The translations under genes and the position numbers were made by a program. A DNA stretch of 64,000 bases from an uncultured Opitutia bacterium (GTDB taxonomy: Bacteria; Verrucomicrobiota; Verrucomicrobiia; Opitutales; Opitutaceae), in assembly GCA_903834135.1 (NCBI GenBank), contig CAILHZ010000022.1:1-64000 (forward strand), in the 5' to 3' direction. Shown here in pieces: positions 1-64,000 of the stretch; the stretch's first letter is position 1, and each line of letters opens with the position of its first letter. Under the pieces are notes generated by a model. It made no database searches. It saw nothing but the letters and a program-made list of their open reading frames with translations, and was not told the DNA's origin.

Positions 1-2057
1 TGATGGCACACGAATCCTTTGAAAGTGAAGCTATTGCAAAGCTGCTCAACGATTCGTTTATTTCAGTAAAGTTGGATCGTGAAGAACGTCCTGATGTAGA
101 TCGAGTGTATATGAGTTTTGTTCAAGCAGTGACTGGGCATGGAGGTTGGCCTTTAAGTGTATGGTTAACACCCGACTTGAAACCATTTTACGGTGGCACT
201 TATTTTCCACCTGAGGACAGGCAAGGTAGATCCGGGTTTCCTTCTATTCTTCAAGCAATCACTAAGGGCTGGAAAGAAGATCGTAAGACTTTGATTGCTC
301 AAGGTGAAACGGTTGTTGAAACACTTAAGGAAAATAAACAATCCGCTCAGGTGAGCTCCGGGGACTTAGGTATCACACTCGCTGAGAAAGGCTCTGAAGC
401 TTATCAAGCATGCTTCTCTCAACTTTACGAAGGATTTGATTCTGCAAAAGGTGGATTTGGAGGAGCACCTAAATTTCCTAGACCATCTAATCTCGATTTT
501 CTTTTTCGCTGTGCAGCTATGCAGGGAATTAAAAGTGATGTGGGTTCAGCTGCTGTTAAAATGGCTGCTCCTACATTAAGTCATATGGCACGTGGTGGTA
601 TTCATGACCACATTGGCGGAGGTTTTCATCGTTACTCAGTGGATGGTGAATGGTTCGTACCGCATTTTGAAAAAATGCTCTACGATCAGGCACAAATTTG
701 CGTTAATGCACTAGAGGCTTGGCAGGCAACTGGCGACGCGCGACATGTATGGCTTGCTCGCGATATTTTAGATTATGTCCTGCGTGATTTAACAGATGCT
801 AAGGGGGGATTTTATTCTGCAGAAGATGCAGATTCTAAGTTAGCAGATAATCCATCTAGCCACGCCGAAGGAGCATATTACCTGTGGAGTCAGAATGAAA
901 TTAATACACATTTAAAAACAGATGCTGAATTTTTTAGTTCCGTGTATACCATTGAGCCCAATGGGAACGTTCCTCAGGCAAGTGATCCCTTTAATGAATT
1001 TAAAGGCAAAAATATTTTAAGAATGACTAAGCCGCTGAGTACGGCAGCTAACGAAGCAGGTCTTTCTATGGAAGAGGCCAGTGACTTGCTCGTTAAGTCG
1101 CTTGAGGTATTACGGGGAGTTCGCTCAAACAGACCGCATCCTCATAAAGACGACAAAGTCATTACAGCTTGGAACGGGCTTATGATTTCTGCCTTCGCGA
1201 AAGCTTCGCAAGTGATCGCAGCTTTCGATGAAGTAAATAGTAGTGCTGCAAAAGAATATCTTAGCGCAGCAACACGCGCAGCAGAGTTTATTTTTAATGA
1301 ACTTTTCGATCACAAAAAAGGAGTGCTTTACAGGTCTTGGAGATCGAAGCGTGCACCCGCTGAAGGCTTTGCAGAAGATTACGCTTTTCTAATTCAGGGT
1401 TTACTTGATTTGTATGAAGCAAGTTTTGATGTGAAGTGGCTTAAGTGGTCTGTTCAACTTCAAGCTATGATGGATGCTTTATTTTATGATTCAGTAGGTG
1501 GTGGATATTATAATTCAGCGATTGGTGCACCTGACATAGTAGTGCGACTTAAGGAAGATTATGACGGAGCTGAACCAGCGCCTAGCTCTGTGGCCGCTCT
1601 TAATTTAATGCGTTTTGCGCTTCTGTTTGAATCATCCGACTATGCATTAAAGCCCAAAGCATCTGATCATCCGATGCAGGGTTATAGGGATAAAGCGCTA
1701 AAGACTTTGATGGCTTTTGAATATCGCTGGAGTCAAACGCCTCAAGCACTACCACGCATGCTCTGTGCACTTGAACTTGCGCTTGAGCCACCACGTCATG
1801 TGGTTATTTCAGGTGATCCGAAGTCGCCTGCATTCGAGGCACTCGCGACTGTCTTACATGAGACACTAGGCCCAAGACGCTGCGTGATAGCAGCAGATGG
1901 CGCTGAAGGACACGCGTGGCTTTCCAAGTTTGCTCCATGGCTAGAGGCCATGAAGCCACTTGCTAATAAACCTACCGTTTATGTGTGCGAAGGGTTTACC
2001 TGCCAAGCACCTGTAACTACGGTGAATGACTTACGCACCGTCTTAGCCCACCACTAA
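1..2057 (+). CDS. DUF255 / YyaL-type thioredoxin-domain protein (5' partial)
   Basis: Spermatogenesis-associated-20/YyaL family: an N-terminal thioredoxin-like fold joined to an (alpha/alpha)6 barrel resembling N-acylglucosamine 2-epimerase. The visible protein opens MAHESF, which in this family directly follows the CHWCHV thioredoxin-like motif, so roughly the first 50-60 codons, including the cysteines, lie before base 1. Family landmarks present are GGWPLSVWLTPDLKPFYGGT, GGFGGAPKFP, GGGFHRYSVD, HFEKMLYDQA and FYSAEDADS. About 684 residues are visible. The exact biochemical role of the family is unsettled. The gene converges on the PP2C-kinase gene with a 3-base gap, inside a perfect palindrome. 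Identity is firm; the start is outside the window. Confidence 0.9.
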   Translation, partial: MAHESFESEAIAKLLNDSFISVKLDREERPDVDRVYMSFVQAVTGHGGWPLSVWLTPDLKPFYGGTYFPPEDRQGRSGFPSILQAITKGWKEDRKTLIAQGETVVETLKENKQSAQVSSGDLGITLAEKGSEAYQACFSQLYEGFDSAKGGFGGAPKFPRPSNLDFLFRCAAMQGIKSDVGSAAVKMAAPTLSHMARGGIHDHIGGGFHRYSVDGEWFVPHFEKMLYDQAQICVNALEAWQATGDARHVWLARDILDYVLRDLTDAKGGFYSAEDADSKLADNPSSHAEGAYYLWSQNEINTHLKTDAEFFSSVYTIEPNGNVPQASDPFNEFKGKNILRMTKPLSTAANEAGLSMEEASDLLVKSLEVLRGVRSNRPHPHKDDKVITAWNGLMISAFAKASQVIAAFDEVNSSAAKEYLSAATRAAEFIFNELFDHKKGVLYRSWRSKRAPAEGFAEDYAFLIQGLLDLYEASFDVKWLKWSVQLQAMMDALFYDSVGGGYYNSAIGAPDIVVRLKEDYDGAEPAPSSVAALNLMRFALLFESSDYALKPKASDHPMQGYRDKALKTLMAFEYRWSQTPQALPRMLCALELALEPPRHVVISGDPKSPAFEALATVLHETLGPRRCVIAADGAEGHAWLSKFAPWLEAMKPLANKPTVYVCEGFTCQAPVTTVNDLRTVLAHH

Positions 2058-2070
2058 ATTTTAGTGGTGG
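2048..2070. terminator. Palindrome covering both convergent stop codons
   Basis: An 11-base arm CCACCACTAAA, one T, then its exact reverse complement. It spans the stop of the DUF255 gene (2055-2057) and that of the kinase gene (2061-2063), so it can form a hairpin in either transcript. There is no long T-run, so an intrinsic-terminator role is inferred from symmetry and position. Confidence 0.55.
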
Positions 2071-3878
2071 CGATGCGAGGTAGACATCAGCAAGAAAAAC
2101 AAAAGCACTTGGACGAGAATAATAGCTATAATAACTAAGCCTTTGTAGCCTTTACTCTTCCAGGGTTGAGGTGCACGTAAACGTTGATCGCGGTTTGTGA
2201 GTACAACGCTATCTAAATGCTCAAGTTCTTTTTTCATATCTAAGGCATCAGCATAACGATGCTTTGGATCACGCTCTAAAGCGTGTAAGAGAACTTCTTC
2301 GAGTGTGGCACTTAATTCAGGATTAATTTTGCGAGGTGCTATTGGATCTCCTGTGACTCGAGCATTCATAATCACATAAGGACTTTCTCCTTCAAATGGG
2401 GTGGCACCTGTGACCATTTCATAAAGCAGTGCTCCAAGACTATAGATATCGCTACGATGATCTCCGCGTTTTCCTTTTACTTGTTCAGGTGAAATGTAGT
2501 CAGGAGTACCCATAGTAGGTGTTGGTCCTACAAAGGTAAGGCGTCTTGCTGATTCAACACGTGCAATACCAAAGTCAAAAAGACGAACCGATCCATCTTT
2601 GCATATCATTATATTCTGCGGTTTTAAATCGCGGTGTGTAATGCCTTGTGTGTGTAAATAATGCAAAGCCTCGCATATACGCGTAGCATAACCTATCGCT
2701 TCAGGTTCTGATATCGGCTTTCGTTTTGCGAGTAATTCGGATAAGGTTCTACCGTCGAGAAACTCCATGACTAGATAAGGACGGCTTTTTGTTTCTTCAA
2801 CTTTGATTACTTTTAAAATTGTGGGATGATTGAGCTTGGAGCCGATTTCTTCTTCACGACGGAAACGCTCAAACCCGGCGGCATCGTTCTCAGGAGCAAG
2901 TAGAGGGACTTTAATAGCTACAGTTTCAGAATTTTTTTTATCAGTCGCTCTAAAAATAGAAGACATGTTACTTCGAGCAACAAGGTCTGTGAGTTCAAAA
3001 CGATTATCTAATAACATTCCTGGGGTGAGGTCACTACCAAGCGAAGTATTTTTTGTTGCACTAGATGCGTTTTGTTTGGATTGGCCAAGGGTCGTTGCTG
3101 CAGGTGGATTAGTAAGTTTAGCGACTCTTTCCCAATCTCTTATCTCAATTATTTGTAGCGTAATGTTATCATCACTACCTCGTTTCTCAGCTAATGCTAC
3201 TAGCTCCTTGCAGGCATCATAGGGATGGCTGCGGGTTACGATCTCTCTCATTTCATCATCTAGGACGTAAGCGTGTAGTCCATCTGTACAGTGAAGAATG
3301 TAATCACCGTGATGCAAAAATTGAGTTGTAAAAGACGGCTGACATAACGCCTCTGCACCCACAGTACGTGTTAGTTGACTGCGCTGAGGGCTTGCCATGG
3401 CTTGTCGTTCAAGCATTAGGCCAAGTTTTACAGGGAGAGCTGTTGCGACGTGATCCGTGGTTAAACGACTGATTTGTTTTTGTCGTATGAAATAAGCACG
3501 TGTGTCTCCCACGTTTGCAATACATACAGTACGGTTTCTAAAGAGTGATGCGACTAAGGTTGTCGCCATCATCTTGCCTTGAAATTCGGAATTCGATTTT
3601 TCGTAGATGCTTGAGCATGCACTAGCAAACATTTGCTTTAGCACTTCGTAAGGCTTAGTATCAATAGGTGCTTGTTTAAATGCTTCGATTGCCTGATCTA
3701 CTGCAAGACGACTTGCAATTTCACCATGAAGGTAACCTCCCACTCCATCTGCGATAAGGGCAACACTTCCTTGTTGCTCTCTCACTAACGGATCATTTGA
3801 TTCCCAGAAATCAATCCAATCTTGGTTGATCGCTCTTACGGGTCCAGTGGTTGTAATTTTAGCGTAACGCAAGCGCAT
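2061..3878 (-). CDS. Bifunctional PP2C phosphatase / Ser-Thr protein kinase with C-terminal membrane anchor
   Basis: Residues about 1-248 form a PP2C-type phosphatase domain: NQDW at 18-21, metal-site IADGVGG at 42-48, GDTRAYF at 124-130, and SDDNIT at 235-240. Residues about 290-555 form a Hanks-type kinase: AIK with Lys323, HRDLKPQN at 415-422, DFG at 435-437 and GTPDYISPEQ at 457-466. The glycine-rich loop is degenerate (ARSNMSS), as is common in phosphatase-kinase fusions of this type. One transmembrane helix (about 580-598) and a short HRHH tail end the protein, so both catalytic domains face the cytoplasm. It is divergent from the ammonium transporter gene. Kinase and phosphatase on one chain imply reversible phosphorylation; targets are unknown. 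Confidence 0.93.
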   Translation of the reverse strand: MRLRYAKITTTGPVRAINQDWIDFWESNDPLVREQQGSVALIADGVGGYLHGEIASRLAVDQAIEAFKQAPIDTKPYEVLKQMFASACSSIYEKSNSEFQGKMMATTLVASLFRNRTVCIANVGDTRAYFIRQKQISRLTTDHVATALPVKLGLMLERQAMASPQRSQLTRTVGAEALCQPSFTTQFLHHGDYILHCTDGLHAYVLDDEMREIVTRSHPYDACKELVALAEKRGSDDNITLQIIEIRDWERVAKLTNPPAATTLGQSKQNASSATKNTSLGSDLTPGMLLDNRFELTDLVARSNMSSIFRATDKKNSETVAIKVPLLAPENDAAGFERFRREEEIGSKLNHPTILKVIKVEETKSRPYLVMEFLDGRTLSELLAKRKPISEPEAIGYATRICEALHYLHTQGITHRDLKPQNIMICKDGSVRLFDFGIARVESARRLTFVGPTPTMGTPDYISPEQVKGKRGDHRSDIYSLGALLYEMVTGATPFEGESPYVIMNARVTGDPIAPRKINPELSATLEEVLLHALERDPKHRYADALDMKKELEHLDSVVLTNRDQRLRAPQPWKSKGYKGLVIIAIILVQVLLFFLLMSTSHRHH

Positions 3879-4462
3879 TGAAAAATTGTTTATCTGATGT
3901 GACTTAAAGATACAAGGCTCGGTAGTTCAGATGTGCCTGCGATTCAGTTTAGCTACTGCTGTGCCACTTTTTTTTAATTTTGTTCAACCGCATTTAAGCA
4001 TATAAGAACACCACTGCTGAATGATATAGTTCATCAGTTTTAATTACTTAAATATAAAGATTCGATGAGTTTGATAATTTCCACGCTAATGAATTAAAGC
4101 GAAGTAGTTATACTCTAGATGTAAGTAACTTCATTAGATATATCCGATAATATTTAGTGCATGGCGGTTCACTCTAAATATGGATTTTGAATCGTGTAAA
4201 TGCATCGATAAGGCGCCTAAAAAACCGTGTTTTAATATACAATTTGAAGTGCTAGTAAGTTTTTAGAATAAAATTTACTAATAATATTTAAATATATGAT
4301 TATAAACGAATTAAGATATTTCTTAGTGAAAATTGTATACTTATATGCCTGCTCTTTGGATTAGAATAAGGCCTTGGCATAGATGCTGCTAAATGAGCTC
4401 CGCAGTAATGCACTTATTCTCACATTAACAAGAGTAAGTAATATTAGACGCCTATAACCACT
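3879..4462. other. Long AT-rich divergent intergenic region
   Basis: 584 bases between the divergently transcribed kinase and ammonium-transporter genes. I see no convincing reading frame, tRNA or long inverted repeat. The right end holds a sigma-54-like promoter element at 4375-4390. The length suggests room for upstream activator binding, but I could not recognise a palindromic NtrC-type site. Confidence 0.6.
4375..4390 (+). promoter_or_regulatory. Candidate sigma-54 (-24/-12) promoter of amt
   Basis: The sequence TGGCATAGATGCTGCT matches the sigma-54 consensus TGGCACGNNNNTTGCW at every key position: GG at 4376-4377 and GC at 4388-4389 with the required 10-base spacing. The mismatches are C to T and G to A after TGGCA, and one T to C before TGC. 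Transcription would start near 4401, about 60 bases before the amt start. Sigma-54 control of ammonium transporters is well established in proteobacteria; here it is inferred. Confidence 0.5.
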
Positions 4463-6154
4463 ATGATAACTAGATACTCCAGCTCGAAATGGCTACGTTT
4501 ACTCCTACTAGGAGTAGCATTAATATGTACAATTAATACATCACAGCTTTTTGCTGATGATCCGAAACCGGATCCAGCAGGCACTGCTACTGGTGGAATA
4601 GCAGACGCTCAGTCAGCTAGTGGAAGCTTTGTAGTTGCAGCACCAGCCGAGCTCAGTGCAGATGACAAAAAAGATGCTGATAAAGTGAAAGCTTACACGG
4701 AAGCAAAGAAAGCTTTCGATGAATATACGGCACAAACAAAGATCGAGCCTCTTGCAGTTAAATTAGCTGACTCAGTTGGTCACAATCGTGTCGCTATCAA
4801 TTTTACTTGGACTCTATTAACAGGATTCTTGGTTATGTTCATGCAGGCTGGTTTCGCTTTAGTTGAAACCGGTCTTTGTCGTGCAAAGAACGCGGGCCAT
4901 ACAATGGCTATGAACTTTATGATTTATCCTTTAGGTATGCTTGGTTTTTACCTTTGTGGATTTGCATTTATGTTTGGAGGAATGGGTGCAATCGGAACTC
5001 TTGGAGGATATGCTGGATTAAACTCTGAATTCACCATTAATTTATTTGGTCATCCGTTTGGTCTTTTTGGTATGAAAGGCTTCATGCTACAAGGAGCAGG
5101 GTATGATACAGCAGCGTTTGCTCTGTTCTTGTTCCAAATGGTTTTCATGGATACTACTGCAACAATCCCTACGGGTTCTGCAGCAGAGCGTTGGAAATTC
5201 TCTGCATTTATGATTTACGGCTGCTTTATTGGTAGCGTGATGTATCCTTTCTTTGGTAATTGGGTGTGGGGTGGTGGTTGGCTCGCACAACTCGGTGTGA
5301 ATTTCGGTTTAGGTCATGGTGATGTAGATTTCGCGGGTTCATCTGTCGTTCATTTACAAGGCGGTGTGATCGCACTAATTTTCGCATGGCTCATTGGACC
5401 ACGTAAGGGCAAATACGATTCTCAAGGTAAACTTGTTAATCCAATTGTTCCTCACAGTATCCCAATGGTAATGTTAGGAACATTTATCCTTGCATTCGGT
5501 TGGTTTGGATTTAACCCAGGATCAAGTTTAGCCGCAACCGACCTACGTATCGCTGTAGTAGCAGTAAATACAATGATCGCTTCAGCAACTGCAGCACTTG
5601 CTACAACTTTATACATGTGGTGGTTTAAGACTAAGAAGCCTGACCCAGCTATGATGTGTAACGGTATGTTGGCTGGCTTGGTAGCCATTACAGCACCATG
5701 TGCCTTCTGTAGTGCTGGTGGTGCAGCAGTAATTGGTCTTATTTCAGGCATACTAGTAGTAGAAGCAGTATTCTTCTTTGATAAACATCGTATCGATGAC
5801 GCAGTAGGTGCAATCGCTGTGCACGGAGTCAATGGTGCATTTGGTACTCTCGCTGTAGGTTTATTCTCAGATGGTACTTATGGCGATGGCTGGAATGGTG
5901 TATCAGGCACTGTGCGTGGATTATTTTACGGCGGTGGTATGAGCCAATTCTGGGCACAATTAGTAGGTGTTGTAACCTGTGTGGTTACACTCTCTGTATT
6001 ATCAATTATTGTTTATTATATTATTGAGCTCATTGTAGGTAACCGTGTTTCAGAACAAGTCGAAATCGATGGACTCGACATGGCTGAAATGGGTGCCCCA
6101 GGTTACGCTGGTATGGTTATGGATAAAGTCTCAGAGACTCCTATTGCTAAGTAA
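4463..6154 (+). CDS. amt: Ammonium transporter Amt with periplasmic N-terminal extension
   Basis: Amt/MEP/Rh-family inner-membrane channel for ammonium. Family motifs are VETGLCRAKNAGHT (about 134-147), DTTATIPTGSAAERWKF, VVHLQGG, GWFGFNPGS and HGVNGAFG. The two pore histidines are His297 and His454. The 563-residue length exceeds the usual 400-450 because a signal-peptide-like start (hydrophobic 12-30) is followed by a charged stretch of about 80 residues rich in D, K and A before the first pore helix near 112. No GlnK/PII gene is adjacent. A hairpin follows the stop. Sigma-54-like control is suggested by the element at 4375-4390. Function is firm; the extension's role is unknown. Confidence 0.96.
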   Translation: MITRYSSSKWLRLLLLGVALICTINTSQLFADDPKPDPAGTATGGIADAQSASGSFVVAAPAELSADDKKDADKVKAYTEAKKAFDEYTAQTKIEPLAVKLADSVGHNRVAINFTWTLLTGFLVMFMQAGFALVETGLCRAKNAGHTMAMNFMIYPLGMLGFYLCGFAFMFGGMGAIGTLGGYAGLNSEFTINLFGHPFGLFGMKGFMLQGAGYDTAAFALFLFQMVFMDTTATIPTGSAAERWKFSAFMIYGCFIGSVMYPFFGNWVWGGGWLAQLGVNFGLGHGDVDFAGSSVVHLQGGVIALIFAWLIGPRKGKYDSQGKLVNPIVPHSIPMVMLGTFILAFGWFGFNPGSSLAATDLRIAVVAVNTMIASATAALATTLYMWWFKTKKPDPAMMCNGMLAGLVAITAPCAFCSAGGAAVIGLISGILVVEAVFFFDKHRIDDAVGAIAVHGVNGAFGTLAVGLFSDGTYGDGWNGVSGTVRGLFYGGGMSQFWAQLVGVVTCVVTLSVLSIIVYYIIELIVGNRVSEQVEIDGLDMAEMGAPGYAGMVMDKVSETPIAK

Positions 6155-6184
6155 TTAAATAGAAACGCTTAAAAATTCGCAAAT

Positions 6185-6213
6185 GACCGCTCGGGTTTTA
6201 TCCCCAAGCGGTC
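6185..6213 (+). terminator. Hairpin after amt
   Basis: Arms GACCGCTCGGG (6185-6195) and CCCAAGCGGTC (6203-6213) pair over 11 positions with one mismatch around a 7-base loop. It lies 30 bases after the amt stop and 16 before the next start. No T-run follows, so it may be a transcript-end processing or attenuation hairpin rather than a classic intrinsic terminator. Confidence 0.5.
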
Positions 6214-6229
6214 TAACAAAACCCTCCTC

Positions 6230-6559
6230 ATGACATTTACATTAATAGAAATCACACGCGCCTTAGTTGGACTTGTTGCAGGTATTGCAATTGGTTACGG
6301 ATTTGGAGTTATGCAAAAAAAAGCACGTGGCAAAAATGAACAACTTCAAAATGAAGGACGCTTAGCAAATGGTTGGCTTGTTATGCCAGGAGCTATGAAG
6401 CGAGTAAGCTATCTTCTTATAGGCCTTGCAGGAATTCAATTTTTCTTCCCGGTTCTCTTCATAGGTAGAGCGCCTTGGTTTGTATCTTCAGGAGTTGTTT
6501 TAGGTTACGGTTGGATTTTGATAAAGCATATACAACATCTTCGCTCGTTAAATTCTTAA
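6230..6559 (+). CDS. Small hypothetical membrane protein
   Basis: 109 residues with three predicted membrane segments: about 8-27 (small residues, GLVAGIAIGYGFGV), 60-80 (LLIGLAGIQFFFPVLF) and 84-100. A basic loop (KKARGKNEQ) follows the first helix. I do not recognise the family. It lies between amt and the Na+/H+ antiporter on the same strand, 21 bases ahead of the antiporter, so the two may be co-transcribed. An accessory role for either transporter is only a guess. Confidence 0.6.
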   Translation: MTFTLIEITRALVGLVAGIAIGYGFGVMQKKARGKNEQLQNEGRLANGWLVMPGAMKRVSYLLIGLAGIQFFFPVLFIGRAPWFVSSGVVLGYGWILIKHIQHLRSLNS

Positions 6560-6580
6560 AGACATTTCGCCACGTTCAAA

Positions 6581-8032
6581 ATGAGCGCATGTCTTCTTGC
6601 TTTATTACCGAGCCCTGATTCATTTCCTCGTTCGTTAACAGATTATCCTACAGTAAATGGTGGTTTTGTTGACATAATTTTGGCACGCGCCAAAGCAGAG
6701 CCATTTAATGTAGCTGCTACTTTTATATTTTTTAGCGCTATAATTCATACTTTCCTGGCACCAAAATTTATACAATTGGCTCACGCCGTTGAGGCTAAGC
6801 ATTCTGCTAATGGGCCAAGGAAATTTTATACAGATACTGGAGAAGAAATTCCGGAGGTTAGTTTCGCAGGACAGATTTTGCATTTTCTAGGTGAAGTTGA
6901 AGTTGTTTTCGCTTTATGGGGTATTTTGCTTATGGGCGTTATAACCCTTTCGAAAGGTTGGGGTACTGCCGTCAATTATATCGGGAATCAGGTTAATTAC
7001 ACTGAACCTCTTTTTGTGATGGTAATTATGGCGCTTGCGTCATCACGGCCAATCATGCGTCTAGCTGAGAATAGCATGTCGCTACTCTCATCGATTGGAG
7101 GACAAACGATCGCTGCTAGTTGGCTTACCATTCTGATTATTGGACCGCTTTTGGGTTCATTTATTACAGAGCCTGGCGCAATGACAATTTGTGCATTACT
7201 GCTTGCGCGGCAATTCTATCACTACGGTCCATCTTCTGGTTTAGCTTATGCCACAATCGGCTTATTGTTTGTAAATGTATCTGTAGGTGGAACGCTGACA
7301 CACTTTGGGGCACCTCCTATGATAATGGTTGCTGGACCTTGGAAATGGGATGTGGCTTATATGTTTTCTAATTTTGGTTGGAGAGCTGCTACAGGTATTA
7401 CTGTTTCAACACTTCTTTATTATATATATTTTAGAAAAGAATTTTTTGAGTTAGAGGCCAAGCGTATGGCTAAAGATCGTTTTCTTACGCAAGGTGGCGG
7501 TGCTTATATTCCAACCTGGATTATCATAGTACAGGTTTTATTTATTTCTTATACGGTACTTGTTTCCCACTATCCGCCATTATTCATCGGAGGATTTTTG
7601 GTGTTCATGGCATTTTCACAAGCTACTGCTCACTATCAAAAACGCATAGACTTACGGCCACCGTTACTTGTGGCGCTCTTTTTAGCAGCTCTTGAAGTGC
7701 ATGGTGGACTGCAGAGTTGGTGGCTGCAGCCTTTGATTGGAGATATGGGACGCCTGAAACTTTTCTGGGGCGCGACATTTTTAACTTCTTTTAATGACAA
7801 CGCAGCAATTACTTATTTAGCGACTCTAGTGCCAAATTTGAGTGAGGGATTAAAGCATGCTGTAGTTGCGGGCGCTGTCACTGGAGGTGGTCTAACTGTT
7901 ATTGCCAATGCGCCAAATCCAGCAGGGCAAAGCATATTGCAGAGATTTTTTCCAGACGGAGTATCTGCTATAAAGCTGGCGATCGCTGCACTTATACCAA
8001 CCTTGATAATGGCAGCCGCCTTTTTGTTTTAA
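6581..8032 (+). CDS. Putative Na+/H+ antiporter (Na_H_antiport_2 type)
   Basis: 483-residue polytopic inner-membrane protein resembling the putative Na+/H+ antiporter family PF07399, seen in Chlamydiae, Verrucomicrobia and proteobacteria. Recognisable stretches are EPGAMTICALLLARQF, VGGTLTHFGAPPMIMV and, near the C-terminus, FNDNAAITYLATLVP and ANAPNPAGQSIL. The repeated FGAPP- and ANAPNP-type segments are likely re-entrant or pore-lining elements. Expected job: sodium/proton exchange for pH and salt homeostasis. It probably shares a transcript with the small membrane protein just upstream. The family call is by motif recall; ion specificity is unproven. Confidence 0.85.
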   Translation: MSACLLALLPSPDSFPRSLTDYPTVNGGFVDIILARAKAEPFNVAATFIFFSAIIHTFLAPKFIQLAHAVEAKHSANGPRKFYTDTGEEIPEVSFAGQILHFLGEVEVVFALWGILLMGVITLSKGWGTAVNYIGNQVNYTEPLFVMVIMALASSRPIMRLAENSMSLLSSIGGQTIAASWLTILIIGPLLGSFITEPGAMTICALLLARQFYHYGPSSGLAYATIGLLFVNVSVGGTLTHFGAPPMIMVAGPWKWDVAYMFSNFGWRAATGITVSTLLYYIYFRKEFFELEAKRMAKDRFLTQGGGAYIPTWIIIVQVLFISYTVLVSHYPPLFIGGFLVFMAFSQATAHYQKRIDLRPPLLVALFLAALEVHGGLQSWWLQPLIGDMGRLKLFWGATFLTSFNDNAAITYLATLVPNLSEGLKHAVVAGAVTGGGLTVIANAPNPAGQSILQRFFPDGVSAIKLAIAALIPTLIMAAAFLF

Positions 8033-8158
8033 GAAACTACTTTCTGTTTTTAAATTTTGTATTTCATCTCTATACAGACTTGGCGTAGAGAATTTAGATA
8101 ATTCAAAGAAGTTTGTTAAAATCTTGCTTCAGGAATGCTTGTTCATTTCATCTAGCTA

Positions 8159-8647
8159 ATGAGTAATCAACCTGTAGTCGGTATAATTATGGGAAGCGCT
8201 TCAGATTGGGATACGATGCAGCATGCTGCTCAAATCCTTGATCAAATGGGAATTGCGTACGAAAAACGCGTAATTAGCGCCCACCGCACGCCTCATTTAA
8301 TGTTTGAATGGGGCGGTAGTGCCGTTTCACGCGGGCTGAAGATTATCATAGCGGGTGCTGGGGGAGCTGCTCATCTAGCTGGTGTTGCAGCAGCCCTTAC
8401 TCCAATTCCTGTATTAGCAGTACCTATAGAATCAGCATCTCTTAAAGGCTTAGATTCACTCCTTTCTATGGTTCAGATGCCCGGTGGAATTCCAGTAGCA
8501 ACCTTTGCTATTGGTAAACCTGGAGCTACTAATGCTGCTTTATTTGCAGCAGCTACCTTAGCCTTAAATGACGATCGTCTCAAAAAAGCTGTAGATGATT
8601 ACAGGGCAGCTCAGGCTAAAAAGGTGACCGATACAAAACTTCCGTAA
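8159..8647 (+). CDS. purE: N5-carboxyaminoimidazole ribonucleotide mutase PurE
   Basis: Converts N5-CAIR to CAIR in de novo purine synthesis. At 162 residues it is standard length for class I PurE. Motifs are GIIMGSASDWDTM at the phosphate-binding N-terminus, SAHRTP with the active-site His, GAGGAAHLAGVAAALTPIPV, and SLLSMVQMPGGIPVAT. No purK is adjacent. Its stop codon (TAA at 8645-8647) directly abuts the stop of the opposing nucleotidyltransferase gene, so the two genes converge with no spacer. Identity is very secure. Confidence 0.97.
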   Translation: MSNQPVVGIIMGSASDWDTMQHAAQILDQMGIAYEKRVISAHRTPHLMFEWGGSAVSRGLKIIIAGAGGAAHLAGVAAALTPIPVLAVPIESASLKGLDSLLSMVQMPGGIPVATFAIGKPGATNAALFAAATLALNDDRLKKAVDDYRAAQAKKVTDTKLP

Positions 8648-9298
8648 TTAAAATTTAGATACAATTTTCTCGTAATCGGAAAGGGTGTCTATATCTAAAG
8701 CGAGTTCAGGGAGTTCTACGGAAGTTATTTTTTCTCCAGCTTCATTAAGAAGTTGCCGCGCTCCGTGCTCTCCCGTGAGGCTGGTTAATGTACTAAAATA
8801 AGATTTAGTAAATAAGGCAGGCACTGCGTTACGGTTTAAATAATGAGCTGCTGTGATTCCAGCATCTGTTGGATTGTGGGCCTTGATTAATTGCTTAAGC
8901 ACTAAGCCGCTTAAAGCAGGCTGGTCGCACACAAGAATCAGTGCAGTATTAAGCATCCTTGAAAACTGGGTAAGTGCTGCCACTCCGCATCTGATTGAGG
9001 AGGCCATACCTTCTGGCCATGAAGCATTTTCGATTATAATAACAGGCTGTTTTGCAAGGATCGGCCTTATTGCATCTTGGTTTGACCCAAGGACAACTAC
9101 TACTGGCCATGCCCCAGATTCTAAGGCAGACTCTATTGTACGTATTATTAATGCTTTCCCGTCGATAATAAGAAGTTGTTTAGGACTTCCTAAACGAGAT
9201 GATGGACCAGCTGCCAAAATTATACACCCTAACCGTAGCAAGTCTGGTAGATCAGGTGTGGATTGGTTCATTTCTGTATTTGAGAGGTTTTGCATCAC
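8648..9298 (-). CDS. MobA-like nucleotidyltransferase (MocA type)
   Basis: 216-residue NTP-transferase-fold protein. The N-terminal nucleotide-binding signature is GCIILAAGPSSRLGSPKQLL, followed by PEGMASSIRCGVAAL and LILVCDQPAL. This is the pattern of MocA/molybdenum-cofactor cytidylyltransferases that make the dinucleotide cofactor of xanthine-dehydrogenase-type enzymes. The start at 9298 overlaps the upstream xdhC-like gene by 47 bases; Met10 (9271) would cut this to 20. Pairing with XdhC supports a molybdenum hydroxylase role. No hydroxylase subunit is in the window. CTP versus GTP use cannot be decided here. Confidence 0.85.
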   Translation of the reverse strand: MMQNLSNTEMNQSTPDLPDLLRLGCIILAAGPSSRLGSPKQLLIIDGKALIIRTIESALESGAWPVVVVLGSNQDAIRPILAKQPVIIIENASWPEGMASSIRCGVAALTQFSRMLNTALILVCDQPALSGLVLKQLIKAHNPTDAGITAAHYLNRNAVPALFTKSYFSTLTSLTGEHGARQLLNEAGEKITSVELPELALDIDTLSDYEKIVSKF

Positions 9299-10250
9299 AC
9301 TTAGTTAAGAATGCTTGAATTTCCGCTACAATACATAGAGCTACTGTTTGGGGAGTGTCGCCGCCCAGGTTAAGCCCAATAGGTGCATGTAAGCGGTCTA
9401 ACATAGGTTGAGTTATCATAAGACCTTCGGATCTTACATCAGAGAGTAGCTTTTCAGCTCTCTTTTTAGGTCCTAATAGTCCAATATAAGAACATGAGCT
9501 TGCGAGCAGCCCTTTAAGAACTGGTAAGTCGTGAACGTAATGGTGACTCATTATCACACATACACTACCTGATTTAATGCTCAGCTTACTTACAAGTTCA
9601 TGACTTGATGCGACTACAATAGATTTTGCCAAGGGAAATCGTCCTTGAGTTGCTAATGCAGGCCTTTGATCGGCTATAGTCACTTCCCAACCAAGTTCGT
9701 GAGCTAGGTTATATAAGGATACGGCATCATCTCCCGCTCCAAATATAACCAGCTCTTGAGGTGGGCTGATTACCTGAATATACGCATTAAGAATTAAATC
9801 AGGTGCTAAATTATCACGTATAGTTGTGCCTAATAAGGATTTATCGCTAGCCCTATAGATGCATACAAGCTCGCCGGACTTCCCGTGCCTAAGTTTACCA
9901 TCTAAATCTTTAATCCATGCAGCTTCAGGGTTGATTCTCTCTAATAAGATATGAACCACTCCATTGCACCCTAAACCAACTCCCCATACTATGTCGTTTT
10001 CTTCAGTTGTATCGTAGATAACAACTTCAGGTAATCCGCTTTGTGCTACACGCTTGGAATGCCCAATAAGGTCGTCCTCAAGACAGCCTCCGCTTATAGA
10101 ACCTATTCTTAAAGAACCGTTTATGATCAGTAAGCGTGCGCCAGGTCTTCTATAAGATGACCCTTGTACGCTAACTAAGGTACATAACACTGCAGTCTGG
10201 GATTCTGTCAGTGCAGCGAGATATTTAACTATAGAATATATTTCGGACAT
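9252..10250 (-). CDS. xdhC: XdhC/CoxI family molybdenum cofactor insertion protein
   Basis: XdhC-family proteins bind molybdenum cofactor, aid its sulfuration and load it into xanthine-dehydrogenase-like enzymes. The 332-residue protein has the N-terminal XdhC/CoxI part (VSVQGSSYRRPGARLLI, GSISGGCLEDDL) and a C-terminal Rossmann part (VIFGAGDDAVSL, GWEVTIADQRPA, MSHHYVHDLPVL, IGLLGPKKRAEKLL, IGLNLGGDTPQTVAL). It overlaps and probably is translationally coupled to the MocA-like gene downstream. It is divergent from the TonB receptor gene. The target enzyme must be encoded elsewhere. Confidence 0.9.
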   Translation of the reverse strand: MSEIYSIVKYLAALTESQTAVLCTLVSVQGSSYRRPGARLLIINGSLRIGSISGGCLEDDLIGHSKRVAQSGLPEVVIYDTTEENDIVWGVGLGCNGVVHILLERINPEAAWIKDLDGKLRHGKSGELVCIYRASDKSLLGTTIRDNLAPDLILNAYIQVISPPQELVIFGAGDDAVSLYNLAHELGWEVTIADQRPALATQGRFPLAKSIVVASSHELVSKLSIKSGSVCVIMSHHYVHDLPVLKGLLASSCSYIGLLGPKKRAEKLLSDVRSEGLMITQPMLDRLHAPIGLNLGGDTPQTVALCIVAEIQAFLTKCDAKPLKYRNEPIHT

Positions 10251-10373
10251 CTTGTCTTAATTATTAACTACGAGTGACTTATGTTGTCTTATAGTATATC
10301 AAAATAACTAATATTTCTTAGTATATGTAGTGTTGATGTAACAGGATTGAAACCCAAACTTTACTTAAAAGTT

Positions 10374-10384
10374 GCCAAATTGGC
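10374..10384. promoter_or_regulatory. Short palindrome upstream of the TonB receptor
   Basis: GCCAA-A-TTGGC, a perfect 5+1+5 inverted repeat, lies 75 bases before the TonB receptor start and 124 bases before the divergent xdhC start. It could be an operator for the receptor gene. I did not find the same half-sites near the GH28 or LacI genes, so this is weak. Confidence 0.25.
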
Positions 10385-10458
10385 CAGAAGTATGCTTATA
10401 TGAATTCTTAAGTAATGTTAGTTAGTTCAGAAATCACACAGTTATTGTTAAATCTAAT

Positions 10459-13233
10459 ATGACTACACAACACAATCGTTCGCGTTATTCCATCGCGTTA
10501 CTGTCGTCTTTGGCGACTGTATTGCTTACCGCAGCTACTGGCTACTCCCAGACAACTGCAGGCTCTGATGAGGCAGTTAAACTTCAAAAATTTGAAGTAA
10601 CTGGTTCTTATATTCCAGCAGCAGCAGATGAATCGAAGGCAATGCCTATACAAGTTTTGGATGCAGCAGCAATCGAAGAAACTGGCATCAATTCCAGCGT
10701 GCTAGATGTTTTACGTAAAGCTGTTCCTCAAATTGAAGGACCAGGTAATATGGGACAAGAAAATGCAAATACCGGATACAACTCGAACGCTGGTGGTTCA
10801 ATGGTTGCAATTCACGGTTTATCAACGCTCGTCTTAATTGACGGTAAGCGCGTTGCTTCATCTCCAATCGCATCTGCAGGTGGTTACAACTTCGTTGACT
10901 TGAACTTGATTCCTGTTTCCGCAGTTGAACGTATTGATGTTCTAACAGACGGTGCATCAGCTATTTACGGCGCAGACGCTGTTTCTGGTGTTGTTAACAT
11001 CATCATGAAGAAAAACTTCCAAGGTGGAATTTTTGCCTTCCATTATTCCGGTGCACAAAAAGACTTTAACGGTTGGGCACATGATCGTAATGTTTCAATG
11101 ACTTTTGGCGCAGCTACAAAGAACACTTCAGTTCTAGTATCAGCACAGTGGTTTAAGAGTGAACCTCTGTTTGAGAGTGATTTCAATATGACCAACCCAT
11201 ACTACGGAACTTCTTCGTATCCTGGGGTTATCAATTCAGCAGCTGGTGTATTTTATACTTTAAAACCAGGTCTGAATGCTCCTCCTACACCTGCTGCAGG
11301 AACAGTTGCACCTACGATTGCTCAATTAATTGCTAACGGTACTTATGTTGTTAACTCAAATGTTGCTGCTGGCTTTAACTTAGGCGTACGTCCTACTTTC
11401 CAAAGCGGTAATCAAAAGAAAATAGCTAATTTTAATATCAATCATGACTTTAGCGATAAATACACGCTTTCCAGTAGTTTCATGTATTCAAATACAGAAA
11501 CAGGTTCAGAGTTAAATCCTCAACCAATCACAGCAAGTATCGCTAGTATTGTAGGAGCTCCTGGCGATCCTGTTTCTGATACAACTGGTTATACTATTCG
11601 TAATCGTTTTCTAGGTTTCCCAAATCGCCAATATACTACGGTTAATAATTTCTACCGTTTTACATTAGATTTCTCGGGCAAGATCAATGAATACATCAAT
11701 TTCGATGCTTTCATTAATTACAATTCCGCCACTGAACTTGAACGCGATCATAACCTTATTTTGAATTCAGCTCTTCTTGCTGGTATCAAAGCTGGTCAGA
11801 TCAACATGTTCGCGATCAATCAGGATGCAGCTAATATCACAGCTGCTAACATTTTCGGTACAGCTTTCGGTAATTACGAAAGTTTTCTACTCGATAAAGA
11901 ATTAGTATTTCACGGTAAGATTATCGAACTACCAAGTGGAGAAATTTCATATGCAGCTGGTGCAGCATACCGTAAGGAAAACTTAACAGCTTCTGCTGAT
12001 TATAACTCACAAGTACAACCAGGCGGCGGTTCACTTTGGAATAATGGAACAACCATTAATCCATTCAACCAAGGCTTCAATAACACAAGTACCTTTGCTG
12101 AAGTTAAGATTCCAGTTACAAGCCCAAAGAACGGCATTCCTTTTGCATACCTTCTTACTTTAGACGGAGCTATGCGTCATGAAAGCTACTCAAGCGGTAA
12201 CAAGGTTACTGTACCTAAGTACAGCGTTCGTTATTTGCCAATTAATGACCAAATTGCACTACGTGCTACAATTGGTAAGTCCTTCCAGGCACCTTCGCTT
12301 TATGACCTCTATGGTCCTACCAGCTCTGGTTTCACATCAAGCCCAGGTGGTTTGAATGTTTATAACTCATCAGGCGTTGCAACTGGTGCAAAGTTCCCAA
12401 ATCTTCAAGCTCAGTCAGAAAGTGGATCTAATCCTAACTTGGGACCACAAACTTCCAAGACTAAGACAGCAGGCTTTGTCTTATCCCCTCGTTTCTTGAA
12501 GGGCTTTGAGTTCACTCTTGATTATTATACCACAAAGTTAACAGATCAAATTGGAACACCAGCAAGTGCATTAACTATGATGCAGGATGTTGAAGCAAAA
12601 GGTACAGCTTCACCTTTCGCTCAGTACGTCACTATTGGTGGCTTCCCTGGCGCAGGTGGTCGTACGGTTACTGCTCCTGGTCAAGTATCTGCTAACATCG
12701 TTAACATTTATGTTCAATCCAGCCTAAGCAACATTGCTGGTACTTCAGAACGTGGTATGGACTTCTCCGCTAAGTACACATTCCAAAATGAAACTTACGG
12801 ACGTTTCACTGTCGCTTCGAATTGGGCTAATATGCGCAGCTACTTTGTTCAAACTGGACCTACATCAACAGGTACAGAATATGCAGGATTTGCTGAAGGT
12901 GGTTCACTTGCTAAACTACGCTCGTATTCCACATTGCAATATGCCTACCGTGGCTTTGGTGCTACTTTAGGATACACACATATTCCTCAAATTCCTGACA
13001 TGTCAGGTGGCTTCGAAAGCCCATGGAATACATTCGATCTCCAAACTCGCTTCGACTTAGGTAAGCTCGTTGATTCTAGCTTAAATGGCGTAAGTGTTAA
13101 CTTAGGTTTAAATAACGTAAGTAACCAAAAGCCACCAATAGATGCTAACGTGTTTGGTAATCCTCCAGCAGACACTGGAACTTATGGCATATTTGGCCGT
13201 CAGTTCTATGTTGATTTGAAGTACAAGTTCTAA
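10459..13233 (+). CDS. TonB-dependent outer-membrane receptor
   Basis: 924-residue TonB-dependent transporter. After a signal peptide (hydrophobic about 13-29, end near GYSQ) comes LQKFEVTGSYIP, typical of Opitutae receptors. The plug domain includes VLIDGKRV, NLIPVSAVERIDVLTDGASA and YGADAVSGVVNIIM. The remainder is a 22-strand-type barrel ending in FYVDLKYKF with a terminal aromatic. It is followed by a strong terminator and lies next to a LacI regulator, a polygalacturonase and KduI/KduD, which suggests uptake of pectin oligosaccharides. Codon use leans to AAC, AAG and TTC, consistent with high expression. The ligand is inferred from context. Confidence 0.93.
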   Translation: MTTQHNRSRYSIALLSSLATVLLTAATGYSQTTAGSDEAVKLQKFEVTGSYIPAAADESKAMPIQVLDAAAIEETGINSSVLDVLRKAVPQIEGPGNMGQENANTGYNSNAGGSMVAIHGLSTLVLIDGKRVASSPIASAGGYNFVDLNLIPVSAVERIDVLTDGASAIYGADAVSGVVNIIMKKNFQGGIFAFHYSGAQKDFNGWAHDRNVSMTFGAATKNTSVLVSAQWFKSEPLFESDFNMTNPYYGTSSYPGVINSAAGVFYTLKPGLNAPPTPAAGTVAPTIAQLIANGTYVVNSNVAAGFNLGVRPTFQSGNQKKIANFNINHDFSDKYTLSSSFMYSNTETGSELNPQPITASIASIVGAPGDPVSDTTGYTIRNRFLGFPNRQYTTVNNFYRFTLDFSGKINEYINFDAFINYNSATELERDHNLILNSALLAGIKAGQINMFAINQDAANITAANIFGTAFGNYESFLLDKELVFHGKIIELPSGEISYAAGAAYRKENLTASADYNSQVQPGGGSLWNNGTTINPFNQGFNNTSTFAEVKIPVTSPKNGIPFAYLLTLDGAMRHESYSSGNKVTVPKYSVRYLPINDQIALRATIGKSFQAPSLYDLYGPTSSGFTSSPGGLNVYNSSGVATGAKFPNLQAQSESGSNPNLGPQTSKTKTAGFVLSPRFLKGFEFTLDYYTTKLTDQIGTPASALTMMQDVEAKGTASPFAQYVTIGGFPGAGGRTVTAPGQVSANIVNIYVQSSLSNIAGTSERGMDFSAKYTFQNETYGRFTVASNWANMRSYFVQTGPTSTGTEYAGFAEGGSLAKLRSYSTLQYAYRGFGATLGYTHIPQIPDMSGGFESPWNTFDLQTRFDLGKLVDSSLNGVSVNLGLNNVSNQKPPIDANVFGNPPADTGTYGIFGRQFYVDLKYKF

Positions 13234-13254
13234 TTTGAACTAGATTTTACACAC

Positions 13255-13288
13255 AAAAGACGCTCCTTAATTGGAGCGTCTTTTTTTT
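13255..13288. terminator. Intrinsic terminator between TonB receptor and LacI genes
   Basis: GACGCTCC (13259-13266), a 6-base loop, GGAGCGTC (13273-13280), then eight T residues. Four A residues precede the stem, so it also works in the opposite direction. It serves the receptor gene and, less certainly, the convergent LacI gene. Confidence 0.9.
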
Positions 13289-13314
13289 ATTATATTAATT
13301 TCTCTAAACGCTGA

Positions 13315-14415
13315 TTACTTTTTTCGACGAGCACATGAACCGCGTTCAATTAAAATTGGTTCGATCATTTTAGTACGTGGTTTAATACTGGGCCGATCAA
13401 TCTGATCTAAGAGCAAATTTACTGCAGCATCTACTGTTTCTTCAATACCCTGGTCTACGCTTGTCAGTACAGGCTTAGGCATTAAGCAGATGTCTTGATT
13501 ATTAAATCCAACGATAGATATATCGCTTGGGACTTTAAAACCCGCATCTTGAAATCCGTGGAGAGCACCGATGGCAATCTCGTCATTCAAAGCCACATAG
13601 GCTGTAGGAGGATTTTTCGCACAAGAAAAGGCTGAGGCTAGGGCACGGCCATAATCAAAATCATTTTTCCTTATGAATTTCGAATCGTGGGTCAGTATAG
13701 ATTCAGATTTCGAAAGACCATGTTCAGTGAGTGCTGATTCTATTCCCGATAAACGATCAATAATAGAGCGTGTAGATCCAGAAAGACCCAATAAACCAAA
13801 CCGTGTGTGGCCGAGTGCTATTAAATGCTCGATAACTATTTTCATCCCCTTTACACGGTCTAAAGCTACGCTATTGGCTCCTGGAATTCCTAGCTGATCA
13901 ATCACTACATGCGGTGTTGATTGTGAGTTAAATTCGTTAACACGCGCAGCAATCTCTTCTTCAATAAAGTGACCTACAAAAACGATTGCATCAACTCTAA
14001 GTGAGAGAAAATGACGGCAAACTTCTTTTGAAGTTCCTGGAGTTAGAACTTCTATCAGTGACGAGAAACCACGTTCCTTAAGTTTTTGCTGAAGTCTCGC
14101 AAGTTTACGCACTGCTGGAGGCGTAAGTAAGTTTTCCATACATATACCCACAGTAGCTGTTTTTTTACCCTTAAGATGCAGAGCGTAAGCGTTTGGAGTA
14201 AATCCAGTTTCTTCCATTGCCTGCTTAACTTTTGTAACTGTTGCTTCTTTTAGACCAGGTTGGTCGTTTAAGACTCGAGACACTGTGGTTCTTGCTAAAC
14301 CAACATACTTTGCAAATTCTGCAGTCGAGCGTATTCGAGTAGCTGGTTTCCGTTGAGAAGAACTAAAGGAGGATGGAGGAGTGCTCACAGTTTTACTTTG
14401 TTGAGTAGCCAACAC
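13315..14415 (-). CDS. LacI-family transcriptional regulator
   Basis: 366 residues. The helix-turn-helix (about 32-50) reads STAEFAKYVGLARTTVSRVL, followed by the hinge helix region YALHLKGKKTATVGI and a periplasmic-binding-protein-like sensor domain (AIVFVGHFIEEEIA, HVVIDQLGIPGANSV, GLLGLSG, AYVALNDEIAIGAL, SIVGFNNQDI). About 25 low-complexity residues precede the HTH. There is no ATG in reach: the start is GTG at 14415, or TTG one codon later. It is divergent from the GH28 gene and convergent with the TonB gene, so local control of pectin use is likely. The effector, perhaps a KDG-type sugar acid, is inferred. Confidence 0.93.
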   Translation of the reverse strand: MLATQQSKTVSTPPSSFSSSQRKPATRIRSTAEFAKYVGLARTTVSRVLNDQPGLKEATVTKVKQAMEETGFTPNAYALHLKGKKTATVGICMENLLTPPAVRKLARLQQKLKERGFSSLIEVLTPGTSKEVCRHFLSLRVDAIVFVGHFIEEEIAARVNEFNSQSTPHVVIDQLGIPGANSVALDRVKGMKIVIEHLIALGHTRFGLLGLSGSTRSIIDRLSGIESALTEHGLSKSESILTHDSKFIRKNDFDYGRALASAFSCAKNPPTAYVALNDEIAIGALHGFQDAGFKVPSDISIVGFNNQDICLMPKPVLTSVDQGIEETVDAAVNLLLDQIDRPSIKPRTKMIEPILIERGSCARRKK

Positions 14416-14427
14416 GCTAGTCGTGTT
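14411..14427. promoter_or_regulatory. Inverted repeat over the LacI-gene start
   Basis: AACACG-CTAGT-CGTGTT, perfect 6-base arms with a 5-base spacer, overlaps the GTG start of the LacI-family gene and lies in the 171-base divergent gap to the polygalacturonase gene. It is a candidate autoregulatory site. It lacks the central CG typical of LacI operators, so confidence is low. Confidence 0.3.
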
Positions 14428-14586
14428 TTGTGCTAGTGAAATAGTCGAGTATCTTTAATTGAAAATTTAAAACTTATTTATCATTACAAAGGCTCGAAAC
14501 ATCTTGACCAAGACAGGTGTCCCAAGAAAATCATTCTCGGGTTGCTTTAAGTTATTAAATCCACTGCTACTTATTATCCCTTTTTT

Positions 14587-16146
14587 ATGTTTTTACGCCC
14601 CTTTTCGATATTGGCACTCCTCGCTCTTACTGTTGGCAGTGCCCTAGGTAGTGCACAGTTTGATGTGCGTGACTATGGTGCGATTGGAGATGGAACGACC
14701 AAGAATACAGAGGCCTTTGCTAAGGCAATTGCAGCCTGTGCTGCAAGTGGTGGTGGTACCGTACATATTCCTGCAGGACGGTATTTAACTGGTTCAATTG
14801 AGTTGATCAGCAATCTTACACTCGATTTAGATGCCGGCGCGGTACTTCTTTACAGCCCTGATCCTACTGATTCACCTTTAGTGCGTTCTCGCTGGGAGTG
14901 TACAACAGCTTGGACACATGCTCCTTTACTACATGCAGATGGCAAAGAAAATATAGCGATTGTAGGACGTGGTACAATCAATGGGCAGGGAGAAAACTGG
15001 TGGTGGAGAAGTGGCAAAGAACGCAGTAAGAAATTAACGGGTGATAAAAAAGAACTGCATGATAAAGCCCTTGCATCGTGGAAGGCGCTTATGGATCGCT
15101 ATGAACATGGGGACCAACCTGGAGCCTCTGAATTTAAACTAGCTGCTGAATACTTAAGGCCTGCGCTCATCGAAACGTATCACTGCCGTCATATTTTAGT
15201 CGATGGCGTTACGATTACAGATTCACCATTTTGGCTCTTACATCCTCTGTATAGTGAAGATATCGTGGTTCATGGTGTATCCTTTGTTTCGTGGGGTGTG
15301 AATGGAGACGGTGTTGATGTGGATTCATGCAGGAATGTGAGAATCTCAGATTGTTTTTTTAGAACAGGAGATGACTGTATTGTGATTAAGTCAGGGCGTG
15401 ACGCAGATGGTAGGCGCGTTGCATTTCCAACCGAGCACGTAGTTGTTGATAATTGCGTGATGTACGAAGGCCATGGAGCAATCGTTATAGGCAGTGAAAC
15501 CTCTGGAGATATCCGTAATATTACTGCGAGTAATATTGTAGCTAAAGGAACGGACTGTGGGGTTCGTATTAAAAGCGATCGCGGACGTGGCGGTGTTGTA
15601 GAAAATATTCGCTGTGATAATTTCGTGATCGAAGATGCAGCCAAGCAGGCTATTGAAATTACAACGCTATATTCAAAGACATCTCCTGAACCCGTATCTG
15701 TGCGTACGCCTGCCTTCAGAAACTTTGCTTTGAGTAACTTTTCTATTATCCATGCTAAGCAAATTGCCAGCATTCATGGCTTACCTGAGAAAGCGATTAC
15801 TGAACTGAGATTTAATGACATAACTGCAAGTGGTTCGATTGGCTTTATCTGCGATAACACCAGTCAAATTGAACTACATCATGTACGCGTTGATACCCCA
15901 ACAGGTAAGGCATTCGAGTTTAATGCTACTCATTTTGTATCTCTCGATGATGTTACTTCCTATACGCCCAAGAAGTCCTCTTCTGTCATTTTACTTAAAG
16001 ATTCCGACTCTGTATGGCTTCATAATTCACAAGCTCAGCAGGGTACAGGCACATTCCTGCAAGTTTCGGGTGAAACACCTAAACATCTGGTAGTTTCTAA
16101 TAACGAGTTTTCAGCTGCTGATAGTCCAGTAGCTAACGTTAAGTAA
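14587..16146 (+). CDS. Glycoside hydrolase family 28 polygalacturonase, exported
   Basis: Hydrolyses galacturonan/pectin backbones. 519 residues: signal peptide (about 1-22, ending ALGSA), then FDVRDYGAIGDGTTKNTEAF typical of GH28, and a right-handed beta-helix. Catalytic signatures are NGDGVDVDS from Asn239, GDD with Asp262/Asp263, GHG with His296, and RIK at 327-329. These are the four classic GH28 motifs. It is divergent from the LacI gene and followed by KduI and KduD. A short hairpin with a T-run just after the stop may reduce read-through. Endo versus exo action is not decided, though bacterial proteins of this length are often exo-acting. Confidence 0.95.
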   Translation: MFLRPFSILALLALTVGSALGSAQFDVRDYGAIGDGTTKNTEAFAKAIAACAASGGGTVHIPAGRYLTGSIELISNLTLDLDAGAVLLYSPDPTDSPLVRSRWECTTAWTHAPLLHADGKENIAIVGRGTINGQGENWWWRSGKERSKKLTGDKKELHDKALASWKALMDRYEHGDQPGASEFKLAAEYLRPALIETYHCRHILVDGVTITDSPFWLLHPLYSEDIVVHGVSFVSWGVNGDGVDVDSCRNVRISDCFFRTGDDCIVIKSGRDADGRRVAFPTEHVVVDNCVMYEGHGAIVIGSETSGDIRNITASNIVAKGTDCGVRIKSDRGRGGVVENIRCDNFVIEDAAKQAIEITTLYSKTSPEPVSVRTPAFRNFALSNFSIIHAKQIASIHGLPEKAITELRFNDITASGSIGFICDNTSQIELHHVRVDTPTGKAFEFNATHFVSLDDVTSYTPKKSSSVILLKDSDSVWLHNSQAQQGTGTFLQVSGETPKHLVVSNNEFSAADSPVANVK

Positions 16147-16170
16147 AGCTTCTTCGGGCTTTGTTTTTTT
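16145..16170 (+). terminator. Weak hairpin with T-run after the GH28 gene
   Basis: AAAGC, an 8-base loop, GCTTT, one G, then seven T residues, starting at the GH28 stop codon. The stem is only five pairs, so it may act as a partial terminator between the polygalacturonase and kduI genes. Confidence 0.45.
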
Positions 16171-16225
16171 AGTTGGTTTTAGAAGGAGAGGGTGATTCCA
16201 TGTTGGTTCACAGGAATTAATATTT

Positions 16226-17050
16226 ATGAAAGTTCACTATTCTCCAAGCCCAGCAGCAACTAACACCCTAAGCACGGAAGCGCTGCGGGATCATTTTCTT
16301 ATTGGGGACTTATTTCATCCAGGTGAAATTTCCTCCCATTATACTGATCTTGATCGTATGATTATTGGTGCCGCTGTGCCAAAGGCTGCTCCACTGTACC
16401 TGCCTACAGCAAAAGAAACTGGCACTAGTTTTTTCTTAGAACGTAGAGAGATTGGTATCCTTAATATTGGTGCACCTGGTGTTATCCGCGTCGGGGGTGT
16501 TGTGCATGAATTAGGTTCACTGGACTGTCTTTACATTGGGCTAGGGGAAAAAGAAGTAAGCTTTGAGAATGGTTCAACTGGCCAAGCTCAGTTTTTCTAC
16601 GTGAGCACACCAGCTCATGCAAAGCACCCAACAGCTGTCGTTCGTAGTTCTGCTTTAAAAACTGATCCTATTGGAGATCAAGCGAAAGCAAATCGTCGCA
16701 GGATTAATCGTTTAATTCACGCTGATGGTATCAAGAGCTGTCAGCTGGTGATGGGTTTTACTGAATTTGAAGCAGGTAGCGTATGGAATACGATGCCTCC
16801 ACACACGCATAGTCGTCGTACCGAAATCTATCTGTATTTTGATTTAAATGATAATATTGTTGTGCATCTCTTAGGCGAACCGTCAAAAACACGTCACCTT
16901 ATTGTGCGCGATAGAGAAGCAGTCCTTTCTCCTTCTTGGTCTATTCACTGTGGAGCAGGAACTGGTAACTACCGTTTCTTGTGGGCCATGGGTGGAGACA
17001 ATCAGACATTCTCTGATATGGATCCAGCGCCACTGGCAGATCTACGTTAA
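16226..17050 (+). CDS. kduI: 5-dehydro-4-deoxy-D-glucuronate isomerase KduI
   Basis: Isomerises 5-keto-4-deoxyuronate (DKI) to 2,5-diketo-3-deoxygluconate in pectin breakdown. 274 residues, family length. Landmarks are the cupin metal site TMPPHTHSRRTEIYLYF, and near the end PSWSIHCGAGTGNYRFLWAM followed by GGDNQTFSDMD. The ATG at 16226 has an AGGA about 11 bases upstream. It lies 34 bases before kduD on the same strand, so the pair is one transcript and covers consecutive steps. Unsaturated uronates normally come from lyases, none of which is in the window. Confidence 0.97.
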   Translation: MKVHYSPSPAATNTLSTEALRDHFLIGDLFHPGEISSHYTDLDRMIIGAAVPKAAPLYLPTAKETGTSFFLERREIGILNIGAPGVIRVGGVVHELGSLDCLYIGLGEKEVSFENGSTGQAQFFYVSTPAHAKHPTAVVRSSALKTDPIGDQAKANRRRINRLIHADGIKSCQLVMGFTEFEAGSVWNTMPPHTHSRRTEIYLYFDLNDNIVVHLLGEPSKTRHLIVRDREAVLSPSWSIHCGAGTGNYRFLWAMGGDNQTFSDMDPAPLADLR

Positions 17051-17084
17051 TCTAACATAATCTAAGGCTTATTTTTCTTACTAC

Positions 17085-17852
17085 GTGAATTCCATTTTAG
17101 ATCGTTTTAAACTTACTGGTAAAGTTGCACTTGTGACTGGCGCTTCACGAGGTCTTGGTGCAGCTATCGCAATTGGACTTGCAGAAGCGGGAGCAGACGT
17201 GGCTCTTGTGGGAACAAGTTCTTTAGCTGATACAGAAAAGAAGATAATAGCCTTAGGTCGCAAAGCATTACCGATCAAAGCTGACTTGTCTGACCGCAAA
17301 GCAATTCCTGGTATTATGCAAGCGGCGCAAGCACACTTTGGGCACGTCGATATTTTGGTTAATAATGCTGGAATTATACGCCGCGAAAACTTCGATTCGT
17401 TTACCGAAAAAGATTGGGACGATGTAATAGGGGTTAACCTCGATGCAGTATTCTTCTTAAGCCAACTCTTTGTTAAGGATGTACTTGCACGCAAAGCTAA
17501 GGGCAAAGTGATCCATGTAGCTTCCATGTTGTCCTATCAGGGCGGAATACGTGTAGCCTCCTATACAGCTTCCAAAAGTGCCGTTAATGGCCTTACTAAG
17601 CTAATGGCTAACGAACTCGCTAGTAAGGGTATCAATGTTAATGCCATAGCTCCAGGTTACATGGTAACCGATAACACAGCCTTACTTAGGGCTGATGTGG
17701 ACCGCAATAAGGCTATTTTAGACCGTATTCCCTCTGCACGCTGGGGTGACCCTGAAGATCTTAAGGGGGCTGCCGTCTTCTTAGCTTCAGAAGCCTCAGA
17801 TTACGTCCATGGCTATACTTTAGCCGTGGATGGGGGTTGGCTGGCTAGGTAG
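17085..17852 (+). CDS. kduD: 2-dehydro-3-deoxy-D-gluconate 5-dehydrogenase KduD
   Basis: Short-chain dehydrogenase that reduces 2,5-diketo-3-deoxygluconate to 2-keto-3-deoxygluconate with NAD(P)H. 255 residues beginning at GTG 17085. SDR hallmarks are TGASRGLGAAIA (cofactor glycines), NNAGIIRRE, the Ser before SYQGG, and YTASKSAV with Tyr-x-x-x-Lys. The C-terminus, DYVHGYTLAVDGGWLAR, is typical of KduD. It is paired with kduI. The product would be phosphorylated by KdgK (not seen here) and cleaved by the KDPG aldolase at 35890-36528. Confidence 0.95.
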   Translation: MNSILDRFKLTGKVALVTGASRGLGAAIAIGLAEAGADVALVGTSSLADTEKKIIALGRKALPIKADLSDRKAIPGIMQAAQAHFGHVDILVNNAGIIRRENFDSFTEKDWDDVIGVNLDAVFFLSQLFVKDVLARKAKGKVIHVASMLSYQGGIRVASYTASKSAVNGLTKLMANELASKGINVNAIAPGYMVTDNTALLRADVDRNKAILDRIPSARWGDPEDLKGAAVFLASEASDYVHGYTLAVDGGWLAR

Positions 17853-17942
17853 GTCAGGTCTTTAGCTCTCTTTTTAAGCAACCTTCCTTGTTTCGGCTCG
17901 TCTCGACATTTAGCACGCTTTTAACATTATTAGTATTTTACC

Positions 17943-18428
17943 ATGACCACATCCCCAACCCTTGTCTGGTCTCCTATTCCTAGCGCTTCTCAGGAGATTT
18001 CTCAAAAAAGTCGCTCAACGGCAGCTTTCACTTTGATGGAAATTTTGATCGTTCTTGCGATTTTAGGACTCTTGGTAGGCTTAAGCGTTACTAAACTCGG
18101 CGGCGTATTAGATGGTGCGCGTATCAATACCGCTAAGATCTTTATTAACGATAGTATGAAAGCGCCTCTATTCACCTATAAAATGCAAACAGGTGATTTT
18201 CCTACAACGGAAGAAAGTCTACAGGCGCTTTTAGTTGCACCTGCTAATAAAGCAGATCGCTGGCAGGGACCTTACCTTGAAGTTAATGGAGGCAAGTTAC
18301 CACTTGATCCTTGGGGTGAGCCGTACATGTATCGTTTTCCAGGTACCCACAATAAAGGTAGTTACGATTTGTGGTCCAAGGGACCAGATAAGGTCGATGG
18401 AAATGAAGATGATATAGGCAATTGGTAA
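17943..18428 (+). CDS. gspG: Type II secretion major pseudopilin GspG
   Basis: 161 residues. A 28-residue leader is followed by the class III prepilin N-terminus FTLMEILIVLAILGLLVGLS with Glu5, then the GspG globular fold: FPTTEESLQALLVAP, the tryptophan segment WQGPYL, LPLDPWGEPYMYRFPG, and a C-terminal Asp-rich calcium-site-like WSKGPDKVDGNEDDIGNW. It forms the shaft of the secretion pseudopilus. The residue before the cleavage site is Ala rather than the usual Gly. It is the first gene of a same-strand run gspG-H-I-J-K-L-M that ends at 23097. Confidence 0.95.
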   Translation: MTTSPTLVWSPIPSASQEISQKSRSTAAFTLMEILIVLAILGLLVGLSVTKLGGVLDGARINTAKIFINDSMKAPLFTYKMQTGDFPTTEESLQALLVAPANKADRWQGPYLEVNGGKLPLDPWGEPYMYRFPGTHNKGSYDLWSKGPDKVDGNEDDIGNW

Positions 18429-18447
18429 GCCGCGTGAGGAATAACGA

Positions 18448-18990
18448 GTGAAGGATGACAGAGTCTTGATATCGCAGAGTCCTTTCTCGGACAATTCCCA
18501 GAGGGGTTTTACCCTGCTTGAAATACTCATGGCGCTTGCCGTGGTCGGTTTATTGTCCGCAGCCATCATCGGTTTTTCAACCCACTTACTCGCCGGAAAA
18601 CCAAGTACACCCGATGACGTGTTTTGGGAGGCTACTCAAGCGGCGCGTAAAGCGGCACTTGAATACGGAAAGTCTGAGAGGCTATCATTCGATGCTAAAA
18701 CCAAGACCTTTGTCATTACTGACGGAATTAATTCAAAAACACTTCAGGTTAAAAGTGGAGGAGATGATCTCGGAATTGATTTTATTTCTACGCAAACATC
18801 TTCCTCGTCCATGCTTATTGGAGGGGCACTTGTTCAATCTGGAGGCATGCCTTACGTTACCTTTTATAGCGATGGTACCTGCATTCCCTTCCAGGTCCAA
18901 GTAAGAACTAGGGGTGGTGCGCATATTCAAGGTATTGATCCTTGGACGTGTGCTCGCGTTCTTAACCGTCCGCCTAACGCTGGGTTTTAG
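18448..18990 (+). CDS. gspH: Type II secretion minor pseudopilin GspH-like
   Basis: 180 residues starting at GTG 18448. The leader ends QRG, followed by FTLLEILMALAVVGLLSAAI, a canonical prepilin N-terminal helix with Gly at -1 and Glu at +5. The rest is a beta-rich globular domain (FVITDGINSKTLQVK, PYVTFYSDGTCIPFQV) resembling GspH. It probably caps the pseudopilus together with I, J and K. It follows gspG by 19 bases and is followed by gspI after one base. Assignment to H rests on order and fold pattern. Confidence 0.8.
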   Translation: MKDDRVLISQSPFSDNSQRGFTLLEILMALAVVGLLSAAIIGFSTHLLAGKPSTPDDVFWEATQAARKAALEYGKSERLSFDAKTKTFVITDGINSKTLQVKSGGDDLGIDFISTQTSSSSMLIGGALVQSGGMPYVTFYSDGTCIPFQVQVRTRGGAHIQGIDPWTCARVLNRPPNAGF

Positions 18991-18991
18991 T

Positions 18992-19489
18992 ATGAAAGCG
19001 TCTTTCAAAAATGTAGCTAAAACACGGGCCTTCACACTTCTTGAAGTACTTGTTGCATTACTTATTTTTTCGTTAGGGGCAGTTGTTTTAGGCTCTGCGT
19101 ATCTAAATCTCTTAAATAGCTATGTTGCAGTGGGTCGCGGTACTGAATATCTGCAAGACATTGCTTTAGTGCGCCAGCAGTTAATGACGCAACCCGATCT
19201 TACTACTGCTCAAAATGGCGATGAGTTTGATACGCTTCAGATCGATCCAAATAAAGCTGTAGCGCACATAAAATGGAATGCGGCGATTGAGTCAGCAGGA
19301 ACAGCAGATTTATTTAATGTGACTCTAACTTGTGTGATATCGACAACGGATATTTCTACACCTACTAAGACAGTAATTCAGAATTTCACTCTTCTAAGAC
19401 CTACATGGTCAGATCCTACTGAACAGACTACGCTGCGTCAGGCTGCAGCAACACGCATCGGACAAATGCAAGGGACGATTCAGCAATGA
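18992..19489 (+). CDS. gspI: Type II secretion minor pseudopilin GspI-like
   Basis: 165 residues from ATG 18992. A longer in-frame start at 18914 would place the prepilin motif too deep and overlap gspH, so it is rejected. The leader MKASFKNVAKTRA is followed by FTLLEVLVALLIFSLGAVVL, with Glu5 and Ala rather than Gly at -1. Small globular domain. It overlaps gspJ by four bases (ATGA), which indicates translational coupling. GspI nucleates the pseudopilus tip with J and K. The letter assignment follows gene order and the short length. Confidence 0.8.
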   Translation: MKASFKNVAKTRAFTLLEVLVALLIFSLGAVVLGSAYLNLLNSYVAVGRGTEYLQDIALVRQQLMTQPDLTTAQNGDEFDTLQIDPNKAVAHIKWNAAIESAGTADLFNVTLTCVISTTDISTPTKTVIQNFTLLRPTWSDPTEQTTLRQAAATRIGQMQGTIQQ

Positions 19490-20166
19490 GAACTGATCGA
19501 TCTATAACTTTATCTAGTCAGAAAGCCAAAGAAGGTGGTTTTACATTAATTGAAATTCTTATCTCGTTAGTGCTTGTTGGGATGTTACTGGTTGGCCTCA
19601 ACACGTTTATTTTCTCAATGGGTGAGCTGTGGGGAAGAAATTCGGATGTCAGGCTTTTTGATCAACACGTTAATGCCGTTACTCGCTTTATTTCTGATAC
19701 ATTTCAAACTGCGACACTTCCTCCTAATGCACGTGCGAATGCTACTCCCATTGCGCCCGTACAAATAAGTCCAGCTAACGGAATTCCTGGCTATTACATT
19801 ACCTTCGATTTACCTGCGGGCTGTAGGATATTAAATTGGCCTGATCGGGCACTTCCTGAAGTGGTTTGTTCATTGCAGTTTCGTGAACATGAAGGGCTCT
19901 TTCTTTTGTGGCAGTCGCGTTTAGAAACGACCTTTGGTACAAATCAACCGCGTGAGGTTTTACTCACCCCGTATGTTTCTGCGATGAGCTATGACTATTT
20001 TGATTCTACGTTCAAGCGGTGGACTAATACGACTCAATATCAGAATGATGCCAGTGGAAACCCTGTAGCACCGCAGAGGCTTCAGTTTACGTTTAGTTAC
20101 GGAAAATTAATACGCCAGACAACGGTAACCATACCGCTATCATATCAAGGAGTGCCTAATCCGTAA
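19486..20166 (+). CDS. gspJ: Type II secretion minor pseudopilin GspJ-like
   Basis: 226 residues. The leader ends KEGG, then FTLIEILISLVLVGMLLVGL, a canonical prepilin helix with Gly at -1 and Glu5. The globular part has LFDQHVNAVTRFISDTFQ and PYVSAMSYDYFDSTFKRW, matching the GspJ pattern of a DxxF/W...RW segment near the end. It is coupled to gspI by an ATGA overlap and followed by gspK after one base. It forms part of the pseudopilus tip complex. Confidence 0.85.
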   Translation: MRTDRSITLSSQKAKEGGFTLIEILISLVLVGMLLVGLNTFIFSMGELWGRNSDVRLFDQHVNAVTRFISDTFQTATLPPNARANATPIAPVQISPANGIPGYYITFDLPAGCRILNWPDRALPEVVCSLQFREHEGLFLLWQSRLETTFGTNQPREVLLTPYVSAMSYDYFDSTFKRWTNTTQYQNDASGNPVAPQRLQFTFSYGKLIRQTTVTIPLSYQGVPNP

Positions 20167-20167
20167 T

Positions 20168-21376
20168 ATGGAGCGCATCTCTTTGAGTTCTAAGAAAACT
20201 AAGCAGGGATCGATTTTAATAATCGTTTTAGTTACGCTTATTTTCACAGCTACAGCTCTTGTTGCGTTTCTTGATAAGGCAAGTAATGACTTAATTGTAG
20301 AGACGCACCGCAGGACAGCAGATCGGTTGAGGCTCGATGCTTACTCTGCACTCAATGTAACATTAGCTGTGTTACAGGATTTTTATTTAGCGCAAAATAA
20401 TGCACTGCATTCCTCTAATGAAGGCTGGGGGGATCCAATTGGATGGTCAAACTGGGCACCTGTTGACGGCAATAAAATAGACGTAACTTTTCAGGATGAA
20501 AGTGGAAAAATTTCACTTATTAATACTAAGCAAACTGAGCTTAATCAGATGTTTTTAGCTTGGGGTATGACTCAAGACAATGCCGAGCAATTAACCGATG
20601 CGATTCTTTCGTGGAGTAAGAAAAATTATGTGCCTCAAATGGGACTAAGCCCAGATTACGAACAGATGACCTTGCCGTATAATGCACCGCTTAGGTCGCT
20701 TAGATCCTACAACGAACTCGCTGCAATGGATTTCGCAAAAGATATCCTTTTTGATGAGAACGGTCAGCCTAACTCCTACTGGTGGCAGTTTGTAAACGAT
20801 TTTTCGTTATATAATTATCAACAGCCCAATATTAATGCGCTCAATAACGACGTCCTGACTGGGTTAGGTCAATTCGATGTAAACACTATCCAGAACTTGT
20901 CTAATTACATGTCGGGCACAGGTGATTATAAGGTTACTACACCCTTAGGTGTTCAGTGGTTCAAGAACGAGACCGCCATTCGCAGTGTTTCAGGTCAAAT
21001 AGGTCAACCCCACCAGTTCACTACTACTATTTCTGCTCTTAAGATCCTAATCACCGTTCATGAGGGAACTTCATTATATCACCTATCGGCCGTTGTAGCC
21101 CCTAAAAATGGGGCAACAACTGTAGTTACTACCGCAACTGATGTGCGTAATGGTACGTCTAGCGATACAAGTGGTGAAACCTCAACAAATACTGGTCTTT
21201 CAGGAGGTAAAACATCTACCTCTAGGGCATCTTCGTCGACTCCTACGGCAAGTCAGACTGGCACAGCCACGACTAATTCAAATATCATGTTTCCTTTTAC
21301 GATCTTGGAAATTCTAGAAAATGATGCGATTCTAACGCCTCCACCGCCACCCCCACCGCCTCCCACTTCGATTTAA
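20168..21376 (+). CDS. gspK: Type II secretion GspK-like pseudopilin
   Basis: 402 residues. The leader MERISLSSKKTKQG precedes SILIIVLVTLIFTATALVAF, a prepilin helix lacking Glu5 as expected for GspK. GspK features are FQDESGKISLINTKQTELNQ (the D-x-GKxxLN element) and helix-hairpin-like DNAEQLTDAILSW. A Thr/Ser-rich stretch (about 320-370) and a C-terminal run of nine prolines (about 390-398) are additions. GspK caps the pseudopilus with I and J. The polyproline tail is unusual and might contact other machinery; that is a guess. Confidence 0.88.
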   Translation: MERISLSSKKTKQGSILIIVLVTLIFTATALVAFLDKASNDLIVETHRRTADRLRLDAYSALNVTLAVLQDFYLAQNNALHSSNEGWGDPIGWSNWAPVDGNKIDVTFQDESGKISLINTKQTELNQMFLAWGMTQDNAEQLTDAILSWSKKNYVPQMGLSPDYEQMTLPYNAPLRSLRSYNELAAMDFAKDILFDENGQPNSYWWQFVNDFSLYNYQQPNINALNNDVLTGLGQFDVNTIQNLSNYMSGTGDYKVTTPLGVQWFKNETAIRSVSGQIGQPHQFTTTISALKILITVHEGTSLYHLSAVVAPKNGATTVVTTATDVRNGTSSDTSGETSTNTGLSGGKTSTSRASSSTPTASQTGTATTNSNIMFPFTILEILENDAILTPPPPPPPPPTSI

Positions 21377-21391
21377 CCTATTTTATAGCTG

Positions 21392-22555
21392 ATGTGTGCA
21401 TCTCCCCTTGAAATTCTTCGCGCTGGACCACCGCCTCCTAGAACTGTGCTATTACCTGATGGACTGTTTTTTGTGCGTAGCATCGCAGTCAATCTTGATG
21501 GTGAGGGTTCTGAGGGGGTTTCTCATTTAGACCAGGTGGCTTCACAAGTAGAACTTGCGCTTGAGGCAACTTCGCCGTTTCCGCTTATCAATTTATATTA
21601 CGGACATTTTTGGCTGCCAGGTGCTTCTCATGCATTAGTTTATGCCTCTTATCGTAGGCGCTTTACTGCAGAACAAGCGCTAACATGGGCAGAGACAGAC
21701 TTCGTATGTCCCTCATTTATTGCATTAGCAGGTGCTAAAGTTGAGCCTGCAACAACTGTACTATTAACTTCACCTGAAGGAATCACTGCAATGCACTGGG
21801 GAACGCAAGTAGTCCCTACAAAGGTTCAATTTCAAGCTATAGCAGTTGATGCAACTGACGAGCAAAGATCGGTGATTAGAACAGAGCTATTACGAAAATT
21901 TGAAAGTCTCAAAGTAGTTGATGTGGCGACTGCACCAAGTGCTAGCTGGGGAAATACAGAAGGGGAGATTAATTATTCTTCAGAAGAACTTAATGCATGT
22001 CTTAGTGTAGATTTGTTAAAACATGCAGACGTTAGAGATAAAGCTGAACTTGCAGCCATTCAAAAAGCGAAAGCAAGAGATCGCATCCTCTGGAATGTTG
22101 TTGTTGGATCGGTCGCTTGCTTTGGTCTTTTAGCCCTCTTTGAATTGGCGCTTATTGCAGGAGGGTTTTGGCAAAATACTCGTCGCATTAAGCTCAATAT
22201 TCAGGCTCCCGTTGTAGCCGAGATAATGAATCGCCAGGAGATTGCTAATCGAATTAATGATCTTTCTACACGAAGGCTTTTACCAATAGAAATGGTGCAA
22301 GCTATCTCGCCTAAGAAAAAAGCGTATTCTATTTATTTCTCATCGGTTGCAACCAATGGCCTATATGGTGTGACTATTGAAGCGCAGACACCTAATGCAG
22401 GTGAAATTAAAAGTTATGAAAATGACTTACGAGGTCTTCCTTCATGTCAAAGTGTTGTGATCAAAAATACACAAAGTCGTAATAACATAACTACCTTCAC
22501 TTTAGTTGTTATGTTTATTCCTAATGCTCTTAAACCCAACGCACCTACGCCATGA
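21392..22555 (+). CDS. gspL: GspL/PilN-like inner-membrane assembly protein
   Basis: 387 residues with the layout of GspL: a cytoplasmic domain (about 1-230) of reduced actin-like type, a lysine/arginine-rich linker, one membrane helix (about 234-258, WNVVVGSVACFGLLALFELA), and a periplasmic ferredoxin-like domain (IEMVQAISPKKKAYSIYFSS, GVTIEAQTPN). Sequence similarity to known GspL is weak to my eye, so the call rests on topology and position between gspK and the GspM-like gene. It would recruit the ATPase GspE to the membrane. It overlaps the next gene by four bases. Confidence 0.7.
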   Translation: MCASPLEILRAGPPPPRTVLLPDGLFFVRSIAVNLDGEGSEGVSHLDQVASQVELALEATSPFPLINLYYGHFWLPGASHALVYASYRRRFTAEQALTWAETDFVCPSFIALAGAKVEPATTVLLTSPEGITAMHWGTQVVPTKVQFQAIAVDATDEQRSVIRTELLRKFESLKVVDVATAPSASWGNTEGEINYSSEELNACLSVDLLKHADVRDKAELAAIQKAKARDRILWNVVVGSVACFGLLALFELALIAGGFWQNTRRIKLNIQAPVVAEIMNRQEIANRINDLSTRRLLPIEMVQAISPKKKAYSIYFSSVATNGLYGVTIEAQTPNAGEIKSYENDLRGLPSCQSVVIKNTQSRNNITTFTLVVMFIPNALKPNAPTP

Positions 22556-23097
22556 TTAGAACACTCAAAGGTTTGTTTCTCACGCGGGCACTTAGAGAGA
22601 AATTGCTGCTTTTAGTCCTGCTTTTAATTGGCGTAGCTTATTGGTTTTCAAGCTTCTTGGGGCGTTCAGCTATCTTTATGTCAGAGCAGTCGCACACCAC
22701 TAAGTCTCTTGCCGATCAGGCTAGGTGGATAGCGAGTCGCGCATCAGTACAAAAGCAGGCTGAAAAAGCAGCTGCAGGCTTTAGATCAGATGAGACTCTT
22801 GATGCTACTCGGCTCATTGCTGCGCTCCAAAATATTGCATCAGCTTCGGGCCTTAATAATCCTAATATTAATGGACTTCAGGATTTAAGTGTAGAGCAAT
22901 TTGCGGTGCATCCGGTGCAGTTTACGGTGACCAAAGTTTCGTTTGAGTCCTTGGTAAGCTTTGTATCTGCAGTCCAGCTTCGGAATCCTTACATTGGAAT
23001 TGAGCAATTCCAAGTGATGGCGGATAAAGCCAATCCTTCGGTGTTAAACGCTTCGATGAAGATTTCTTCAGTCGAAATTACAAAGGGTATTCCTTAA
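22552..23097 (+). CDS. gspM: GspM/PilO-like inner-membrane protein
   Basis: 181 residues: a short cytoplasmic tail, one membrane helix (about 18-35, LLLLVLLLIGVAYWFSSF), a helical stretch (about 40-80), then a small ferredoxin-like domain (FTVTKVSFESLVSFVSAVQL, YIGIEQFQVMADKANPSVLN). This is the GspM/PilO build. It partners the preceding GspL-like protein in the assembly platform. It is the last gene of the operon. Its TAA overlaps the TAA of the opposing DUF4266 gene in a shared TTAA, so there is no room for a separate terminator. Confidence 0.72.
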   Translation: MIRTLKGLFLTRALREKLLLLVLLLIGVAYWFSSFLGRSAIFMSEQSHTTKSLADQARWIASRASVQKQAEKAAAGFRSDETLDATRLIAALQNIASASGLNNPNINGLQDLSVEQFAVHPVQFTVTKVSFESLVSFVSAVQLRNPYIGIEQFQVMADKANPSVLNASMKISSVEITKGIP

Positions 23098-23330
23098 TTA
23101 CAGCCGCAGCCTGCGCCTCCTACACCTGCGCCTCCAGTTGCTGCTTCACGAGAAAAGTAAATGTGTTCAGCTAGTTGATTACCCAAAGGGTCACGATCTG
23201 GACTCATTGTGTAATCTGCTAAGGTGCCTCTTTCCCAGGGCTGTACTCTAACAGTTTGAAAGTTAGCGCACCCTGTAAATAGGCTAGTCACTGCACAAAG
23301 ACAAAGTGCGATTAGAAATGTTTTTTTCAT
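23094..23330 (-). CDS. DUF4266 lipoprotein
   Basis: 78 residues. A lipoprotein signal ends LFTGC, giving a lipidated Cys near residue 20. The mature part is VRVQPWERGTLADYTMSPDR then LAEHIYFSREAATGG and a Gly/Cys tail GVGGAGCGCN, the pattern I associate with DUF4266. It travels with DUF3570, ApbE and a TlpA thioredoxin, as here. Function is unknown. The closing cysteines could bind metal or be redox-active (inference). It is the last gene of a four-gene minus-strand set starting at 26003. Confidence 0.85.
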   Translation of the reverse strand: MKKTFLIALCLCAVTSLFTGCANFQTVRVQPWERGTLADYTMSPDRDPLGNQLAEHIYFSREAATGGAGVGGAGCGCN

Positions 23331-23344
23331 GACTTTTTTAGGAA

Positions 23345-23857
23345 TTAATTTTTTTCAACAAGGAGTGCAGTAATTTCACTTCTTAGTTCAGGCTCTGTTT
23401 TTGAACTGTGAAATCCTTTGTGTATAAATCGTACAAGGCCATTTTTCCCAATAAGATAACTGGTTGGCATCATAGGTACATTTACTTGTTTAACAAGTGA
23501 CTGATTTACGTCTCTAACTGTAAAAAACCCGGGAGGTGATTTACTTAAAAAGTTAGAATAGGCTGAGGCGACTGTATCTACACTGACTGCAATTAAGACA
23601 AAGCCTTCTGATGCGTAGTCTTTTTGAATTTGATTATATGCAGGGAACGAAGCTTTGCAGGGAGCGCACCACGAGGCCCAGAAATCAACGAGTACAACTT
23701 TATTATTAATTTCAGGTAGCGGGCTTGGGAGAGAAGCACTCAGAGATGGAAATTTATCACCAACATGCGTATCTGCATGCAGTAGGCCTGTTAAACAAGT
23801 GCACAGACTTAAACTTAGGATTATTTTAATGAATGAATAACGCATATTAGGAGGCAA
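23345..23857 (-). CDS. TlpA-type exported thioredoxin
   Basis: 170 residues. A signal peptide (hydrophobic segment about 11-27, ending LLHA) precedes a thioredoxin-fold domain with FWASWCAPCKASFP, the CxxC active site WCAPC, a TlpA-like SVDTVASAYSNFL, and cis-proline MMPTSYLIG. Expected role: envelope thiol-disulfide exchange. Within this set it may keep the cysteines of the DUF4266 lipoprotein reduced. Met5 (23845) is an equally good start and would avoid the 11-base overlap with the ApbE gene. Confidence 0.9.
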   Translation of the reverse strand: MPPNMRYSFIKIILSLSLCTCLTGLLHADTHVGDKFPSLSASLPSPLPEINNKVVLVDFWASWCAPCKASFPAYNQIQKDYASEGFVLIAVSVDTVASAYSNFLSKSPPGFFTVRDVNQSLVKQVNVPMMPTSYLIGKNGLVRFIHKGFHSSKTEPELRSEITALLVEKN

Positions 23858-24839
23858 GGTGGGTAAAGAAAGCGCGTGTTTGAGCCCGAGAATTTTCAGT
23901 CAACAGAAGGCCTTCGGCTCCAGGGAAGGATTGTATAAAGTCTATTCCCTTAGGAATTCCTAGAATAAAAGAACTTGTCGATAAAGCACCTGCCATAAGA
24001 CAGCTCGATGCAATAACTGTTGATTGCATGCAACCATGTGCTACTGGCCATCCTGTTCGGGGATCTATAATATGGCCGTAGCGTTTACCTTGGTAGGTAA
24101 AGTTACGTATGTAATCCCCCGAAGAAGCTATTCCTTTACTGCCTTGGATTCCTAGACTTGAGGAATGGCTTCCTGGCTTTGAGGGATTCTCTAGTCCGAT
24201 ATGCCAGGCAGGTCTTCCTGGAGGTAGTCCAAGAGTACGTATGTCGTGACCAAAGTCTATTAAGGCATTAGTGATACCATTTTGGAGTGCTATTTGAGCA
24301 ACCTGATCTACTGCATACTCTTTTCCGAAACCGCCAAAATCTAAAGCCATACCAACTTCAGGTAGCATTATCTTACCTGGAGATCTTTTTACTTTATTCC
24401 AACCCACCTTCGCTAATGCTTCCGCTATATTTGCCTTAGAAGGGATCGTAGGTGTTTCAGATTTCCAGTTCCACAGTTTGATTAAGGGTAGTGTCGTGGG
24501 ATCTAAAATACCCTGTGTTGTAAAATGTAATGAGTCGCAGAGCTTAAGCATAAGCTCCATTTCAAGATCTATATCTACCCAACTAACTCCAGCTGCCTGG
24601 TTAATTTTACTCAGTAAGCTCTCAGGTTTAAAACGAGAGTATTTTGATTCGAAAGATTGAACCCACTGCACTGCTTGTTTCTCAAAGGTTTTTGCTTGGG
24701 CCTCATCACTTGGTGCTGCGTACTGTATTTCACACGGAGTCCCCATTGCGTGGAAAGCTACTTTGCGCAGAGGCAACGCTGCACTTGAGTGCGTTACTTC
24801 AGAAACCTCTTTGCGAATTGTTTGAGCAACTATGGCCAT
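23847..24839 (-). CDS. apbE: ApbE-family FAD:protein FMN transferase
   Basis: Transfers FMN from FAD to a Thr/Ser of a target protein. 330 residues with ApbE landmarks AMGTPCEI (about 31-38), GVSWVDID, LDFGGFGKEYAVD (166-178), NALIDFGHDIRTLG, ENPSKPG, GIASSGDYIRNF and YGHIIDPRTGWPV (254-266). In the C-terminal metal site the usual D-A-L-x-T is MAGALST, so Gly284 stands where Asp is expected. No signal peptide or lipobox is visible, although most ApbE proteins are exported. It lies 6 bases after the DUF3570 gene, the likely target. Catalytic competence is uncertain. Confidence 0.9.
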   Translation of the reverse strand: MAIVAQTIRKEVSEVTHSSAALPLRKVAFHAMGTPCEIQYAAPSDEAQAKTFEKQAVQWVQSFESKYSRFKPESLLSKINQAAGVSWVDIDLEMELMLKLCDSLHFTTQGILDPTTLPLIKLWNWKSETPTIPSKANIAEALAKVGWNKVKRSPGKIMLPEVGMALDFGGFGKEYAVDQVAQIALQNGITNALIDFGHDIRTLGLPPGRPAWHIGLENPSKPGSHSSSLGIQGSKGIASSGDYIRNFTYQGKRYGHIIDPRTGWPVAHGCMQSTVIASSCLMAGALSTSSFILGIPKGIDFIQSFPGAEGLLLTENSRAQTRAFFTHLAS

Positions 24840-24845
24840 CTTAAA

Positions 24846-26003
24846 TTACCAGGTAATCTTACTGCCTAAGGTTACTGTTCTTGCGCGGTAGTATGCGCTT
24901 TGTGAAGTTACGTTGTCAGTGCCTCGCTGCTTATAACCATCGATACTCGTATAGAGTTGAAGATGGTCCGTTGCATTATAGACTACTTTGAAACCGAAAT
25001 CGTAGGAGTTTAAAGCCGATAGACGTGCATCTGAAGAATAGAAAGGACCGTTAGGATTTGGAATACGAGTAGGTGTAATACCTACACCATCCATTTGATA
25101 ATGATAGAAAGAGGCTGCGGTTTGATTATAGAATCTAAAGTTAGGTCTAAGGATTAGTTTATCGCCTACTTTTTGAAACCAAAGCATCTCAAGGGTATTT
25201 GAGGTTATGTTAAAGGAATCGTGATATAAACGGTAGTTGATTTCTGCTGCTCCCTTAAATTTTAAGATAGCATGATGCAAAGACAAATAAAGGTCTCCCT
25301 TGGTTTTTTCATTTGGTCTACTTTCAGAATATTCGAGTGGTACGTATACACCTGGAAGTAACTGAACATCTAACTGCACCACTTTATATTGATCATTTAG
25401 AAAGCCTGTTTCACGACTCCACGTAATATTTGCTGTGAAGCTTGTTTGAGGATCGATGAGTTGAGTTACTCCAACAATCACATCGTTTGAGACCTTTCTT
25501 AGCCAAGCTGTTTTGAAGAAGACCTTAGCGGTATCGTCAGAACCTGAGGTGCCTAGAAGTAGAGTTGTATTTTTTTGATTGAAATCCCAAAGCGTATTAA
25601 CAGCCCATCCATTGGACATGTAGTCGTGTTCGATACTTCGTGAGATACCTAAATCAACATTAAGGTCAGTAAATTGACGTGAAAAATCTGCATTCCATGC
25701 ATGTCTACGATCATGCATCATCGCTAGATCAACTTGGTTGCTACCTGGTGCTGCGGGTAGTCCTGTAGGGGTTGCGCCTGCAATCGTATCCACAACACCT
25801 CCTAACTTAAAGTGCATATCTGTCCCAAAGTCTTGATTGATAAGAGCTGACTGAGTCTCGACTCCGATCCTTCCTCCGAAATCGACATACTTAGCATATT
25901 GGTAATCAAGGCTATTCTCCGCACGTACGTCCCGCAGCTGTAGCACGCTTATCAATCCGGCTACCAAATAAGGAGACAAACGGGAGGCTGTAGATAAACG
26001 CAT
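24846..26003 (-). CDS. DUF3570 outer-membrane barrel-like protein with flavinylation-like motif
   Basis: 385 residues: a signal peptide ending near VRA (about 28), then a beta-strand-rich protein with alternating aromatic strands (HHAILKFKGAAEINYRLYHD, LEMLWFQKVGDKLILRPNF) and a closing RTVTLGSKITW with terminal Trp, as in outer-membrane barrels. Residues 72-78 read DTIAGAT, followed by PTG. This resembles the D-x-x-(S/T)-G-A-(T/S) site that ApbE modifies in NqrC/RnfG. It is first in the set DUF3570-apbE-tlpA-DUF4266. Family recognised; function unknown. Confidence 0.85.
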   Translation of the reverse strand: MRLSTASRLSPYLVAGLISVLQLRDVRAENSLDYQYAKYVDFGGRIGVETQSALINQDFGTDMHFKLGGVVDTIAGATPTGLPAAPGSNQVDLAMMHDRRHAWNADFSRQFTDLNVDLGISRSIEHDYMSNGWAVNTLWDFNQKNTTLLLGTSGSDDTAKVFFKTAWLRKVSNDVIVGVTQLIDPQTSFTANITWSRETGFLNDQYKVVQLDVQLLPGVYVPLEYSESRPNEKTKGDLYLSLHHAILKFKGAAEINYRLYHDSFNITSNTLEMLWFQKVGDKLILRPNFRFYNQTAASFYHYQMDGVGITPTRIPNPNGPFYSSDARLSALNSYDFGFKVVYNATDHLQLYTSIDGYKQRGTDNVTSQSAYYRARTVTLGSKITW

Positions 26004-26162
26004 GGTTTGTGAGATTCGATCTAAATCACTAGTATAGAAAGCAAAACAAAATTAGATGGGTAATAAACTAGGGGTAGTATCTAGAAATATATGCTTTAAC
26101 TTCCAGAAGAAACTTTTTATTTAAATTTAATCCTTGGATATAACCCCAGATAAGCCTGTCTA

Positions 26163-28343
26163 TTGAAGACTGATAATTTAGCTGCCAATATAACAATATT
26201 CAAATTGTTTGCGTCTTTGCGTACTCGTCTGCCATGGCTAAATTTGCCGGTTACGTTTCTTGTGATGTTTCTGCAAAAGACTCCAGTGCTTAATCTTATA
26301 TCACTTGGAGATGAGGCAGTACCTTCCTTTCCTGCGACATCAATTCTAAAGTCTGCGTTTGTCGCAGTAGCTTCACTTGGATCAGTGCATACGCTTGTGG
26401 GTGCTTCTGGAATTAATTCCAGTCCGTCCTCACTTACAGCTACTGTTGGGGTACCCTCTAATGGAGCTGTATTTACAGTCTCAGGTACAATAGCAGATCC
26501 ATCTTCCTGGAGAATTGAGAGTGGCGATATTCCTCCTGGTATGAATTTTTCTACACTTACAGGCCCTGGTGTAATCAATGTAGTTTCATCAAACGGAGAA
26601 GCTTACCTGCAAGGGACTCCGACTACTGCAGGAATTTATACTTTCACAATGATTGCCTATTGGTACCCCGGGGGTACGGGTCTATCCACTAATGCAAAAA
26701 GCTACACAGTAACTGTAAATCCTGGACCTGTGGTTGCTCCAGTTATTGTTTCTTCACCACCTTCAACTCAAACAATTACGGTTGGCTCTTCGCTGAGTTT
26801 AGCGGTTTCGGTTAGTGGAGCTGCTGCGACTACATATCAATGGAAATTTAATGGCGTTAATATTAATGGCGCTACTCAATCACTCTACAGTTTATCACCT
26901 GTGACTGCAGCTAACGCGGGTACATACACCTGCAATGTTACAAATGCAGGTGGTACTGTCACATCATCACCAGCAGTAGTGGTTGTTGAAGGGCAGCCCG
27001 TAATAAGCGCTTCTCCTCCCGCTTCACAGTCTGTGAGTGTAGGCTCTAATGTGAGTTTATCTGTAGCTGTGAGTGGCTCTGTATCAGTCAACTACCAGTG
27101 GCAGTTTAATGGGGTAAATATTTTTGGAGCGACTTCATCAACACTTACACTGAATTCGGTCACCGCTGCAAATATGGGTACGTATGTCTGTATTGTATCT
27201 AATCTTGCTGGAATTGCTACGAGTACACCTGCTGTTTTGAGTCTCGTGACTACCATGCCTAAGGTAACAACTAATCCTTCCTCTCAGACAATCGCTACAG
27301 GAAGTACCGTTGTTTTCTCTACTTCAATTTCTTCGCCTTTAGGAGCTTCTTATCAGTGGCAGTTTAATGGTGTTCCAATCGCAGGTGCTACTGCAGCAAC
27401 CTATTTAATCCAAGCAGCGAGTAGTTCAAAAGCTGGAACCTATACTTGCGTAATTACAAACTCATCTGGTTCTGTAACAACACAACCTGCTATACTTACA
27501 CTTGTTTCATCATCCAATCCAGGGAGGCTTGTAAATCTCTCTGTTTTAACGATGGATGGTCCTGGGTCTCAATTATTGACCATCGGTTTTGTTAACGGTG
27601 GATTAGCAACGACTGGCTCAGAGCAGTTGCTCATTAGGGCAACTGGGCCGGCGCTTTCTACGTTTGGTGTATCTAATGTATTAGCCGATCCTAAACTCAC
27701 GATATTTCAAGGCAGTAGCGTTATTGCTACGAATGACAATTGGGGATCAACCACTGCTAATATCACCTCAGTTAATGCAGCAAATAGTGCGACGGGTGCT
27801 TTCGCTTTATCGCCTACTACAAGTCTTGATGCTGCTGTCGTTCAAACTTTACCCAGTGGTGGGTATACTATTCAAGTTGCAGGCAATGGAACAGGTATAG
27901 GTAATGCCCTAGCTGAGGTGTATGATAACACATCTAGCTACACAAGTGCATCCCCAAGACTTATTAATTTATCCTGTATGCAACAAGTACCAGCTGCTGG
28001 AATGCTTACAGCTGGTTTTGCTATTAGTGGTGCTACATCTAAATCCGTATTAATCAGAGTTTCTGGTCCAACGTTAGCTTCATATGGAGTTGTGGGTACA
28101 ATGCCTGATCCGCAGCTTACTGTGTATACAGGATCTACCATAATCGCTACAAATTCGAGTTGGTTAGGCGATGCCTCTATTACTGCTGCGAATACAGCTA
28201 CTGGAGCATTTCAGTTTATGAATACTAGCAGTAAAGATTCAGCGGTAGTTATGACACTTGCGCCAGGATCCTACACTGTTCAGGCCAATAGTGTTTCTGG
28301 AAGTACTGGTGTAACAATGATCGAAGTGTACGAAGTGCCTTAA
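26163..28343 (+). CDS. Secreted Ig-like repeat surface protein
   Basis: Up to 726 residues. After a putative-Ig-type segment (SSWRIESGDIPPGMNFS, 120-200) there are three Ig-like repeats of about 90 residues, each with a Q-W-x-F-N-G-V strand and an A-G-T-Y-x-C strand. Two copies of a Verrucomicrobia C-terminal module follow (LLIRATGPALSTFGV and VLIRVSGPTLASYGV, each with DPxLTx and an Asn-Trp or Ser-Trp). The start is uncertain: TTG at 26163 opens the frame and ATG 26265 is the first ATG. The hydrophobic stretch SAFVAVASLGSVHTLVGA looks like the export signal but lies unusually deep. It may be a substrate of the flanking secretion genes (inference). Confidence 0.8.
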   Translation: MKTDNLAANITIFKLFASLRTRLPWLNLPVTFLVMFLQKTPVLNLISLGDEAVPSFPATSILKSAFVAVASLGSVHTLVGASGINSSPSSLTATVGVPSNGAVFTVSGTIADPSSWRIESGDIPPGMNFSTLTGPGVINVVSSNGEAYLQGTPTTAGIYTFTMIAYWYPGGTGLSTNAKSYTVTVNPGPVVAPVIVSSPPSTQTITVGSSLSLAVSVSGAAATTYQWKFNGVNINGATQSLYSLSPVTAANAGTYTCNVTNAGGTVTSSPAVVVVEGQPVISASPPASQSVSVGSNVSLSVAVSGSVSVNYQWQFNGVNIFGATSSTLTLNSVTAANMGTYVCIVSNLAGIATSTPAVLSLVTTMPKVTTNPSSQTIATGSTVVFSTSISSPLGASYQWQFNGVPIAGATAATYLIQAASSSKAGTYTCVITNSSGSVTTQPAILTLVSSSNPGRLVNLSVLTMDGPGSQLLTIGFVNGGLATTGSEQLLIRATGPALSTFGVSNVLADPKLTIFQGSSVIATNDNWGSTTANITSVNAANSATGAFALSPTTSLDAAVVQTLPSGGYTIQVAGNGTGIGNALAEVYDNTSSYTSASPRLINLSCMQQVPAAGMLTAGFAISGATSKSVLIRVSGPTLASYGVVGTMPDPQLTVYTGSTIIATNSSWLGDASITAANTATGAFQFMNTSSKDSAVVMTLAPGSYTVQANSVSGSTGVTMIEVYEVP

Positions 28344-28375
28344 TACTAAGCACTCCAGAAAAAGCTAACTTACTG

Positions 28376-29659
28376 TTACATCTTAAAGCTCGCGCTTACT
28401 TGGAATACAGCACTAACGATCGCAAATGCGATAAAACCAACAAAGACGAATACTCCCATTAGCACTGCACTAGCTATTACGCTAGTGAACATGCTGAGCT
28501 GGTTAGAAATGATTTTTTGATAGGCCTTGGCGATTTCTCGTAAACTAGGAACTATATTTCCTGTATTTTCGCCCACTGCTAGACGATCCAGCACTAAGTC
28601 AGGAAAACATTTTGTTCTCCCGATTGCCATCGATAGTGCTTCACCTTCAAGTACGCGTGCAGTTGCCTCTTTGAACTTTGCCCTGTGAACGCGATTTGAG
28701 ATTTGGCGTTCTGTCATCTTTAAAGCTTCTGAAGCAGTAATCCCGTTTTCTAAAAGAACGTACAAAGTCTGACTAAAAGAGAGTACCGTTTGTGAAACTG
28801 AAAAAGGTCCTATTAAGGGAATGTTTAACATCCAGCCGTCAGTAGCTACACGTCCTGCATCGGTAGCACGCCATTTCCAGAAACTAGCCATAAATAAAAT
28901 ACCAGCTAGGATTATAAATACGCCGTAGTGTAGGGCAAAGGTAGAAAAGCCAATCAATATTTTTGTAGAAACAGGCATTGATCCACCGAGCGAATCAAGA
29001 AGTGATTGTAGTCGTGGTAGTAAAAAGAACAGAAAGAAAAGAATTACACCAAAGGCAACAAACACCATGAATACGGGGTAAGCGAGTGCAGTAAGCAATT
29101 GGCGGCGTAATTCTTTTTGCTCAGTTAAGTGAGCAATAATGCGTGAAACGGTGTCGTTGAGAGATCCCGTGGCTTCACCTGCTTGAATAAGATTAAGCGT
29201 AGCTTCATCGAAGACTGCAGGAAAGTCACCCATAGCGCGTGAAAGCGGAGCACCCTCACTGATCCTATTCCATAAACCGTTGCAGAGTTCTTTAAGGCGC
29301 GGCTCTTTAATACGTAATGAAAGTAAACGTACTGCTTCACCCGCTGAAAGACCACTCGAGGTTAGGTCGAATAGTGATTCAAGAAAAGGTAAGCGTTCGT
29401 TACTGCGTGGGGTAGAATCACTACTTGATGAAAATTTTAAATCAAAGAATCCAGGCTTTGTTGAGGTGGGTGTACTTTTCCCGGTTTGTTTCTTAGGCTG
29501 CTTATCTTTTGCATTATCAGCTACTGATTCAGTGATTGTAGATACTTGAAGCCCGCGTGAACTAAGCATGCGCATAGCATCACGACGACTTGGTGCATCA
29601 ATATCGCCCCTACGAGCTAAGCCAGCTTGGTCTTTCGCAGAATAAGTAAAACGTGCCAT
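28376..29659 (-). CDS. gspF: Type II secretion inner-membrane protein GspF
   Basis: 427 residues from ATG 29659, chosen because MARFTYSAKDQAGLARRGDI is the classic GspF start. A start 13 codons upstream would run into gspE. Two T2SSF domains (about 120-240 and 320-420) each with hydrophobic helices: VFVAFGVILFFLFFLLPRL, FIILAGILFMASFW and VLMGVFVFVGFIAFAIVSAV. RDAMRMLSSRG and GEATGSL, GENTGNI are family signatures. It forms the assembly platform with GspL and GspM. It follows gspE by one base. The insertion QPKKQTGKSTPTSTKPG near 70-90 is a lineage-specific linker. Confidence 0.94.
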   Translation of the reverse strand: MARFTYSAKDQAGLARRGDIDAPSRRDAMRMLSSRGLQVSTITESVADNAKDKQPKKQTGKSTPTSTKPGFFDLKFSSSSDSTPRSNERLPFLESLFDLTSSGLSAGEAVRLLSLRIKEPRLKELCNGLWNRISEGAPLSRAMGDFPAVFDEATLNLIQAGEATGSLNDTVSRIIAHLTEQKELRRQLLTALAYPVFMVFVAFGVILFFLFFLLPRLQSLLDSLGGSMPVSTKILIGFSTFALHYGVFIILAGILFMASFWKWRATDAGRVATDGWMLNIPLIGPFSVSQTVLSFSQTLYVLLENGITASEALKMTERQISNRVHRAKFKEATARVLEGEALSMAIGRTKCFPDLVLDRLAVGENTGNIVPSLREIAKAYQKIISNQLSMFTSVIASAVLMGVFVFVGFIAFAIVSAVFQVSASFKM

Positions 29660-29660
29660 A

Positions 29661-31403
29661 TTACTTATCTGAAACAGTGATGACGCGTAACACTTCATCG
29701 AGTGTAGTTGCGCCAGCTTTTACTTTTTCCCATCCACTTTGACCTAATGTACGCATGCCTTGTTTACGTGCTGCGTCAGCCAAGGTGCGGGTACTCTCAC
29801 GTTTTAAGACAAGCTCATGAAGATCGTCGTTTAATCTAAAAATTTCGAATAGGCCAATACGTCCACGGTAGCCTGTATTACGGCAGCGGTCACAGCCAAC
29901 AGGAGTTTTGAGTGCCGTAATTAAGTCAGCTTCAGCTTCATCACAGCCTAAGATGGCTAGTGACTCCTTGAGCTTAATTTTATTAATAGGTGCACTTCCA
30001 GCACACTCACCGCAAAGTCGTCTTACGAGACGTTGAGCAATGACTAGCTCAATTGCAGAGGCGACTAAGAAAGGCTCTATTCCCATATCTACCAAGCGCG
30101 TGATAGCACCAGGTGCGTCGTTGGTATGCAGTGTTGAGAAAACTAAGTGACCTGTAAGAGATGCACGAATTGCGATTTCTGCAGTATCACGGTCACGAAT
30201 TTCACCGACCATGATGACGTCAGGATCTTGCCGCAGTACATGTCTTAAAGCATCAGCAAAGGTAAGGCCAATTTCAGGTCTTACTTGCATTTGAACAACA
30301 CCGGGCACTTCGTACTCTATTGGATCTTCAATTGTAATAATACGAAGATCAGTTGCGTTAATTTTACGCAGAAAAGCGTTCAGCGAAGTACTCTTACCCG
30401 AACCGGTAGGTCCTGTGACTAAAATAATTCCGTGTGGATAATCTAGCACGTTAACAATCTGAGCCTGTTCTTCAGGACTCATACCGATTTTATCCATCGT
30501 ATACGCTTCTTTTTTCTTATTAAGTAAACGAAGAGAAACAGATTCAGCGTAAATTGTAGGAATCGTAGAAACACGGATATCTAAGGTTGTGCCAGCACCT
30601 TTGAAATTAATACGGCCATCTTGAGGTAAGCGTTTTTCTGAAATATTAAGACGCGCCATGATTTTTAGGCGTGAAATAATAGCATCTTGAAAACGAATTA
30701 AATTTTCAGGTAAAGGTACTGGAACTAAAAGTCCATCTACACGGTAACGAATCCTTAATTGGCCTTCTTGAGGCTCGAAATGGATATCCGTAGCTTGGTC
30801 GTTAACAGCTTGGCTAATTACATCAGTAACGAAGCGAACCACAGCAGCATCTTCATCAACCACTTCTTCTGCTTGATGTTGCTCTTCAGGGGCTATGTAG
30901 CCGTCATCGCTATCTTCTAACGAGCCAGAACCAACACCAAAGTTTTCGATGATCAGTTGGTGAACTCTCTCTGCTACTGCAAGGTGCCATACAAGGGGAC
31001 GCGTTGTAAAGGTACGCATCCAATCATCCATGGAGTTGTCGGGTATCCAAGCACTCGCGAGATGAAGTGGCTTTAATGCAAGTTCAGCTGCATCTAATTT
31101 TTCAGTTCCTTGGCGACTTGAGTCACTTGGATCTAATTTCTTAATTGGAATGATCTGAAATTCATGCACCAAGCGTGCAGGTAGAATACCGCGCGCATCT
31201 GGATCGGTTTCCAGATTTAATGCGATATCAAGTTTAACAAGACCGGCAATTTCAGTCAGTAAATCTGCTTCTGATTTAGCTAGTGCTATGGCAAGTGCTG
31301 TAAGCTTCCCTCCTCGTGGTGCATCAGTAAACGCTTGGCGTTGCTCATCGTTAAGACGCGACGCCAGTGCTGCTGGCAGAGTATCCTCTATTAGTGCAGC
31401 CAT
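29661..31403 (-). CDS. gspE: Type II secretion ATPase GspE
   Basis: 580-residue GspE/PulE ATPase that powers pseudopilus assembly. It has an N-terminal GspE-type domain, then AVNDQATDIHFEPQ and RYRVDG, Walker A GPTGSGKST (331-339), the Asp box ITIEDPIEY, Walker B VIMVGEIRDRDTAEIA (397-412), the His box SLTGHLVFSTLHTND, and a four-cysteine zinc site (Cys464, 467, 504, 507; last pair CDRCRNTGYRGR). Standard length. Order on the minus strand is gspD, gspE, gspF with gaps of 1-3 bases, so the three are co-transcribed. It should dock on the GspL-like protein of the other operon. Confidence 0.97.
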   Translation of the reverse strand: MAALIEDTLPAALASRLNDEQRQAFTDAPRGGKLTALAIALAKSEADLLTEIAGLVKLDIALNLETDPDARGILPARLVHEFQIIPIKKLDPSDSSRQGTEKLDAAELALKPLHLASAWIPDNSMDDWMRTFTTRPLVWHLAVAERVHQLIIENFGVGSGSLEDSDDGYIAPEEQHQAEEVVDEDAAVVRFVTDVISQAVNDQATDIHFEPQEGQLRIRYRVDGLLVPVPLPENLIRFQDAIISRLKIMARLNISEKRLPQDGRINFKGAGTTLDIRVSTIPTIYAESVSLRLLNKKKEAYTMDKIGMSPEEQAQIVNVLDYPHGIILVTGPTGSGKSTSLNAFLRKINATDLRIITIEDPIEYEVPGVVQMQVRPEIGLTFADALRHVLRQDPDVIMVGEIRDRDTAEIAIRASLTGHLVFSTLHTNDAPGAITRLVDMGIEPFLVASAIELVIAQRLVRRLCGECAGSAPINKIKLKESLAILGCDEAEADLITALKTPVGCDRCRNTGYRGRIGLFEIFRLNDDLHELVLKRESTRTLADAARKQGMRTLGQSGWEKVKAGATTLDEVLRVITVSDK

Positions 31404-31406
31404 GGA

Positions 31407-33491
31407 TTAATCGTTCTTAAAACGATCGATAACGTCTTTAACCTTTGAGTCTGGCTTAGGCGTAGGATCTTTCAGATATTGCTGAATATCATGACCATTA
31501 CTCATCTGATTGATATGCTTGAGTGTGTCCGGAGTAGAATTATTCGGTGTAATGATCGTTGGACGTATAAAGAATAAAAGTTCAGTGCGAGTCAGAGTCG
31601 TAGTATTTCCGCCTAACAGCTGACTGATGATAGGAATTTCGTAAAGGAAGCCGATTTTATTACGGTCTACAGATTTAGATGTACGTTGTAAGCCACCTAA
31701 AACAATCATATCGCCGTTTTTAACTGTAACATAGGAATTTGCTTCACGGTCACTGATGATAGGAGTGCTGTTTCCATTTAAATTTGCATTACCTAAGATA
31801 TCATCAACTTTTTGATCTATGGTAAGTTGTACGTCTCCGTTATCACCAATGAGCGGAGTAACTTTTAAATCTATCGCAATTTTTTGATAGCTTGTTGTAC
31901 CCGTAGTTGCGAATCCCGAACTTGCTCCAGATACAGGAGTCGAAGTTGTTGATGAACTAATAGGGACTTGTTCACCGGAAGTGACTTCAGCTTGTTTGCC
32001 GTGCGCAGTAACAATTACTGGAGAAGATAGAATATGTACGAGATTCTTACTTCCTGCAGATGTTGCATTCATCACCGATTGAAAAGCAAGGGGACTGACT
32101 ACACCGCTGCTGAAATCCCATCCTGCAATACTGCCTGTGAAATTGCTAGCCGATGTAACTCCATTAGCCTTAGTGCCAACAGTTAAGCCAAGTGCAGTGA
32201 GACCACTTTGATCGGTATCAGTTAAATCAACTTCAGCAATAATTACTTCGATGCGAACTTGTGGCAGGGGAGCATCAAGTTTATCAATTAATTCATGCAT
32301 AAGCCGGATATCATCTAGGGTACCTGAAACAACGATCGAGTTGCTACGATCATCAGGAACTATAGTCATCAGACTGCTGAATTCATTTGTTGAAGAGCCG
32401 CCGGCTGCACTGTTCACAGTTGCGTGATTGGCAGCATTCGCAACAGGTAGTCCGTTTGGACCTACTGCTGGCGTTTGTGGTGCAATTTCACCAGGACGAA
32501 CGGCTTGACTGCTTAGTTTTTGAGCTGCGCTTTGTTCACCGCTAATAAGTGCAGAAAGTGTTGTTCCAATATCTTTAGCGTTTGCGTGCTTTAAATTAAT
32601 TACTTCCGTACGTGTGTTCGGATCTGCTTTTCCATCAAGCTTGGTAATAAGATCATCAAAGAAAGGTATTTCACGAGAATCGCAAATTACTATGATCTGA
32701 TTGGTGCGATCATCTGCGCTATAGACTGTTGTTGTACTTAGTTTAGCTGCTGCTGGGCCTGAAAGAAGAGCATGTATTTTTGTTACAAGGTCACTGGCTT
32801 TAGCATTTTGTAATGTATAAAACTTAGGGACATTGCCACCATTAGGCTGATCTACAGCAGTCACTAAAATTTCAAGACGCTGTAGATTTGCTATAGTGTC
32901 TGTGACAAGAGCTGCATTTGCTTTATCTAAGATCACTACACCGCCGCCTACGCCTGCCGATAACATGCCTTGAAGAGTGGCACCAAAGAGTTCAGTAACG
33001 CGTAAGAACTTAGGTTGAAAAAGTTTAGTCGCAATCTGGTTACTTGCAGCTAGCTCCAAGGTAGAATCTTTAATGTACTGAGGTGCTTCCCCTTTAACTG
33101 TTGATAAAGGAACTACTTTTAAGAACTGCTCACCTAGAGGAGAAACGCCTAATTGGTTTAGAGTCAAAAGTGTTTCCAGTGCAACAATTGCATCGGATTT
33201 CTTCAAATGATGAAGATCGATTGTGTAACCTCCTGGCATTACAGGAAGAGTTCCGGGCCTAATAACTGATCTACCAGTAAAGGCCTCCAAAGCATCAAGT
33301 ACTGCATCGATATCTCCTCCATGTAGTTTGAAGTCCACGAACTCGTCTGCTGTACTATCCTGCTGAGTACGCACAACCACAGGTTTACGTGGTGTTGTAG
33401 GATACAGCGTATTTGGTGTTTGCCCGCTTAAAAGTGGTGCTGTGGCAAGCACTGAGGCAGTAAAATAGATGCTAAAAGAGCGAGGGATCAT
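31407..33491 (-). CDS. gspD: Type II secretion secretin GspD
   Basis: 694-residue outer-membrane secretin. A signal peptide (about 1-23) is followed by N-domains (HGGDIDAVLDALEAFTGRSV, FYTLQNAKASDLVTKI, EVINLKHANAKDIGTTL). The secretin domain has VRIEVIIAEVDLTDTDQSG, GKQAEVTSGEQVPISSS, VTPLIGDNGDVQLTIDQ, and the signature VLGGLQRTSKSVDRNKIGFL ending ELLFFIRPTII. A 40-residue linker (about 325-370) rich in A, N and P sits between N3 and the gate. First gene of the gspD-E-F run; its leader holds direct repeats and a long hairpin. Confidence 0.96.
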   Translation of the reverse strand: MIPRSFSIYFTASVLATAPLLSGQTPNTLYPTTPRKPVVVRTQQDSTADEFVDFKLHGGDIDAVLDALEAFTGRSVIRPGTLPVMPGGYTIDLHHLKKSDAIVALETLLTLNQLGVSPLGEQFLKVVPLSTVKGEAPQYIKDSTLELAASNQIATKLFQPKFLRVTELFGATLQGMLSAGVGGGVVILDKANAALVTDTIANLQRLEILVTAVDQPNGGNVPKFYTLQNAKASDLVTKIHALLSGPAAAKLSTTTVYSADDRTNQIIVICDSREIPFFDDLITKLDGKADPNTRTEVINLKHANAKDIGTTLSALISGEQSAAQKLSSQAVRPGEIAPQTPAVGPNGLPVANAANHATVNSAAGGSSTNEFSSLMTIVPDDRSNSIVVSGTLDDIRLMHELIDKLDAPLPQVRIEVIIAEVDLTDTDQSGLTALGLTVGTKANGVTSASNFTGSIAGWDFSSGVVSPLAFQSVMNATSAGSKNLVHILSSPVIVTAHGKQAEVTSGEQVPISSSTTSTPVSGASSGFATTGTTSYQKIAIDLKVTPLIGDNGDVQLTIDQKVDDILGNANLNGNSTPIISDREANSYVTVKNGDMIVLGGLQRTSKSVDRNKIGFLYEIPIISQLLGGNTTTLTRTELLFFIRPTIITPNNSTPDTLKHINQMSNGHDIQQYLKDPTPKPDSKVKDVIDRFKND

Positions 33492-33678
33492 GCGTTTAAA
33501 AGGGGCATCAATAAAGGAGCGGCAAATACGATTTGAGAAGAGGGCAAAACCTAAACGTTGTAAAGGTGTTGTGCAAGACGGCCGAGTGCTAGGAAGGTTG
33601 CCCCAACTCAGCGAATATCCTGCGTAATATAGTAAAACGAAAGACTAAGTTGTAAGAGATTTAGTAAATTAACTCAAA

Positions 33679-33736
33679 TTGAGGCATAATTCAGTGTTTT
33701 TAGGCCTTTTTTGAGGTAAAATCAGTGTTTTTGGGC
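33679..33736. repeat. Two 26-27-base direct repeats
   Basis: Units at 33679-33705 and 33711-33736 start TTGAGG and share TCAGTGTTTTT followed by A/G-GGC, with a 32-base period. The second unit abuts the large inverted repeat. Only two copies with no proper spacers, so not a CRISPR. They could be tandem protein-binding sites in the gspD/aroC control region. Confidence 0.6.
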
Positions 33737-33775
33737 AATAAATAGGCTATTTTACGTAAAAATAGCCTATTTATT
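33737..33775. repeat. 17-base perfect inverted repeat (hairpin)
   Basis: The arm at 33737-33753 (AATAAATAGGCTATTTT) is exactly complementary to 33759-33775 around the 5-base loop ACGTA. It lies 165 bases before the aroC ATG and 246 bases before the gspD start. It could be a cruciform-type operator, a leader-RNA hairpin of aroC or a bidirectional transcription block. AT-rich but too long and perfect to be chance in such a gap. Confidence 0.7.
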
Positions 33776-33939
33776 AGCGCATAAATTCTAAAACGTCTTT
33801 TTGCAGTTAATTGACCACCGCTATAAGCTATTTGCCTCTGCCTTGTTATTGTCCTGTACTGGGTCTTGTTAGTGGTAAAAGTATAGGCTTAATTGGTTTC
33901 TACTTTTCATTTCATTCCACCTTTTTCTTAACTTACTTC

Positions 33940-35031
33940 ATGCCTAACAGCTTCGGAAAGCTATTCACCATATCAACCTGGGGCGAAAGCCATGGTCCTG
34001 CTGTAGGTGTTGTTATTGATGGGTGTCCTCCGCGCTTGGCTATTACAGTTGAGGAAATTCAAGTAGAACTCGATCGTCGTCGTCCTGGCCAAAGCGAAAT
34101 AGTCACACCTCGCAAAGAAGAGGACCGAGTTGAAATACTTTCTGGCGTATTTGAAGGCCTTACAACCGGTGCCCCGATCAGTCTTGTCGTGCATAATGCC
34201 GATGCTCGCTCAAATGCATACGATGAAATGCGCGACAAATTTCGCCCTTCGCATGCCGACTATAGTTATCAGGAAAAATATGGCATTAGAGATCATCGTG
34301 GAGGTGGTCGTAGTTCAGCACGTGAAACCATTGGCCGCGTAGCAGCAGGTGTTTTAGCAAAAAAAATTTTAAAGCAGGCAGCTTCCGTTGAAATTAGAGC
34401 TTTTGTGCAATCTGTGCATACGCTTGCAGCTCCTGTATTAATGCATTTTCCAAGTTTAGCTGAAGTGGAAGCTTCTGCGGTAAGGTGCCCACATCCAGAA
34501 ACGGCTGCGCGTATGATAGAGCTTATTAAGACTGCACGTTCTGAAGGAGATTCACTTGGAGGTATTATTCAGTGCCGTATACAGGGTATCCCAGCAGGAC
34601 TTGGTGAACCTGTATTTGACAGGCTTGAGGCCGACCTTGCAAAGGCGATGTTATCTTTACCAGCTACAAAAGGCTTTGAAGTGGGGAGTGGTTTTGCAGG
34701 AACAAAACTTAAAGGCTCTGAGCACAACGATGCATTTAATGTAAAAGACGGCAAAGTACATACGGTAACTAATCGCTCGGGAGGTATTCAAGGTGGTATC
34801 AGTAACGGAGAAGAAATTTACTTCAACGTAGCTTTCAAGCCAACTGCAACAATTATGCAGTCCCAACAAACTGTAGATAAACAAGGTTTACCTACTGAAC
34901 TCACAGGTCGTGGTAGACATGATCCATGTGTACTTCCTCGAGCTGTACCGATCGTAGAAGCAATGGCAGCACTTGTACTTGTAGACCATTGGATGAGACA
35001 GAGTGCACAAACAAAGAGTTTTAAACTCTAA
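33940..35031 (+). CDS. aroC: Chorismate synthase AroC
   Basis: Last step of the shikimate pathway: EPSP to chorismate using reduced FMN. 363 residues from ATG 33940. Family landmarks are [20 protein letters not shown] at the N-terminus, [87 protein letters not shown] and [20 protein letters not shown]. An in-frame start at 33811 would add 43 non-homologous residues and is rejected. Monofunctional size. Chorismate also feeds the menaquinone genes further right. Confidence 0.97.
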
Positions 35032-35090
35032 TTGGAGTATAATTTATTTCTAGAGCTTACGTACAAAAGTTTTTGGTAACTGTATAGTCT

Positions 35091-35855
35091 ATGTCGTCTG
35101 AAAAACCTATCGTGTATCTTATTCTAGGCGCTGCAAATTCTGGGCGTCGTGAAATCTTAGCGAATATAATTGAAGACTCCTATGGTACTGAGGATAGACC
35201 TTTAGTGTATGTGTCAGAATCAGAAAAAGCAGACCCATCGGATACGAAGTTAGGTTTAGTTCAGCACTGGAAGTGGTGGGAGGGTAATATTATTGCGCCC
35301 GTTCCCAAGGGAACTCAGGTCGTTTATTTTCTTTCTGACGGTAAACTAAATCCTATAGATCAAATTGAAGCTTTTAAGCTTTGGATTCTTGCACAGTCAC
35401 TTGAGTTAGCTCGTATCTTCACGATCGTGAACAGTAGCTTAGCTGAGAAAAATCCAGCGCTACTCATGTGGTATGACGCTTGTATTCATTTCTCGGATGT
35501 CGTCCTTATGAACAAACGCGAAGGCGTTGCTAATAAATGGATGAGTGACTTCCAGGCACGTTACAAGGATCAGGCTTACCCGTGTTTATTTGAATTTGTA
35601 AAATCTTCTCGCGTAAAAAATACAGCACTTATCTTAGAGCCACTTGCTCTTCGTATTTCTCAAACCTTCGAAGCTGAAGACGTCTGGGTTGTGTCAGGGC
35701 AAACGGAAGACGATGAGGAAGATGAAGAAATTGAAGACGGCGATGAAGAAGAAGTGGAAATGGTGCTTGCTGAAGATCCGTACTTCACTCGCTTACTGGG
35801 TGGTAGACGCGTTAAGGAAATACCTGATATCGCAAAGTACCTAGAAACAACATAA
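35091..35855 (+). CDS. Uncharacterised protein with degenerate P-loop and acidic tail
   Basis: 254 residues. The N-terminus IVYLILGAANSGRREILANI aligns with a Walker A loop (GxxxxGK[S/T]) but has Gly13-AANS-Gly18-Arg-Arg, so the catalytic Lys and Ser/Thr are replaced by Arg19 and Arg20. A later VVLMNKREG (about 137-145) resembles the NKxD guanine motif and CIHFSDVVLMNK the CobW/NTPase strand before it. The C-terminal third has an acidic run (about 203-225) and ends GGRRVKEIPDIAKYLE. No close family recognised; a COG0523-like or other P-loop relative that no longer hydrolyses nucleotide is my best reading. It ends in a hairpin and converges on eda. Confidence 0.65.
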   Translation: MSSEKPIVYLILGAANSGRREILANIIEDSYGTEDRPLVYVSESEKADPSDTKLGLVQHWKWWEGNIIAPVPKGTQVVYFLSDGKLNPIDQIEAFKLWILAQSLELARIFTIVNSSLAEKNPALLMWYDACIHFSDVVLMNKREGVANKWMSDFQARYKDQAYPCLFEFVKSSRVKNTALILEPLALRISQTFEAEDVWVVSGQTEDDEEDEEIEDGDEEEVEMVLAEDPYFTRLLGGRRVKEIPDIAKYLETT

Positions 35856-35868
35856 CGTGTTTCTAGGT
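35839..35868. terminator. Bidirectional hairpin between convergent genes
   Basis: An 11-base arm ACCTAGAAACA (35839-35849) pairs exactly with TGTTTCTAGGT (35858-35868) around an 8-base loop. It spans the stop codon of the P-loop-like gene and lies 22 bases from the eda stop. T-rich DNA follows on the plus strand. Confidence 0.65.
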
Positions 35869-35889
35869 TTGTTGTACTCTTTGTAGCGC

Positions 35890-36528
35890 TTACCTAGCGG
35901 CTGCAACTGCAGCTACGAATGCTTTTGCCCGTGCTGTAATCACTTGCCAGTTTTTCTCTTTTAGTGACTTTGCATCAACTAAGGAGCTTCCAGCAGCAGT
36001 CGCTGTTGCACCTGCCTTTAAAAATTCACCGACATTATCTGGAGTTACTCCGCCTGTAGGCACTAGATCGATATGTGGGAATGGAGCTTTAATTGATTTA
36101 ATGTAAGCTGGCCCAAAAAATTCTGCAGGAAATACTTTCACAGCATCTGCACCCAATTCCCACGCACTCAAGATTTCAGTGGGTGTAAGTGCACCGCAAA
36201 AAACAGGAACGCTATAGCGCTTTGCAGTTGCAATAACATCGGGACGAAGTGCTGGGGTGACCAGAAACCGAGCACCAGCTAGAATACCTGCACGTGCGGT
36301 ATCTGCATCAAGTACAGTACCAAGACCAAATAGGAAGTGAGGTAATTCAGCGGTTGCTTTTTCTAGCATGCGGATTGCACCTGGTGTAGTCATCGTAAGT
36401 TCAATACTTGTGAGACCTCCATCGGCAAGTGCCTTTGCGCAGTCTAGTAGTCCATCTGGACTGTCGGCGCGTATGAGTGCTACGACTTTCTCGGTTTTGA
36501 TTTTAGAGAGTACAGCGTCCTTATTCAT
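35890..36528 (-). CDS. eda: KDPG/KHG aldolase
   Basis: Cleaves 2-keto-3-deoxy-6-phosphogluconate to pyruvate and glyceraldehyde 3-phosphate. 212 residues, family length. Motifs are VVALIRADSPD, GGLTSIELTMTTPGA with Glu43, GLGTVLDADTA, GARFLVTPAL, PVFCGALTPTEI, and the Schiff-base segment GADAVKVFPAEFFGP with Lys131, then LVPTGGVTPDN. It completes the pectin route started by GH28, KduI and KduD once KDG is phosphorylated; no kdgK is in view. It lies 56 bases downstream of the MalY-like gene on the same strand. Confidence 0.95.
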   Translation of the reverse strand: MNKDAVLSKIKTEKVVALIRADSPDGLLDCAKALADGGLTSIELTMTTPGAIRMLEKATAELPHFLFGLGTVLDADTARAGILAGARFLVTPALRPDVIATAKRYSVPVFCGALTPTEILSAWELGADAVKVFPAEFFGPAYIKSIKAPFPHIDLVPTGGVTPDNVGEFLKAGATATAAGSSLVDAKSLKEKNWQVITARAKAFVAAVAAAR

Positions 36529-36584
36529 GTAAAGATAAAGTTAGTTTAAAAGGTTTATTTTGGCGAGTAAAAGCAGGCTTTGAT

Positions 36585-37760
36585 TTATGTCTTCGGTAGT
36601 GCCGTCACAGCCGCCTTCATGCGGTGTAGTGCTTGGACGAGCGTTTTTTCAGGACAACCAAAATTGAGGCGAACATGTTTTCCAGCTTTTTCACCAAAGG
36701 GAGCTCCATCACTAAACCCCACGCCATGTGACTCGAAATAAGCTACAGGATTATCGAGTTTAAGTTTTTCTACGTTTAGCCAAGCAAGGTATGTTGCTTC
36801 AATAGGTGCTTCGATATGAATTTGAGGAATTTCTTCTTTTAGAAATGATACAATCAAATCCCTGTTTTTGCGTAAGGCACTAAGCATAGCTAAGCGCCAA
36901 CTTTCACCCTCTCTGTAAGCTGTTTCGCAGGCTGTGTAGCCCAAGGCAGTTACTTCAGCAACGATACCTGCAGTTGCTTTGATGAATGTTGTTCTAAGAG
37001 CAGGATTAGAGATAATTGCAAATGAAGTTCCAAATCCAGGTATATTGTAAGTTTTACTTGGAGCCATGAAAGTTACGGTCAAGTCGGCAGCCTCGCTTGA
37101 AAGAGATGCCACAGGTATGTGTTTGTGACTTGGATCAAGAATGAGGTCACAGTGAATGTCATCTGAACAAAGGGTAAGCTTATGCTTTGCGCAGAATGCT
37201 ACCAGATCTGTGAGTTCAGTTTTATTCCAGATTTGAGCGATTGGATTATGAGGGCTACAGAAATAGAACACTTTTGTTTTTGCAGAGACTGCTTTTTCCA
37301 GTGCTTCCCAATCAATCATCCACCTACCTTGTGTGCCCGGATTTTTGAGTACTAGAGGTACCGGTAGTGCGACCCTGTTTTGAAACTTCGGTCCAGTCGT
37401 GAATGGGGGATAAACAGGTGTTAAGCTTAGCACTTCCTCGGAATCGGCGGCATACGCCCGCGCCATAACATTAAGGCCACATACTAAGCCAGGTAGCCAA
37501 ACAATCCAACTTGCATCAATTTGCCATCCGTAGCGTGACTGCATTGCAGTAACAATAGCTTCGTTTGTAGAGGCTGTTGGTTTTGCATAGCCAAATATGC
37601 CGTGGTTAATCCGTTTATGAAGTGCCTCTATTACCACAGGTGGAGCCTGAAAATCCATATCTGCTACCCACAATGGAATAATATCGCGTCCAGCGTATTT
37701 CTGCCATTTCTGAGAATCTGTGCCTAGGCGTTCGGGAACGCTTTCGAAATCGAATTTCAT
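36585..37760 (-). CDS. MalY/PatB family PLP aminotransferase (cystathionine beta-lyase type)
   Basis: 391-residue fold-type I PLP enzyme. The N-terminus FDFESVPERLGTDSQKWQKY followed by PLWVADMDFQAPP is the hallmark of the MalY/PatB group. Other motifs are SPHNPIAQIW, CSDDIHCDLI, and the PLP-lysine segment MAPSKTYNIPGF with Lys236; the C-terminal Arg site is HVRLNFGCPE. Likely activity: C-S beta-lyase on cystathionine or cysteine conjugates, giving homocysteine or a thiol, pyruvate and ammonia. Some members are regulators instead. Substrate cannot be decided. Confidence 0.93.
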   Translation of the reverse strand: MKFDFESVPERLGTDSQKWQKYAGRDIIPLWVADMDFQAPPVVIEALHKRINHGIFGYAKPTASTNEAIVTAMQSRYGWQIDASWIVWLPGLVCGLNVMARAYAADSEEVLSLTPVYPPFTTGPKFQNRVALPVPLVLKNPGTQGRWMIDWEALEKAVSAKTKVFYFCSPHNPIAQIWNKTELTDLVAFCAKHKLTLCSDDIHCDLILDPSHKHIPVASLSSEAADLTVTFMAPSKTYNIPGFGTSFAIISNPALRTTFIKATAGIVAEVTALGYTACETAYREGESWRLAMLSALRKNRDLIVSFLKEEIPQIHIEAPIEATYLAWLNVEKLKLDNPVAYFESHGVGFSDGAPFGEKAGKHVRLNFGCPEKTLVQALHRMKAAVTALPKT

Positions 37761-37862
37761 TTAACTATAATTGAAACACCGATCTAGAAATTTGCACATT
37801 ATTTTATTATCCGCTAAGCTATCACATTGAGCCTTTTAGGCATAAAAAGTACAACTGAATCG

Positions 37863-38294
37863 ATGAATTTTAAGCCTACAGATTACGCACTTTTTTTTGA
37901 TGGGGAGTGTGGATTATGTCAATTTTGTGTACGCTTGATCATACGCTTTGATCGAACAAATAGAATTAAGTATGGTATGCTGCAAGATATTGAATATAAA
38001 GAGTATATGAATTTTAAGGGCCTTGATTATACAGGCACAACTTCCGTTGTTTTAGTTAGAGAAAATCCTATCACAGGGAAGTCCGAAGCTCTTCTTAAAA
38101 GCAGTGCAGTAATTGCGGCCTTGGAGTGTTGCAGTAAAGGCGGAAAAATTGTGGCACTGGGTATAAGGTTTTGGCCGCGTCCAATTAGAGACTTAGGTTA
38201 TGATGGTTTTGCATTAGTCAGGAGAGCTCTTTTTAGCCGAAGGGTAACTTTTGTGATCCCAAAAGCGCTTCAATTGAAAACGCACGCAACTTGA
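37863..38294 (+). CDS. DCC-family (DUF393) thiol-disulfide oxidoreductase-like protein
   Basis: 143 residues from ATG 37863; a TTG 12 codons upstream is possible but the family begins close to this Met. The signature ALFFDGECGLCQFCVRLIIR carries the D-G-x-C-x-x-C motif, then FDRTNRIKYGMLQ, a serine-rich SVVLV strand, KSSAVIAALE and a C-terminal basic segment. DUF393 proteins are small thioredoxin-like proteins of poorly known role; the CGLC pair implies redox activity. Divergent from the MalY-like gene. Confidence 0.88.
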   Translation: MNFKPTDYALFFDGECGLCQFCVRLIIRFDRTNRIKYGMLQDIEYKEYMNFKGLDYTGTTSVVLVRENPITGKSEALLKSSAVIAALECCSKGGKIVALGIRFWPRPIRDLGYDGFALVRRALFSRRVTFVIPKALQLKTHAT

Positions 38295-38339
38295 CCGATT
38301 GAGCCACGTCTTGCATCGTACCTTAGTTACTTGTCCATA

Positions 38340-38921
38340 ATGCACCTCAAACGGTTACCTTTCTGGCTTATTGCTTCTGTGCTTTGCACAGCTTTGCCCA
38401 CGCATGCTCAAGATAACCAAGTTAGTTCTCCGTTTTTACCTGCGGGATTACCAACGTCTAGTGCTCCAGGACAAACGGATCCTAATTCGCTTCAGCTGCG
38501 TGGTATCATGAATCTCGGGTCTCTGACAAAATATTGTATCTATGACCCTGCTAAAAAGAGTAGTGTCTGGCTCGCAGTAAATCAGCCTGGAGAAGGATTT
38601 GTCTTAGCTTCAGCTGACTCGAGCCATGGAACAGTGACTCTTGATCAACAAGGTAGAAAAGTAACTTTAGAAATTCAGAATAATCATGTCTCGACTGCAT
38701 CTATCAGTGTTAAAAATAGACAACGTGAACCACTCACGCCTGAACAGCAGCTTAAGCTTAAAGCTATTGCTGATATTGTCCGTAGAAAGCAGCAAGAGAG
38801 AGAACAGTCGCTTTCACTAGGTATTGGTAATGCGCTAAAAAATCCAGATCCTGCTGCAAGTGCAGATCAACAGCAGCCTGGACCACCTAAACGGACGAAA
38901 CGCTCTAAAGCACAGCAGTGA
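38340..38921 (+). CDS. Exported protein, first of two tandem paralogs
   Basis: 193 residues from ATG 38340. Signal peptide about 1-23 (LIASVLCTALPTHA). The core domain (about 30-125) reads SPFLPAG, QTDPNSLQLRG, KYCIYDPAKKSSVWL, then a GTVTLDQQGRKVTLEI beta-hairpin. A charged C-terminal helix (LTPEQQLKLKAIADIVRRKQ) and a basic KRTKRSK tail follow. The next gene encodes a clear paralog. The single small beta domain with an L-R-G start and a V-x-L-x-x-x-G-R-x-V-T-L end resembles the HR domain of GspC/PilP, though no family is firmly recognised. Confidence 0.72.
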   Translation: MHLKRLPFWLIASVLCTALPTHAQDNQVSSPFLPAGLPTSSAPGQTDPNSLQLRGIMNLGSLTKYCIYDPAKKSSVWLAVNQPGEGFVLASADSSHGTVTLDQQGRKVTLEIQNNHVSTASISVKNRQREPLTPEQQLKLKAIADIVRRKQQEREQSLSLGIGNALKNPDPAASADQQQPGPPKRTKRSKAQQ

Positions 38922-38942
38922 TCGATACATGCCTATTTTGAT

Positions 38943-39446
38943 ATGATTAGGAGTAGCATATTTATAGTGTTTACTTGTTTATGCAGTAGCTTGCTTGGAC
39001 AGGCAGCTCCTGAGAAAACGTCTCCTTTTTTGCCTAATGGTAGTGATATTTCAAAGGACACTCAGACAGACCCTGATTCGCTACAATTACGCGGTCTTTT
39101 GACTACTTCTTACGGTACACGCTATTGCATTTATGATCCTGGTGCAAAACGCAGTATATGGCTTTCTGAAAAGCAGCCTAATGATGCATTCATGATAGAG
39201 TCAGCTAATCCGAAGGCTGGAATAGTAGTACTCGTTCAGCAAGGCAGGAGAGTAACGCTAGCAATGAGTGAAGGTAAAGTAACATCAACTTCTACCTCTG
39301 TTGGTGCTTCTCCAGCTCTTACCCGGGTGGTTCTTAATCCCACGCAAAAGGATGAACAACGCCGCCTGCAGGCAATTACAGAAGAGATCACTCGCCGTAG
39401 GCAGCTACGTGAGCAGCAGTTGCAAATGCCGCAACAGCGCAATTGA
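38943..39446 (+). CDS. Exported protein, second of two tandem paralogs
   Basis: 167 residues with a signal peptide (about 1-21, SIFIVFTCLCSSLLGQA). It repeats the core of the preceding protein: SPFLPNG, QTDPDSLQLRG, RYCIYDPGAKRSIWL, and VVLVQQGRRVTLAM, then a charged helix LNPTQKDEQRRLQAITEEI ending in a Q/R-rich tail. The two genes are 21 bases apart and surely arose by duplication; about half of core positions match by eye. Function unknown. The next gene on this strand is an ABC exporter. Confidence 0.72.
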   Translation: MIRSSIFIVFTCLCSSLLGQAAPEKTSPFLPNGSDISKDTQTDPDSLQLRGLLTTSYGTRYCIYDPGAKRSIWLSEKQPNDAFMIESANPKAGIVVLVQQGRRVTLAMSEGKVTSTSTSVGASPALTRVVLNPTQKDEQRRLQAITEEITRRRQLREQQLQMPQQRN

Positions 39447-39511
39447 GTGAATTAAGTAGAATTCATTTTCCTCTTTCAGAGCAGCAGCGATAGTCTAGGC
39501 TTTTTACTTTC

Positions 39512-41374
39512 ATGCCTGAGCCTACACCAACACGTGCAATTATTGATGCTTCCAACTGGAAGCTTGTTGTACGTTTATTTGGTTTAGCATGGCGCTACCG
39601 GCTGCACTGTTTTCGTGTACTACTTATTCAACTTGTCCTGTTATCCATGGGGCTTGTAGGACTTAGTTTAACGGGCGTTGGCATAGACTATATGCGCCAT
39701 AAAGTTCAGCACACGCCGCTTTCTGTTAATCGATTACATCTTGCGCTGCCTGAGCAGTGGCCATGGCTGCATGTGCTTCTTCTTATTTCAGGGCTTATTC
39801 TTGCAATGGCAGTATGCCGCGCAGTGCTTAATTATGTATATGCCGTATCGGTTAATATACTAGTACAGCAAAAATTGGTCGTTGATTTACGAGGTGAAGT
39901 TTATGATCGCTTGCAGCGTCTAAGCTTCAGGTTTTTTGATGCGAATACAACGGGCTCTATTATTACACGAGTCACAAGCGATGTGCAGGCGGTGCGTATG
40001 TTTGTGGATCAAGTTCTAATTCAGAGTCTCATTATGGTGATTTCGTTAACCGTGTATGTGGTGTACATGGCGAGTTTAAGTCCGAGTCTTACCATAGCTT
40101 GTTTAGCTACGACACCTGTTTTGTGGCTAATGGCTGCTCGTTTCTCACGCAAAATCCAGCCTGAGTATGCGAAGAATCGAATCTTAGTTGAGAAGATGGT
40201 GCAGGTTCTCTCCGAAAGTATTCAAGGAATAGCTGTCACTAAGGGTTTTGGTCGTGAGAAAGAAGACTATGCAAAGTTTAATGCTGCTAATCAGGCAGTC
40301 TATGACCAACAAAAAAATATTTTTTGGCAGGTCAGCCTTTTCTCTCCCTCGATTGGTTTCTTAACACGCATTAATACACTTGTTCTTCTTTCCTACGGCG
40401 GTTGGTTAGTGGTAAATAATCAACTCCCCTTAGGTGCGGGGCTTGTTGTTTTTGCAGGACTTTTAGATCAATTCTCGGGACAGGTAAACAACGTTGCTGT
40501 GATTGTTAATTCGATTCAACAATCACTTATTGGAGCACGCCGCGTATTTGAAATTCTAGATGCACCTATTGAAGTTAAGAGTTCTCCACATGCGATTCGT
40601 AAGCCAAAGTTAAATGGACATGTGCAATTTGAGAATGTCTCTTTTGGTTATCCACCGCCTAGAGAAACGCTTGTGCATAATATCAATCTTGAAGCTAAGC
40701 CAGGACAGTGCGTCGCAATTTTAGGAGCTACAGGAGCAGGTAAAAGTGTCCTCATGGGACTCATCCCTCGATTCTATGACGTAACACAGGGGCGACTGCT
40801 TGTGGATTCTATTGATGTAAGGGATATAAATTTAGATGATTTAAGGCGAAATATCGGGCTCGTTTTTCAGGAAAGTTTCTTATTCTCAAATACAATTGCA
40901 GCGAACATCGCTTTTGGGCATCCCGATGCTACCCAGAAGCAAATTGAGCAAGCTGCCCGTATAGCAGCTGCGCATGATTTTATCATGGCACTACCTAAGG
41001 GGTATTCGACAATTTTAGGAGAGAGTGGCAATACGCTATCTGGAGGCCAAAGACAGCGCCTCGCAATAGCACGCGCAGTTCTTTTGGAGCCAGCAATCCT
41101 GCTCTTGGATGATCCTACAGCAGCAGTAGATAGTGAAACGGAGCACGAAATATTTGAAGCACTGGATCAAGCTATGATTGGTCGAACGACTTTTATTGTA
41201 GCGCACAGGCTTAGTACCTTAAGACGAGCTGACTTTATTATTGTGATGGAGAATGGCCGTATTGTGCAGCGGGGTACTCATGCTGAACTCATGCAAGTGC
41301 CAGGTCCTTATCTGCACGTGGCTAATCTACAACTTGTCGACGCGAATCGATTAACGCCTACAGAAAAGCCATGA
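39512..41374 (+). CDS. ABC exporter half-transporter, subunit with degenerate Walker B
   Basis: 620 residues: six-helix ABC exporter membrane domain (about 25-335) and nucleotide-binding domain (about 370-605). Motifs are Walker A GATGAGKSV (about 404-412), Q-loop VFQESFLFSN, signature LSGGQRQRLAIARA (about 509), Walker B ILLLDDPTAAVDSETE and H-loop VAHRLST. The catalytic Glu after Walker B is Asp534, while the signature is canonical. It overlaps the next ABC gene by four bases (ATGA). Together they form a heterodimeric exporter; lipid, drug or peptide export is possible. Confidence 0.95.
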   Translation: MPEPTPTRAIIDASNWKLVVRLFGLAWRYRLHCFRVLLIQLVLLSMGLVGLSLTGVGIDYMRHKVQHTPLSVNRLHLALPEQWPWLHVLLLISGLILAMAVCRAVLNYVYAVSVNILVQQKLVVDLRGEVYDRLQRLSFRFFDANTTGSIITRVTSDVQAVRMFVDQVLIQSLIMVISLTVYVVYMASLSPSLTIACLATTPVLWLMAARFSRKIQPEYAKNRILVEKMVQVLSESIQGIAVTKGFGREKEDYAKFNAANQAVYDQQKNIFWQVSLFSPSIGFLTRINTLVLLSYGGWLVVNNQLPLGAGLVVFAGLLDQFSGQVNNVAVIVNSIQQSLIGARRVFEILDAPIEVKSSPHAIRKPKLNGHVQFENVSFGYPPPRETLVHNINLEAKPGQCVAILGATGAGKSVLMGLIPRFYDVTQGRLLVDSIDVRDINLDDLRRNIGLVFQESFLFSNTIAANIAFGHPDATQKQIEQAARIAAAHDFIMALPKGYSTILGESGNTLSGGQRQRLAIARAVLLEPAILLLDDPTAAVDSETEHEIFEALDQAMIGRTTFIVAHRLSTLRRADFIIVMENGRIVQRGTHAELMQVPGPYLHVANLQLVDANRLTPTEKP

Positions 41375-43230
41375 GCGCTAAAGATCCTTTAGATTCTAAG
41401 CGCATGCTCGTTTACCGTTTGCGCGATGAAGACGACGAAGCTGATTTTCTTAAACCTTTAGAATGGAGTTTGATCAAGCGTGTCTTCACGTACGCAAAAC
41501 CTGTAAAACGAAAGCTAAATATACTTATAGTACTTTCGATTATTAGGGCTGCTCAATTGCCCGCTCTTGTGTGGATCACGTCTTTAGTGATAGCAGGGCC
41601 AATATCACATGGGGATATACATGGCGTAATGATGGGATCACTAGCGTTCGCTATTCTTGCAATTTTAACTGACGGTATATTTCACTTTCGTCAGCGTTAC
41701 GCACTTGAGATAGGTGAAACGGTAGTAAATGGACTACGAGCTGATCTTTTTTCAAAAGCACAAAGACAACCGATGAGTTTTTTTCATCGTATGAAGTTGG
41801 GCCGCATTCTTAGCCGTGCAACTAGTGATGTTGAAGCAGTGCGCGTTGGAATTCAGGATGTTGCTTTTGTAAGTGGAATCCAGTTTGGCCAAATGATCTT
41901 TGCGACCATTGTAATGTTGTGGTGGGACTGGAAGCTATTTCTCATTGTTGCGCTAATGGCACCCTTTTTGTGGCTAGTGAATAATCACTTTAGAATGAAG
42001 TTTAGTCATTTAACACGTGCTGCGCAGGATAGTTTTAGTCGTGTTACAGCCACTTTAGCTGAGTCTGTTAATGGTATTCGTGTCACGCAGGGTTTTGTTA
42101 GACAAGAAATGAATGCGGGTTTGTTTCGAAGTTTACTTTCCGATCATTCTAAGTTCAGTGTAGCGCTTGCACGTTCTTCTGCAATTTTGTCTCCGCTACT
42201 AGAACTCAACAGTCAATTTTTCGTAGCGATCTTACTTTGCGTAGGTGGGTACCGAGTTTTTCATGGGTCAATGGATATCGGCAGCCTTATTAAATTTTTC
42301 TTAATGGCTAATCAGTTTTTTGCACCCATTACCATTATAGGAAATCAGTATAATCAAGCGCTTGTAGCTATGGCTAGTGCTGAACGTATATTCCAAGTCG
42401 TGGATGCGGTTCCTGATTGGGAGGAACCGAGTTCTGCAAAAAAAATCCCTGATCTAAGAAATGGATCTGAGATTAATCATAATCGAGGAATCAGAGTAGA
42501 ATTTAAAAACCTTTCGTTTGGCTATAACACTTCAAGGTTAGTGTTGCATTCAATTAATTTAGAAGTAAATCCCGGGCAATCTGTAGCCTTGGTTGGTCAC
42601 ACAGGCAGTGGAAAAACGTCTATTATTAATTTAGTTTCCAAATTCTATCTTCCAACAGATGGAGAAATTTTAATTGATGGTCACGAGATACGTACCATTA
42701 CAGGAGAGTCACTGCATCAGCAGATGGGCATTGTGCATCAGCAAAACTATTTATTTAGCGGTACAGTATTCGAAAACATAAGACTTAGTGTACCTGATGC
42801 TACGCTTGATCAAGTTAAGGAAGCCGCACGTAAACTTGACTGCCTTGATATTTTAGAAAATCTTCCGCTAGGAATTATGACTGAAGTCGGTGAAAAAGGT
42901 GCTGGGCTTTCTGTTGGAGAAAGGCAGCTAATTTGTTTTTGTAGAGCGATGCTTGCTAATCCACGACTTGTAATTCTCGACGAAGCAACAAGTTCAATTG
43001 ATGCAATTACTGAGCAGCGTTTGCAAAAAGCACTTCTGAAATTACTCGATGGAAGAACTAGTTTTATTGTTGCTCATAGGCTAAGTACAATCAGACAAGC
43101 CGACCTTGTAATCGTTTTAGATCAAGGTCGAATCATTGAAAGAGGCAGACATGATGAGCTAATTTTAATGAGTGGAGCCTATGCTTCCCTGCATAAACAG
43201 TTCGTTCAAGTAGACGACCGGACAGGTTAA
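41371..43230 (+). CDS. ABC exporter half-transporter, subunit with degenerate signature motif
   Basis: 619 residues of the same build as the preceding subunit: membrane domain about 35-345, nucleotide-binding domain about 380-610. Walker A is GHTGSGKTS (about 409-417), Walker B LVILDEATSSIDAITE with the catalytic Glu, H-loop VAHRLST. The signature is LSVGERQ (513-519), departing from LSGGQ. The canonical ATP site is therefore built from this Walker A/B and the partner's LSGGQ, and the other site is degenerate. This is the pattern of asymmetric exporters such as TM287/288 and TmrAB. Confidence 0.95.
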   Translation: MSAKDPLDSKRMLVYRLRDEDDEADFLKPLEWSLIKRVFTYAKPVKRKLNILIVLSIIRAAQLPALVWITSLVIAGPISHGDIHGVMMGSLAFAILAILTDGIFHFRQRYALEIGETVVNGLRADLFSKAQRQPMSFFHRMKLGRILSRATSDVEAVRVGIQDVAFVSGIQFGQMIFATIVMLWWDWKLFLIVALMAPFLWLVNNHFRMKFSHLTRAAQDSFSRVTATLAESVNGIRVTQGFVRQEMNAGLFRSLLSDHSKFSVALARSSAILSPLLELNSQFFVAILLCVGGYRVFHGSMDIGSLIKFFLMANQFFAPITIIGNQYNQALVAMASAERIFQVVDAVPDWEEPSSAKKIPDLRNGSEINHNRGIRVEFKNLSFGYNTSRLVLHSINLEVNPGQSVALVGHTGSGKTSIINLVSKFYLPTDGEILIDGHEIRTITGESLHQQMGIVHQQNYLFSGTVFENIRLSVPDATLDQVKEAARKLDCLDILENLPLGIMTEVGEKGAGLSVGERQLICFCRAMLANPRLVILDEATSSIDAITEQRLQKALLKLLDGRTSFIVAHRLSTIRQADLVIVLDQGRIIERGRHDELILMSGAYASLHKQFVQVDDRTG

Positions 43231-43271
43231 AATGAATTTGTAAATCATTTTCACTCCGAAAAAAGTTTATT

Positions 43272-43304
43272 TTCCCTCTAGAAAAGCATTGCTTTCAGAG
43301 GGAA
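43272..43304 (+). promoter_or_regulatory. Leader hairpin upstream of the SWIB gene
   Basis: TTCCCTCT (43272-43279) pairs with AGAGGGAA (43297-43304); inside, GAAA pairs with TTTC and GC with GC around a 3-base loop. A 10-base palindrome GTTCTAGAAC (43307-43316) follows directly and ends 9 bases before the start codon. Could be an mRNA-stabilising leader of a highly expressed small gene or the 3' end of the ABC operon; there is no T-run. Confidence 0.5.
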
Positions 43305-43325
43305 GAGTTCTAGAACAAATGGACT

Positions 43326-43607
43326 ATGGCAAAAAAAGCTCCAGCTCGTAAACCAAATGCAAAATTCATGGCACCGGTTACCCCCGATGCTAAACTCGCG
43401 GTAGTTGTAGGCGCTAAGCCACTTCCCCGCACAGAGCTCACCAAGAAGCTCTGGGACTATATCAAGAAGCACAACCTTCAAGATAAGAAGGATCGTAAGA
43501 TGATCGTTGCTGATGATGCTCTAAAGGCAGTATTCAACGGCAAGAAGACCGTAAGCATGTTCGAAATGACAAAGCTCGTTTCCGGGCACGTTTCAGCTAC
43601 TAAGTAA
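43326..43607 (+). CDS. SWIB/MDM2-domain protein
   Basis: 93 residues. A basic N-terminus (KKAPARKPNAKF) is followed by a compact SWIB domain (about 36-90): LPRTELTKKLWDYIKKHNLQ, DRKMIVADDALKAVFNGKK, SMFEMTKLVSGH. Stand-alone SWIB proteins occur in Chlamydiae and Verrucomicrobiota and are thought to act in chromatin or nucleoid contexts; the bacterial function is not firmly known. Strong bias to AAG, AAC and ATC codons and a strong terminator suggest an abundant protein. Confidence 0.93.
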   Translation: MAKKAPARKPNAKFMAPVTPDAKLAVVVGAKPLPRTELTKKLWDYIKKHNLQDKKDRKMIVADDALKAVFNGKKTVSMFEMTKLVSGHVSATK

Positions 43608-43958
43608 TTATTTCAAAACCGCTGCGTTAAAACCGCAGCGGTTTTTTTGTGTCTAGATGTAGAGATTAAAGACTTTGTAATTAATTTAAAATGATAATTA
43701 TCAACAACTTATAAACTTACAATAGGAACTCAAACGCGTCACCCAGTAAACGCTCTAAGCCTAATACACTGCTAAAGTAGAGCTAGCATGTGGTTCTCTC
43801 CAAGGGAATAAAACAGCAAGACTTAATGCTCTTTACTTGTATTAACTCTTATACGGCTGACTAATTAGAATTAGCATTAAGGCAGTACTATACGCTCACA
43901 TTTTACTAGGCTTATGTCTGCCTTAACTTGCCGCAAAACAGCCCTTCACGGCCATAAT
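43608..43958. other. Convergent intergenic region between the SWIB gene and ppk1
   Basis: 351 bases. Apart from the terminator at the left end I see no gene, tRNA or long repeat. A 12-base palindrome TGATAATTATCA at 43692-43703 is the only other symmetry and is not near a start codon. Confidence 0.6.
43615..43648 (+). terminator. Intrinsic terminator of the SWIB gene
   Basis: CCGCTGCG (43619-43626), a 7-base loop, CGCAGCGG (43634-43641), then seven T residues; four A before and T after extend the stem. It starts 8 bases after the stop. Confidence 0.92.
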
Positions 43959-46079
43959 TTACGCCCTAGATTTGAGTTGGGCTGACTTAATAAAGTACTC
44001 TTGGGATGAAAATTGAGACTTTGATGAGCTCGGTGTGACAGGCAAATAGGCACCTGAATGCTTTAATTCAGAGGTGTTTTGGGTGTCTGAAAGTTCAGGT
44101 TCAATGATTTCTTTAATCACTCGAGTCTTAATCTGAGGGTCTAAAATAGGGAAAACCACCTCAACTCGGCGGAAAAAGTTGCGTGGCATCCAGTCCGCAG
44201 ACCCTGCATAAAGCAGAGGTTCGGCTCCACTATTATGAAAATAGAAGATGCGAGCGTGTTCTAAGAAGCGTCCGACTATACTGCGAACACTGATATTTTC
44301 ACTTAAACCTGGCATGCCGGGCACTAAACAACAGATACCTCTAATGATGAGATCAATTTTAACACCTGCCTCAGATGCAACGTAAAGGGCATCAATCATA
44401 GCTTTATCAACGAGGGCATTCATCTTCGCAACAATACGTGCAGGTTTACCCGCCTTTGCGTTAGCTGTTTCACGAGCAATTAAGCCAGCAATTTTTTTAT
44501 GTAGATTATAAGGAGCTACTAAAAGTTTAGAAAAACTTGGAGAACGACCCAGGCCTGTTAGGGCATTAAACATCTGACCTATGTCTTTCGTCAGTGCTGA
44601 TGCTGATGTGAAATAACTTAAATCCGTATAAAGTCGCGCTGTACGGTGATTGTAATTTCCAGTTCCAAGATGCGCATAGTGGCGCATGACTTTACCTTCT
44701 TGGCGTACAACTAGACATAATTTGCAATGGGTTTTATGTCCTATAAGGCCGTACACAACGTGAACACCTGCTTCTTCGAGTTGTTTTGCCCACTGAATAT
44801 TATTAGCTTCGTCAAATCTCGCTTTAAGTTCAACTAAGGCGGTCACTTGTTTTCCGTTACGAGAAGCTTCAATTAAAGCTCGGATAATAGGGGAATCTCC
44901 ACCTGCACGGTAAAGTGTTTGTTTGATAGCAAACACTTGAGGATCCCTTGCAGCTTGTTCAACAAAATCAATAACAGGTGTAAATGAATCGTAGGGGTGA
45001 TGAAGGAGTACGTCTTGTTCCCTAAGTGTATTAAATAATTCAGAAGTATCTTTTAATGCTGAGACATTAACTGGACTAAAGGCTTTATACTTCAGCTCTG
45101 GACGATCGATATCAGCAAGACTTTGTAAACGCAGTAAATTGATTGGGCCTTTTAGGCGAAATACATATTCGTGCGATAAGTTAAGATGATTACAAAGAGT
45201 TGAGAAAATAGAATCTTCAACACCATCTTCAATTTCTAAACGTACAGCAGCACCGCGGCGGATATTACGTAACTCTTCTTCTATTTTTTTAAGTAAGTTT
45301 TCTGATTCTTCGTCGTCTATGTAAAGATCACTATTTCTAGTTACTCGAAATGCATGGGCAGTTTTGAGTTTAAAGCCTGGGAATAGTTCTTCAGCGCAGA
45401 GTTTAATAATTTCACTCAAAAAGATATAGCGCTCTGGACCAGTCTTCGAAGGTGAAATAGGGACTAACCTAGGAAGAATTCGCGGAACAGGAAGAATAGC
45501 TATTAGTTTACTTGCTTCGCTGTCTTCAGGATTCTCGAGAGAAACAATAACGTTGAGAGTTTTGTTGCCTAACTGTGGAAAGGGGTGTGATTGATCTAAG
45601 GCGAGTGGAGTAAGGATAGGATAAATCTGCTCCTTAAAATAGGCCTTAATCCAATTGAGTTCGTTTGAGGTAAGATCTTTAAGGGAGCGAAATTCAACTC
45701 CATTTTTATGCAGTGCAGGGAGTAGTTCGTTTTGCCAGCATCTGTACTGGTCCTCTACTAATGAAGCGACTACTGAGTGAATCCGGCGTAACTGCTCGCG
45801 TGGAGATAGACCATCTGGTCCAAGATCCTTCATTCCTGAATCCATTTGCTGCATTAAACCAGCGACTCGAATCTCAAAAAATTCGTCGAGGTTTGAACTT
45901 ACAATGGAAAGAAAACGAACGCGTTCTAGTAAGGGGTGGCGTGTGCTTCTAGCTTGGTTGAGTACGCGTCTATCAAAGGCTAGCCAACTTAGCTCTCTAT
46001 TAAAGTACGCATACTGCGTCTCCGCTGGCGATTGACGCTTAGATTTTTTAAGAGATGTAGTACGCTTAACCATAATCAA
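43959..46079 (-). CDS. ppk1: Polyphosphate kinase 1
   Basis: Reversibly polymerises the gamma phosphate of ATP into polyphosphate. 706 residues, typical for PPK1. Motifs are YFNRELSWLAFDRRVL, FLSIVSSNLDEFFEIRVAGL, LHHPYDSFTPVIDFV, IKQTLYRAGGDSPII, ALVELKARFDEANNIQWAK, GLIGHKTHCKLCLVVR with the phospho-His region, YAHLGTGNYNHRTARLYTDL, and GSADWMPRNFFRRVEVVFPI. The visible start follows a leader with a large hairpin. Situated downstream of htpG on the same strand, separated by 129 bases with two hairpins, so it is probably transcribed separately. Confidence 0.97.
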   Translation of the reverse strand: MIMVKRTTSLKKSKRQSPAETQYAYFNRELSWLAFDRRVLNQARSTRHPLLERVRFLSIVSSNLDEFFEIRVAGLMQQMDSGMKDLGPDGLSPREQLRRIHSVVASLVEDQYRCWQNELLPALHKNGVEFRSLKDLTSNELNWIKAYFKEQIYPILTPLALDQSHPFPQLGNKTLNVIVSLENPEDSEASKLIAILPVPRILPRLVPISPSKTGPERYIFLSEIIKLCAEELFPGFKLKTAHAFRVTRNSDLYIDDEESENLLKKIEEELRNIRRGAAVRLEIEDGVEDSIFSTLCNHLNLSHEYVFRLKGPINLLRLQSLADIDRPELKYKAFSPVNVSALKDTSELFNTLREQDVLLHHPYDSFTPVIDFVEQAARDPQVFAIKQTLYRAGGDSPIIRALIEASRNGKQVTALVELKARFDEANNIQWAKQLEEAGVHVVYGLIGHKTHCKLCLVVRQEGKVMRHYAHLGTGNYNHRTARLYTDLSYFTSASALTKDIGQMFNALTGLGRSPSFSKLLVAPYNLHKKIAGLIARETANAKAGKPARIVAKMNALVDKAMIDALYVASEAGVKIDLIIRGICCLVPGMPGLSENISVRSIVGRFLEHARIFYFHNSGAEPLLYAGSADWMPRNFFRRVEVVFPILDPQIKTRVIKEIIEPELSDTQNTSELKHSGAYLPVTPSSSKSQFSSQEYFIKSAQLKSRA

Positions 46080-46093
46080 CTAGTGCTAACTAA

Positions 46094-46125
46094 AAGGAGG
46101 TACTAGGCTACGCCAGCACCTCCTT
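46094..46125 (-). terminator. Hairpin between htpG and ppk1 (SD/anti-SD-like arms)
   Basis: On the minus strand AAGGAGGT (46125-46118) pairs with ACCTCCTT (46101-46094), with an inner GGC/GCC pairing, followed by TTTT-like sequence. Probably the transcript end of htpG. The arms equal a perfect Shine-Dalgarno and its complement, but lie about 40 bases before the ppk1 ATG. Confidence 0.5.
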
Positions 46126-46178
46126 AAAACGAGTCGTAAATCACCCGTTTACACAAACGTAACATAGAATCTCCTTAA

Positions 46179-46197
46179 TGTGCTTATAATGAGCACA
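46179..46197 (-). terminator. Second hairpin after htpG
   Basis: TGTGCT (46179-46184) pairs with AGCACA (46192-46197) around a 7-base loop, 12 bases after the htpG stop codon. No T-run; a possible 3'-end hairpin. Confidence 0.35.
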
Positions 46198-46208
46198 CTT
46201 AGGAAATT

Positions 46209-48053
46209 TTAAACGGACTCTAATATCTTATAAAGACGCTTTACCATACTTGCAGGATCTTCAAGTAGTCCTGCTGAGATTAAGGCATTATCTAAGATTT
46301 GTTCAGCTACTAGCAGCGCCTTATCTGGTGAACTGATCGAGGTTTCGCTAAGGCGTTTGATGAGAGGGTGCTTAGAATTAATTTCTAAACTTACTTTAAC
46401 AGGTGCATTTGCTTCTTCCTTATTCATCGCTTTCATCATGCGGCGCATATGCGGAGTCATCATCTTATCTGCATTCAAAGCCATGGCAGGTGAATCCACT
46501 AAGCGATCACTTGCTTTAACTTCTGATACGCGGTCGCCTAAGGATGATTTTAACCATGTCGTTAATTTAGAAAGATCAGCTTCAGATAATCTATCGTCTG
46601 ACTGATTAGCTAAATCACTTAATTTAACATCAGCGTTATCTGCAGAGCGCAGTTTCTTTGTATCAAATTCGTAGAGATTGTTCATTACGAACTCATCTAC
46701 TGCTTCATAACAGTAGAGCACTTCAATATTACGCGCTTTGAAACCTTCTAGGTATGGACCTGCTTCAACTGCTTCACGGGTTGGTCCTAGCAGATAATAA
46801 ATCTCTTTTTGCTCAGCTCCCATGCGGGATACGTAATCTGCAAGCGATGTAGTTTTACCTTTTTCAGTCAGTGAAGACTCAAAACGTAGTAGTTTTGAAA
46901 GCTGCTCTTTATTTGAGAAATCAAGGGCTGTACCTTCTTTTAAGAATACACCGAATTCAGCATAGAATTCATTAAATGCATCAGGGCGATTCTTTGCTTC
47001 ATCCTCTAAGAATTTGAGAAAACGTCTGCTAATAACTCGGCCAAGTTTCTCGAGCAGTGAGCGGTCCTGCATTGTTTCACGGGAGATGTTTAGCGGAAGA
47101 TCTTCGCTGTCTACTACACCTTTTAAAAAGCGAAGCCATTCAGGTAAGAGATCCTTTGGCTTAGCATCAATGAGTACTTTGCGGCAGTACAAAGCAACCG
47201 AGGGCTCTGTGCGAGCAATGCCAAGTTTCTCAGTATTCTCTTTTGGAACAAACAGTAAGGCATTAATTGAAAGCGGGGCATCAGCACTAAAATGAAGGCG
47301 TAAACGTGCTTCTTCATTAGCGTGCGACTGGAACTTATAAAATTCTGTATATTCCTCTTCTTTAATATCTGCTTTGTTACGAAGCCACAGTGCCTGAACT
47401 GTGTTAATACGATTGCCGTTTAGTATAACTGGGTATGAGACAAAGGAGCTATATCTCTCAAGGACTTCTTTGATACGCCATTCCTGGCTAAATTCTGAGC
47501 ACTCGTCTTTTAGCTCGATAACTATTTTTGAACCACGTTTAAGATCGGAAGCTTCCTCAATTGTGTAGCTGCCTGAACCATCACTTGCCCATACATGACC
47601 TGGTTCGTTGGATTGCCATGAGCGGCTATACACGCTTACGCGTTTAGCTACCATGAAAGCAGAGTAAAATCCGACGCCGAATTGGCCGATAAGACCAGAA
47701 TTTTTCTGACCATTTTCGCCAAGGGCTTTTAAGAACGCTTTAGATCCTGAATGCGCAATTGTTCCTAAGTTCTCAACAAGTTCAGAACGGGTCATACCAA
47801 TACCCGTATCTTGAAGGGTTAAGGTTTTCGCCTTGTCGTCGGTTGTGAGTGTGATTTCTAGTGCAGCATCATTATCAACAACATCTTTTTCAGTAAGTTG
47901 TGTGTGACGTAATTTTTCTACAGCGTCAGAAGCATTAGATACAAGTTCACGTACGAAAATTTCTTTTTCCGTGTAAAGTGAGTGTATCACGATATCAAGC
48001 AGCTGCTTGATCTCAGCTTGGAATTCGAAAGTTTGAGGTGTTGAGTTAGACAT
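46209..48053 (-). CDS. htpG: Molecular chaperone HtpG (Hsp90)
   Basis: 614 residues, close to the E. coli protein. The ATPase domain shows FQAEIKQLLDIVIHSLYTEK, IFVRELVSNASDAVEKLR, LTLQDTGIGMTRSELVENLG, IAHSGSKAFL, IGQFGVGFYSAFMVA and GSKIVIELK. The middle domain has RLRLHFSADAPLSINALLF, LLPEWLRFLKGVVDSEDLPL and NISRETMQ with the catalytic Arg. A C-terminal dimerisation domain follows. A good sigma-70-type promoter lies 62 bases upstream. No heat-shock CIRCE element is seen. Confidence 0.98.
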   Translation of the reverse strand: MSNSTPQTFEFQAEIKQLLDIVIHSLYTEKEIFVRELVSNASDAVEKLRHTQLTEKDVVDNDAALEITLTTDDKAKTLTLQDTGIGMTRSELVENLGTIAHSGSKAFLKALGENGQKNSGLIGQFGVGFYSAFMVAKRVSVYSRSWQSNEPGHVWASDGSGSYTIEEASDLKRGSKIVIELKDECSEFSQEWRIKEVLERYSSFVSYPVILNGNRINTVQALWLRNKADIKEEEYTEFYKFQSHANEEARLRLHFSADAPLSINALLFVPKENTEKLGIARTEPSVALYCRKVLIDAKPKDLLPEWLRFLKGVVDSEDLPLNISRETMQDRSLLEKLGRVISRRFLKFLEDEAKNRPDAFNEFYAEFGVFLKEGTALDFSNKEQLSKLLRFESSLTEKGKTTSLADYVSRMGAEQKEIYYLLGPTREAVEAGPYLEGFKARNIEVLYCYEAVDEFVMNNLYEFDTKKLRSADNADVKLSDLANQSDDRLSEADLSKLTTWLKSSLGDRVSEVKASDRLVDSPAMALNADKMMTPHMRRMMKAMNKEEANAPVKVSLEINSKHPLIKRLSETSISSPDKALLVAEQILDNALISAGLLEDPASMVKRLYKILESV

Positions 48054-48114
48054 AGTAGATATAAGCTTTAAAGTTAGATAAAGTAAGACTGTAAGGCACT
48101 AATGATACCATAGC

Positions 48115-48142
48115 TGTATAAAAATCAAGAGGTGTTGGTCAA
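48115..48142 (-). promoter_or_regulatory. Sigma-70-type promoter of htpG
   Basis: On the minus strand, -35 TTGACC (48142-48137), a 16-base spacer, and -10 TATACA (48120-48115). Transcription would start near 48108, giving a leader of about 55 bases. Confidence 0.6.
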
Positions 48143-48221
48143 TTTTAGCATATATTCAATGTGTTTTAGCCAATCTATACCGGCTTGCGGCCCATTTAAT
48201 GGGGCCTTATAGCTTTAGGTA

Positions 48222-48953
48222 ATGATTGAGGTCTCTAATCTTATAAAACAGTACGGCAGCCATACTGCAGTTAATAGGCTTACGCTAAGTGTTAAACCAG
48301 GGGAGGTTCTAGGCTTAGTGGGGCCTAACGGAGCAGGGAAGACTACAACCTTACGCTGTCTTGCAGGGATTATACCTTTTACCTCTGGTCAGGTAACTAT
48401 AGCCGATGTTGATCTTGTGACAGATCCAGTCGCAGCTAAAAGAGCATTAGCATTTTTTCCGGATGAACCTCGTTTATTTGACTACCTTACTGTTCGTCAA
48501 CACATGACGTTTACAGCGCGTATTTATGGAGTCGTTAATGCAGAGCCCTTAATTATATCCTTATTACAGGAACTTGAAATCTTAGATAAGGCCGATAAAT
48601 TACCTGGGCAGCTCTCACGTGGGATGAAACAAAAGTTAGTAATTGCATGCGGGCTTTTACATTCTCCTAAGGTTATGTTTTTCGACGAACCGCTTACAGG
48701 TCTAGATCCACTTGGAATTCGAAAGATGAAGGATTCTATTATGCGCCGTGCTCAAGCAGGTGCTACTGTGATTCTGAGTTCGCATTTGCTGCACTTACTT
48801 GAAGAAGTCTGTACAAACGTGCTTATCCTAAAAAAGGGACAGAAAATTGCTGACGGAACTCTAGCAGAAGTAAGTGCGCGTTATAGCGCTGGCGAAAGTA
48901 ATGTTTCCCTTGAGGAAATCTTTATGCGGGCAACAGGTGGAGTTGAGGACTAA
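48222..48953 (+). CDS. ABC transporter ATP-binding protein
   Basis: 243 residues, ABC-2-type ATPase. Motifs are Walker A GLVGPNGAGKTTTL, Q-loop FFPDEPRLFDYL, signature LSRGMKQKLVIACGLL, Walker B VMFFDEPLTGLDPLG and H-loop LSSHLLH. The following permease gene begins 4 bases after the stop, so the two form one transporter. Direction (export) is inferred from the CcmA/NatA-like type. Substrate unknown. Confidence 0.94.
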   Translation: MIEVSNLIKQYGSHTAVNRLTLSVKPGEVLGLVGPNGAGKTTTLRCLAGIIPFTSGQVTIADVDLVTDPVAAKRALAFFPDEPRLFDYLTVRQHMTFTARIYGVVNAEPLIISLLQELEILDKADKLPGQLSRGMKQKLVIACGLLHSPKVMFFDEPLTGLDPLGIRKMKDSIMRRAQAGATVILSSHLLHLLEEVCTNVLILKKGQKIADGTLAEVSARYSAGESNVSLEEIFMRATGGVED

Positions 48954-48957
48954 CGCC

Positions 48958-50769
48958 ATGCTTAGAGCTCTTCTTTATTTACGGATCACATCGGCACGAA
49001 ACCAGTTTGTAGCATTCATTAAACGCCTGAAGGAACCTAAGTATTTATTGGGTGCTGCTGCTGCGATTGTTTACTTGTACTATGCTGTTTTTAAGACGGT
49101 AAATGGGCATCTTGATGATATTCAAAGCTCACCACTTGGTCGTCATGTAGGTGTAATCCCAGTTACTTTTTCAAGAGACCAATTCGTGGGTGTAGCGGCC
49201 TGTATTTTATTTGTACTTATTTTCTTCAAAACTGCATGGTTACTTATTTCACCTCCTGCTCAACCTGGGTTAAAATTTAGTGAAGCAGAGATTGCGTTTT
49301 TATTTTCTGCTCCGCTTACGCGTAAAAGATTAATTCATTTTAATCTTTTGAGCACACAATTTAAAATTCTATTTTCATCATTACTTTTGACCCTCTTGTT
49401 TGGTAATGCTGGGGCAGGTTTTTCTGCAAACATCTTCAAGGCTCTTGGTTGGTGGATACTCTTGTCTAGTTTTAGTCTGTATACGATAGGCAGTGGCTTG
49501 TTTATTGCCCGTAAGTTACAACGATCTGTAAAGCCAATGCTCTACCGAATTTTTGCAGGTTTACTGCTTCTCTTATTAATGAAGCATCTTGTATCTGCTT
49601 ATCTTAAGTTATCGTCTGTAACGCCTACGTTTATAGATCCGATCAGTGGAGCATTATTTCAAACGAATCTGCTTTTGAAAGCAGCAGATACACAATTTAT
49701 TCTAGCTCCTTTTAAGATTTTAGTCGCACCTTATTTTAGTGCGCAGTGGGTGACATTTTCCAGTGCTTTTGCGCTAGCGCTAGGTGTGCTTACAGTTCTC
49801 TACATATGGATACTAACCCAAGAGGTTTCCTTTGAAGAAGGCTCACTTGCTCTTGCGCAGAAGCGTACTGAAGTGCGTGCCGCTATTGCCTCAGGTAAGG
49901 CGCCAATCAATGCCTCAGTAAAAGAAAAAGTATTCAAGGATCCATTCCGTCTTTTAGGCCAAGGTAGTACTGAGGTTGCATTTTTGTGGAAAAATTTAAT
50001 TTCTATTCAGTCTTGGTTTAATCTTCGAGTGATTATGATTTTACTTGGGCCCACTGTTTTTATTGTGCTCTCAGAATATCATTCAGTAGGCACTCCGCAG
50101 GATGTGATGCGCATGATAACAATTATCTCAACATCTCTAGCTAGTATAACTCTTTTTGTTGGGCCACAACTTTTGAGACAGGATTTGAGATCAGATCTTA
50201 TCTATATGGATATGCTAAAAACTTATCCCATGAAAGGGTGGCAGATTGTACTTGGTGAAATTGCCACTCCTGTTGTTGTAATGAGTGCGGTACTCTTCAT
50301 GAGTTTAATTATGTTTGTCATTTCAATGCATACTCACTGGCACTCGATATATACTGCCAGTTCGCCGATTCTTGCAGGTATTCTTGTGATCCCGCCTATT
50401 TGTACCCTTGAACTTTTGATTCCTAATGCTGCAGTGCTTATTTTTCCTGGTCTGGCGCTATCTGCTAATAATCGCCGTGGTGGAATTGAGGTAATGGGTC
50501 AGAGACTTATTTTTGTTTTTGGCCAAATGCTTGCCGTTTTAATTGCTCTGCTGCCTGCCGGAATTTTTGGTTTTGCTGTTTTTATTTCCGCGCAGTGGTG
50601 GGCTAGTCTTATTTTCTTTGATGGAGCTGCAAAAATCATAGGTGTATTATTTGGTGCAGGCTCCTTATTAGCTTTAATGGTTGGGGAGATAGCTTTTGCG
50701 CTTTGGTGGTTAGGTAGACGCTTCGAAAAATTTGATCTCAGTAAAGAGTTGCCTCAGGGTAATAGCTAA
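48958..50769 (+). CDS. ABC-2-type transporter permease
   Basis: 603 residues from ATG 48958; an in-frame start at 48874 inside the ATPase gene is rejected. Multiple hydrophobic helices, including LLGAAAAIVYLYYAV, ILFVLIFFKTAWLLI, LLLLLLMKHLV, VIMILLGPTVFIVL, VVMSAVLFMSLIMFVI and LAVLIALLPAGIFGFAVFI. The EAEIAFLFSAPLTRKRLIHF segment is characteristic of putative ABC exporter permeases of this size. Paired with the ATPase upstream. Substrate unknown. Confidence 0.88.
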   Translation: MLRALLYLRITSARNQFVAFIKRLKEPKYLLGAAAAIVYLYYAVFKTVNGHLDDIQSSPLGRHVGVIPVTFSRDQFVGVAACILFVLIFFKTAWLLISPPAQPGLKFSEAEIAFLFSAPLTRKRLIHFNLLSTQFKILFSSLLLTLLFGNAGAGFSANIFKALGWWILLSSFSLYTIGSGLFIARKLQRSVKPMLYRIFAGLLLLLLMKHLVSAYLKLSSVTPTFIDPISGALFQTNLLLKAADTQFILAPFKILVAPYFSAQWVTFSSAFALALGVLTVLYIWILTQEVSFEEGSLALAQKRTEVRAAIASGKAPINASVKEKVFKDPFRLLGQGSTEVAFLWKNLISIQSWFNLRVIMILLGPTVFIVLSEYHSVGTPQDVMRMITIISTSLASITLFVGPQLLRQDLRSDLIYMDMLKTYPMKGWQIVLGEIATPVVVMSAVLFMSLIMFVISMHTHWHSIYTASSPILAGILVIPPICTLELLIPNAAVLIFPGLALSANNRRGGIEVMGQRLIFVFGQMLAVLIALLPAGIFGFAVFISAQWWASLIFFDGAAKIIGVLFGAGSLLALMVGEIAFALWWLGRRFEKFDLSKELPQGNS

Positions 50770-50914
50770 TTTCTCACAAAAATTATAAAATGTTGTATGA
50801 TAGCAACTTATATATACATGCTATGTTTTATGGCAGCTAATTCTAAAAGTCATTTGGAACTGATTTGATTCCGAACTTTCCAAGCTCCCATTGGCGTGCT
50901 AAGCCATACACCAC

Positions 50915-51598
50915 ATGAAGACATTTCTTTCACTTTTGGCGCTCGCAATGGTAGGCGTTAGTATTTCCTCAGTCCGTGCAGATACTGACCGTACTACACT
51001 GATGACAGAGGTGGAGTCATGCCGTGCAATTCTTGAAGATTTTCAAGGGGCTTCAACCACTGCGATACCTGATCAAGTATGGCAAAGTGCTAAAGCTGTC
51101 GTAATTGTGAACCAATTCAAAGCAGGTTTTATTTTTGGTGTTAAGGGTGGATACGGCGTAGTGATGGTAAAGAAAGCAAATGGTCGTTGGAGTGTTCCAG
51201 CACTACTATATGCAAATGAAGCTAGTCTTGGTCTTCAAGCTGGAGCAAAGACAGTGGAAACAATTTACATTATCACCGATAACGAAACTCCAAAGTTACT
51301 CTTCAGACAGCGTGTTAACTTTGGTGTAGATGCTAAAGCTGTGATTGGACCTAAGGCTGCAGATATTGAACGTAACTATCGTCCACTTATTTCTACACCT
51401 GTTCTAGTTTACGTAAAAGAATCAGGTTTGTATGCAGGAGCTACAGTTAAAGCAGCTCAAGTAGCGCGCAATGATGAAGCAGGGTTTATACTTTATAATA
51501 CGAAGTACACACTCCCTGAATTACTCTACAGTGATTGGGTAACGCCACCTAGCGACGTACTTCCAATCATGAATGTAGTGCAGAAGCTCGCTCCGTAA
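50915..51598 (+). CDS. SYLF/Ysc84-domain lipid-binding protein, exported
   Basis: 227 residues. Signal peptide about 1-22 (LSLLALAMVGVSISSVRA). The SYLF domain covers the rest: IPDQVWQSAKAVVIVNQFKA, GFIFGVKGGYGVVMVKKA, ASLGLQAGAKTVETIYII, then NFGVDAKAVIGP and LYAGATVKAAQVARN. SYLF domains bind phosphoinositides in eukaryotes; the bacterial periplasmic members have no settled role. Its 3' end overlaps the opposing CinA-like gene by 32 bases. Confidence 0.92.
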   Translation: MKTFLSLLALAMVGVSISSVRADTDRTTLMTEVESCRAILEDFQGASTTAIPDQVWQSAKAVVIVNQFKAGFIFGVKGGYGVVMVKKANGRWSVPALLYANEASLGLQAGAKTVETIYIITDNETPKLLFRQRVNFGVDAKAVIGPKAADIERNYRPLISTPVLVYVKESGLYAGATVKAAQVARNDEAGFILYNTKYTLPELLYSDWVTPPSDVLPIMNVVQKLAP

Positions 51599-52064
51599 TT
51601 GTAAGTAAAGCCTGTTCAGCTGCTTCAGCGCATGCAAGTTGTGCGCCAGCTCGGTCCTTGCCTTGTAAGTCGACTCTTCCGTGTGTCGTTACGAAACTTC
51701 CATCTGTCTTACGTAGCGCCACAGCCCAGAAGGCAAAAGGAGTTTTGATCTTATTAGCTTCAGAAGGTTCTGCGTAGCCTGTAGTGGCACAACCCACGTC
51801 TGATCCAAAAAGCTTACACACGCCTTCAGCCATAGCTTCAGCTACCTCACTTGAGACGCAATTTACTGCTTCGGCAATCGTTCTGTTTACACCGAGATGT
51901 TTTACTTTTTGCTCCAGCGAGTAGGCTGTAATGCCACCTAAAAAGAATTCAGAAGCACCTGATAGTTTACCGATACGAGCCTGCAATTGGCCACACGTAA
52001 TACTTTCTGCAACTGCAAGGGTAAGTTTCTTATTACCCTGAAATACTGCTTTAAAAGTACTCAT
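51567..52064 (-). CDS. CinA C-terminal-domain protein (NMN amidohydrolase PncC type)
   Basis: 165 residues, the size of stand-alone CinA_C/PncC proteins that deamidate nicotinamide mononucleotide in NAD salvage. Pattern: LAVAESITCGQLQARIGKLS, SEFFLGGITAYSLEQKVKHLG, AMAEGVCKLFGSDVGCATTG and FAFWAVAL. The normal AESCTGG is AESITCG, an altered active-site loop, so activity is not assured. Start ATG overlaps the end of the exonuclease gene by four bases (translational coupling). Confidence 0.85.
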   Translation of the reverse strand: MSTFKAVFQGNKKLTLAVAESITCGQLQARIGKLSGASEFFLGGITAYSLEQKVKHLGVNRTIAEAVNCVSSEVAEAMAEGVCKLFGSDVGCATTGYAEPSEANKIKTPFAFWAVALRKTDGSFVTTHGRVDLQGKDRAGAQLACAEAAEQALLTITERASALHS

Positions 52065-52828
52065 GCCAATTTGATTTCAAGTCCTACTGGACAATGGTCG
52101 CTGCCCATAATTTCAGGTTCAATCCAAGCTTTTTTAAGTGACGAACGCAATGCTTCGCTGGCCACAAAATAATCTACTCGCCATCCAATATTACGAGCTC
52201 TGCAGTCATTGAATTGACTCCACCAGGAATGATTACCCGGTTCTTGATTAAAAGCTCTAAAGGTATCGATAAAACCTGAGTCTATAATTTTTGTGAAATT
52301 CGTGCGCTCTGCTTCCGTAAAGCCAGCATTCATCTTATTAGCCTTAGGGTTGCTTAAATCGATATCAAGGTGGGCAACGTTCAAATCACCACAGAAGATT
52401 ACAGGTTTTCCCTTATTCTCTAATTTTTTAATATATTTAAGAAATGCCGGATCCCAGGCTTCTGTTCTATAAGCAACGCGTGCTAGCCCTCGCTGAGAAT
52501 TCGGCTGATAAACATTCACTAGCCAAAATTCTTTGTACTCTAGAGTGATCACTCGACCTTCTTTGTCGTGTTCTTCTTTACCGATCCCATTTTTTACGCA
52601 GAGCGGTTCATGACGAGTAAAAATAGCAGTACCACTATATCCCTTCTTATCTGCACTATTGTAGAAGACCTGATAGCCCTTAGGCCAAGCGACATGCTGT
52701 ACATCACCTGGATGTGCTTTGGTTTCTTGGATGCACAGCACATCTGCTTTGGCGCTTAACATATATTCGAGTAGGCCTTTTTTAAGGCCTGCACGAATGC
52801 CGTTTACGTTCCAAGAAACTAGTTTCAT
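52061..52828 (-). CDS. xth: Exodeoxyribonuclease III
   Basis: 255-residue AP endonuclease/exonuclease of the ExoIII family. Motifs are KLVSWNVNGIRAGLKKGLLE, DVLCIQETKA with the metal-binding Glu, YSGTAIFTR, PVIFCGDLNVAH, the R-x-x-D-Y-F element WRVDYFVAS, and GSDHCPVGL with the catalytic His. Role: base-excision repair at abasic sites. It forms a two-gene unit with the CinA-like gene. Confidence 0.96.
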   Translation of the reverse strand: MKLVSWNVNGIRAGLKKGLLEYMLSAKADVLCIQETKAHPGDVQHVAWPKGYQVFYNSADKKGYSGTAIFTRHEPLCVKNGIGKEEHDKEGRVITLEYKEFWLVNVYQPNSQRGLARVAYRTEAWDPAFLKYIKKLENKGKPVIFCGDLNVAHLDIDLSNPKANKMNAGFTEAERTNFTKIIDSGFIDTFRAFNQEPGNHSWWSQFNDCRARNIGWRVDYFVASEALRSSLKKAWIEPEIMGSDHCPVGLEIKLA

Positions 52829-52873
52829 TAGAGTTAAAGTCTTAGCTAGGCTTCTTATATAGCCAGTGCTTAG

Positions 52874-54451
52874 TTAACTATTTTTACGTGTCGAAACTTC
52901 GATCACATCATGTGGGACTGCTTCTTTTTGGCCTGCGTTACTGACTCTCACGTAACGTGCTTTACTGCGCAGATCACTTAAGGTTGCTGCTCCTAAGTAG
53001 CCCATGCCACTTTGGACTCCGCCGATCAGAGTAGAGAGAACTTCATCCACAGAGCCACTGACTTCTTTAAGTGCTTCAATACCTTCTGCAGCAAATTTAC
53101 GATTACGATCTGCTTTATCATGGCCATAGCGTGCAGCGCTTCCGGCTTTCATCGCTGCCAGAGATCCCATACCGCGGTACTGTTTATACGTTTTTCCACT
53201 AATTTCAATCAGTTCACCGGGTGCTTCTTTGCATCCTGCGAGTAGTCCACCGCAAATAACAGCGTGGCCTAAAGTAAGTGCTTTTACGATGTCACCAGAT
53301 TTTACAATACCTCCATCAGCGAGTAATCGTACAGGTCTTTTAGTGGTCGCTGTACTTGCTGTATAAAGTGCCGTAAGTTGTGGAATACCAACTCCCGCTA
53401 CAACACGTGTTGTACAAATGGAGCCTGGGCCTTGACCGATTTTAATCGCGTCTGCTCCACACTCGGAAAGAAATTCTACACCGGTTGCACTAGTTACATT
53501 TCCAGCAATGAGCGTTAAGTGAGGAAATTGGCTACGTATAAATTTAACGACATCGCCAACGCTTTTTGTATGACCATGGGCTGTAGAAACAGCGATAGCA
53601 TCTACGTGCTCTTGAACCAAATTACCCACAGTAGCAATAATAGCATCTTTATCTAAAGAGCCGTCAGGATTTCTTTGAGGAGAAATAGCCGCACCCACAA
53701 CGAGTCTAAAATCAGAATCGCGTGCTGGTTTCTGGCGGGATTTTGCTTCCGAGGTAATACGTTCAACATCGGATGCAGTAACTAAACCACGTAGGCGATC
53801 GCTATCATCTACAACGAGCATCTTATTAATGCCGGTATTGCGGCTAAAGAATTGATCCGCTGATTTAATAGGATCTTTCGCTACATTTTTTTCTGTCTCT
53901 GTAATGAGTTCAGAACGCGGCGTCATAACCTCAGACACCTTCTTTGAGCGGTAACGTTCTTTAAGAACATTTCCTGAGAGTAAACCAACCAGAAGTCCTT
54001 TTTCGCTAACAACTGGGAATGTAGAGAAAGCGAAACGCTTATTTTCCACCATCGTTAAAACATCAGCGATGAGTGATTCAGGACCTACAGTAATTGGATC
54101 TTGAATGAGGCCATGAATATGGCGCTTCACACGAGCAACTTCTTTAACCTGCTCACGCGTAGGCATATTGTAATGGATAAGGCCTAAGCCACCGTTTAAG
54201 GCCATCGCAATAGCCATACGGGATTCAGTCACGGTATCCATATCCGATGAGATAACCGGTATGTGTAATTTCAGGCTCTCTGAAATCGACGTGGATGGGT
54301 CTGCTTCTCGAGGTAGGATCTCTGAGTACAGTGTCGCTAAGGACACATCGTCAAAGGTTAGCGCAGTGGGTGCATTAGCGCTAAAGAAGGCAGAGGCTGG
54401 TAGGTAGAATTCGGAATCGGCAGACATGGCAACGTTTGTATGTGTTGCCAT
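52874..54451 (-). CDS. guaB: Inosine-5'-monophosphate dehydrogenase GuaB
   Basis: 525 residues. Converts IMP to XMP, the entry to guanine nucleotides. Motifs are [40 protein letters not shown], two CBS domains (about 110-240), [18 protein letters not shown] with catalytic Cys, [29 protein letters not shown], and the [12 protein letters not shown] flap. The start at ATG 54451 is preferred over an in-frame start at 54607, which would overlap menC; Met9 (54427) is also possible. SDMDTVTES has Asp where many have Pro. Divergent from menC. Confidence 0.96.
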
Positions 54452-54555
54452 AATATAAATATACCGCTTTGAGACTGTGGCAAAACATTTCTTAAGGGGG
54501 GCTTTTCTGGAACTTGCTATATTAAGACGAGTCGCAACCATACAAAGAGACGTTC

Positions 54556-55602
54556 GTGAACCTAAAATTTGAATATCGCCGATATCACCTTCCTTTCCGT
54601 GTACCAATTCGGACAGCTCGGGGGCAATGGCTTGTACGTGAAGGTTTTATCTTACGTTTAGAATCCGAAGATGGATTGGTAGGATGGGGTGAAATAGCCC
54701 CGATTACTGACTTTGGATCAGAGAGTCTTGAAGCAGCCCAGAGTGCGTGCGTTTCCTTAGGTACCTTTGTTTCAGTAGAGGCTCTTGAAGGTATAGATCC
54801 TAACCTTGTATGTCTAAGATCTGGTTTTCGGGCAGCTGTTCAGGAAATATACCGTCTTAAAGCAGTCGCTAAGTCTGAAATAAATACAGCTAAACTAACT
54901 CAAATTCCAGAGAGTTTAAGTGTAGCAGCACTTTTACCAGCAGCAGTTCCTGCACTTGGTATTGCACCATTTAAAGTAGAACAGGGCTTTCGCACATTTA
55001 AGTGGAAGGTGGGGGTTTTAAATCCTCTAGATGAAATAGCGATTCTTGATGATCTACTTGCAGTACTACCTACAGGTTCAAGATTGAGATTAGATGCCAA
55101 TGGAGCTTGGGATCAACGTACACTTGAGCGCTGGCTTAAAGTATGTGCTGACAGGCCAATTGAATTTATCGAGCAGCCCTTAGAGAAAAACTATAGAGGC
55201 ATGCAGGATATTTTGCTCAATATACAAAATGATTATCCCACTGCGATCGCCTTAGATGAATCGCTCTGCCATGCCCATGATGTAAGTTTTTGGAGCAATT
55301 TAGGTTGGAAGGGAGTTTATGTTATAAAGCCTTCTTTATTTGCTGATCCCTACCATGTGGTAGATCAATTATCGCATCTCAATGCACGGGTAGTTTTTTC
55401 ATCAGCTTTAGAAACTGCGGTTGGTGCAAGAACAGCACTGCATTTAGCGTTTAGATGGGCAGGTGAGCCGCTTGCACTTGGATTCGGAGTCTGGCCACTA
55501 TTTGAAGATGCGCTTTTTGATGGGCCTATTGCTTACCCTTTTTTAATGCGTAAAGATGTGGAACGCATAAACCCGGAGGCGTTATGGACCGCGCTGAACT
55601 AG
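54556..55602 (+). CDS. menC: o-Succinylbenzoate synthase MenC (enolase superfamily)
   Basis: 348 residues starting at GTG 54556. Dehydrates SHCHC to o-succinylbenzoate in menaquinone synthesis. Superfamily motifs are VGWGEIAPI, the K-x-K base [24 protein letters not shown] and ALDESL as metal ligands, and YVIKPSL with the second Lys. Followed by, and overlapping by 19 bases, a MenE-type ligase, which supports MenC over the related dipeptide epimerases. Other men genes are not in the window. Confidence 0.88.
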
Positions 55603-56825
55603 CCAGACTCTTAGGACCTACCTGCACCGTGCAGGAAAATTCTGCAGAGATTCATGTGATTGAAGAATCAAATCCTAAAGCTTTCATAAAAGCGTTTTCA
55701 CATGCTATAAGAGGTGCAGGTCCTTTGTTTTTGATTGATCCAAACTGGGGCCCAAGCGAAAGAAAGGGACTCGCAGGCATTTTAGCATCTGCAGAAAATA
55801 GAATTTCAGATACATCACGTGGATGGCTCATGATTGCTAGCGGAGGTACTAGCGGTAAGTTAAAATTTGTACGACATGACGAGCAAACTTTAGCGGTAGC
55901 AGTACGTGGTTTTTGTAAGCACTTCGAAGTTAAACGTGTGAACTGGGTAGGTGTACTTCCTATGTATCACGTGAGTGGTTTTGTTGCGTGGTGTAGAACA
56001 GCAATTACTGGAGGAACTTATCTTCCCTGGGATTGGAAAGAAATTGAAGCAGGTTACTTACCTAAATTAAATCGTGCAGTGGATGCTGCACAAGAAGGTT
56101 GGTATCTATCGCTTGTTCCAACTCAGCTTCAGCGCATTTTTTCATCTCCTCATGCCGAAACAATTATAGCGTGGCTTCGTCTTTTCGACGGTGTTTTCAT
56201 TGGAGGTGGCCCGATTTGGCCAGCACTTGCAACTCAGGCTGCTGAGTTAAAGCTACCTCTGTGTTTAAGTTATGGTATGACTGAAACAGCAGCAATGGTT
56301 ACTGCATTAAGACCTAAGGAATTTTTACAAGGACGCAGGGATTCAGGTTCTGCTCTTCCGCATGCAAGTATTTGTCTCAATGCTCAGGGTCTTATAGAAA
56401 TCGATGCGCGTTCTGTTTTCTTAGGCTATTATCCCGAAATTAATTTAGATCAGCATTTTGTAACCGAAGATTTAGGCGAGCTAGACAGTGAAGGAAATCT
56501 CACGATATTAGGAAGGCATGATGCCGTGATTATTACTGGAGGTAAAAAAGTAGACCCCTTGGAAGTTGAAGCCGTTTTACGTGCCAGTGGCGTATTTGAG
56601 GATGTAGCGGTTCTAGGAGTGACTGATTTAGAATGGGGGCAACGCATTGTAGCCTTATATCCTAAGCCAATTACAGAGTTAGATCAGCTTAAGTTGGATA
56701 AGCATCTGCTCACACTTGCTTCTTTTAAACGACCCAAGCAGTACATTCCAATCGAGAACTGGCCCCGCAACGCTCAAGGTAAGCTTAATAGAGCTGAACT
56801 TGGGAAGCGAATTGCTTCTGCTTAA
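55584..56825 (+). CDS. menE: o-Succinylbenzoate-CoA ligase MenE-like (AMP-binding)
   Basis: 413-residue acyl-adenylate-forming enzyme. Motifs are MIASGGTSGKLKFVRH (P-loop), LPMYHVSGFVAW, GGGPIWPAL, LSYGMTETAAMV, the TEDLGELDSEGNLTILGRHD hinge region, and the C-terminal catalytic Lys segment NAQGKLNR. It activates o-succinylbenzoate to its CoA ester. Somewhat short at the N-terminus, as MenE proteins of this kind often are. It shares a TTAA double stop with the opposing thioesterase gene, the next step but one in the pathway. Confidence 0.88.
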   Translation: MDRAELARLLGPTCTVQENSAEIHVIEESNPKAFIKAFSHAIRGAGPLFLIDPNWGPSERKGLAGILASAENRISDTSRGWLMIASGGTSGKLKFVRHDEQTLAVAVRGFCKHFEVKRVNWVGVLPMYHVSGFVAWCRTAITGGTYLPWDWKEIEAGYLPKLNRAVDAAQEGWYLSLVPTQLQRIFSSPHAETIIAWLRLFDGVFIGGGPIWPALATQAAELKLPLCLSYGMTETAAMVTALRPKEFLQGRRDSGSALPHASICLNAQGLIEIDARSVFLGYYPEINLDQHFVTEDLGELDSEGNLTILGRHDAVIITGGKKVDPLEVEAVLRASGVFEDVAVLGVTDLEWGQRIVALYPKPITELDQLKLDKHLLTLASFKRPKQYIPIENWPRNAQGKLNRAELGKRIASA

Positions 56826-57229
56826 CCCGCTTTTACCCAGCTGGCGATAAGGGGATCTAGAGGCATACGTCCACGGGTATCTGATGAAATACAAACATGC
56901 TCGGTTCTAAGCTTTGCTGCAATTTTCTCAGGTGGGCCTAGTTTATATAAATCAAACTTAAGTTCGAAGGAATCTGCTGTCAGTAAGGCTGGGGTACACA
57001 CGATCTTAAGCTTATCTCCCGGAAGTAGCGGTCTAAGGTAGCTTGCTTCACTTTTAGCTATTGGAATAACCAGTCCACTTGCTTTGAAAAAACTACCCAG
57101 CTCAACACCAGCTTGGGAAAGTGCCTCTTCGTAGGCCTCGTGGCATAGGGCTAGGTAGTTTGCGAAGAAAACAACCCCTGCAGCGTCTGTATCTGCAAAA
57201 CGAACGGTTCGGTGATACACAAAAGGCAT
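56822..57229 (-). CDS. menI: Hotdog thioesterase, probably DHNA-CoA hydrolase
   Basis: 135 residues from ATG 57229 (a GTG seven codons upstream is less likely). 4HBT hotdog fold: PFVYHRTVRFADTDAAGVVF with catalytic Asp, FANYLALCHEAYEEALSQAG, SEASYLRPLLPGDKLKI, and LRTEHVCI. The F-A-D-T-D-A-A-G-V-V-F-F-A-N-Y pattern is that of 1,4-dihydroxy-2-naphthoyl-CoA thioesterase of phylloquinone/menaquinone synthesis. Its opposing neighbours menC and menE support this. A general acyl-CoA thioesterase is the alternative. Confidence 0.82.
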   Translation of the reverse strand: MPFVYHRTVRFADTDAAGVVFFANYLALCHEAYEEALSQAGVELGSFFKASGLVIPIAKSEASYLRPLLPGDKLKIVCTPALLTADSFELKFDLYKLGPPEKIAAKLRTEHVCISSDTRGRMPLDPLIASWVKAG

Positions 57230-57290
57230 TTGCCTAAGGAGCCTGAACACGAAACGCTAGAATTGCAAAACAGGAAAATAAGAGAAAACC

Positions 57291-59072
57291 ATGGCATTAT
57301 CCAAAAAAGATATATCTGATATTTTAAGTGATATCGCAGTTCTGCTTGAATTAAAGGGTGACTCTAACCCATTTAAAGTACGGGCTTATCAAAGTGGTGC
57401 TCGTATTATTGATGCCCTCGATGATGAGCGCTTTGAGCAATTGGTTGCCGCCAATGAGCTAGGCACTGTGCCTGGTTTGGGTGAGGCCTTGGTGAGTAAA
57501 ATCGGAGAATTAAAAGCGACCGGTAAACTCGTTTTTTTTGATACGCTTAAGGCTTCTATTGAGCCTGGTTTAGTGGAAATGCTTCAGATCCCTGGACTTG
57601 GACCAAAGAAAATTAAAGCAATTCATTTGAAATTAGGGGTGACTACAATCGAACGCCTAAAAGAAGTATGTGATCAGGGCCTCGTGGCTGAACTCGCTGG
57701 GTTTGGAGAAAAGTCACAGCAAAAAATTATAGAGGGAATTAAGAATAGGGAAGCCTACAGTAAGAGGCATTGGTGGTGGGATGCATCAGTGATTGCTGAA
57801 CCTATCGTACAAGGCCTACGTGCCTTACCTGGAGTGAAACGTGCAGAGGCAGCTGGTAGTTTAAGGCGTTCACTTGAAACTGTAGGGGATCTTGATTTTA
57901 TTGCAGCGAGTGATGAACCAGGTCCAATAGTAGCTTGGTTTACTACACTGCCTGGAGTTAAAGAAGTGACTGCTCAGGGTGAAACTAAAGCGAGTGTACG
58001 TTTCGAAAGTGGACTCCAAGCTGATTTACGTATCGTGCCTGATGCACAGTTTGTTTTTGCACTTCATCATTTTACAGGCTCAAAAGATCATAATGTGCAA
58101 ATGAGGCAGAGAGCTCTTGCACGTGGAATGAGTTTAAGTGAATGGGGCATCACGGCTGTAGAAGGTGAAAATCAGGCCAAGCTTCAAAAAACTATTCCAA
58201 GTAGTGTGAGAGATGAAAAAGCGCTGTTTGCAGTGTTAGAGTTAAACTATATCCCTCCTGAACTCAGAGAAGGAATGGGTGAAATAGATGCTGCAGAAAA
58301 AGGTGAATTGCCGGACTTAATTCAGTTAAGTGATATCCGCGGAGTATTTCATAATCATACAACTGCATCCGATGGACATAATACGCTTAGTGAAATGGCA
58401 AAAGCAGCAGAAGCTTTAGGGCTAGAATATTTTGGAATCGCAGATCATTCAAAATCTAGTTTCCAAGCCAATGGCCTACAAGTAGATCGCTTACTAGAGC
58501 AAATTGAAGCTATACGTGCTTTCAATAAATCAGGTCAGTCTAAGTGCCATGTCTTTAGTGGCAGCGAATGCGATATCCTTGCTGATGGTGATTTAGATTT
58601 TGATGATAGCATACTTGCGCAACTCGATTATGTGGTTGCTTCAGTGCACAGTTCACTCACTCAAGAAGAAGATATTGCAACTAAGCGCACCATCAAGGCT
58701 CTTGAAAATCCTTACGTTACTATGCTTGGACACCCAAGTGGACGTTTACTGTTAAAGCGCGAAGCTAGTAAAATTAATTTAAGTAAAGTAATAGATGCAG
58801 CGATCGCCAATGATGTCATTATCGAACTCAATGCCGATCCAAGGAGGCTTGATTTGGATTGGCGTTTTTGGAGGAAAGCAGCCGATAAGGGCTTAAAGTG
58901 TTCCATTAATCCTGATGCCCACCAAACCGAGACCTTAACGTATGTCAAAAATGGAGTAGGCATTGCGCGCAAGGGTTGGTTAACCAAACACCATGTCATT
59001 AACACCTTAGGTTTGGCAGACGTTAAAAATGTTCTTCTTAAGAAAAAAGCAAGTGCTTCAAAACGTAAGTAA
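57291..59072 (+). CDS. polX: DNA polymerase X with PHP nuclease domain
   Basis: 593 residues. An 8-kDa helical domain with helix-hairpin-helix elements ([32 protein letters not shown]), then the polymerase X active site [16 protein letters not shown] with Asp pair and QADLRIVP as the third Asp, then a C-terminal PHP phosphoesterase: [50 protein letters not shown] and SINPDAHQ. Roles: gap-filling repair synthesis and 3'-5' exonuclease. Standard bacterial PolX length. Confidence 0.96.
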
Positions 59073-59135
59073 AAACAGGATTTTACAAGGCGGTATCTTT
59101 ACAAGACCGAATATAAAGGTTGGTATAACTAATTC

Positions 59136-59945
59136 ATGACTTTTACAGCATCACCAGAATTACTTGCGCGTATCGAAGCTGCTAAAAAAGCGGTATTAGC
59201 TCAGACTGAACTATTATCTCAGCATTTTGGCCGTGCAGAGAGTCATTGGAAAAAAGATGGCACTCGAGTAACAGCGATTGATATTAAGATTTCAGAAAAT
59301 ATTTTTAGAGAACTCAGCGCTCAATTTCCAGTAGATCAATATTTCAGTGAAGAATTAGCCGAAGATAATGGACCAATAGCCGTTACGGCACGTTTTGCTT
59401 GGGTGCTTGATCCTATTGATGGCACAAATAACTTTGCACTAGGTATTCCTCATTGTGCTATTTCACTTGGCTTACTTGAAGCAGGGCAACCTGCCTATGG
59501 AGTTGTCTATGATTATAGTCGTAAAAAACTCGTTACAGGTGGACCTGGCTTTGGTACTAAAGATGGAGACAATGAAGTGCACGTTAGTAATAAAGAACCG
59601 CACATAGAAACTTTGGTTGGATTTCATAGCCCTTCAAATAAGGCAATGGTACCTTACGCTGAAGGCATTTTATCTAACTTTAAGATACGCGGTTTAGGTA
59701 GTGCTACTTTACATTTAACGTATGTGGCATGCGGTATAATCGATGGATGTGTTGATTATAATGTAAAAATATGGGATCTCGCTGCTGCCATTGCCCTATG
59801 CCGTGGTGCAGGCGGAGAGGTTACTTTTATTAATGGAGAACAACTTCCTATGAAGCAGTTCGACTTAAATATGGGACGTATTTTCTACGTCGCTGGTGGC
59901 CCGAAAATGCGGGCCCGTTTAGAAGCGCTGAGTGGCAAAGTTTAA
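59136..59945 (+). CDS. Inositol-monophosphatase family protein
   Basis: 269 residues with the IMPase fold. Metal-site motifs are SEELAED (about 71-77), LDPIDGTNNFALG (91-103) and YNVKIWDLAAAIALCRGAGG near the C-terminus. Dephosphorylates a small phosphate ester such as inositol phosphate, histidinol phosphate, NADP(H) or PAP; which cannot be told. Its TAA overlaps that of the metallo-beta-lactamase gene in a shared TTAA. Confidence 0.9.
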   Translation: MTFTASPELLARIEAAKKAVLAQTELLSQHFGRAESHWKKDGTRVTAIDIKISENIFRELSAQFPVDQYFSEELAEDNGPIAVTARFAWVLDPIDGTNNFALGIPHCAISLGLLEAGQPAYGVVYDYSRKKLVTGGPGFGTKDGDNEVHVSNKEPHIETLVGFHSPSNKAMVPYAEGILSNFKIRGLGSATLHLTYVACGIIDGCVDYNVKIWDLAAAIALCRGAGGEVTFINGEQLPMKQFDLNMGRIFYVAGGPKMRARLEALSGKV

Positions 59946-61300
59946 ACTAAGTATTGCTCGCGAGGCACTGGGTCTAGAATTTTAGCCTGAGGTAAACGCT
60001 CCGTTAATTTATCTTTGAACCAAGCACGTGCTGGTGGATCGCCGTGGGTTAAGACGATACTGCGAGCCTGTGTTTGCACCGCAAATTCTAGGAGCTCTTC
60101 GCGATCCGCGTGACCACTTAATTCAAAGCGCTCAATCGCGGCTTTAATCTTTGTTTTTACGTGTGCTGCTTCAAATAGGAATGTTTCACCATGCTTTGTA
60201 GCAAGAAGTTTTCCACCGGGAGTCTCAGGATCACAGTATCCAACAAACCCAATGGTGTTGTGTGTATTACCAAGCAGTCCTGACGCGAGCGTATAGCTAG
60301 GCGTTTTCTCAACCATCATTCCAGAGCTTACGATGTAGAGTGCATTTTGCTTAGGATCTTCCCCTGGCTTTAATTTACGTGGAAGAGGTCTAACTTTAAG
60401 ATCTTTAGCCCATGAACGACTAAATTGAATGTGTTTAGTCTTACGTGCGATATCGTCGAAGTAATCGACTAAATCAAGACCTAGTCCGGATGCGTAAATA
60501 GGACACTCAACTAAGCGTCCAAACTGACGAGCATCATGAATGACTGCTAAAATTTCCTGCATACGGCCTAGTGCAAACACTGGCATTAAGAATGAACCAC
60601 CTTTTTGAATCGTGTCATTAATACTTGCGACAAGACGGGCCACTTCTTCGCCGCGACTTTTACCGACTGCTCGCTCGGTTGTACCTCGAGTAGTTTCCAT
60701 TACTAGAGTATCGAAATGACCTGCTGGAAACTTTGCTCCTGGAATGGTGCGCTGATTTTCAAAAAGAACGTCTCCAGTAAAGAAGATCGATCGGTGTTTA
60801 TGCTTAATTTCAACACCTGCTGCACCAGCAACATGCCCCGCAGGATGGAAAATAACATCGATTTCGTCTTTGGCAGTTTTGAAGCGTTTATTGTGCCCAA
60901 AAGGGAATCCGACTAAACGCTTACCGCATTTTTCGATCTCATCATGGGTAAAGAGGGGATAGTCAGGGATATTTTCCTCTTCTTTTTGGCGCATCATCAC
61001 GTTAGCTGAATTGTGCAGCATGCGCTCAATTAAGAGTTTACTTGAAGAGGTCAAAATAACAGGGGTATTCGGATGCTCCCGCATGACCACGGGTAAACTT
61101 CCAATATGGTCCAAATGACAGTGTGTAATGATGATTAAATCGAGGGGCTTGCCATGCAATAGGCCAAAATCGGGTGCAGCTTTACGCCCTGCCTTCTTAG
61201 GGTGTAAACCACTGTCTATGAGGATGTTAAATTCGCCGATTTGAACGAAAAGTGAGTTTGCGCCGATTCCACCGTCGCGATTTAGATCTATTAACTTCAT
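59942..61300 (-). CDS. Metallo-beta-lactamase / beta-CASP RNA-processing-type hydrolase
   Basis: 452 residues of the CPSF/YsirX-like group. N-terminal MBL core: FNILIDSGLHP, IITHCHLDHIGSLPVVM (H-x-H-x-D-H), FHPAGHVAGAAGVEIKH, FFTGDVL. The beta-CASP insertion includes GGSFLMPVFALGRMQEILAV, IYASGLGLDLVDYF, YIVSSGMM and ERFELSGHADREELLEF. The C-terminal RSIVLTHGDPPARAWF carries the last His. A probable endo/exoribonuclease acting on RNA ends. No partner gene nearby. Confidence 0.9.
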   Translation of the reverse strand: MKLIDLNRDGGIGANSLFVQIGEFNILIDSGLHPKKAGRKAAPDFGLLHGKPLDLIIITHCHLDHIGSLPVVMREHPNTPVILTSSSKLLIERMLHNSANVMMRQKEEENIPDYPLFTHDEIEKCGKRLVGFPFGHNKRFKTAKDEIDVIFHPAGHVAGAAGVEIKHKHRSIFFTGDVLFENQRTIPGAKFPAGHFDTLVMETTRGTTERAVGKSRGEEVARLVASINDTIQKGGSFLMPVFALGRMQEILAVIHDARQFGRLVECPIYASGLGLDLVDYFDDIARKTKHIQFSRSWAKDLKVRPLPRKLKPGEDPKQNALYIVSSGMMVEKTPSYTLASGLLGNTHNTIGFVGYCDPETPGGKLLATKHGETFLFEAAHVKTKIKAAIERFELSGHADREELLEFAVQTQARSIVLTHGDPPARAWFKDKLTERLPQAKILDPVPREQYLV

Positions 61301-61498
61301 GTAGTCTTGGTTTCTCGCCTTCTCTTTAAGGGTGCTAATGACTTTATCGTCACGTAGGCCTAGGAGGGTAGGTTAGAATATGGCAGTAATGCCTAGGTGC
61401 TAATGTGTTGCATGCCTGTTGATTTTCAACGCTTTGTTTAAAAGAACATTGAATGGTAGAATCCTTAAGATCACAACTTCCAATGTCATAACACGCTC

Positions 61499-62029
61499 AT
61501 GAGCCTTAAAATTGGAATTTTAAACATCTCGGACAGGGCAAGTTCAGGGGTCTATGCTGATATTCCAGGTCAGGCCTGTGTAGCCTTGCTTAAGGAATGG
61601 CTCACAACCCCAGTCGAATTCGATTATAAGGTTATCCCAGATGAACAAGCAGTGATTGAAGCGGAGCTTAAAAGGATGGCAGATACTGATAGCTGCTGTC
61701 TTGTAGTCACCACAGGTGGTACAGGACCTTCAGTAAGAGATGTTACTCCAGAAGCAACTATGGCTGTATGTGATAAAATGCTTCCCGGATTTGGTGAAAA
61801 GATGCGGGCTGAATCACTTAAATTTGTACCTACAGCAATTTTATCGCGCCAAGTTGCTGGAATCCGTGGAAAAACTTTAATCATCAACTTGCCTGGAAGA
61901 CCTAAGGCGATTCGAGAAAATCTAGAAGCGGTCTTTGCAGCAGTGCCATACTGTATTGATTTAATCGGGGGCCCTTATTTAGAAACACGTCCCGAAGTGA
62001 TGCCTGTATTTAGACCTAAGGCTAATTGA
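61499..62029 (+). CDS. mogA: Molybdopterin adenylyltransferase MogA/MoaB
   Basis: 176 residues. Activates molybdopterin with AMP before molybdate insertion. Motifs are KIGILNISDRASSGVYADIPG, CLVVTTGGTGPSVRDVTPEA, LPGFGEKMRAESLKFVPTA, ILSRQVAGIRGKTLIINLPG, RPKAIRENL. It shows that molybdenum cofactor is made by this organism, in line with the xdhC/mocA-like pair at 8.6-10.3 kb. No other moa/moe gene adjoins it. Confidence 0.94.
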   Translation: MSLKIGILNISDRASSGVYADIPGQACVALLKEWLTTPVEFDYKVIPDEQAVIEAELKRMADTDSCCLVVTTGGTGPSVRDVTPEATMAVCDKMLPGFGEKMRAESLKFVPTAILSRQVAGIRGKTLIINLPGRPKAIRENLEAVFAAVPYCIDLIGGPYLETRPEVMPVFRPKAN

Positions 62030-62032
62030 AAT

Positions 62033-62398
62033 TTAGTGGGAACCATTTCTCCAGCCTGGAGGTAAGATATACCCCGGTCCCATGATGTAAGCTCTGTAGT
62101 AAAGCCAGAAGACCAGTAGTGCTAGAACTGCCATAAAAATTAATTCACCGGTACGGCCACCTCTGCGTTTACTTGAGAAGTGAAGTGTATTTACAAGCGA
62201 TTCAATAGCGGGTGCAGCTAGCATGGATACAACCGAGCCCCCAAATAAAACCATACCCATAATAAAAAGAGTTCTTAAAATACCGTCGTGAATTAATTGG
62301 GATTTATACGAAATGATCGTATTCACCAAATTAAGTAAAAGAATACAGCACGGAACAATGATTGCTGTTCTTAAAATATTAACGCGTTTCACAGGCAA
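62033..62398 (-). CDS. Small hypothetical membrane protein
   Basis: 121 residues with three predicted membrane helices: about 9-30 (TAIIVPCCILLLNLVNTII), 43-67 (LFIMGMVLFGGSVVSMLAAPA) and 88-107 (ELIFMAVLALLVFWLYYRAY). The loop FSSKRRGGRTG is basic and should be cytoplasmic. The tail MGPGYILPPGWRNGSH follows the last helix. No family recognised. It follows the MazG-like gene by 14 bases and is probably co-transcribed. Confidence 0.65.
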   Translation of the reverse strand: MPVKRVNILRTAIIVPCCILLLNLVNTIISYKSQLIHDGILRTLFIMGMVLFGGSVVSMLAAPAIESLVNTLHFSSKRRGGRTGELIFMAVLALLVFWLYYRAYIMGPGYILPPGWRNGSH

Positions 62399-62412
62399 AA
62401 TAAAATCAAAGA

Positions 62413-62787
62413 TTAAAGTTCAGTGTACTTGGTACTTTTGCCCTTAGCTTTTTCGATAGGATACTTCTGAGCGTTTAAAGCCATCTTGCGCTCAATGGCT
62501 TCAGCAACATCGAGGTTTGCTACGTTTGCAAACTCCAACGCGTAGATGATCACATCTGCAAGTTCTTCAGAAATTTCAATGCGCTTTGCCGGATTATTAA
62601 TGATGGTCTGTGAACTTTCTGCACTTTCCCAAAGGAAGTGTTCCATGAGTTCGCCTGCTTCAGCAGCTAAAGCCATGGATAAATTTTTAGGTGCATGAAA
62701 CTGCTCCCAGTCGCGTTCCCGAGCGAAAGCTAAAATTTTGCTTTTAAGTTCAGCTACAGTGGTTTGCGAATCTGTGAGTGAGGCCAT
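62413..62787 (-). CDS. MazG-like nucleotide pyrophosphohydrolase (dCTPase-type)
   Basis: 124 residues from ATG 62787; an in-frame start at 62880 would add 31 residues not seen in the family. MazG-like fold: FARERDWEQFHAPKNLSMAL, AAEAGELMEHFLW with the E-x-x-E pair, RIEISEELADVIIYALEF with the E-x-x-D pair. This is the pattern of small house-cleaning NTP pyrophosphatases (RS21-C6/dCTPase type). Likely removes aberrant dNTPs. First gene of a two-gene unit with the small membrane protein. Confidence 0.92.
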   Translation of the reverse strand: MASLTDSQTTVAELKSKILAFARERDWEQFHAPKNLSMALAAEAGELMEHFLWESAESSQTIINNPAKRIEISEELADVIIYALEFANVANLDVAEAIERKMALNAQKYPIEKAKGKSTKYTEL

Positions 62788-62949
62788 AAGTCGAGTTAAT
62801 CGGGTTGTCTCATGCGGTGCAATATTGCTCACACTAAAAAAATACACTTGGCATAATACCTGCAATATGCAGATATCCATTTGTTCGCATGAACCGGAAT
62901 CAACAACAGTGCCGCCAAGCTCGCTCTTCTTTTAAGAAGGCTAGCTACC

Positions 62950-63104
62950 GCCATTGCTGCGTAATGATGTCTCCGGTCGCAGCAACTTGGAATAAACACC
63001 AAGTGCTCGCGGGCATCAAAGCCTGAACCTCCGTCTTAACGGAACTCGTTCAGTCCTCTTGATAGCCCGGTGGCCAAAAGCCCTGAGGGAGTTCCATTAC
63101 ACTC
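62950..63104 (+). ncRNA. Structured RNA candidate (leader or small RNA) upstream of hsp20-like gene
   Basis: The 326-base gap 62788-63113 has no gene but strong RNA-like symmetry. Hairpin 1: TTGCTGCG (62954-62961) with CGCAGCAA (62978-62985). Hairpin 2: ACTTGG (62985-62990) with CCAAGT (62999-63004). Hairpin 3: CGGGC/GCCCG (63010-63014/63065-63069), ATCAA/TTGAT, CTGAAC/GTTCAG (63023-63028/63048-63053) and TCCGT/ACGGA. A closing stem GTAATG/CATTAC (62961-62966/63095-63100) with CTCC/GGAG competes with hairpin 1. Strand is assumed from the downstream gene. Outline of closing stem, bubble and apical stem recalls 6S RNA, but no family is recognised. Confidence 0.5.
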
Positions 63105-63113
63105 ATTTCTCAC

Positions 63114-63515
63114 ATGCATACGTACATAAATCCAAACACATCCAATCGTTCTTCACATGAAGCAGAGTCGGCTTTAGCCGGTTTTTGCAAACCTATGTAT
63201 GAATGCCAGATGCATCGGGACTCTATGAAGCTTGTCGTCTATATCCCTGGTGTAGATGCAAATAGCGTTAGCATTGAAGCACGCGGTGCTGACTTAATGG
63301 TCACTGCAATAAAGTCTCGTTTCGTACGTGTTAACTTTAATGCCCTCAACCTCGAAAGCTCTCAAAGCGACTACAAGTTGTGCTTAAGGCTTGGCAAGGG
63401 CTATGCATTTGAATTGATGCAAGCAGAGATTCAAAACGGCGTACTTTCGGTCAATGTTCCAAAGCGCAGTGCTGGATTTACTATGGCGGATACCAGCCTT
63501 CGCAATGTAGCATAA
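63114..63515 (+). CDS. Hsp20/alpha-crystallin-like small protein
   Basis: 133 residues. The alpha-crystallin-like core starts MHRDSMKLVVYIPGVDANSV and ends with LRLGKGYAFELMQAEIQNGV followed by LSVNVPKRS, the A-x-x-x-x-G-V-L-x-V-x-V-P-K hallmark. The N-terminal arm is short and there is no I-x-I tail, so large-oligomer formation is doubtful. Probable holdase chaperone. Directly downstream of a structured RNA region and 15 bases before a small same-strand gene. Confidence 0.85.
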   Translation: MHTYINPNTSNRSSHEAESALAGFCKPMYECQMHRDSMKLVVYIPGVDANSVSIEARGADLMVTAIKSRFVRVNFNALNLESSQSDYKLCLRLGKGYAFELMQAEIQNGVLSVNVPKRSAGFTMADTSLRNVA

Positions 63516-63530
63516 AAAATATCATAAATT

Positions 63531-63764
63531 ATGGCACACTTCTTAAAGAAGTGTGTCGTTACTTATCGCATGCCACCGCTTTTAGCCGTATTTAAGAAAA
63601 AAATTAAAAAGGAAACTCCTACCATCTCACCTTCCGCATCTTCGGAAAGTATGACGTGGGGACGGCCTGTTTTTAAAGCACCACCTTTAAGCGTTAAATT
63701 ACCTCAGCCTAGTTCAAGTGATTTTAATTCACGCAGTGAATCAAAACAGCGCAGTAGCGCTTAA
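63531..63764 (+). CDS. Small basic hypothetical protein
   Basis: 77 residues, Ser/Pro/Lys-rich, low complexity (KKKIKKETPTISPSASS, KLPQPSSSDFNSRSESKQ). No domain recognised. Support: it follows the Hsp20-like gene by 15 bases and ends on a TTAA shared with the stop of the opposing rlmJ, the same arrangement as three other convergent pairs here. Function unknown. Confidence 0.5.
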   Translation: MAHFLKKCVVTYRMPPLLAVFKKKIKKETPTISPSASSESMTWGRPVFKAPPLSVKLPQPSSSDFNSRSESKQRSSA

Positions 63765-64000
63765 GTGGTCTCAGGTACTAGCCAATCAACTTCTGTTGAT
63801 GCAAGAGAGGAACGTTTTAGTAGGGGTAGTAAAGCCTGCATGATTTCATTGGCTTTCTTATCGAAATGCCAAGGCGGATTGATAATCAGCATACCGCAGC
63901 CTTTTAAGCCTTGCTGCATAGGATCCACTGTAATCTCAGCTATAAGCGTGGGAGGAAGTTTTAAGAGCCTTAACTTTTCATTTAATTCATCGATGCGCAT
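63761..64000 (-). CDS. rlmJ: 23S rRNA A2030 N6-methyltransferase RlmJ (5' partial)
   Basis: The last 79 residues of a methyltransferase whose start lies beyond the window. GCGMLIINPPWHFDKKANEI carries the NPPW catalytic motif, and ALLPLLKRSSLASTEVDWLVPE matches the RlmJ C-terminus. RlmJ is usually about 280 residues. It methylates A2030 of 23S rRNA. The Met at the window edge is internal. Confidence 0.88.
   Translation of the reverse strand: MRIDELNEKLRLLKLPPTLIAEITVDPMQQGLKGCGMLIINPPWHFDKKANEIMQALLPLLKRSSLASTEVDWLVPETT

Follow-up and report, generated by a model that had tools for sequence, protein, structure and literature searches.

In the window (the whole stretch of 64,000 nucleotides analysed here), four minus-strand genes at 23094-26003 encode a DUF3570 protein, ApbE, a TlpA-like thioredoxin and a DUF4266 lipoprotein. 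The locus raises the question of which proteins this ApbE flavinylates, and whether it does so before or after their export. The initial annotation had read the set as an outer-membrane, flavin-bearing redox system with a thiol arm. All four open reading frames lie where it had placed them and on the same strand, and DUF3570, ApbE, Thioredoxin_8/Redoxin and DUF4266 all scored above the Pfam cut-offs or were matched (Table 1). The reading itself is supported, as it fits both the motif conservation described below and a published system (Meheust et al., 2021; PMC8238504). The further remark that the families co-occur without a known tested function did not hold, as the DUF3570 protein of Chlorobium luteolum had already been shown to be flavinylated by its own ApbE (PMC8238504).

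In the text of that study, ApbE flavinylates the C. luteolum protein at two [S/T]GA[S/T] sites, and flavinylation was abolished only when Ser was replaced at both. The assay used signal-peptide-truncated proteins in E. coli, and most of the DUF3570 protein was in the pellet; flavinylation of a truncated, mostly pelleted protein suggests that export is not needed. Clusters of DUF3570, ApbE, thioredoxin and DUF4266 are listed with or without DsbD, 316 of them without it (PMC8238504). The window has the same four families, with ApbE, DUF3570 and DUF4266 adjoining as in the published clusters, and, like those 316, no DsbD in the cluster. By contrast, its thioredoxin is of the TlpA type and not PF13899, its DUF3570 protein has one site, AGAT, instead of two, and an immunoglobulin (Ig)-domain protein forms a fifth partner; the main text of PMC8238504 does not contain the word "immunoglobulin". 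The operon is conserved in relatives, two of which came from a contig-level search for related loci and most others from genome searches. The idea that the terminal electron acceptor could be named from the neighbourhood was considered and rejected.

Table 1. Coordinates of the features of the DUF3570 locus in the window.
Feature	Position	Strand	Basis
DUF4266 lipoprotein, 78 aa, lipobox TGC	23094..23330	-	PF14086, 79.2 bits
DUF4266 terminal C-G-C	23100..23108	-	sequence; CGC near the end in 86/86 DUF4266
TlpA/ResA-like thioredoxin with leader	23345..23857	-	ORF from TTG; likely start ATG at 23845
CAPC active site of thioredoxin	23657..23668	-	sequence
ApbE flavin transferase (330 aa) lacking a recognisable signal peptide	23847..24839	-	PF02424; solved structures; leaderless N-terminus
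DUF3570 protein, 385 aa, predicted outer-membrane beta-barrel, predicted ApbE substrate	24846..26003	-	PF12094; operon in relatives; weak Foldseek
Predicted flavinylation site DTIAGAT, residues 72-78, putative acceptor Thr78	25770..25790	-	codons; column conservation, 83 proteins
Probable DUF3570 signal peptide, residues 1-28, ending DVRA	25920..26003	-	sequence; cleavage site by eye
Fifth partner, Ig-domain protein, ORF from TTG	26163..28343	+	three Ig_3 stretches; tied to DUF3570 operon
Fifth-partner conserved N-terminal region, LQKTP ... SLGSVHTLVGAS	26202..26426	+	profile A1
ApbE-like motif HTLVGAS, residues 76-82, candidate acceptor Ser82	26388..26408	+	sequence; family motif counts

The DUF3570 protein matches PF12094 with 195 bits (curated cut-off 25). 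The motif DTIAGAT had been proposed as a flavinylation-like site; its codons read at 25790-25770, and it fits D-x-x-[S/T]-G-A-[S/T] at every fixed position except the fourth, where Ala replaces Ser or Thr. The suggested check, conservation of the motif in DUF3570 proteins encoded beside apbE, came out positive in 83 aligned proteins, from which a weak DUF3570-like match (L051), a broken gene (L076), two multi-motif proteins of ~900 aa (L167 and L174) and fragments below 330 aa had been excluded beforehand. In 61 of the 83, the window protein included, the site reads [ASTV]GA[ST]. By column, Asp stands first in 67, Gly is found in 69, Ala in 72 and a Ser or Thr acceptor in 80, so that a chance occurrence of the motif is rejected. 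In published mutants, replacing the motif Asp with Ala had minor effects only. As predicted for the window, ApbE places FMN on the last Thr or Ser of D-x-x-[S/T]-G-A-[S/T] in NqrC/RnfG (FMN_bind) and NqrB/RnfD, although the folds and complexes of these proteins differ from the window set. The window genome (94% complete) has one DUF3570 and two ApbE genes, with no match to FMN_bind or DUF2271.

Since the window protein has a single site, with Ala where the published consensus has Ser or Thr, FMN on this variant is something that we infer. Flavinylation could instead have been lost in this clade, leaving an operon that decays or works with thiols only. Such a loss would agree with the published consensus at the fourth position and with G686, a genome of the same genus, which has ApbE and no detected DUF3570. 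However, AGAT is common to 12 of the 83 DUF3570 proteins, with the G, A and T retained, and the window ApbE (246.8 bits to PF02424, above the curated cut-off) aligns to solved ApbE structures over almost its full length, residues 31-322. We consider the loss quite improbable.

Two observations favour an outer-membrane barrel. Of the 83 DUF3570 proteins, 63 end in an aromatic residue, and there are weak Foldseek matches, whose titles are nearly all outer-membrane barrels or complexes among the 50 of 494 matches listed; the best E-value was 1.8e-4, and the others among the matches listed were 1e-3 or worse. The AlphaFold2 model used, built from three sequences, was poor (mean pLDDT 43.7).

By a hydrophobicity threshold, the window ApbE lacks the hydrophobic leader or export signal and the lipobox of the usual bacterial ApbE. 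This feature, and the divergent neighbour at 26163-28343 as part of the set, had been missed in the initial annotation. Among 69 DUF3570-linked ApbEs with an N-terminus covered by the retrieved DNA (L194, cut off at its N-terminus, was excluded), 60 have no leader, by a crude threshold that also misses 7 of 44 DUF4266 and 11 of 46 DUF3570 leaders; L056 (2.19, 9-residue window) and L077 (2.05) are borderline. Seven of the nine ApbEs with a hydrophobic leader pair with an SSAS motif and one with TAAS, while none of the 60 leaderless ones has an SSAS partner. That linked ApbEs are mostly leaderless implies flavinylation before export.

Alternatively, this ApbE might enter the periplasm in some other way, or have a start codon that the annotation missed, and DUF3570 would then be flavinylated there in the textbook manner. 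In favour of this, most ApbEs appear to be exported, and those that have been characterised are usually lipoproteins (PMC12052999). Still, in the window there are just two codons between the ATG and the in-frame stop ahead of it, and the 60 leaderless enzymes have no hydrophobic stretch ahead of the first strand. Moreover, a cytosolic ApbE is described for Klebsiella pneumoniae. Like the window enzyme, it has no signal peptide; it acts on a fumarate reductase that is soluble and cytosolic (PMC12052999), whereas the window ApbE is predicted to act on an exported outer-membrane protein. A periplasmic ApbE seems unlikely to us.

The thiol arm had been described as a CxxC thioredoxin and a lipoprotein ending GVGGAGCGCN, and both are read in the sequence, the former as CAPC. 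The thioredoxin scores above the Pfam cut-offs of Thioredoxin_8 (61.9 bits) and Redoxin (57 bits), has ResA as its best NCBIfam match, under the cut-off of that family, and reaches only 14.8 bits with PF13899 (cut-off 27). In all 86 DUF4266 proteins examined, CGC is followed by one or two final residues. The only DsbD_TM match in the window genome is on another contig.

The fifth partner is encoded divergently from the operon. Its N-terminal region matches profile A1 with an E-value of 1.4e-23, the window copy being itself a row of A1, has no credible Pfam or NCBIfam match, and closes with the ApbE-like motif. The group was defined by this N-terminal profile, as single-linkage clustering had pulled in the unrelated L057. 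A single-sequence model of the N-terminus (mean pLDDT 39.4) was poorer than that of DUF3570 and was discarded.

Strong copies of the Ig partner were found in 25 of 387 genomes of the phylum, all 25 of which also have DUF3570. Within the family, the Ig partner is present in 19/19 DUF3570-positive genomes and, as a strong match, in 0/18 DUF3570-negative ones (G075 has one weak match, E 0.0026). Forty further genomes comprised 15 with both genes, one with DUF3570 alone, one with the Ig partner alone and 23 with neither. The Ig partner is absent from 16 DUF3570-positive genomes of the phylum outside the class, and from G234 inside it. In G669 (81% complete), a strong Ig partner and ApbE are present and DUF3570 was not detected; in G686, G668 and G700, ApbE is present and both DUF3570 and the Ig partner were undetected. 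In one relative (L264), the Ig-partner gene lies within the operon, between ApbE and DUF3570, and in another (L274) immediately before DUF3570 on the same strand. Co-occurrence across genomes and this placement reject an accidental neighbour: the Ig-domain protein belongs to the DUF3570 set by a genetic link.

The Ig-domain protein may also be a second ApbE substrate, judging from its motif. After strict de-duplication, applied to the Ig-partner and ApbE motif counts, GA[TS] occurs in 58 of 60 distinct copies. The first position is H in 30, D in 19, N in 9 and Q in 2, and the fourth is A in 42, S in 11, T in 4 and V in 3. The same residues could form a signal-peptidase I site (AxA) that ends an unusually long, conserved export signal, in which case the protein would be a flavin-free surface partner or adhesin. 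The A, S, T or V at the fourth position and the penultimate A agree with AxA, the motif is preceded by a short hydrophobic stretch following K/R, and the frequent first His and fourth Ala, giving AGA before T, are in line with such a site. However, peptidase sites require neither the Gly before the Ala, kept in 58 of 60 copies, nor the following T (57) or S (3). The fourth position also covaries with the partner: 22 of 40 pairs of Ig protein and DUF3570 have the same residue before Gly, where shuffling predicts 13.3 (p 0.00015, a value that ignores kinship). Finally, strong Ig copies were found only in module-bearing genomes, except G669. We regard a peptidase site as a real possibility, with somewhat less than an even chance.

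Our preferred reading, at a probability of roughly 55%, is a cell-envelope flavin redox module with flavinylation by ApbE before export and the Ig protein as a second site. The operon ApbE, cytosolic to judge by its absent leader, would transfer FMN from FAD to the DUF3570 precursor, at Thr78, either ahead of Sec export or in the course of it. DUF3570 would then insert into the outer membrane as a beta-barrel. Loop-length parity would place the FMN loop together with the long, variable loops, at the barrel's mouth or outer face. DUF3570 would receive its electrons from DsbD, by way of the TlpA-like thioredoxin (CAPC) and the DUF4266 CGC tail. The adjacent Ig-domain protein, linked genetically, would be a dedicated partner whose [H/D/N]xx[ASTV]GA[TS] motif might be the second ApbE site, giving two flavins over two envelope proteins. 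We know of no earlier example of flavinylation preceding export to the outer membrane. The more specific proposal, in which a leaderless ApbE adds FMN in the cytosol to two unrelated envelope proteins before export and so builds a cell-surface flavin relay, is tentative, and we would not wager on it at even odds.

What is new here is the Ig-domain fifth partner and the mostly leaderless state of the DUF3570-linked ApbEs. Through the co-inherited Ig partner, the contacts of the DUF3570 system outside the cell become approachable for the first time, and whether flavinylation can precede membrane crossing can be tested directly and cheaply with an ApbE that has no leader and a substrate that is exported. 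If true, flavinylation before export would remove the need for FAD export, the sequence pattern for predicting ApbE substrates would widen from [ST]GA[ST] to [ASTV]GA[ST], and the N-terminal region of the Ig protein would add a new class to the ApbE substrates.

The four-gene set read in the initial annotation is present in the order given, all on the minus strand and with Pfam support for each family, and the DTIAGAT sequence lies at the claimed residues of the DUF3570 protein. The annotation's interpretation of the set was also right in kind (cf. Meheust et al., eLife 2021, PMC8238504, the only one of 5.39 million papers searched to name DUF3570, and likewise the only one to name DUF4266). 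Its statement that no tested function was known has been overtaken, as the needed test is already published for a relative: ApbE flavinylation of a DUF3570 is demonstrated experimentally in the same paper, where the function of the DUF3570 system is termed uncertain. To this known set we add a relaxed motif, a class of leaderless ApbE and a family of fifth partners.

Features of the operon and its flanks in the window
Feature	Coordinates	Strand	Basis
Type II secretion/pilus-like genes	18914-23097	plus	
DUF4266 lipoprotein, C-terminus GAGCGCN	23330-23094	minus	ORF, Pfam family confirmed
TlpA-like thioredoxin with CAPC	23857-23345	minus	ORF, Pfam family confirmed
ApbE	24839-23847	minus	ORF, Pfam family confirmed
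DUF3570	26003-24846	minus	ORF, Pfam family confirmed
DTIAGAT, DUF3570 residues 72-78	25790-25770	minus	DNA sequence
Ig-domain partner	26163-28343	plus	
Type II secretion/pilus-like genes	28376-31403	minus	

Within the window's phylum, DUF3570 was detected in 42 of the 387 genomes searched, and in the class to which G387 (a Paraglaciecola, source of locus L004) belongs, in 71 of 274. Wide flanks were retrieved for the 44 places of the phylum set outside the window; in the second set, they cover 40 places from 38 genomes (L numbers denote fetched loci, G numbers searched genomes). The conservation asked of the motif D-x-x-[S/T]-G-A-[S/T] holds in relaxed form: an [ASTV]GA[ST]-type site is found in 61 of the 83 aligned proteins (SGAT 17, AGAT 12, SGAS 12, TGAS 10, TGAT 8, VGAT 2), the remainder having SSAS (9), other near forms (10) or no aligned motif (3). 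At the acceptor position, 41 proteins have T and 39 have S; the unaligned L199, L201 and L205 carry a motif elsewhere in the protein (DAVSGAT in the first two, DSISGAS in the third). The alignment leaves out L051 (a weak DUF3570-like hit), the broken gene at L076, the ∼900-aa proteins of L167 and L174, and fragments shorter than 330 aa. The motif is kept at DUF3570 loci lacking an adjacent ApbE, such as L045 and L069, in genomes with ApbE elsewhere: G283 has a leaderless operon-type ApbE on another contig plus a further ApbE ∼7 kb from the DUF3570 on its own contig; in G375, ApbE adjoins the other DUF3570. From this conservation, in which AGAT recurs, Ala is probably tolerated at the fourth position. 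According to section 8 of a review (PMC12052999), flavinylation is lost when the acceptor Thr is replaced but only slightly affected by an Asp-to-Ala change in the motif; that section makes no statement on Ala at the fourth position.

The predicted DUF3570 structure is a poor model; among the best 50 of its 494 Foldseek matches, nearly all are outer-membrane barrels or complexes by title (E 1.8e-4 to 8e-3). The last residue is F, W or Y in 63 of the 83 proteins. With model strands counted back from the C-terminus, the motif loop (length SD 33) lies on the side of the other long, variable loops, two loops on that side being themselves short and invariant, while the short turns mostly have an SD of about 1 or less (exceptions 4.8 and 2.1). 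By the usual rule, the long-loop side of an outer-membrane barrel is its outer face, and the motif loop is thus predicted to face outward.

The operon ApbE begins with MAIVAQTIRKEV, only two codons separating an in-frame stop from the ATG, and no hydrophobic stretch is seen at its N-terminus. When a leader is defined as an 11-residue window with mean Kyte-Doolittle of at least 2.0 before the first strand, 9 of the 70 ApbEs at DUF3570 loci have one and 61 do not, or 60 of 69 with L194, whose ApbE N-terminus is cut by the fetched stretch, dropped. The threshold is crude: among DUF4266 leaders 37 of 44 reach it, and among DUF3570 leaders 35 of 46. Even so, the ApbEs divide clearly by motif class. 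Seven of the nine with a leader neighbour a DUF3570 with SSAS and one a DUF3570 with TAAS, the remaining one being the marginal L077 (2.05), and no leaderless ApbE at a DUF3570 locus is next to SSAS. SSAS replaces SGAS in L047-L050, L197, L198, L202 and L204 (TSAS in L200), and the ApbE has a hydrophobic leader at all of these loci where one is adjacent (L047-L050, L197, L202, L204). Since the leader split follows the motif class, the system seems to come in two classes, with flavinylation inside the cell in one and outside it in the other. Cytosolic ApbE as such is already known for Klebsiella fumarate reductase (PMC12052999); the two-class split is not stated in the available texts of PMC8238504, PMC11334425 and PMC12052999. 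Leaderless-type ApbEs also occur in genomes without detected DUF3570 or Ig partner: L257 (G686:C11), L258 (G668:C1) and L259 (G700:C112). The first of these genomes belongs to the window's genus, and its ApbE at L257 adjoins GspL-like genes, a possible remnant.

The fifth gene, encoding an Ig-domain protein, was recognised by neighbour clustering followed by closer inspection of the copies. A common N-terminal region is shared by 28 copies from 24 of 47 sources (46 loci and the window). Over ∼75 residues, it has a hydrophobic stretch followed by LLQRTP, and then, past a linker, another hydrophobic stretch followed by LGAx[H/D/N]xx[A/S]GAT; in the window copy, Ig domains come after this region. 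Neither Pfam nor NCBIfam gave a credible match to this region in any of the 28 copies. In most of these relatives, the gene directly follows the operon and shares its strand, while the window copy is transcribed divergently from DUF3570, 159 bases away. At L264, the gene sits inside the operon, with ApbE on one side and DUF3570 on the other; at L274, it immediately precedes DUF3570 in the same orientation. At the C-terminus of some partners (L038:7939-10965, L060:564-3353), a Gly-rich tail is followed by a hydrophobic stretch and Arg residues, an arrangement that resembles C-terminal sorting signals; others end differently.

Gene content and position tie this partner to the DUF3570 module at the sequence level. 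Profile A1, built from the N-terminal region, matched 25 of the 387 phylum genomes at E <1e-15, all 25 with DUF3570, and two more weakly (G075 0.0026, G202 0.008). The partner occurs in 19 of 19 DUF3570-positive genomes of the window's family, in 6 of 7 in the rest of the class and in none of 16 in the phylum outside it, with no strong match in the 18 DUF3570-negative family genomes (G075 among them), mixed genera g5, g6 and g8 included. A further check covered 61 family genomes, 40 of them new and not used in building A1; of these 40, 15 have both (weakest partner match E 1.4e-12), 23 have neither, one has DUF3570 alone (G681, 87% complete) and one the partner alone (G669, 81% complete, ApbE present). 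Among 36 strong A1 copies in the phylum set, the distance to a DUF3570 match is at most 4 kb for 28 and 4-7 kb for three; one copy is on a contig continuing a broken-off operon (G351) and four are elsewhere. As the genomes are related, none of these counts represents independent events.

Across 60 distinct partner copies, taken from the window and every fetched locus after removal of a truncated duplicate, the motif has GA[TS] in 58 and AA[TS] in two, with T as the acceptor in 57 and S in three. At the first position, 30 copies have H, 19 D, nine N and two Q; at the fourth, 42 have A, 11 S, four T and three V. These letters would also serve well as a signal-peptidase I site, and half of the motifs start with His; such a site is a serious possibility, if short of an even chance, with the nearly fixed G and T and the agreement with the adjacent DUF3570 speaking against it. 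The fourth position is the same in 22 of 40 partner-DUF3570 pairs versus 13.3 expected (p 0.00015, uncorrected for relatedness; in two pairs the loci are 5-7 kb apart within one genome, and the L061, L077 and L275 pairs are left out). Where the Ig protein has S or T, the paired DUF3570 always has S (9/9), and V/V occurs in two related genomes. Given the near-invariant G and T and the matching fourth position, we slightly favour the Ig partner as a candidate flavinylation substrate of ApbE, at a probability of about 45%; what remains falls to the motif being neither. The fifth partner was not found in print in a search that excluded subscription journals and supplementary files, and neither "immunoglobulin" nor "Verrucomicrob" occurs in the main texts of PMC8238504 and PMC11334425.

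The window's DUF3570 has a single motif. A second AGAT is present in 6 of 46 DUF3570 proteins whose motif loop carries a long insertion rich in Pro and Ser, and lies within that insertion (alignment column 370) (L042, L054, L055, L056, L071, L081); the Ig partner was not found at these six loci, and the insertion may supply a second site in cis where the partner is missing. Similar insertions with near forms occur in L041, L079 and L082, and DUF3570 proteins of ∼900 aa at L167:5491-8244 and L174:3863-6550 have two or three candidate motifs each.

The operon is flanked on both sides by type II secretion/pilus-like genes, with T2SSF and T2SSE above the cut-off, K just below it, a weak M-like match and two N_methyl proteins. 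By reading, GspL/M-like genes adjoin DUF3570 in several relatives, e.g. L039, L061, L262, L267, L268, L270, L272 and L273; for this reason, the machine may export the Ig partner. Other recurring neighbours, read at L044, L045, L077, L267 and L272 but not all present everywhere, are a response regulator, a sensor-like protein, a secreted IEGRVALP-type protein and an SGTLDLEG-type protein.

Among the FMN_bind, DUF2271 and DUF3570 substrate families, only DUF3570 is found in the window's genome (94% complete), as no FMN_bind or DUF2271 protein was detected there. FMN would be attached to DUF3570 before export. Electrons would pass from DsbD (one match in the genome, on another contig) via the CAPC protein and the CGC tail of DUF4266 to the FMN of the barrel, and then to or through the Ig protein.
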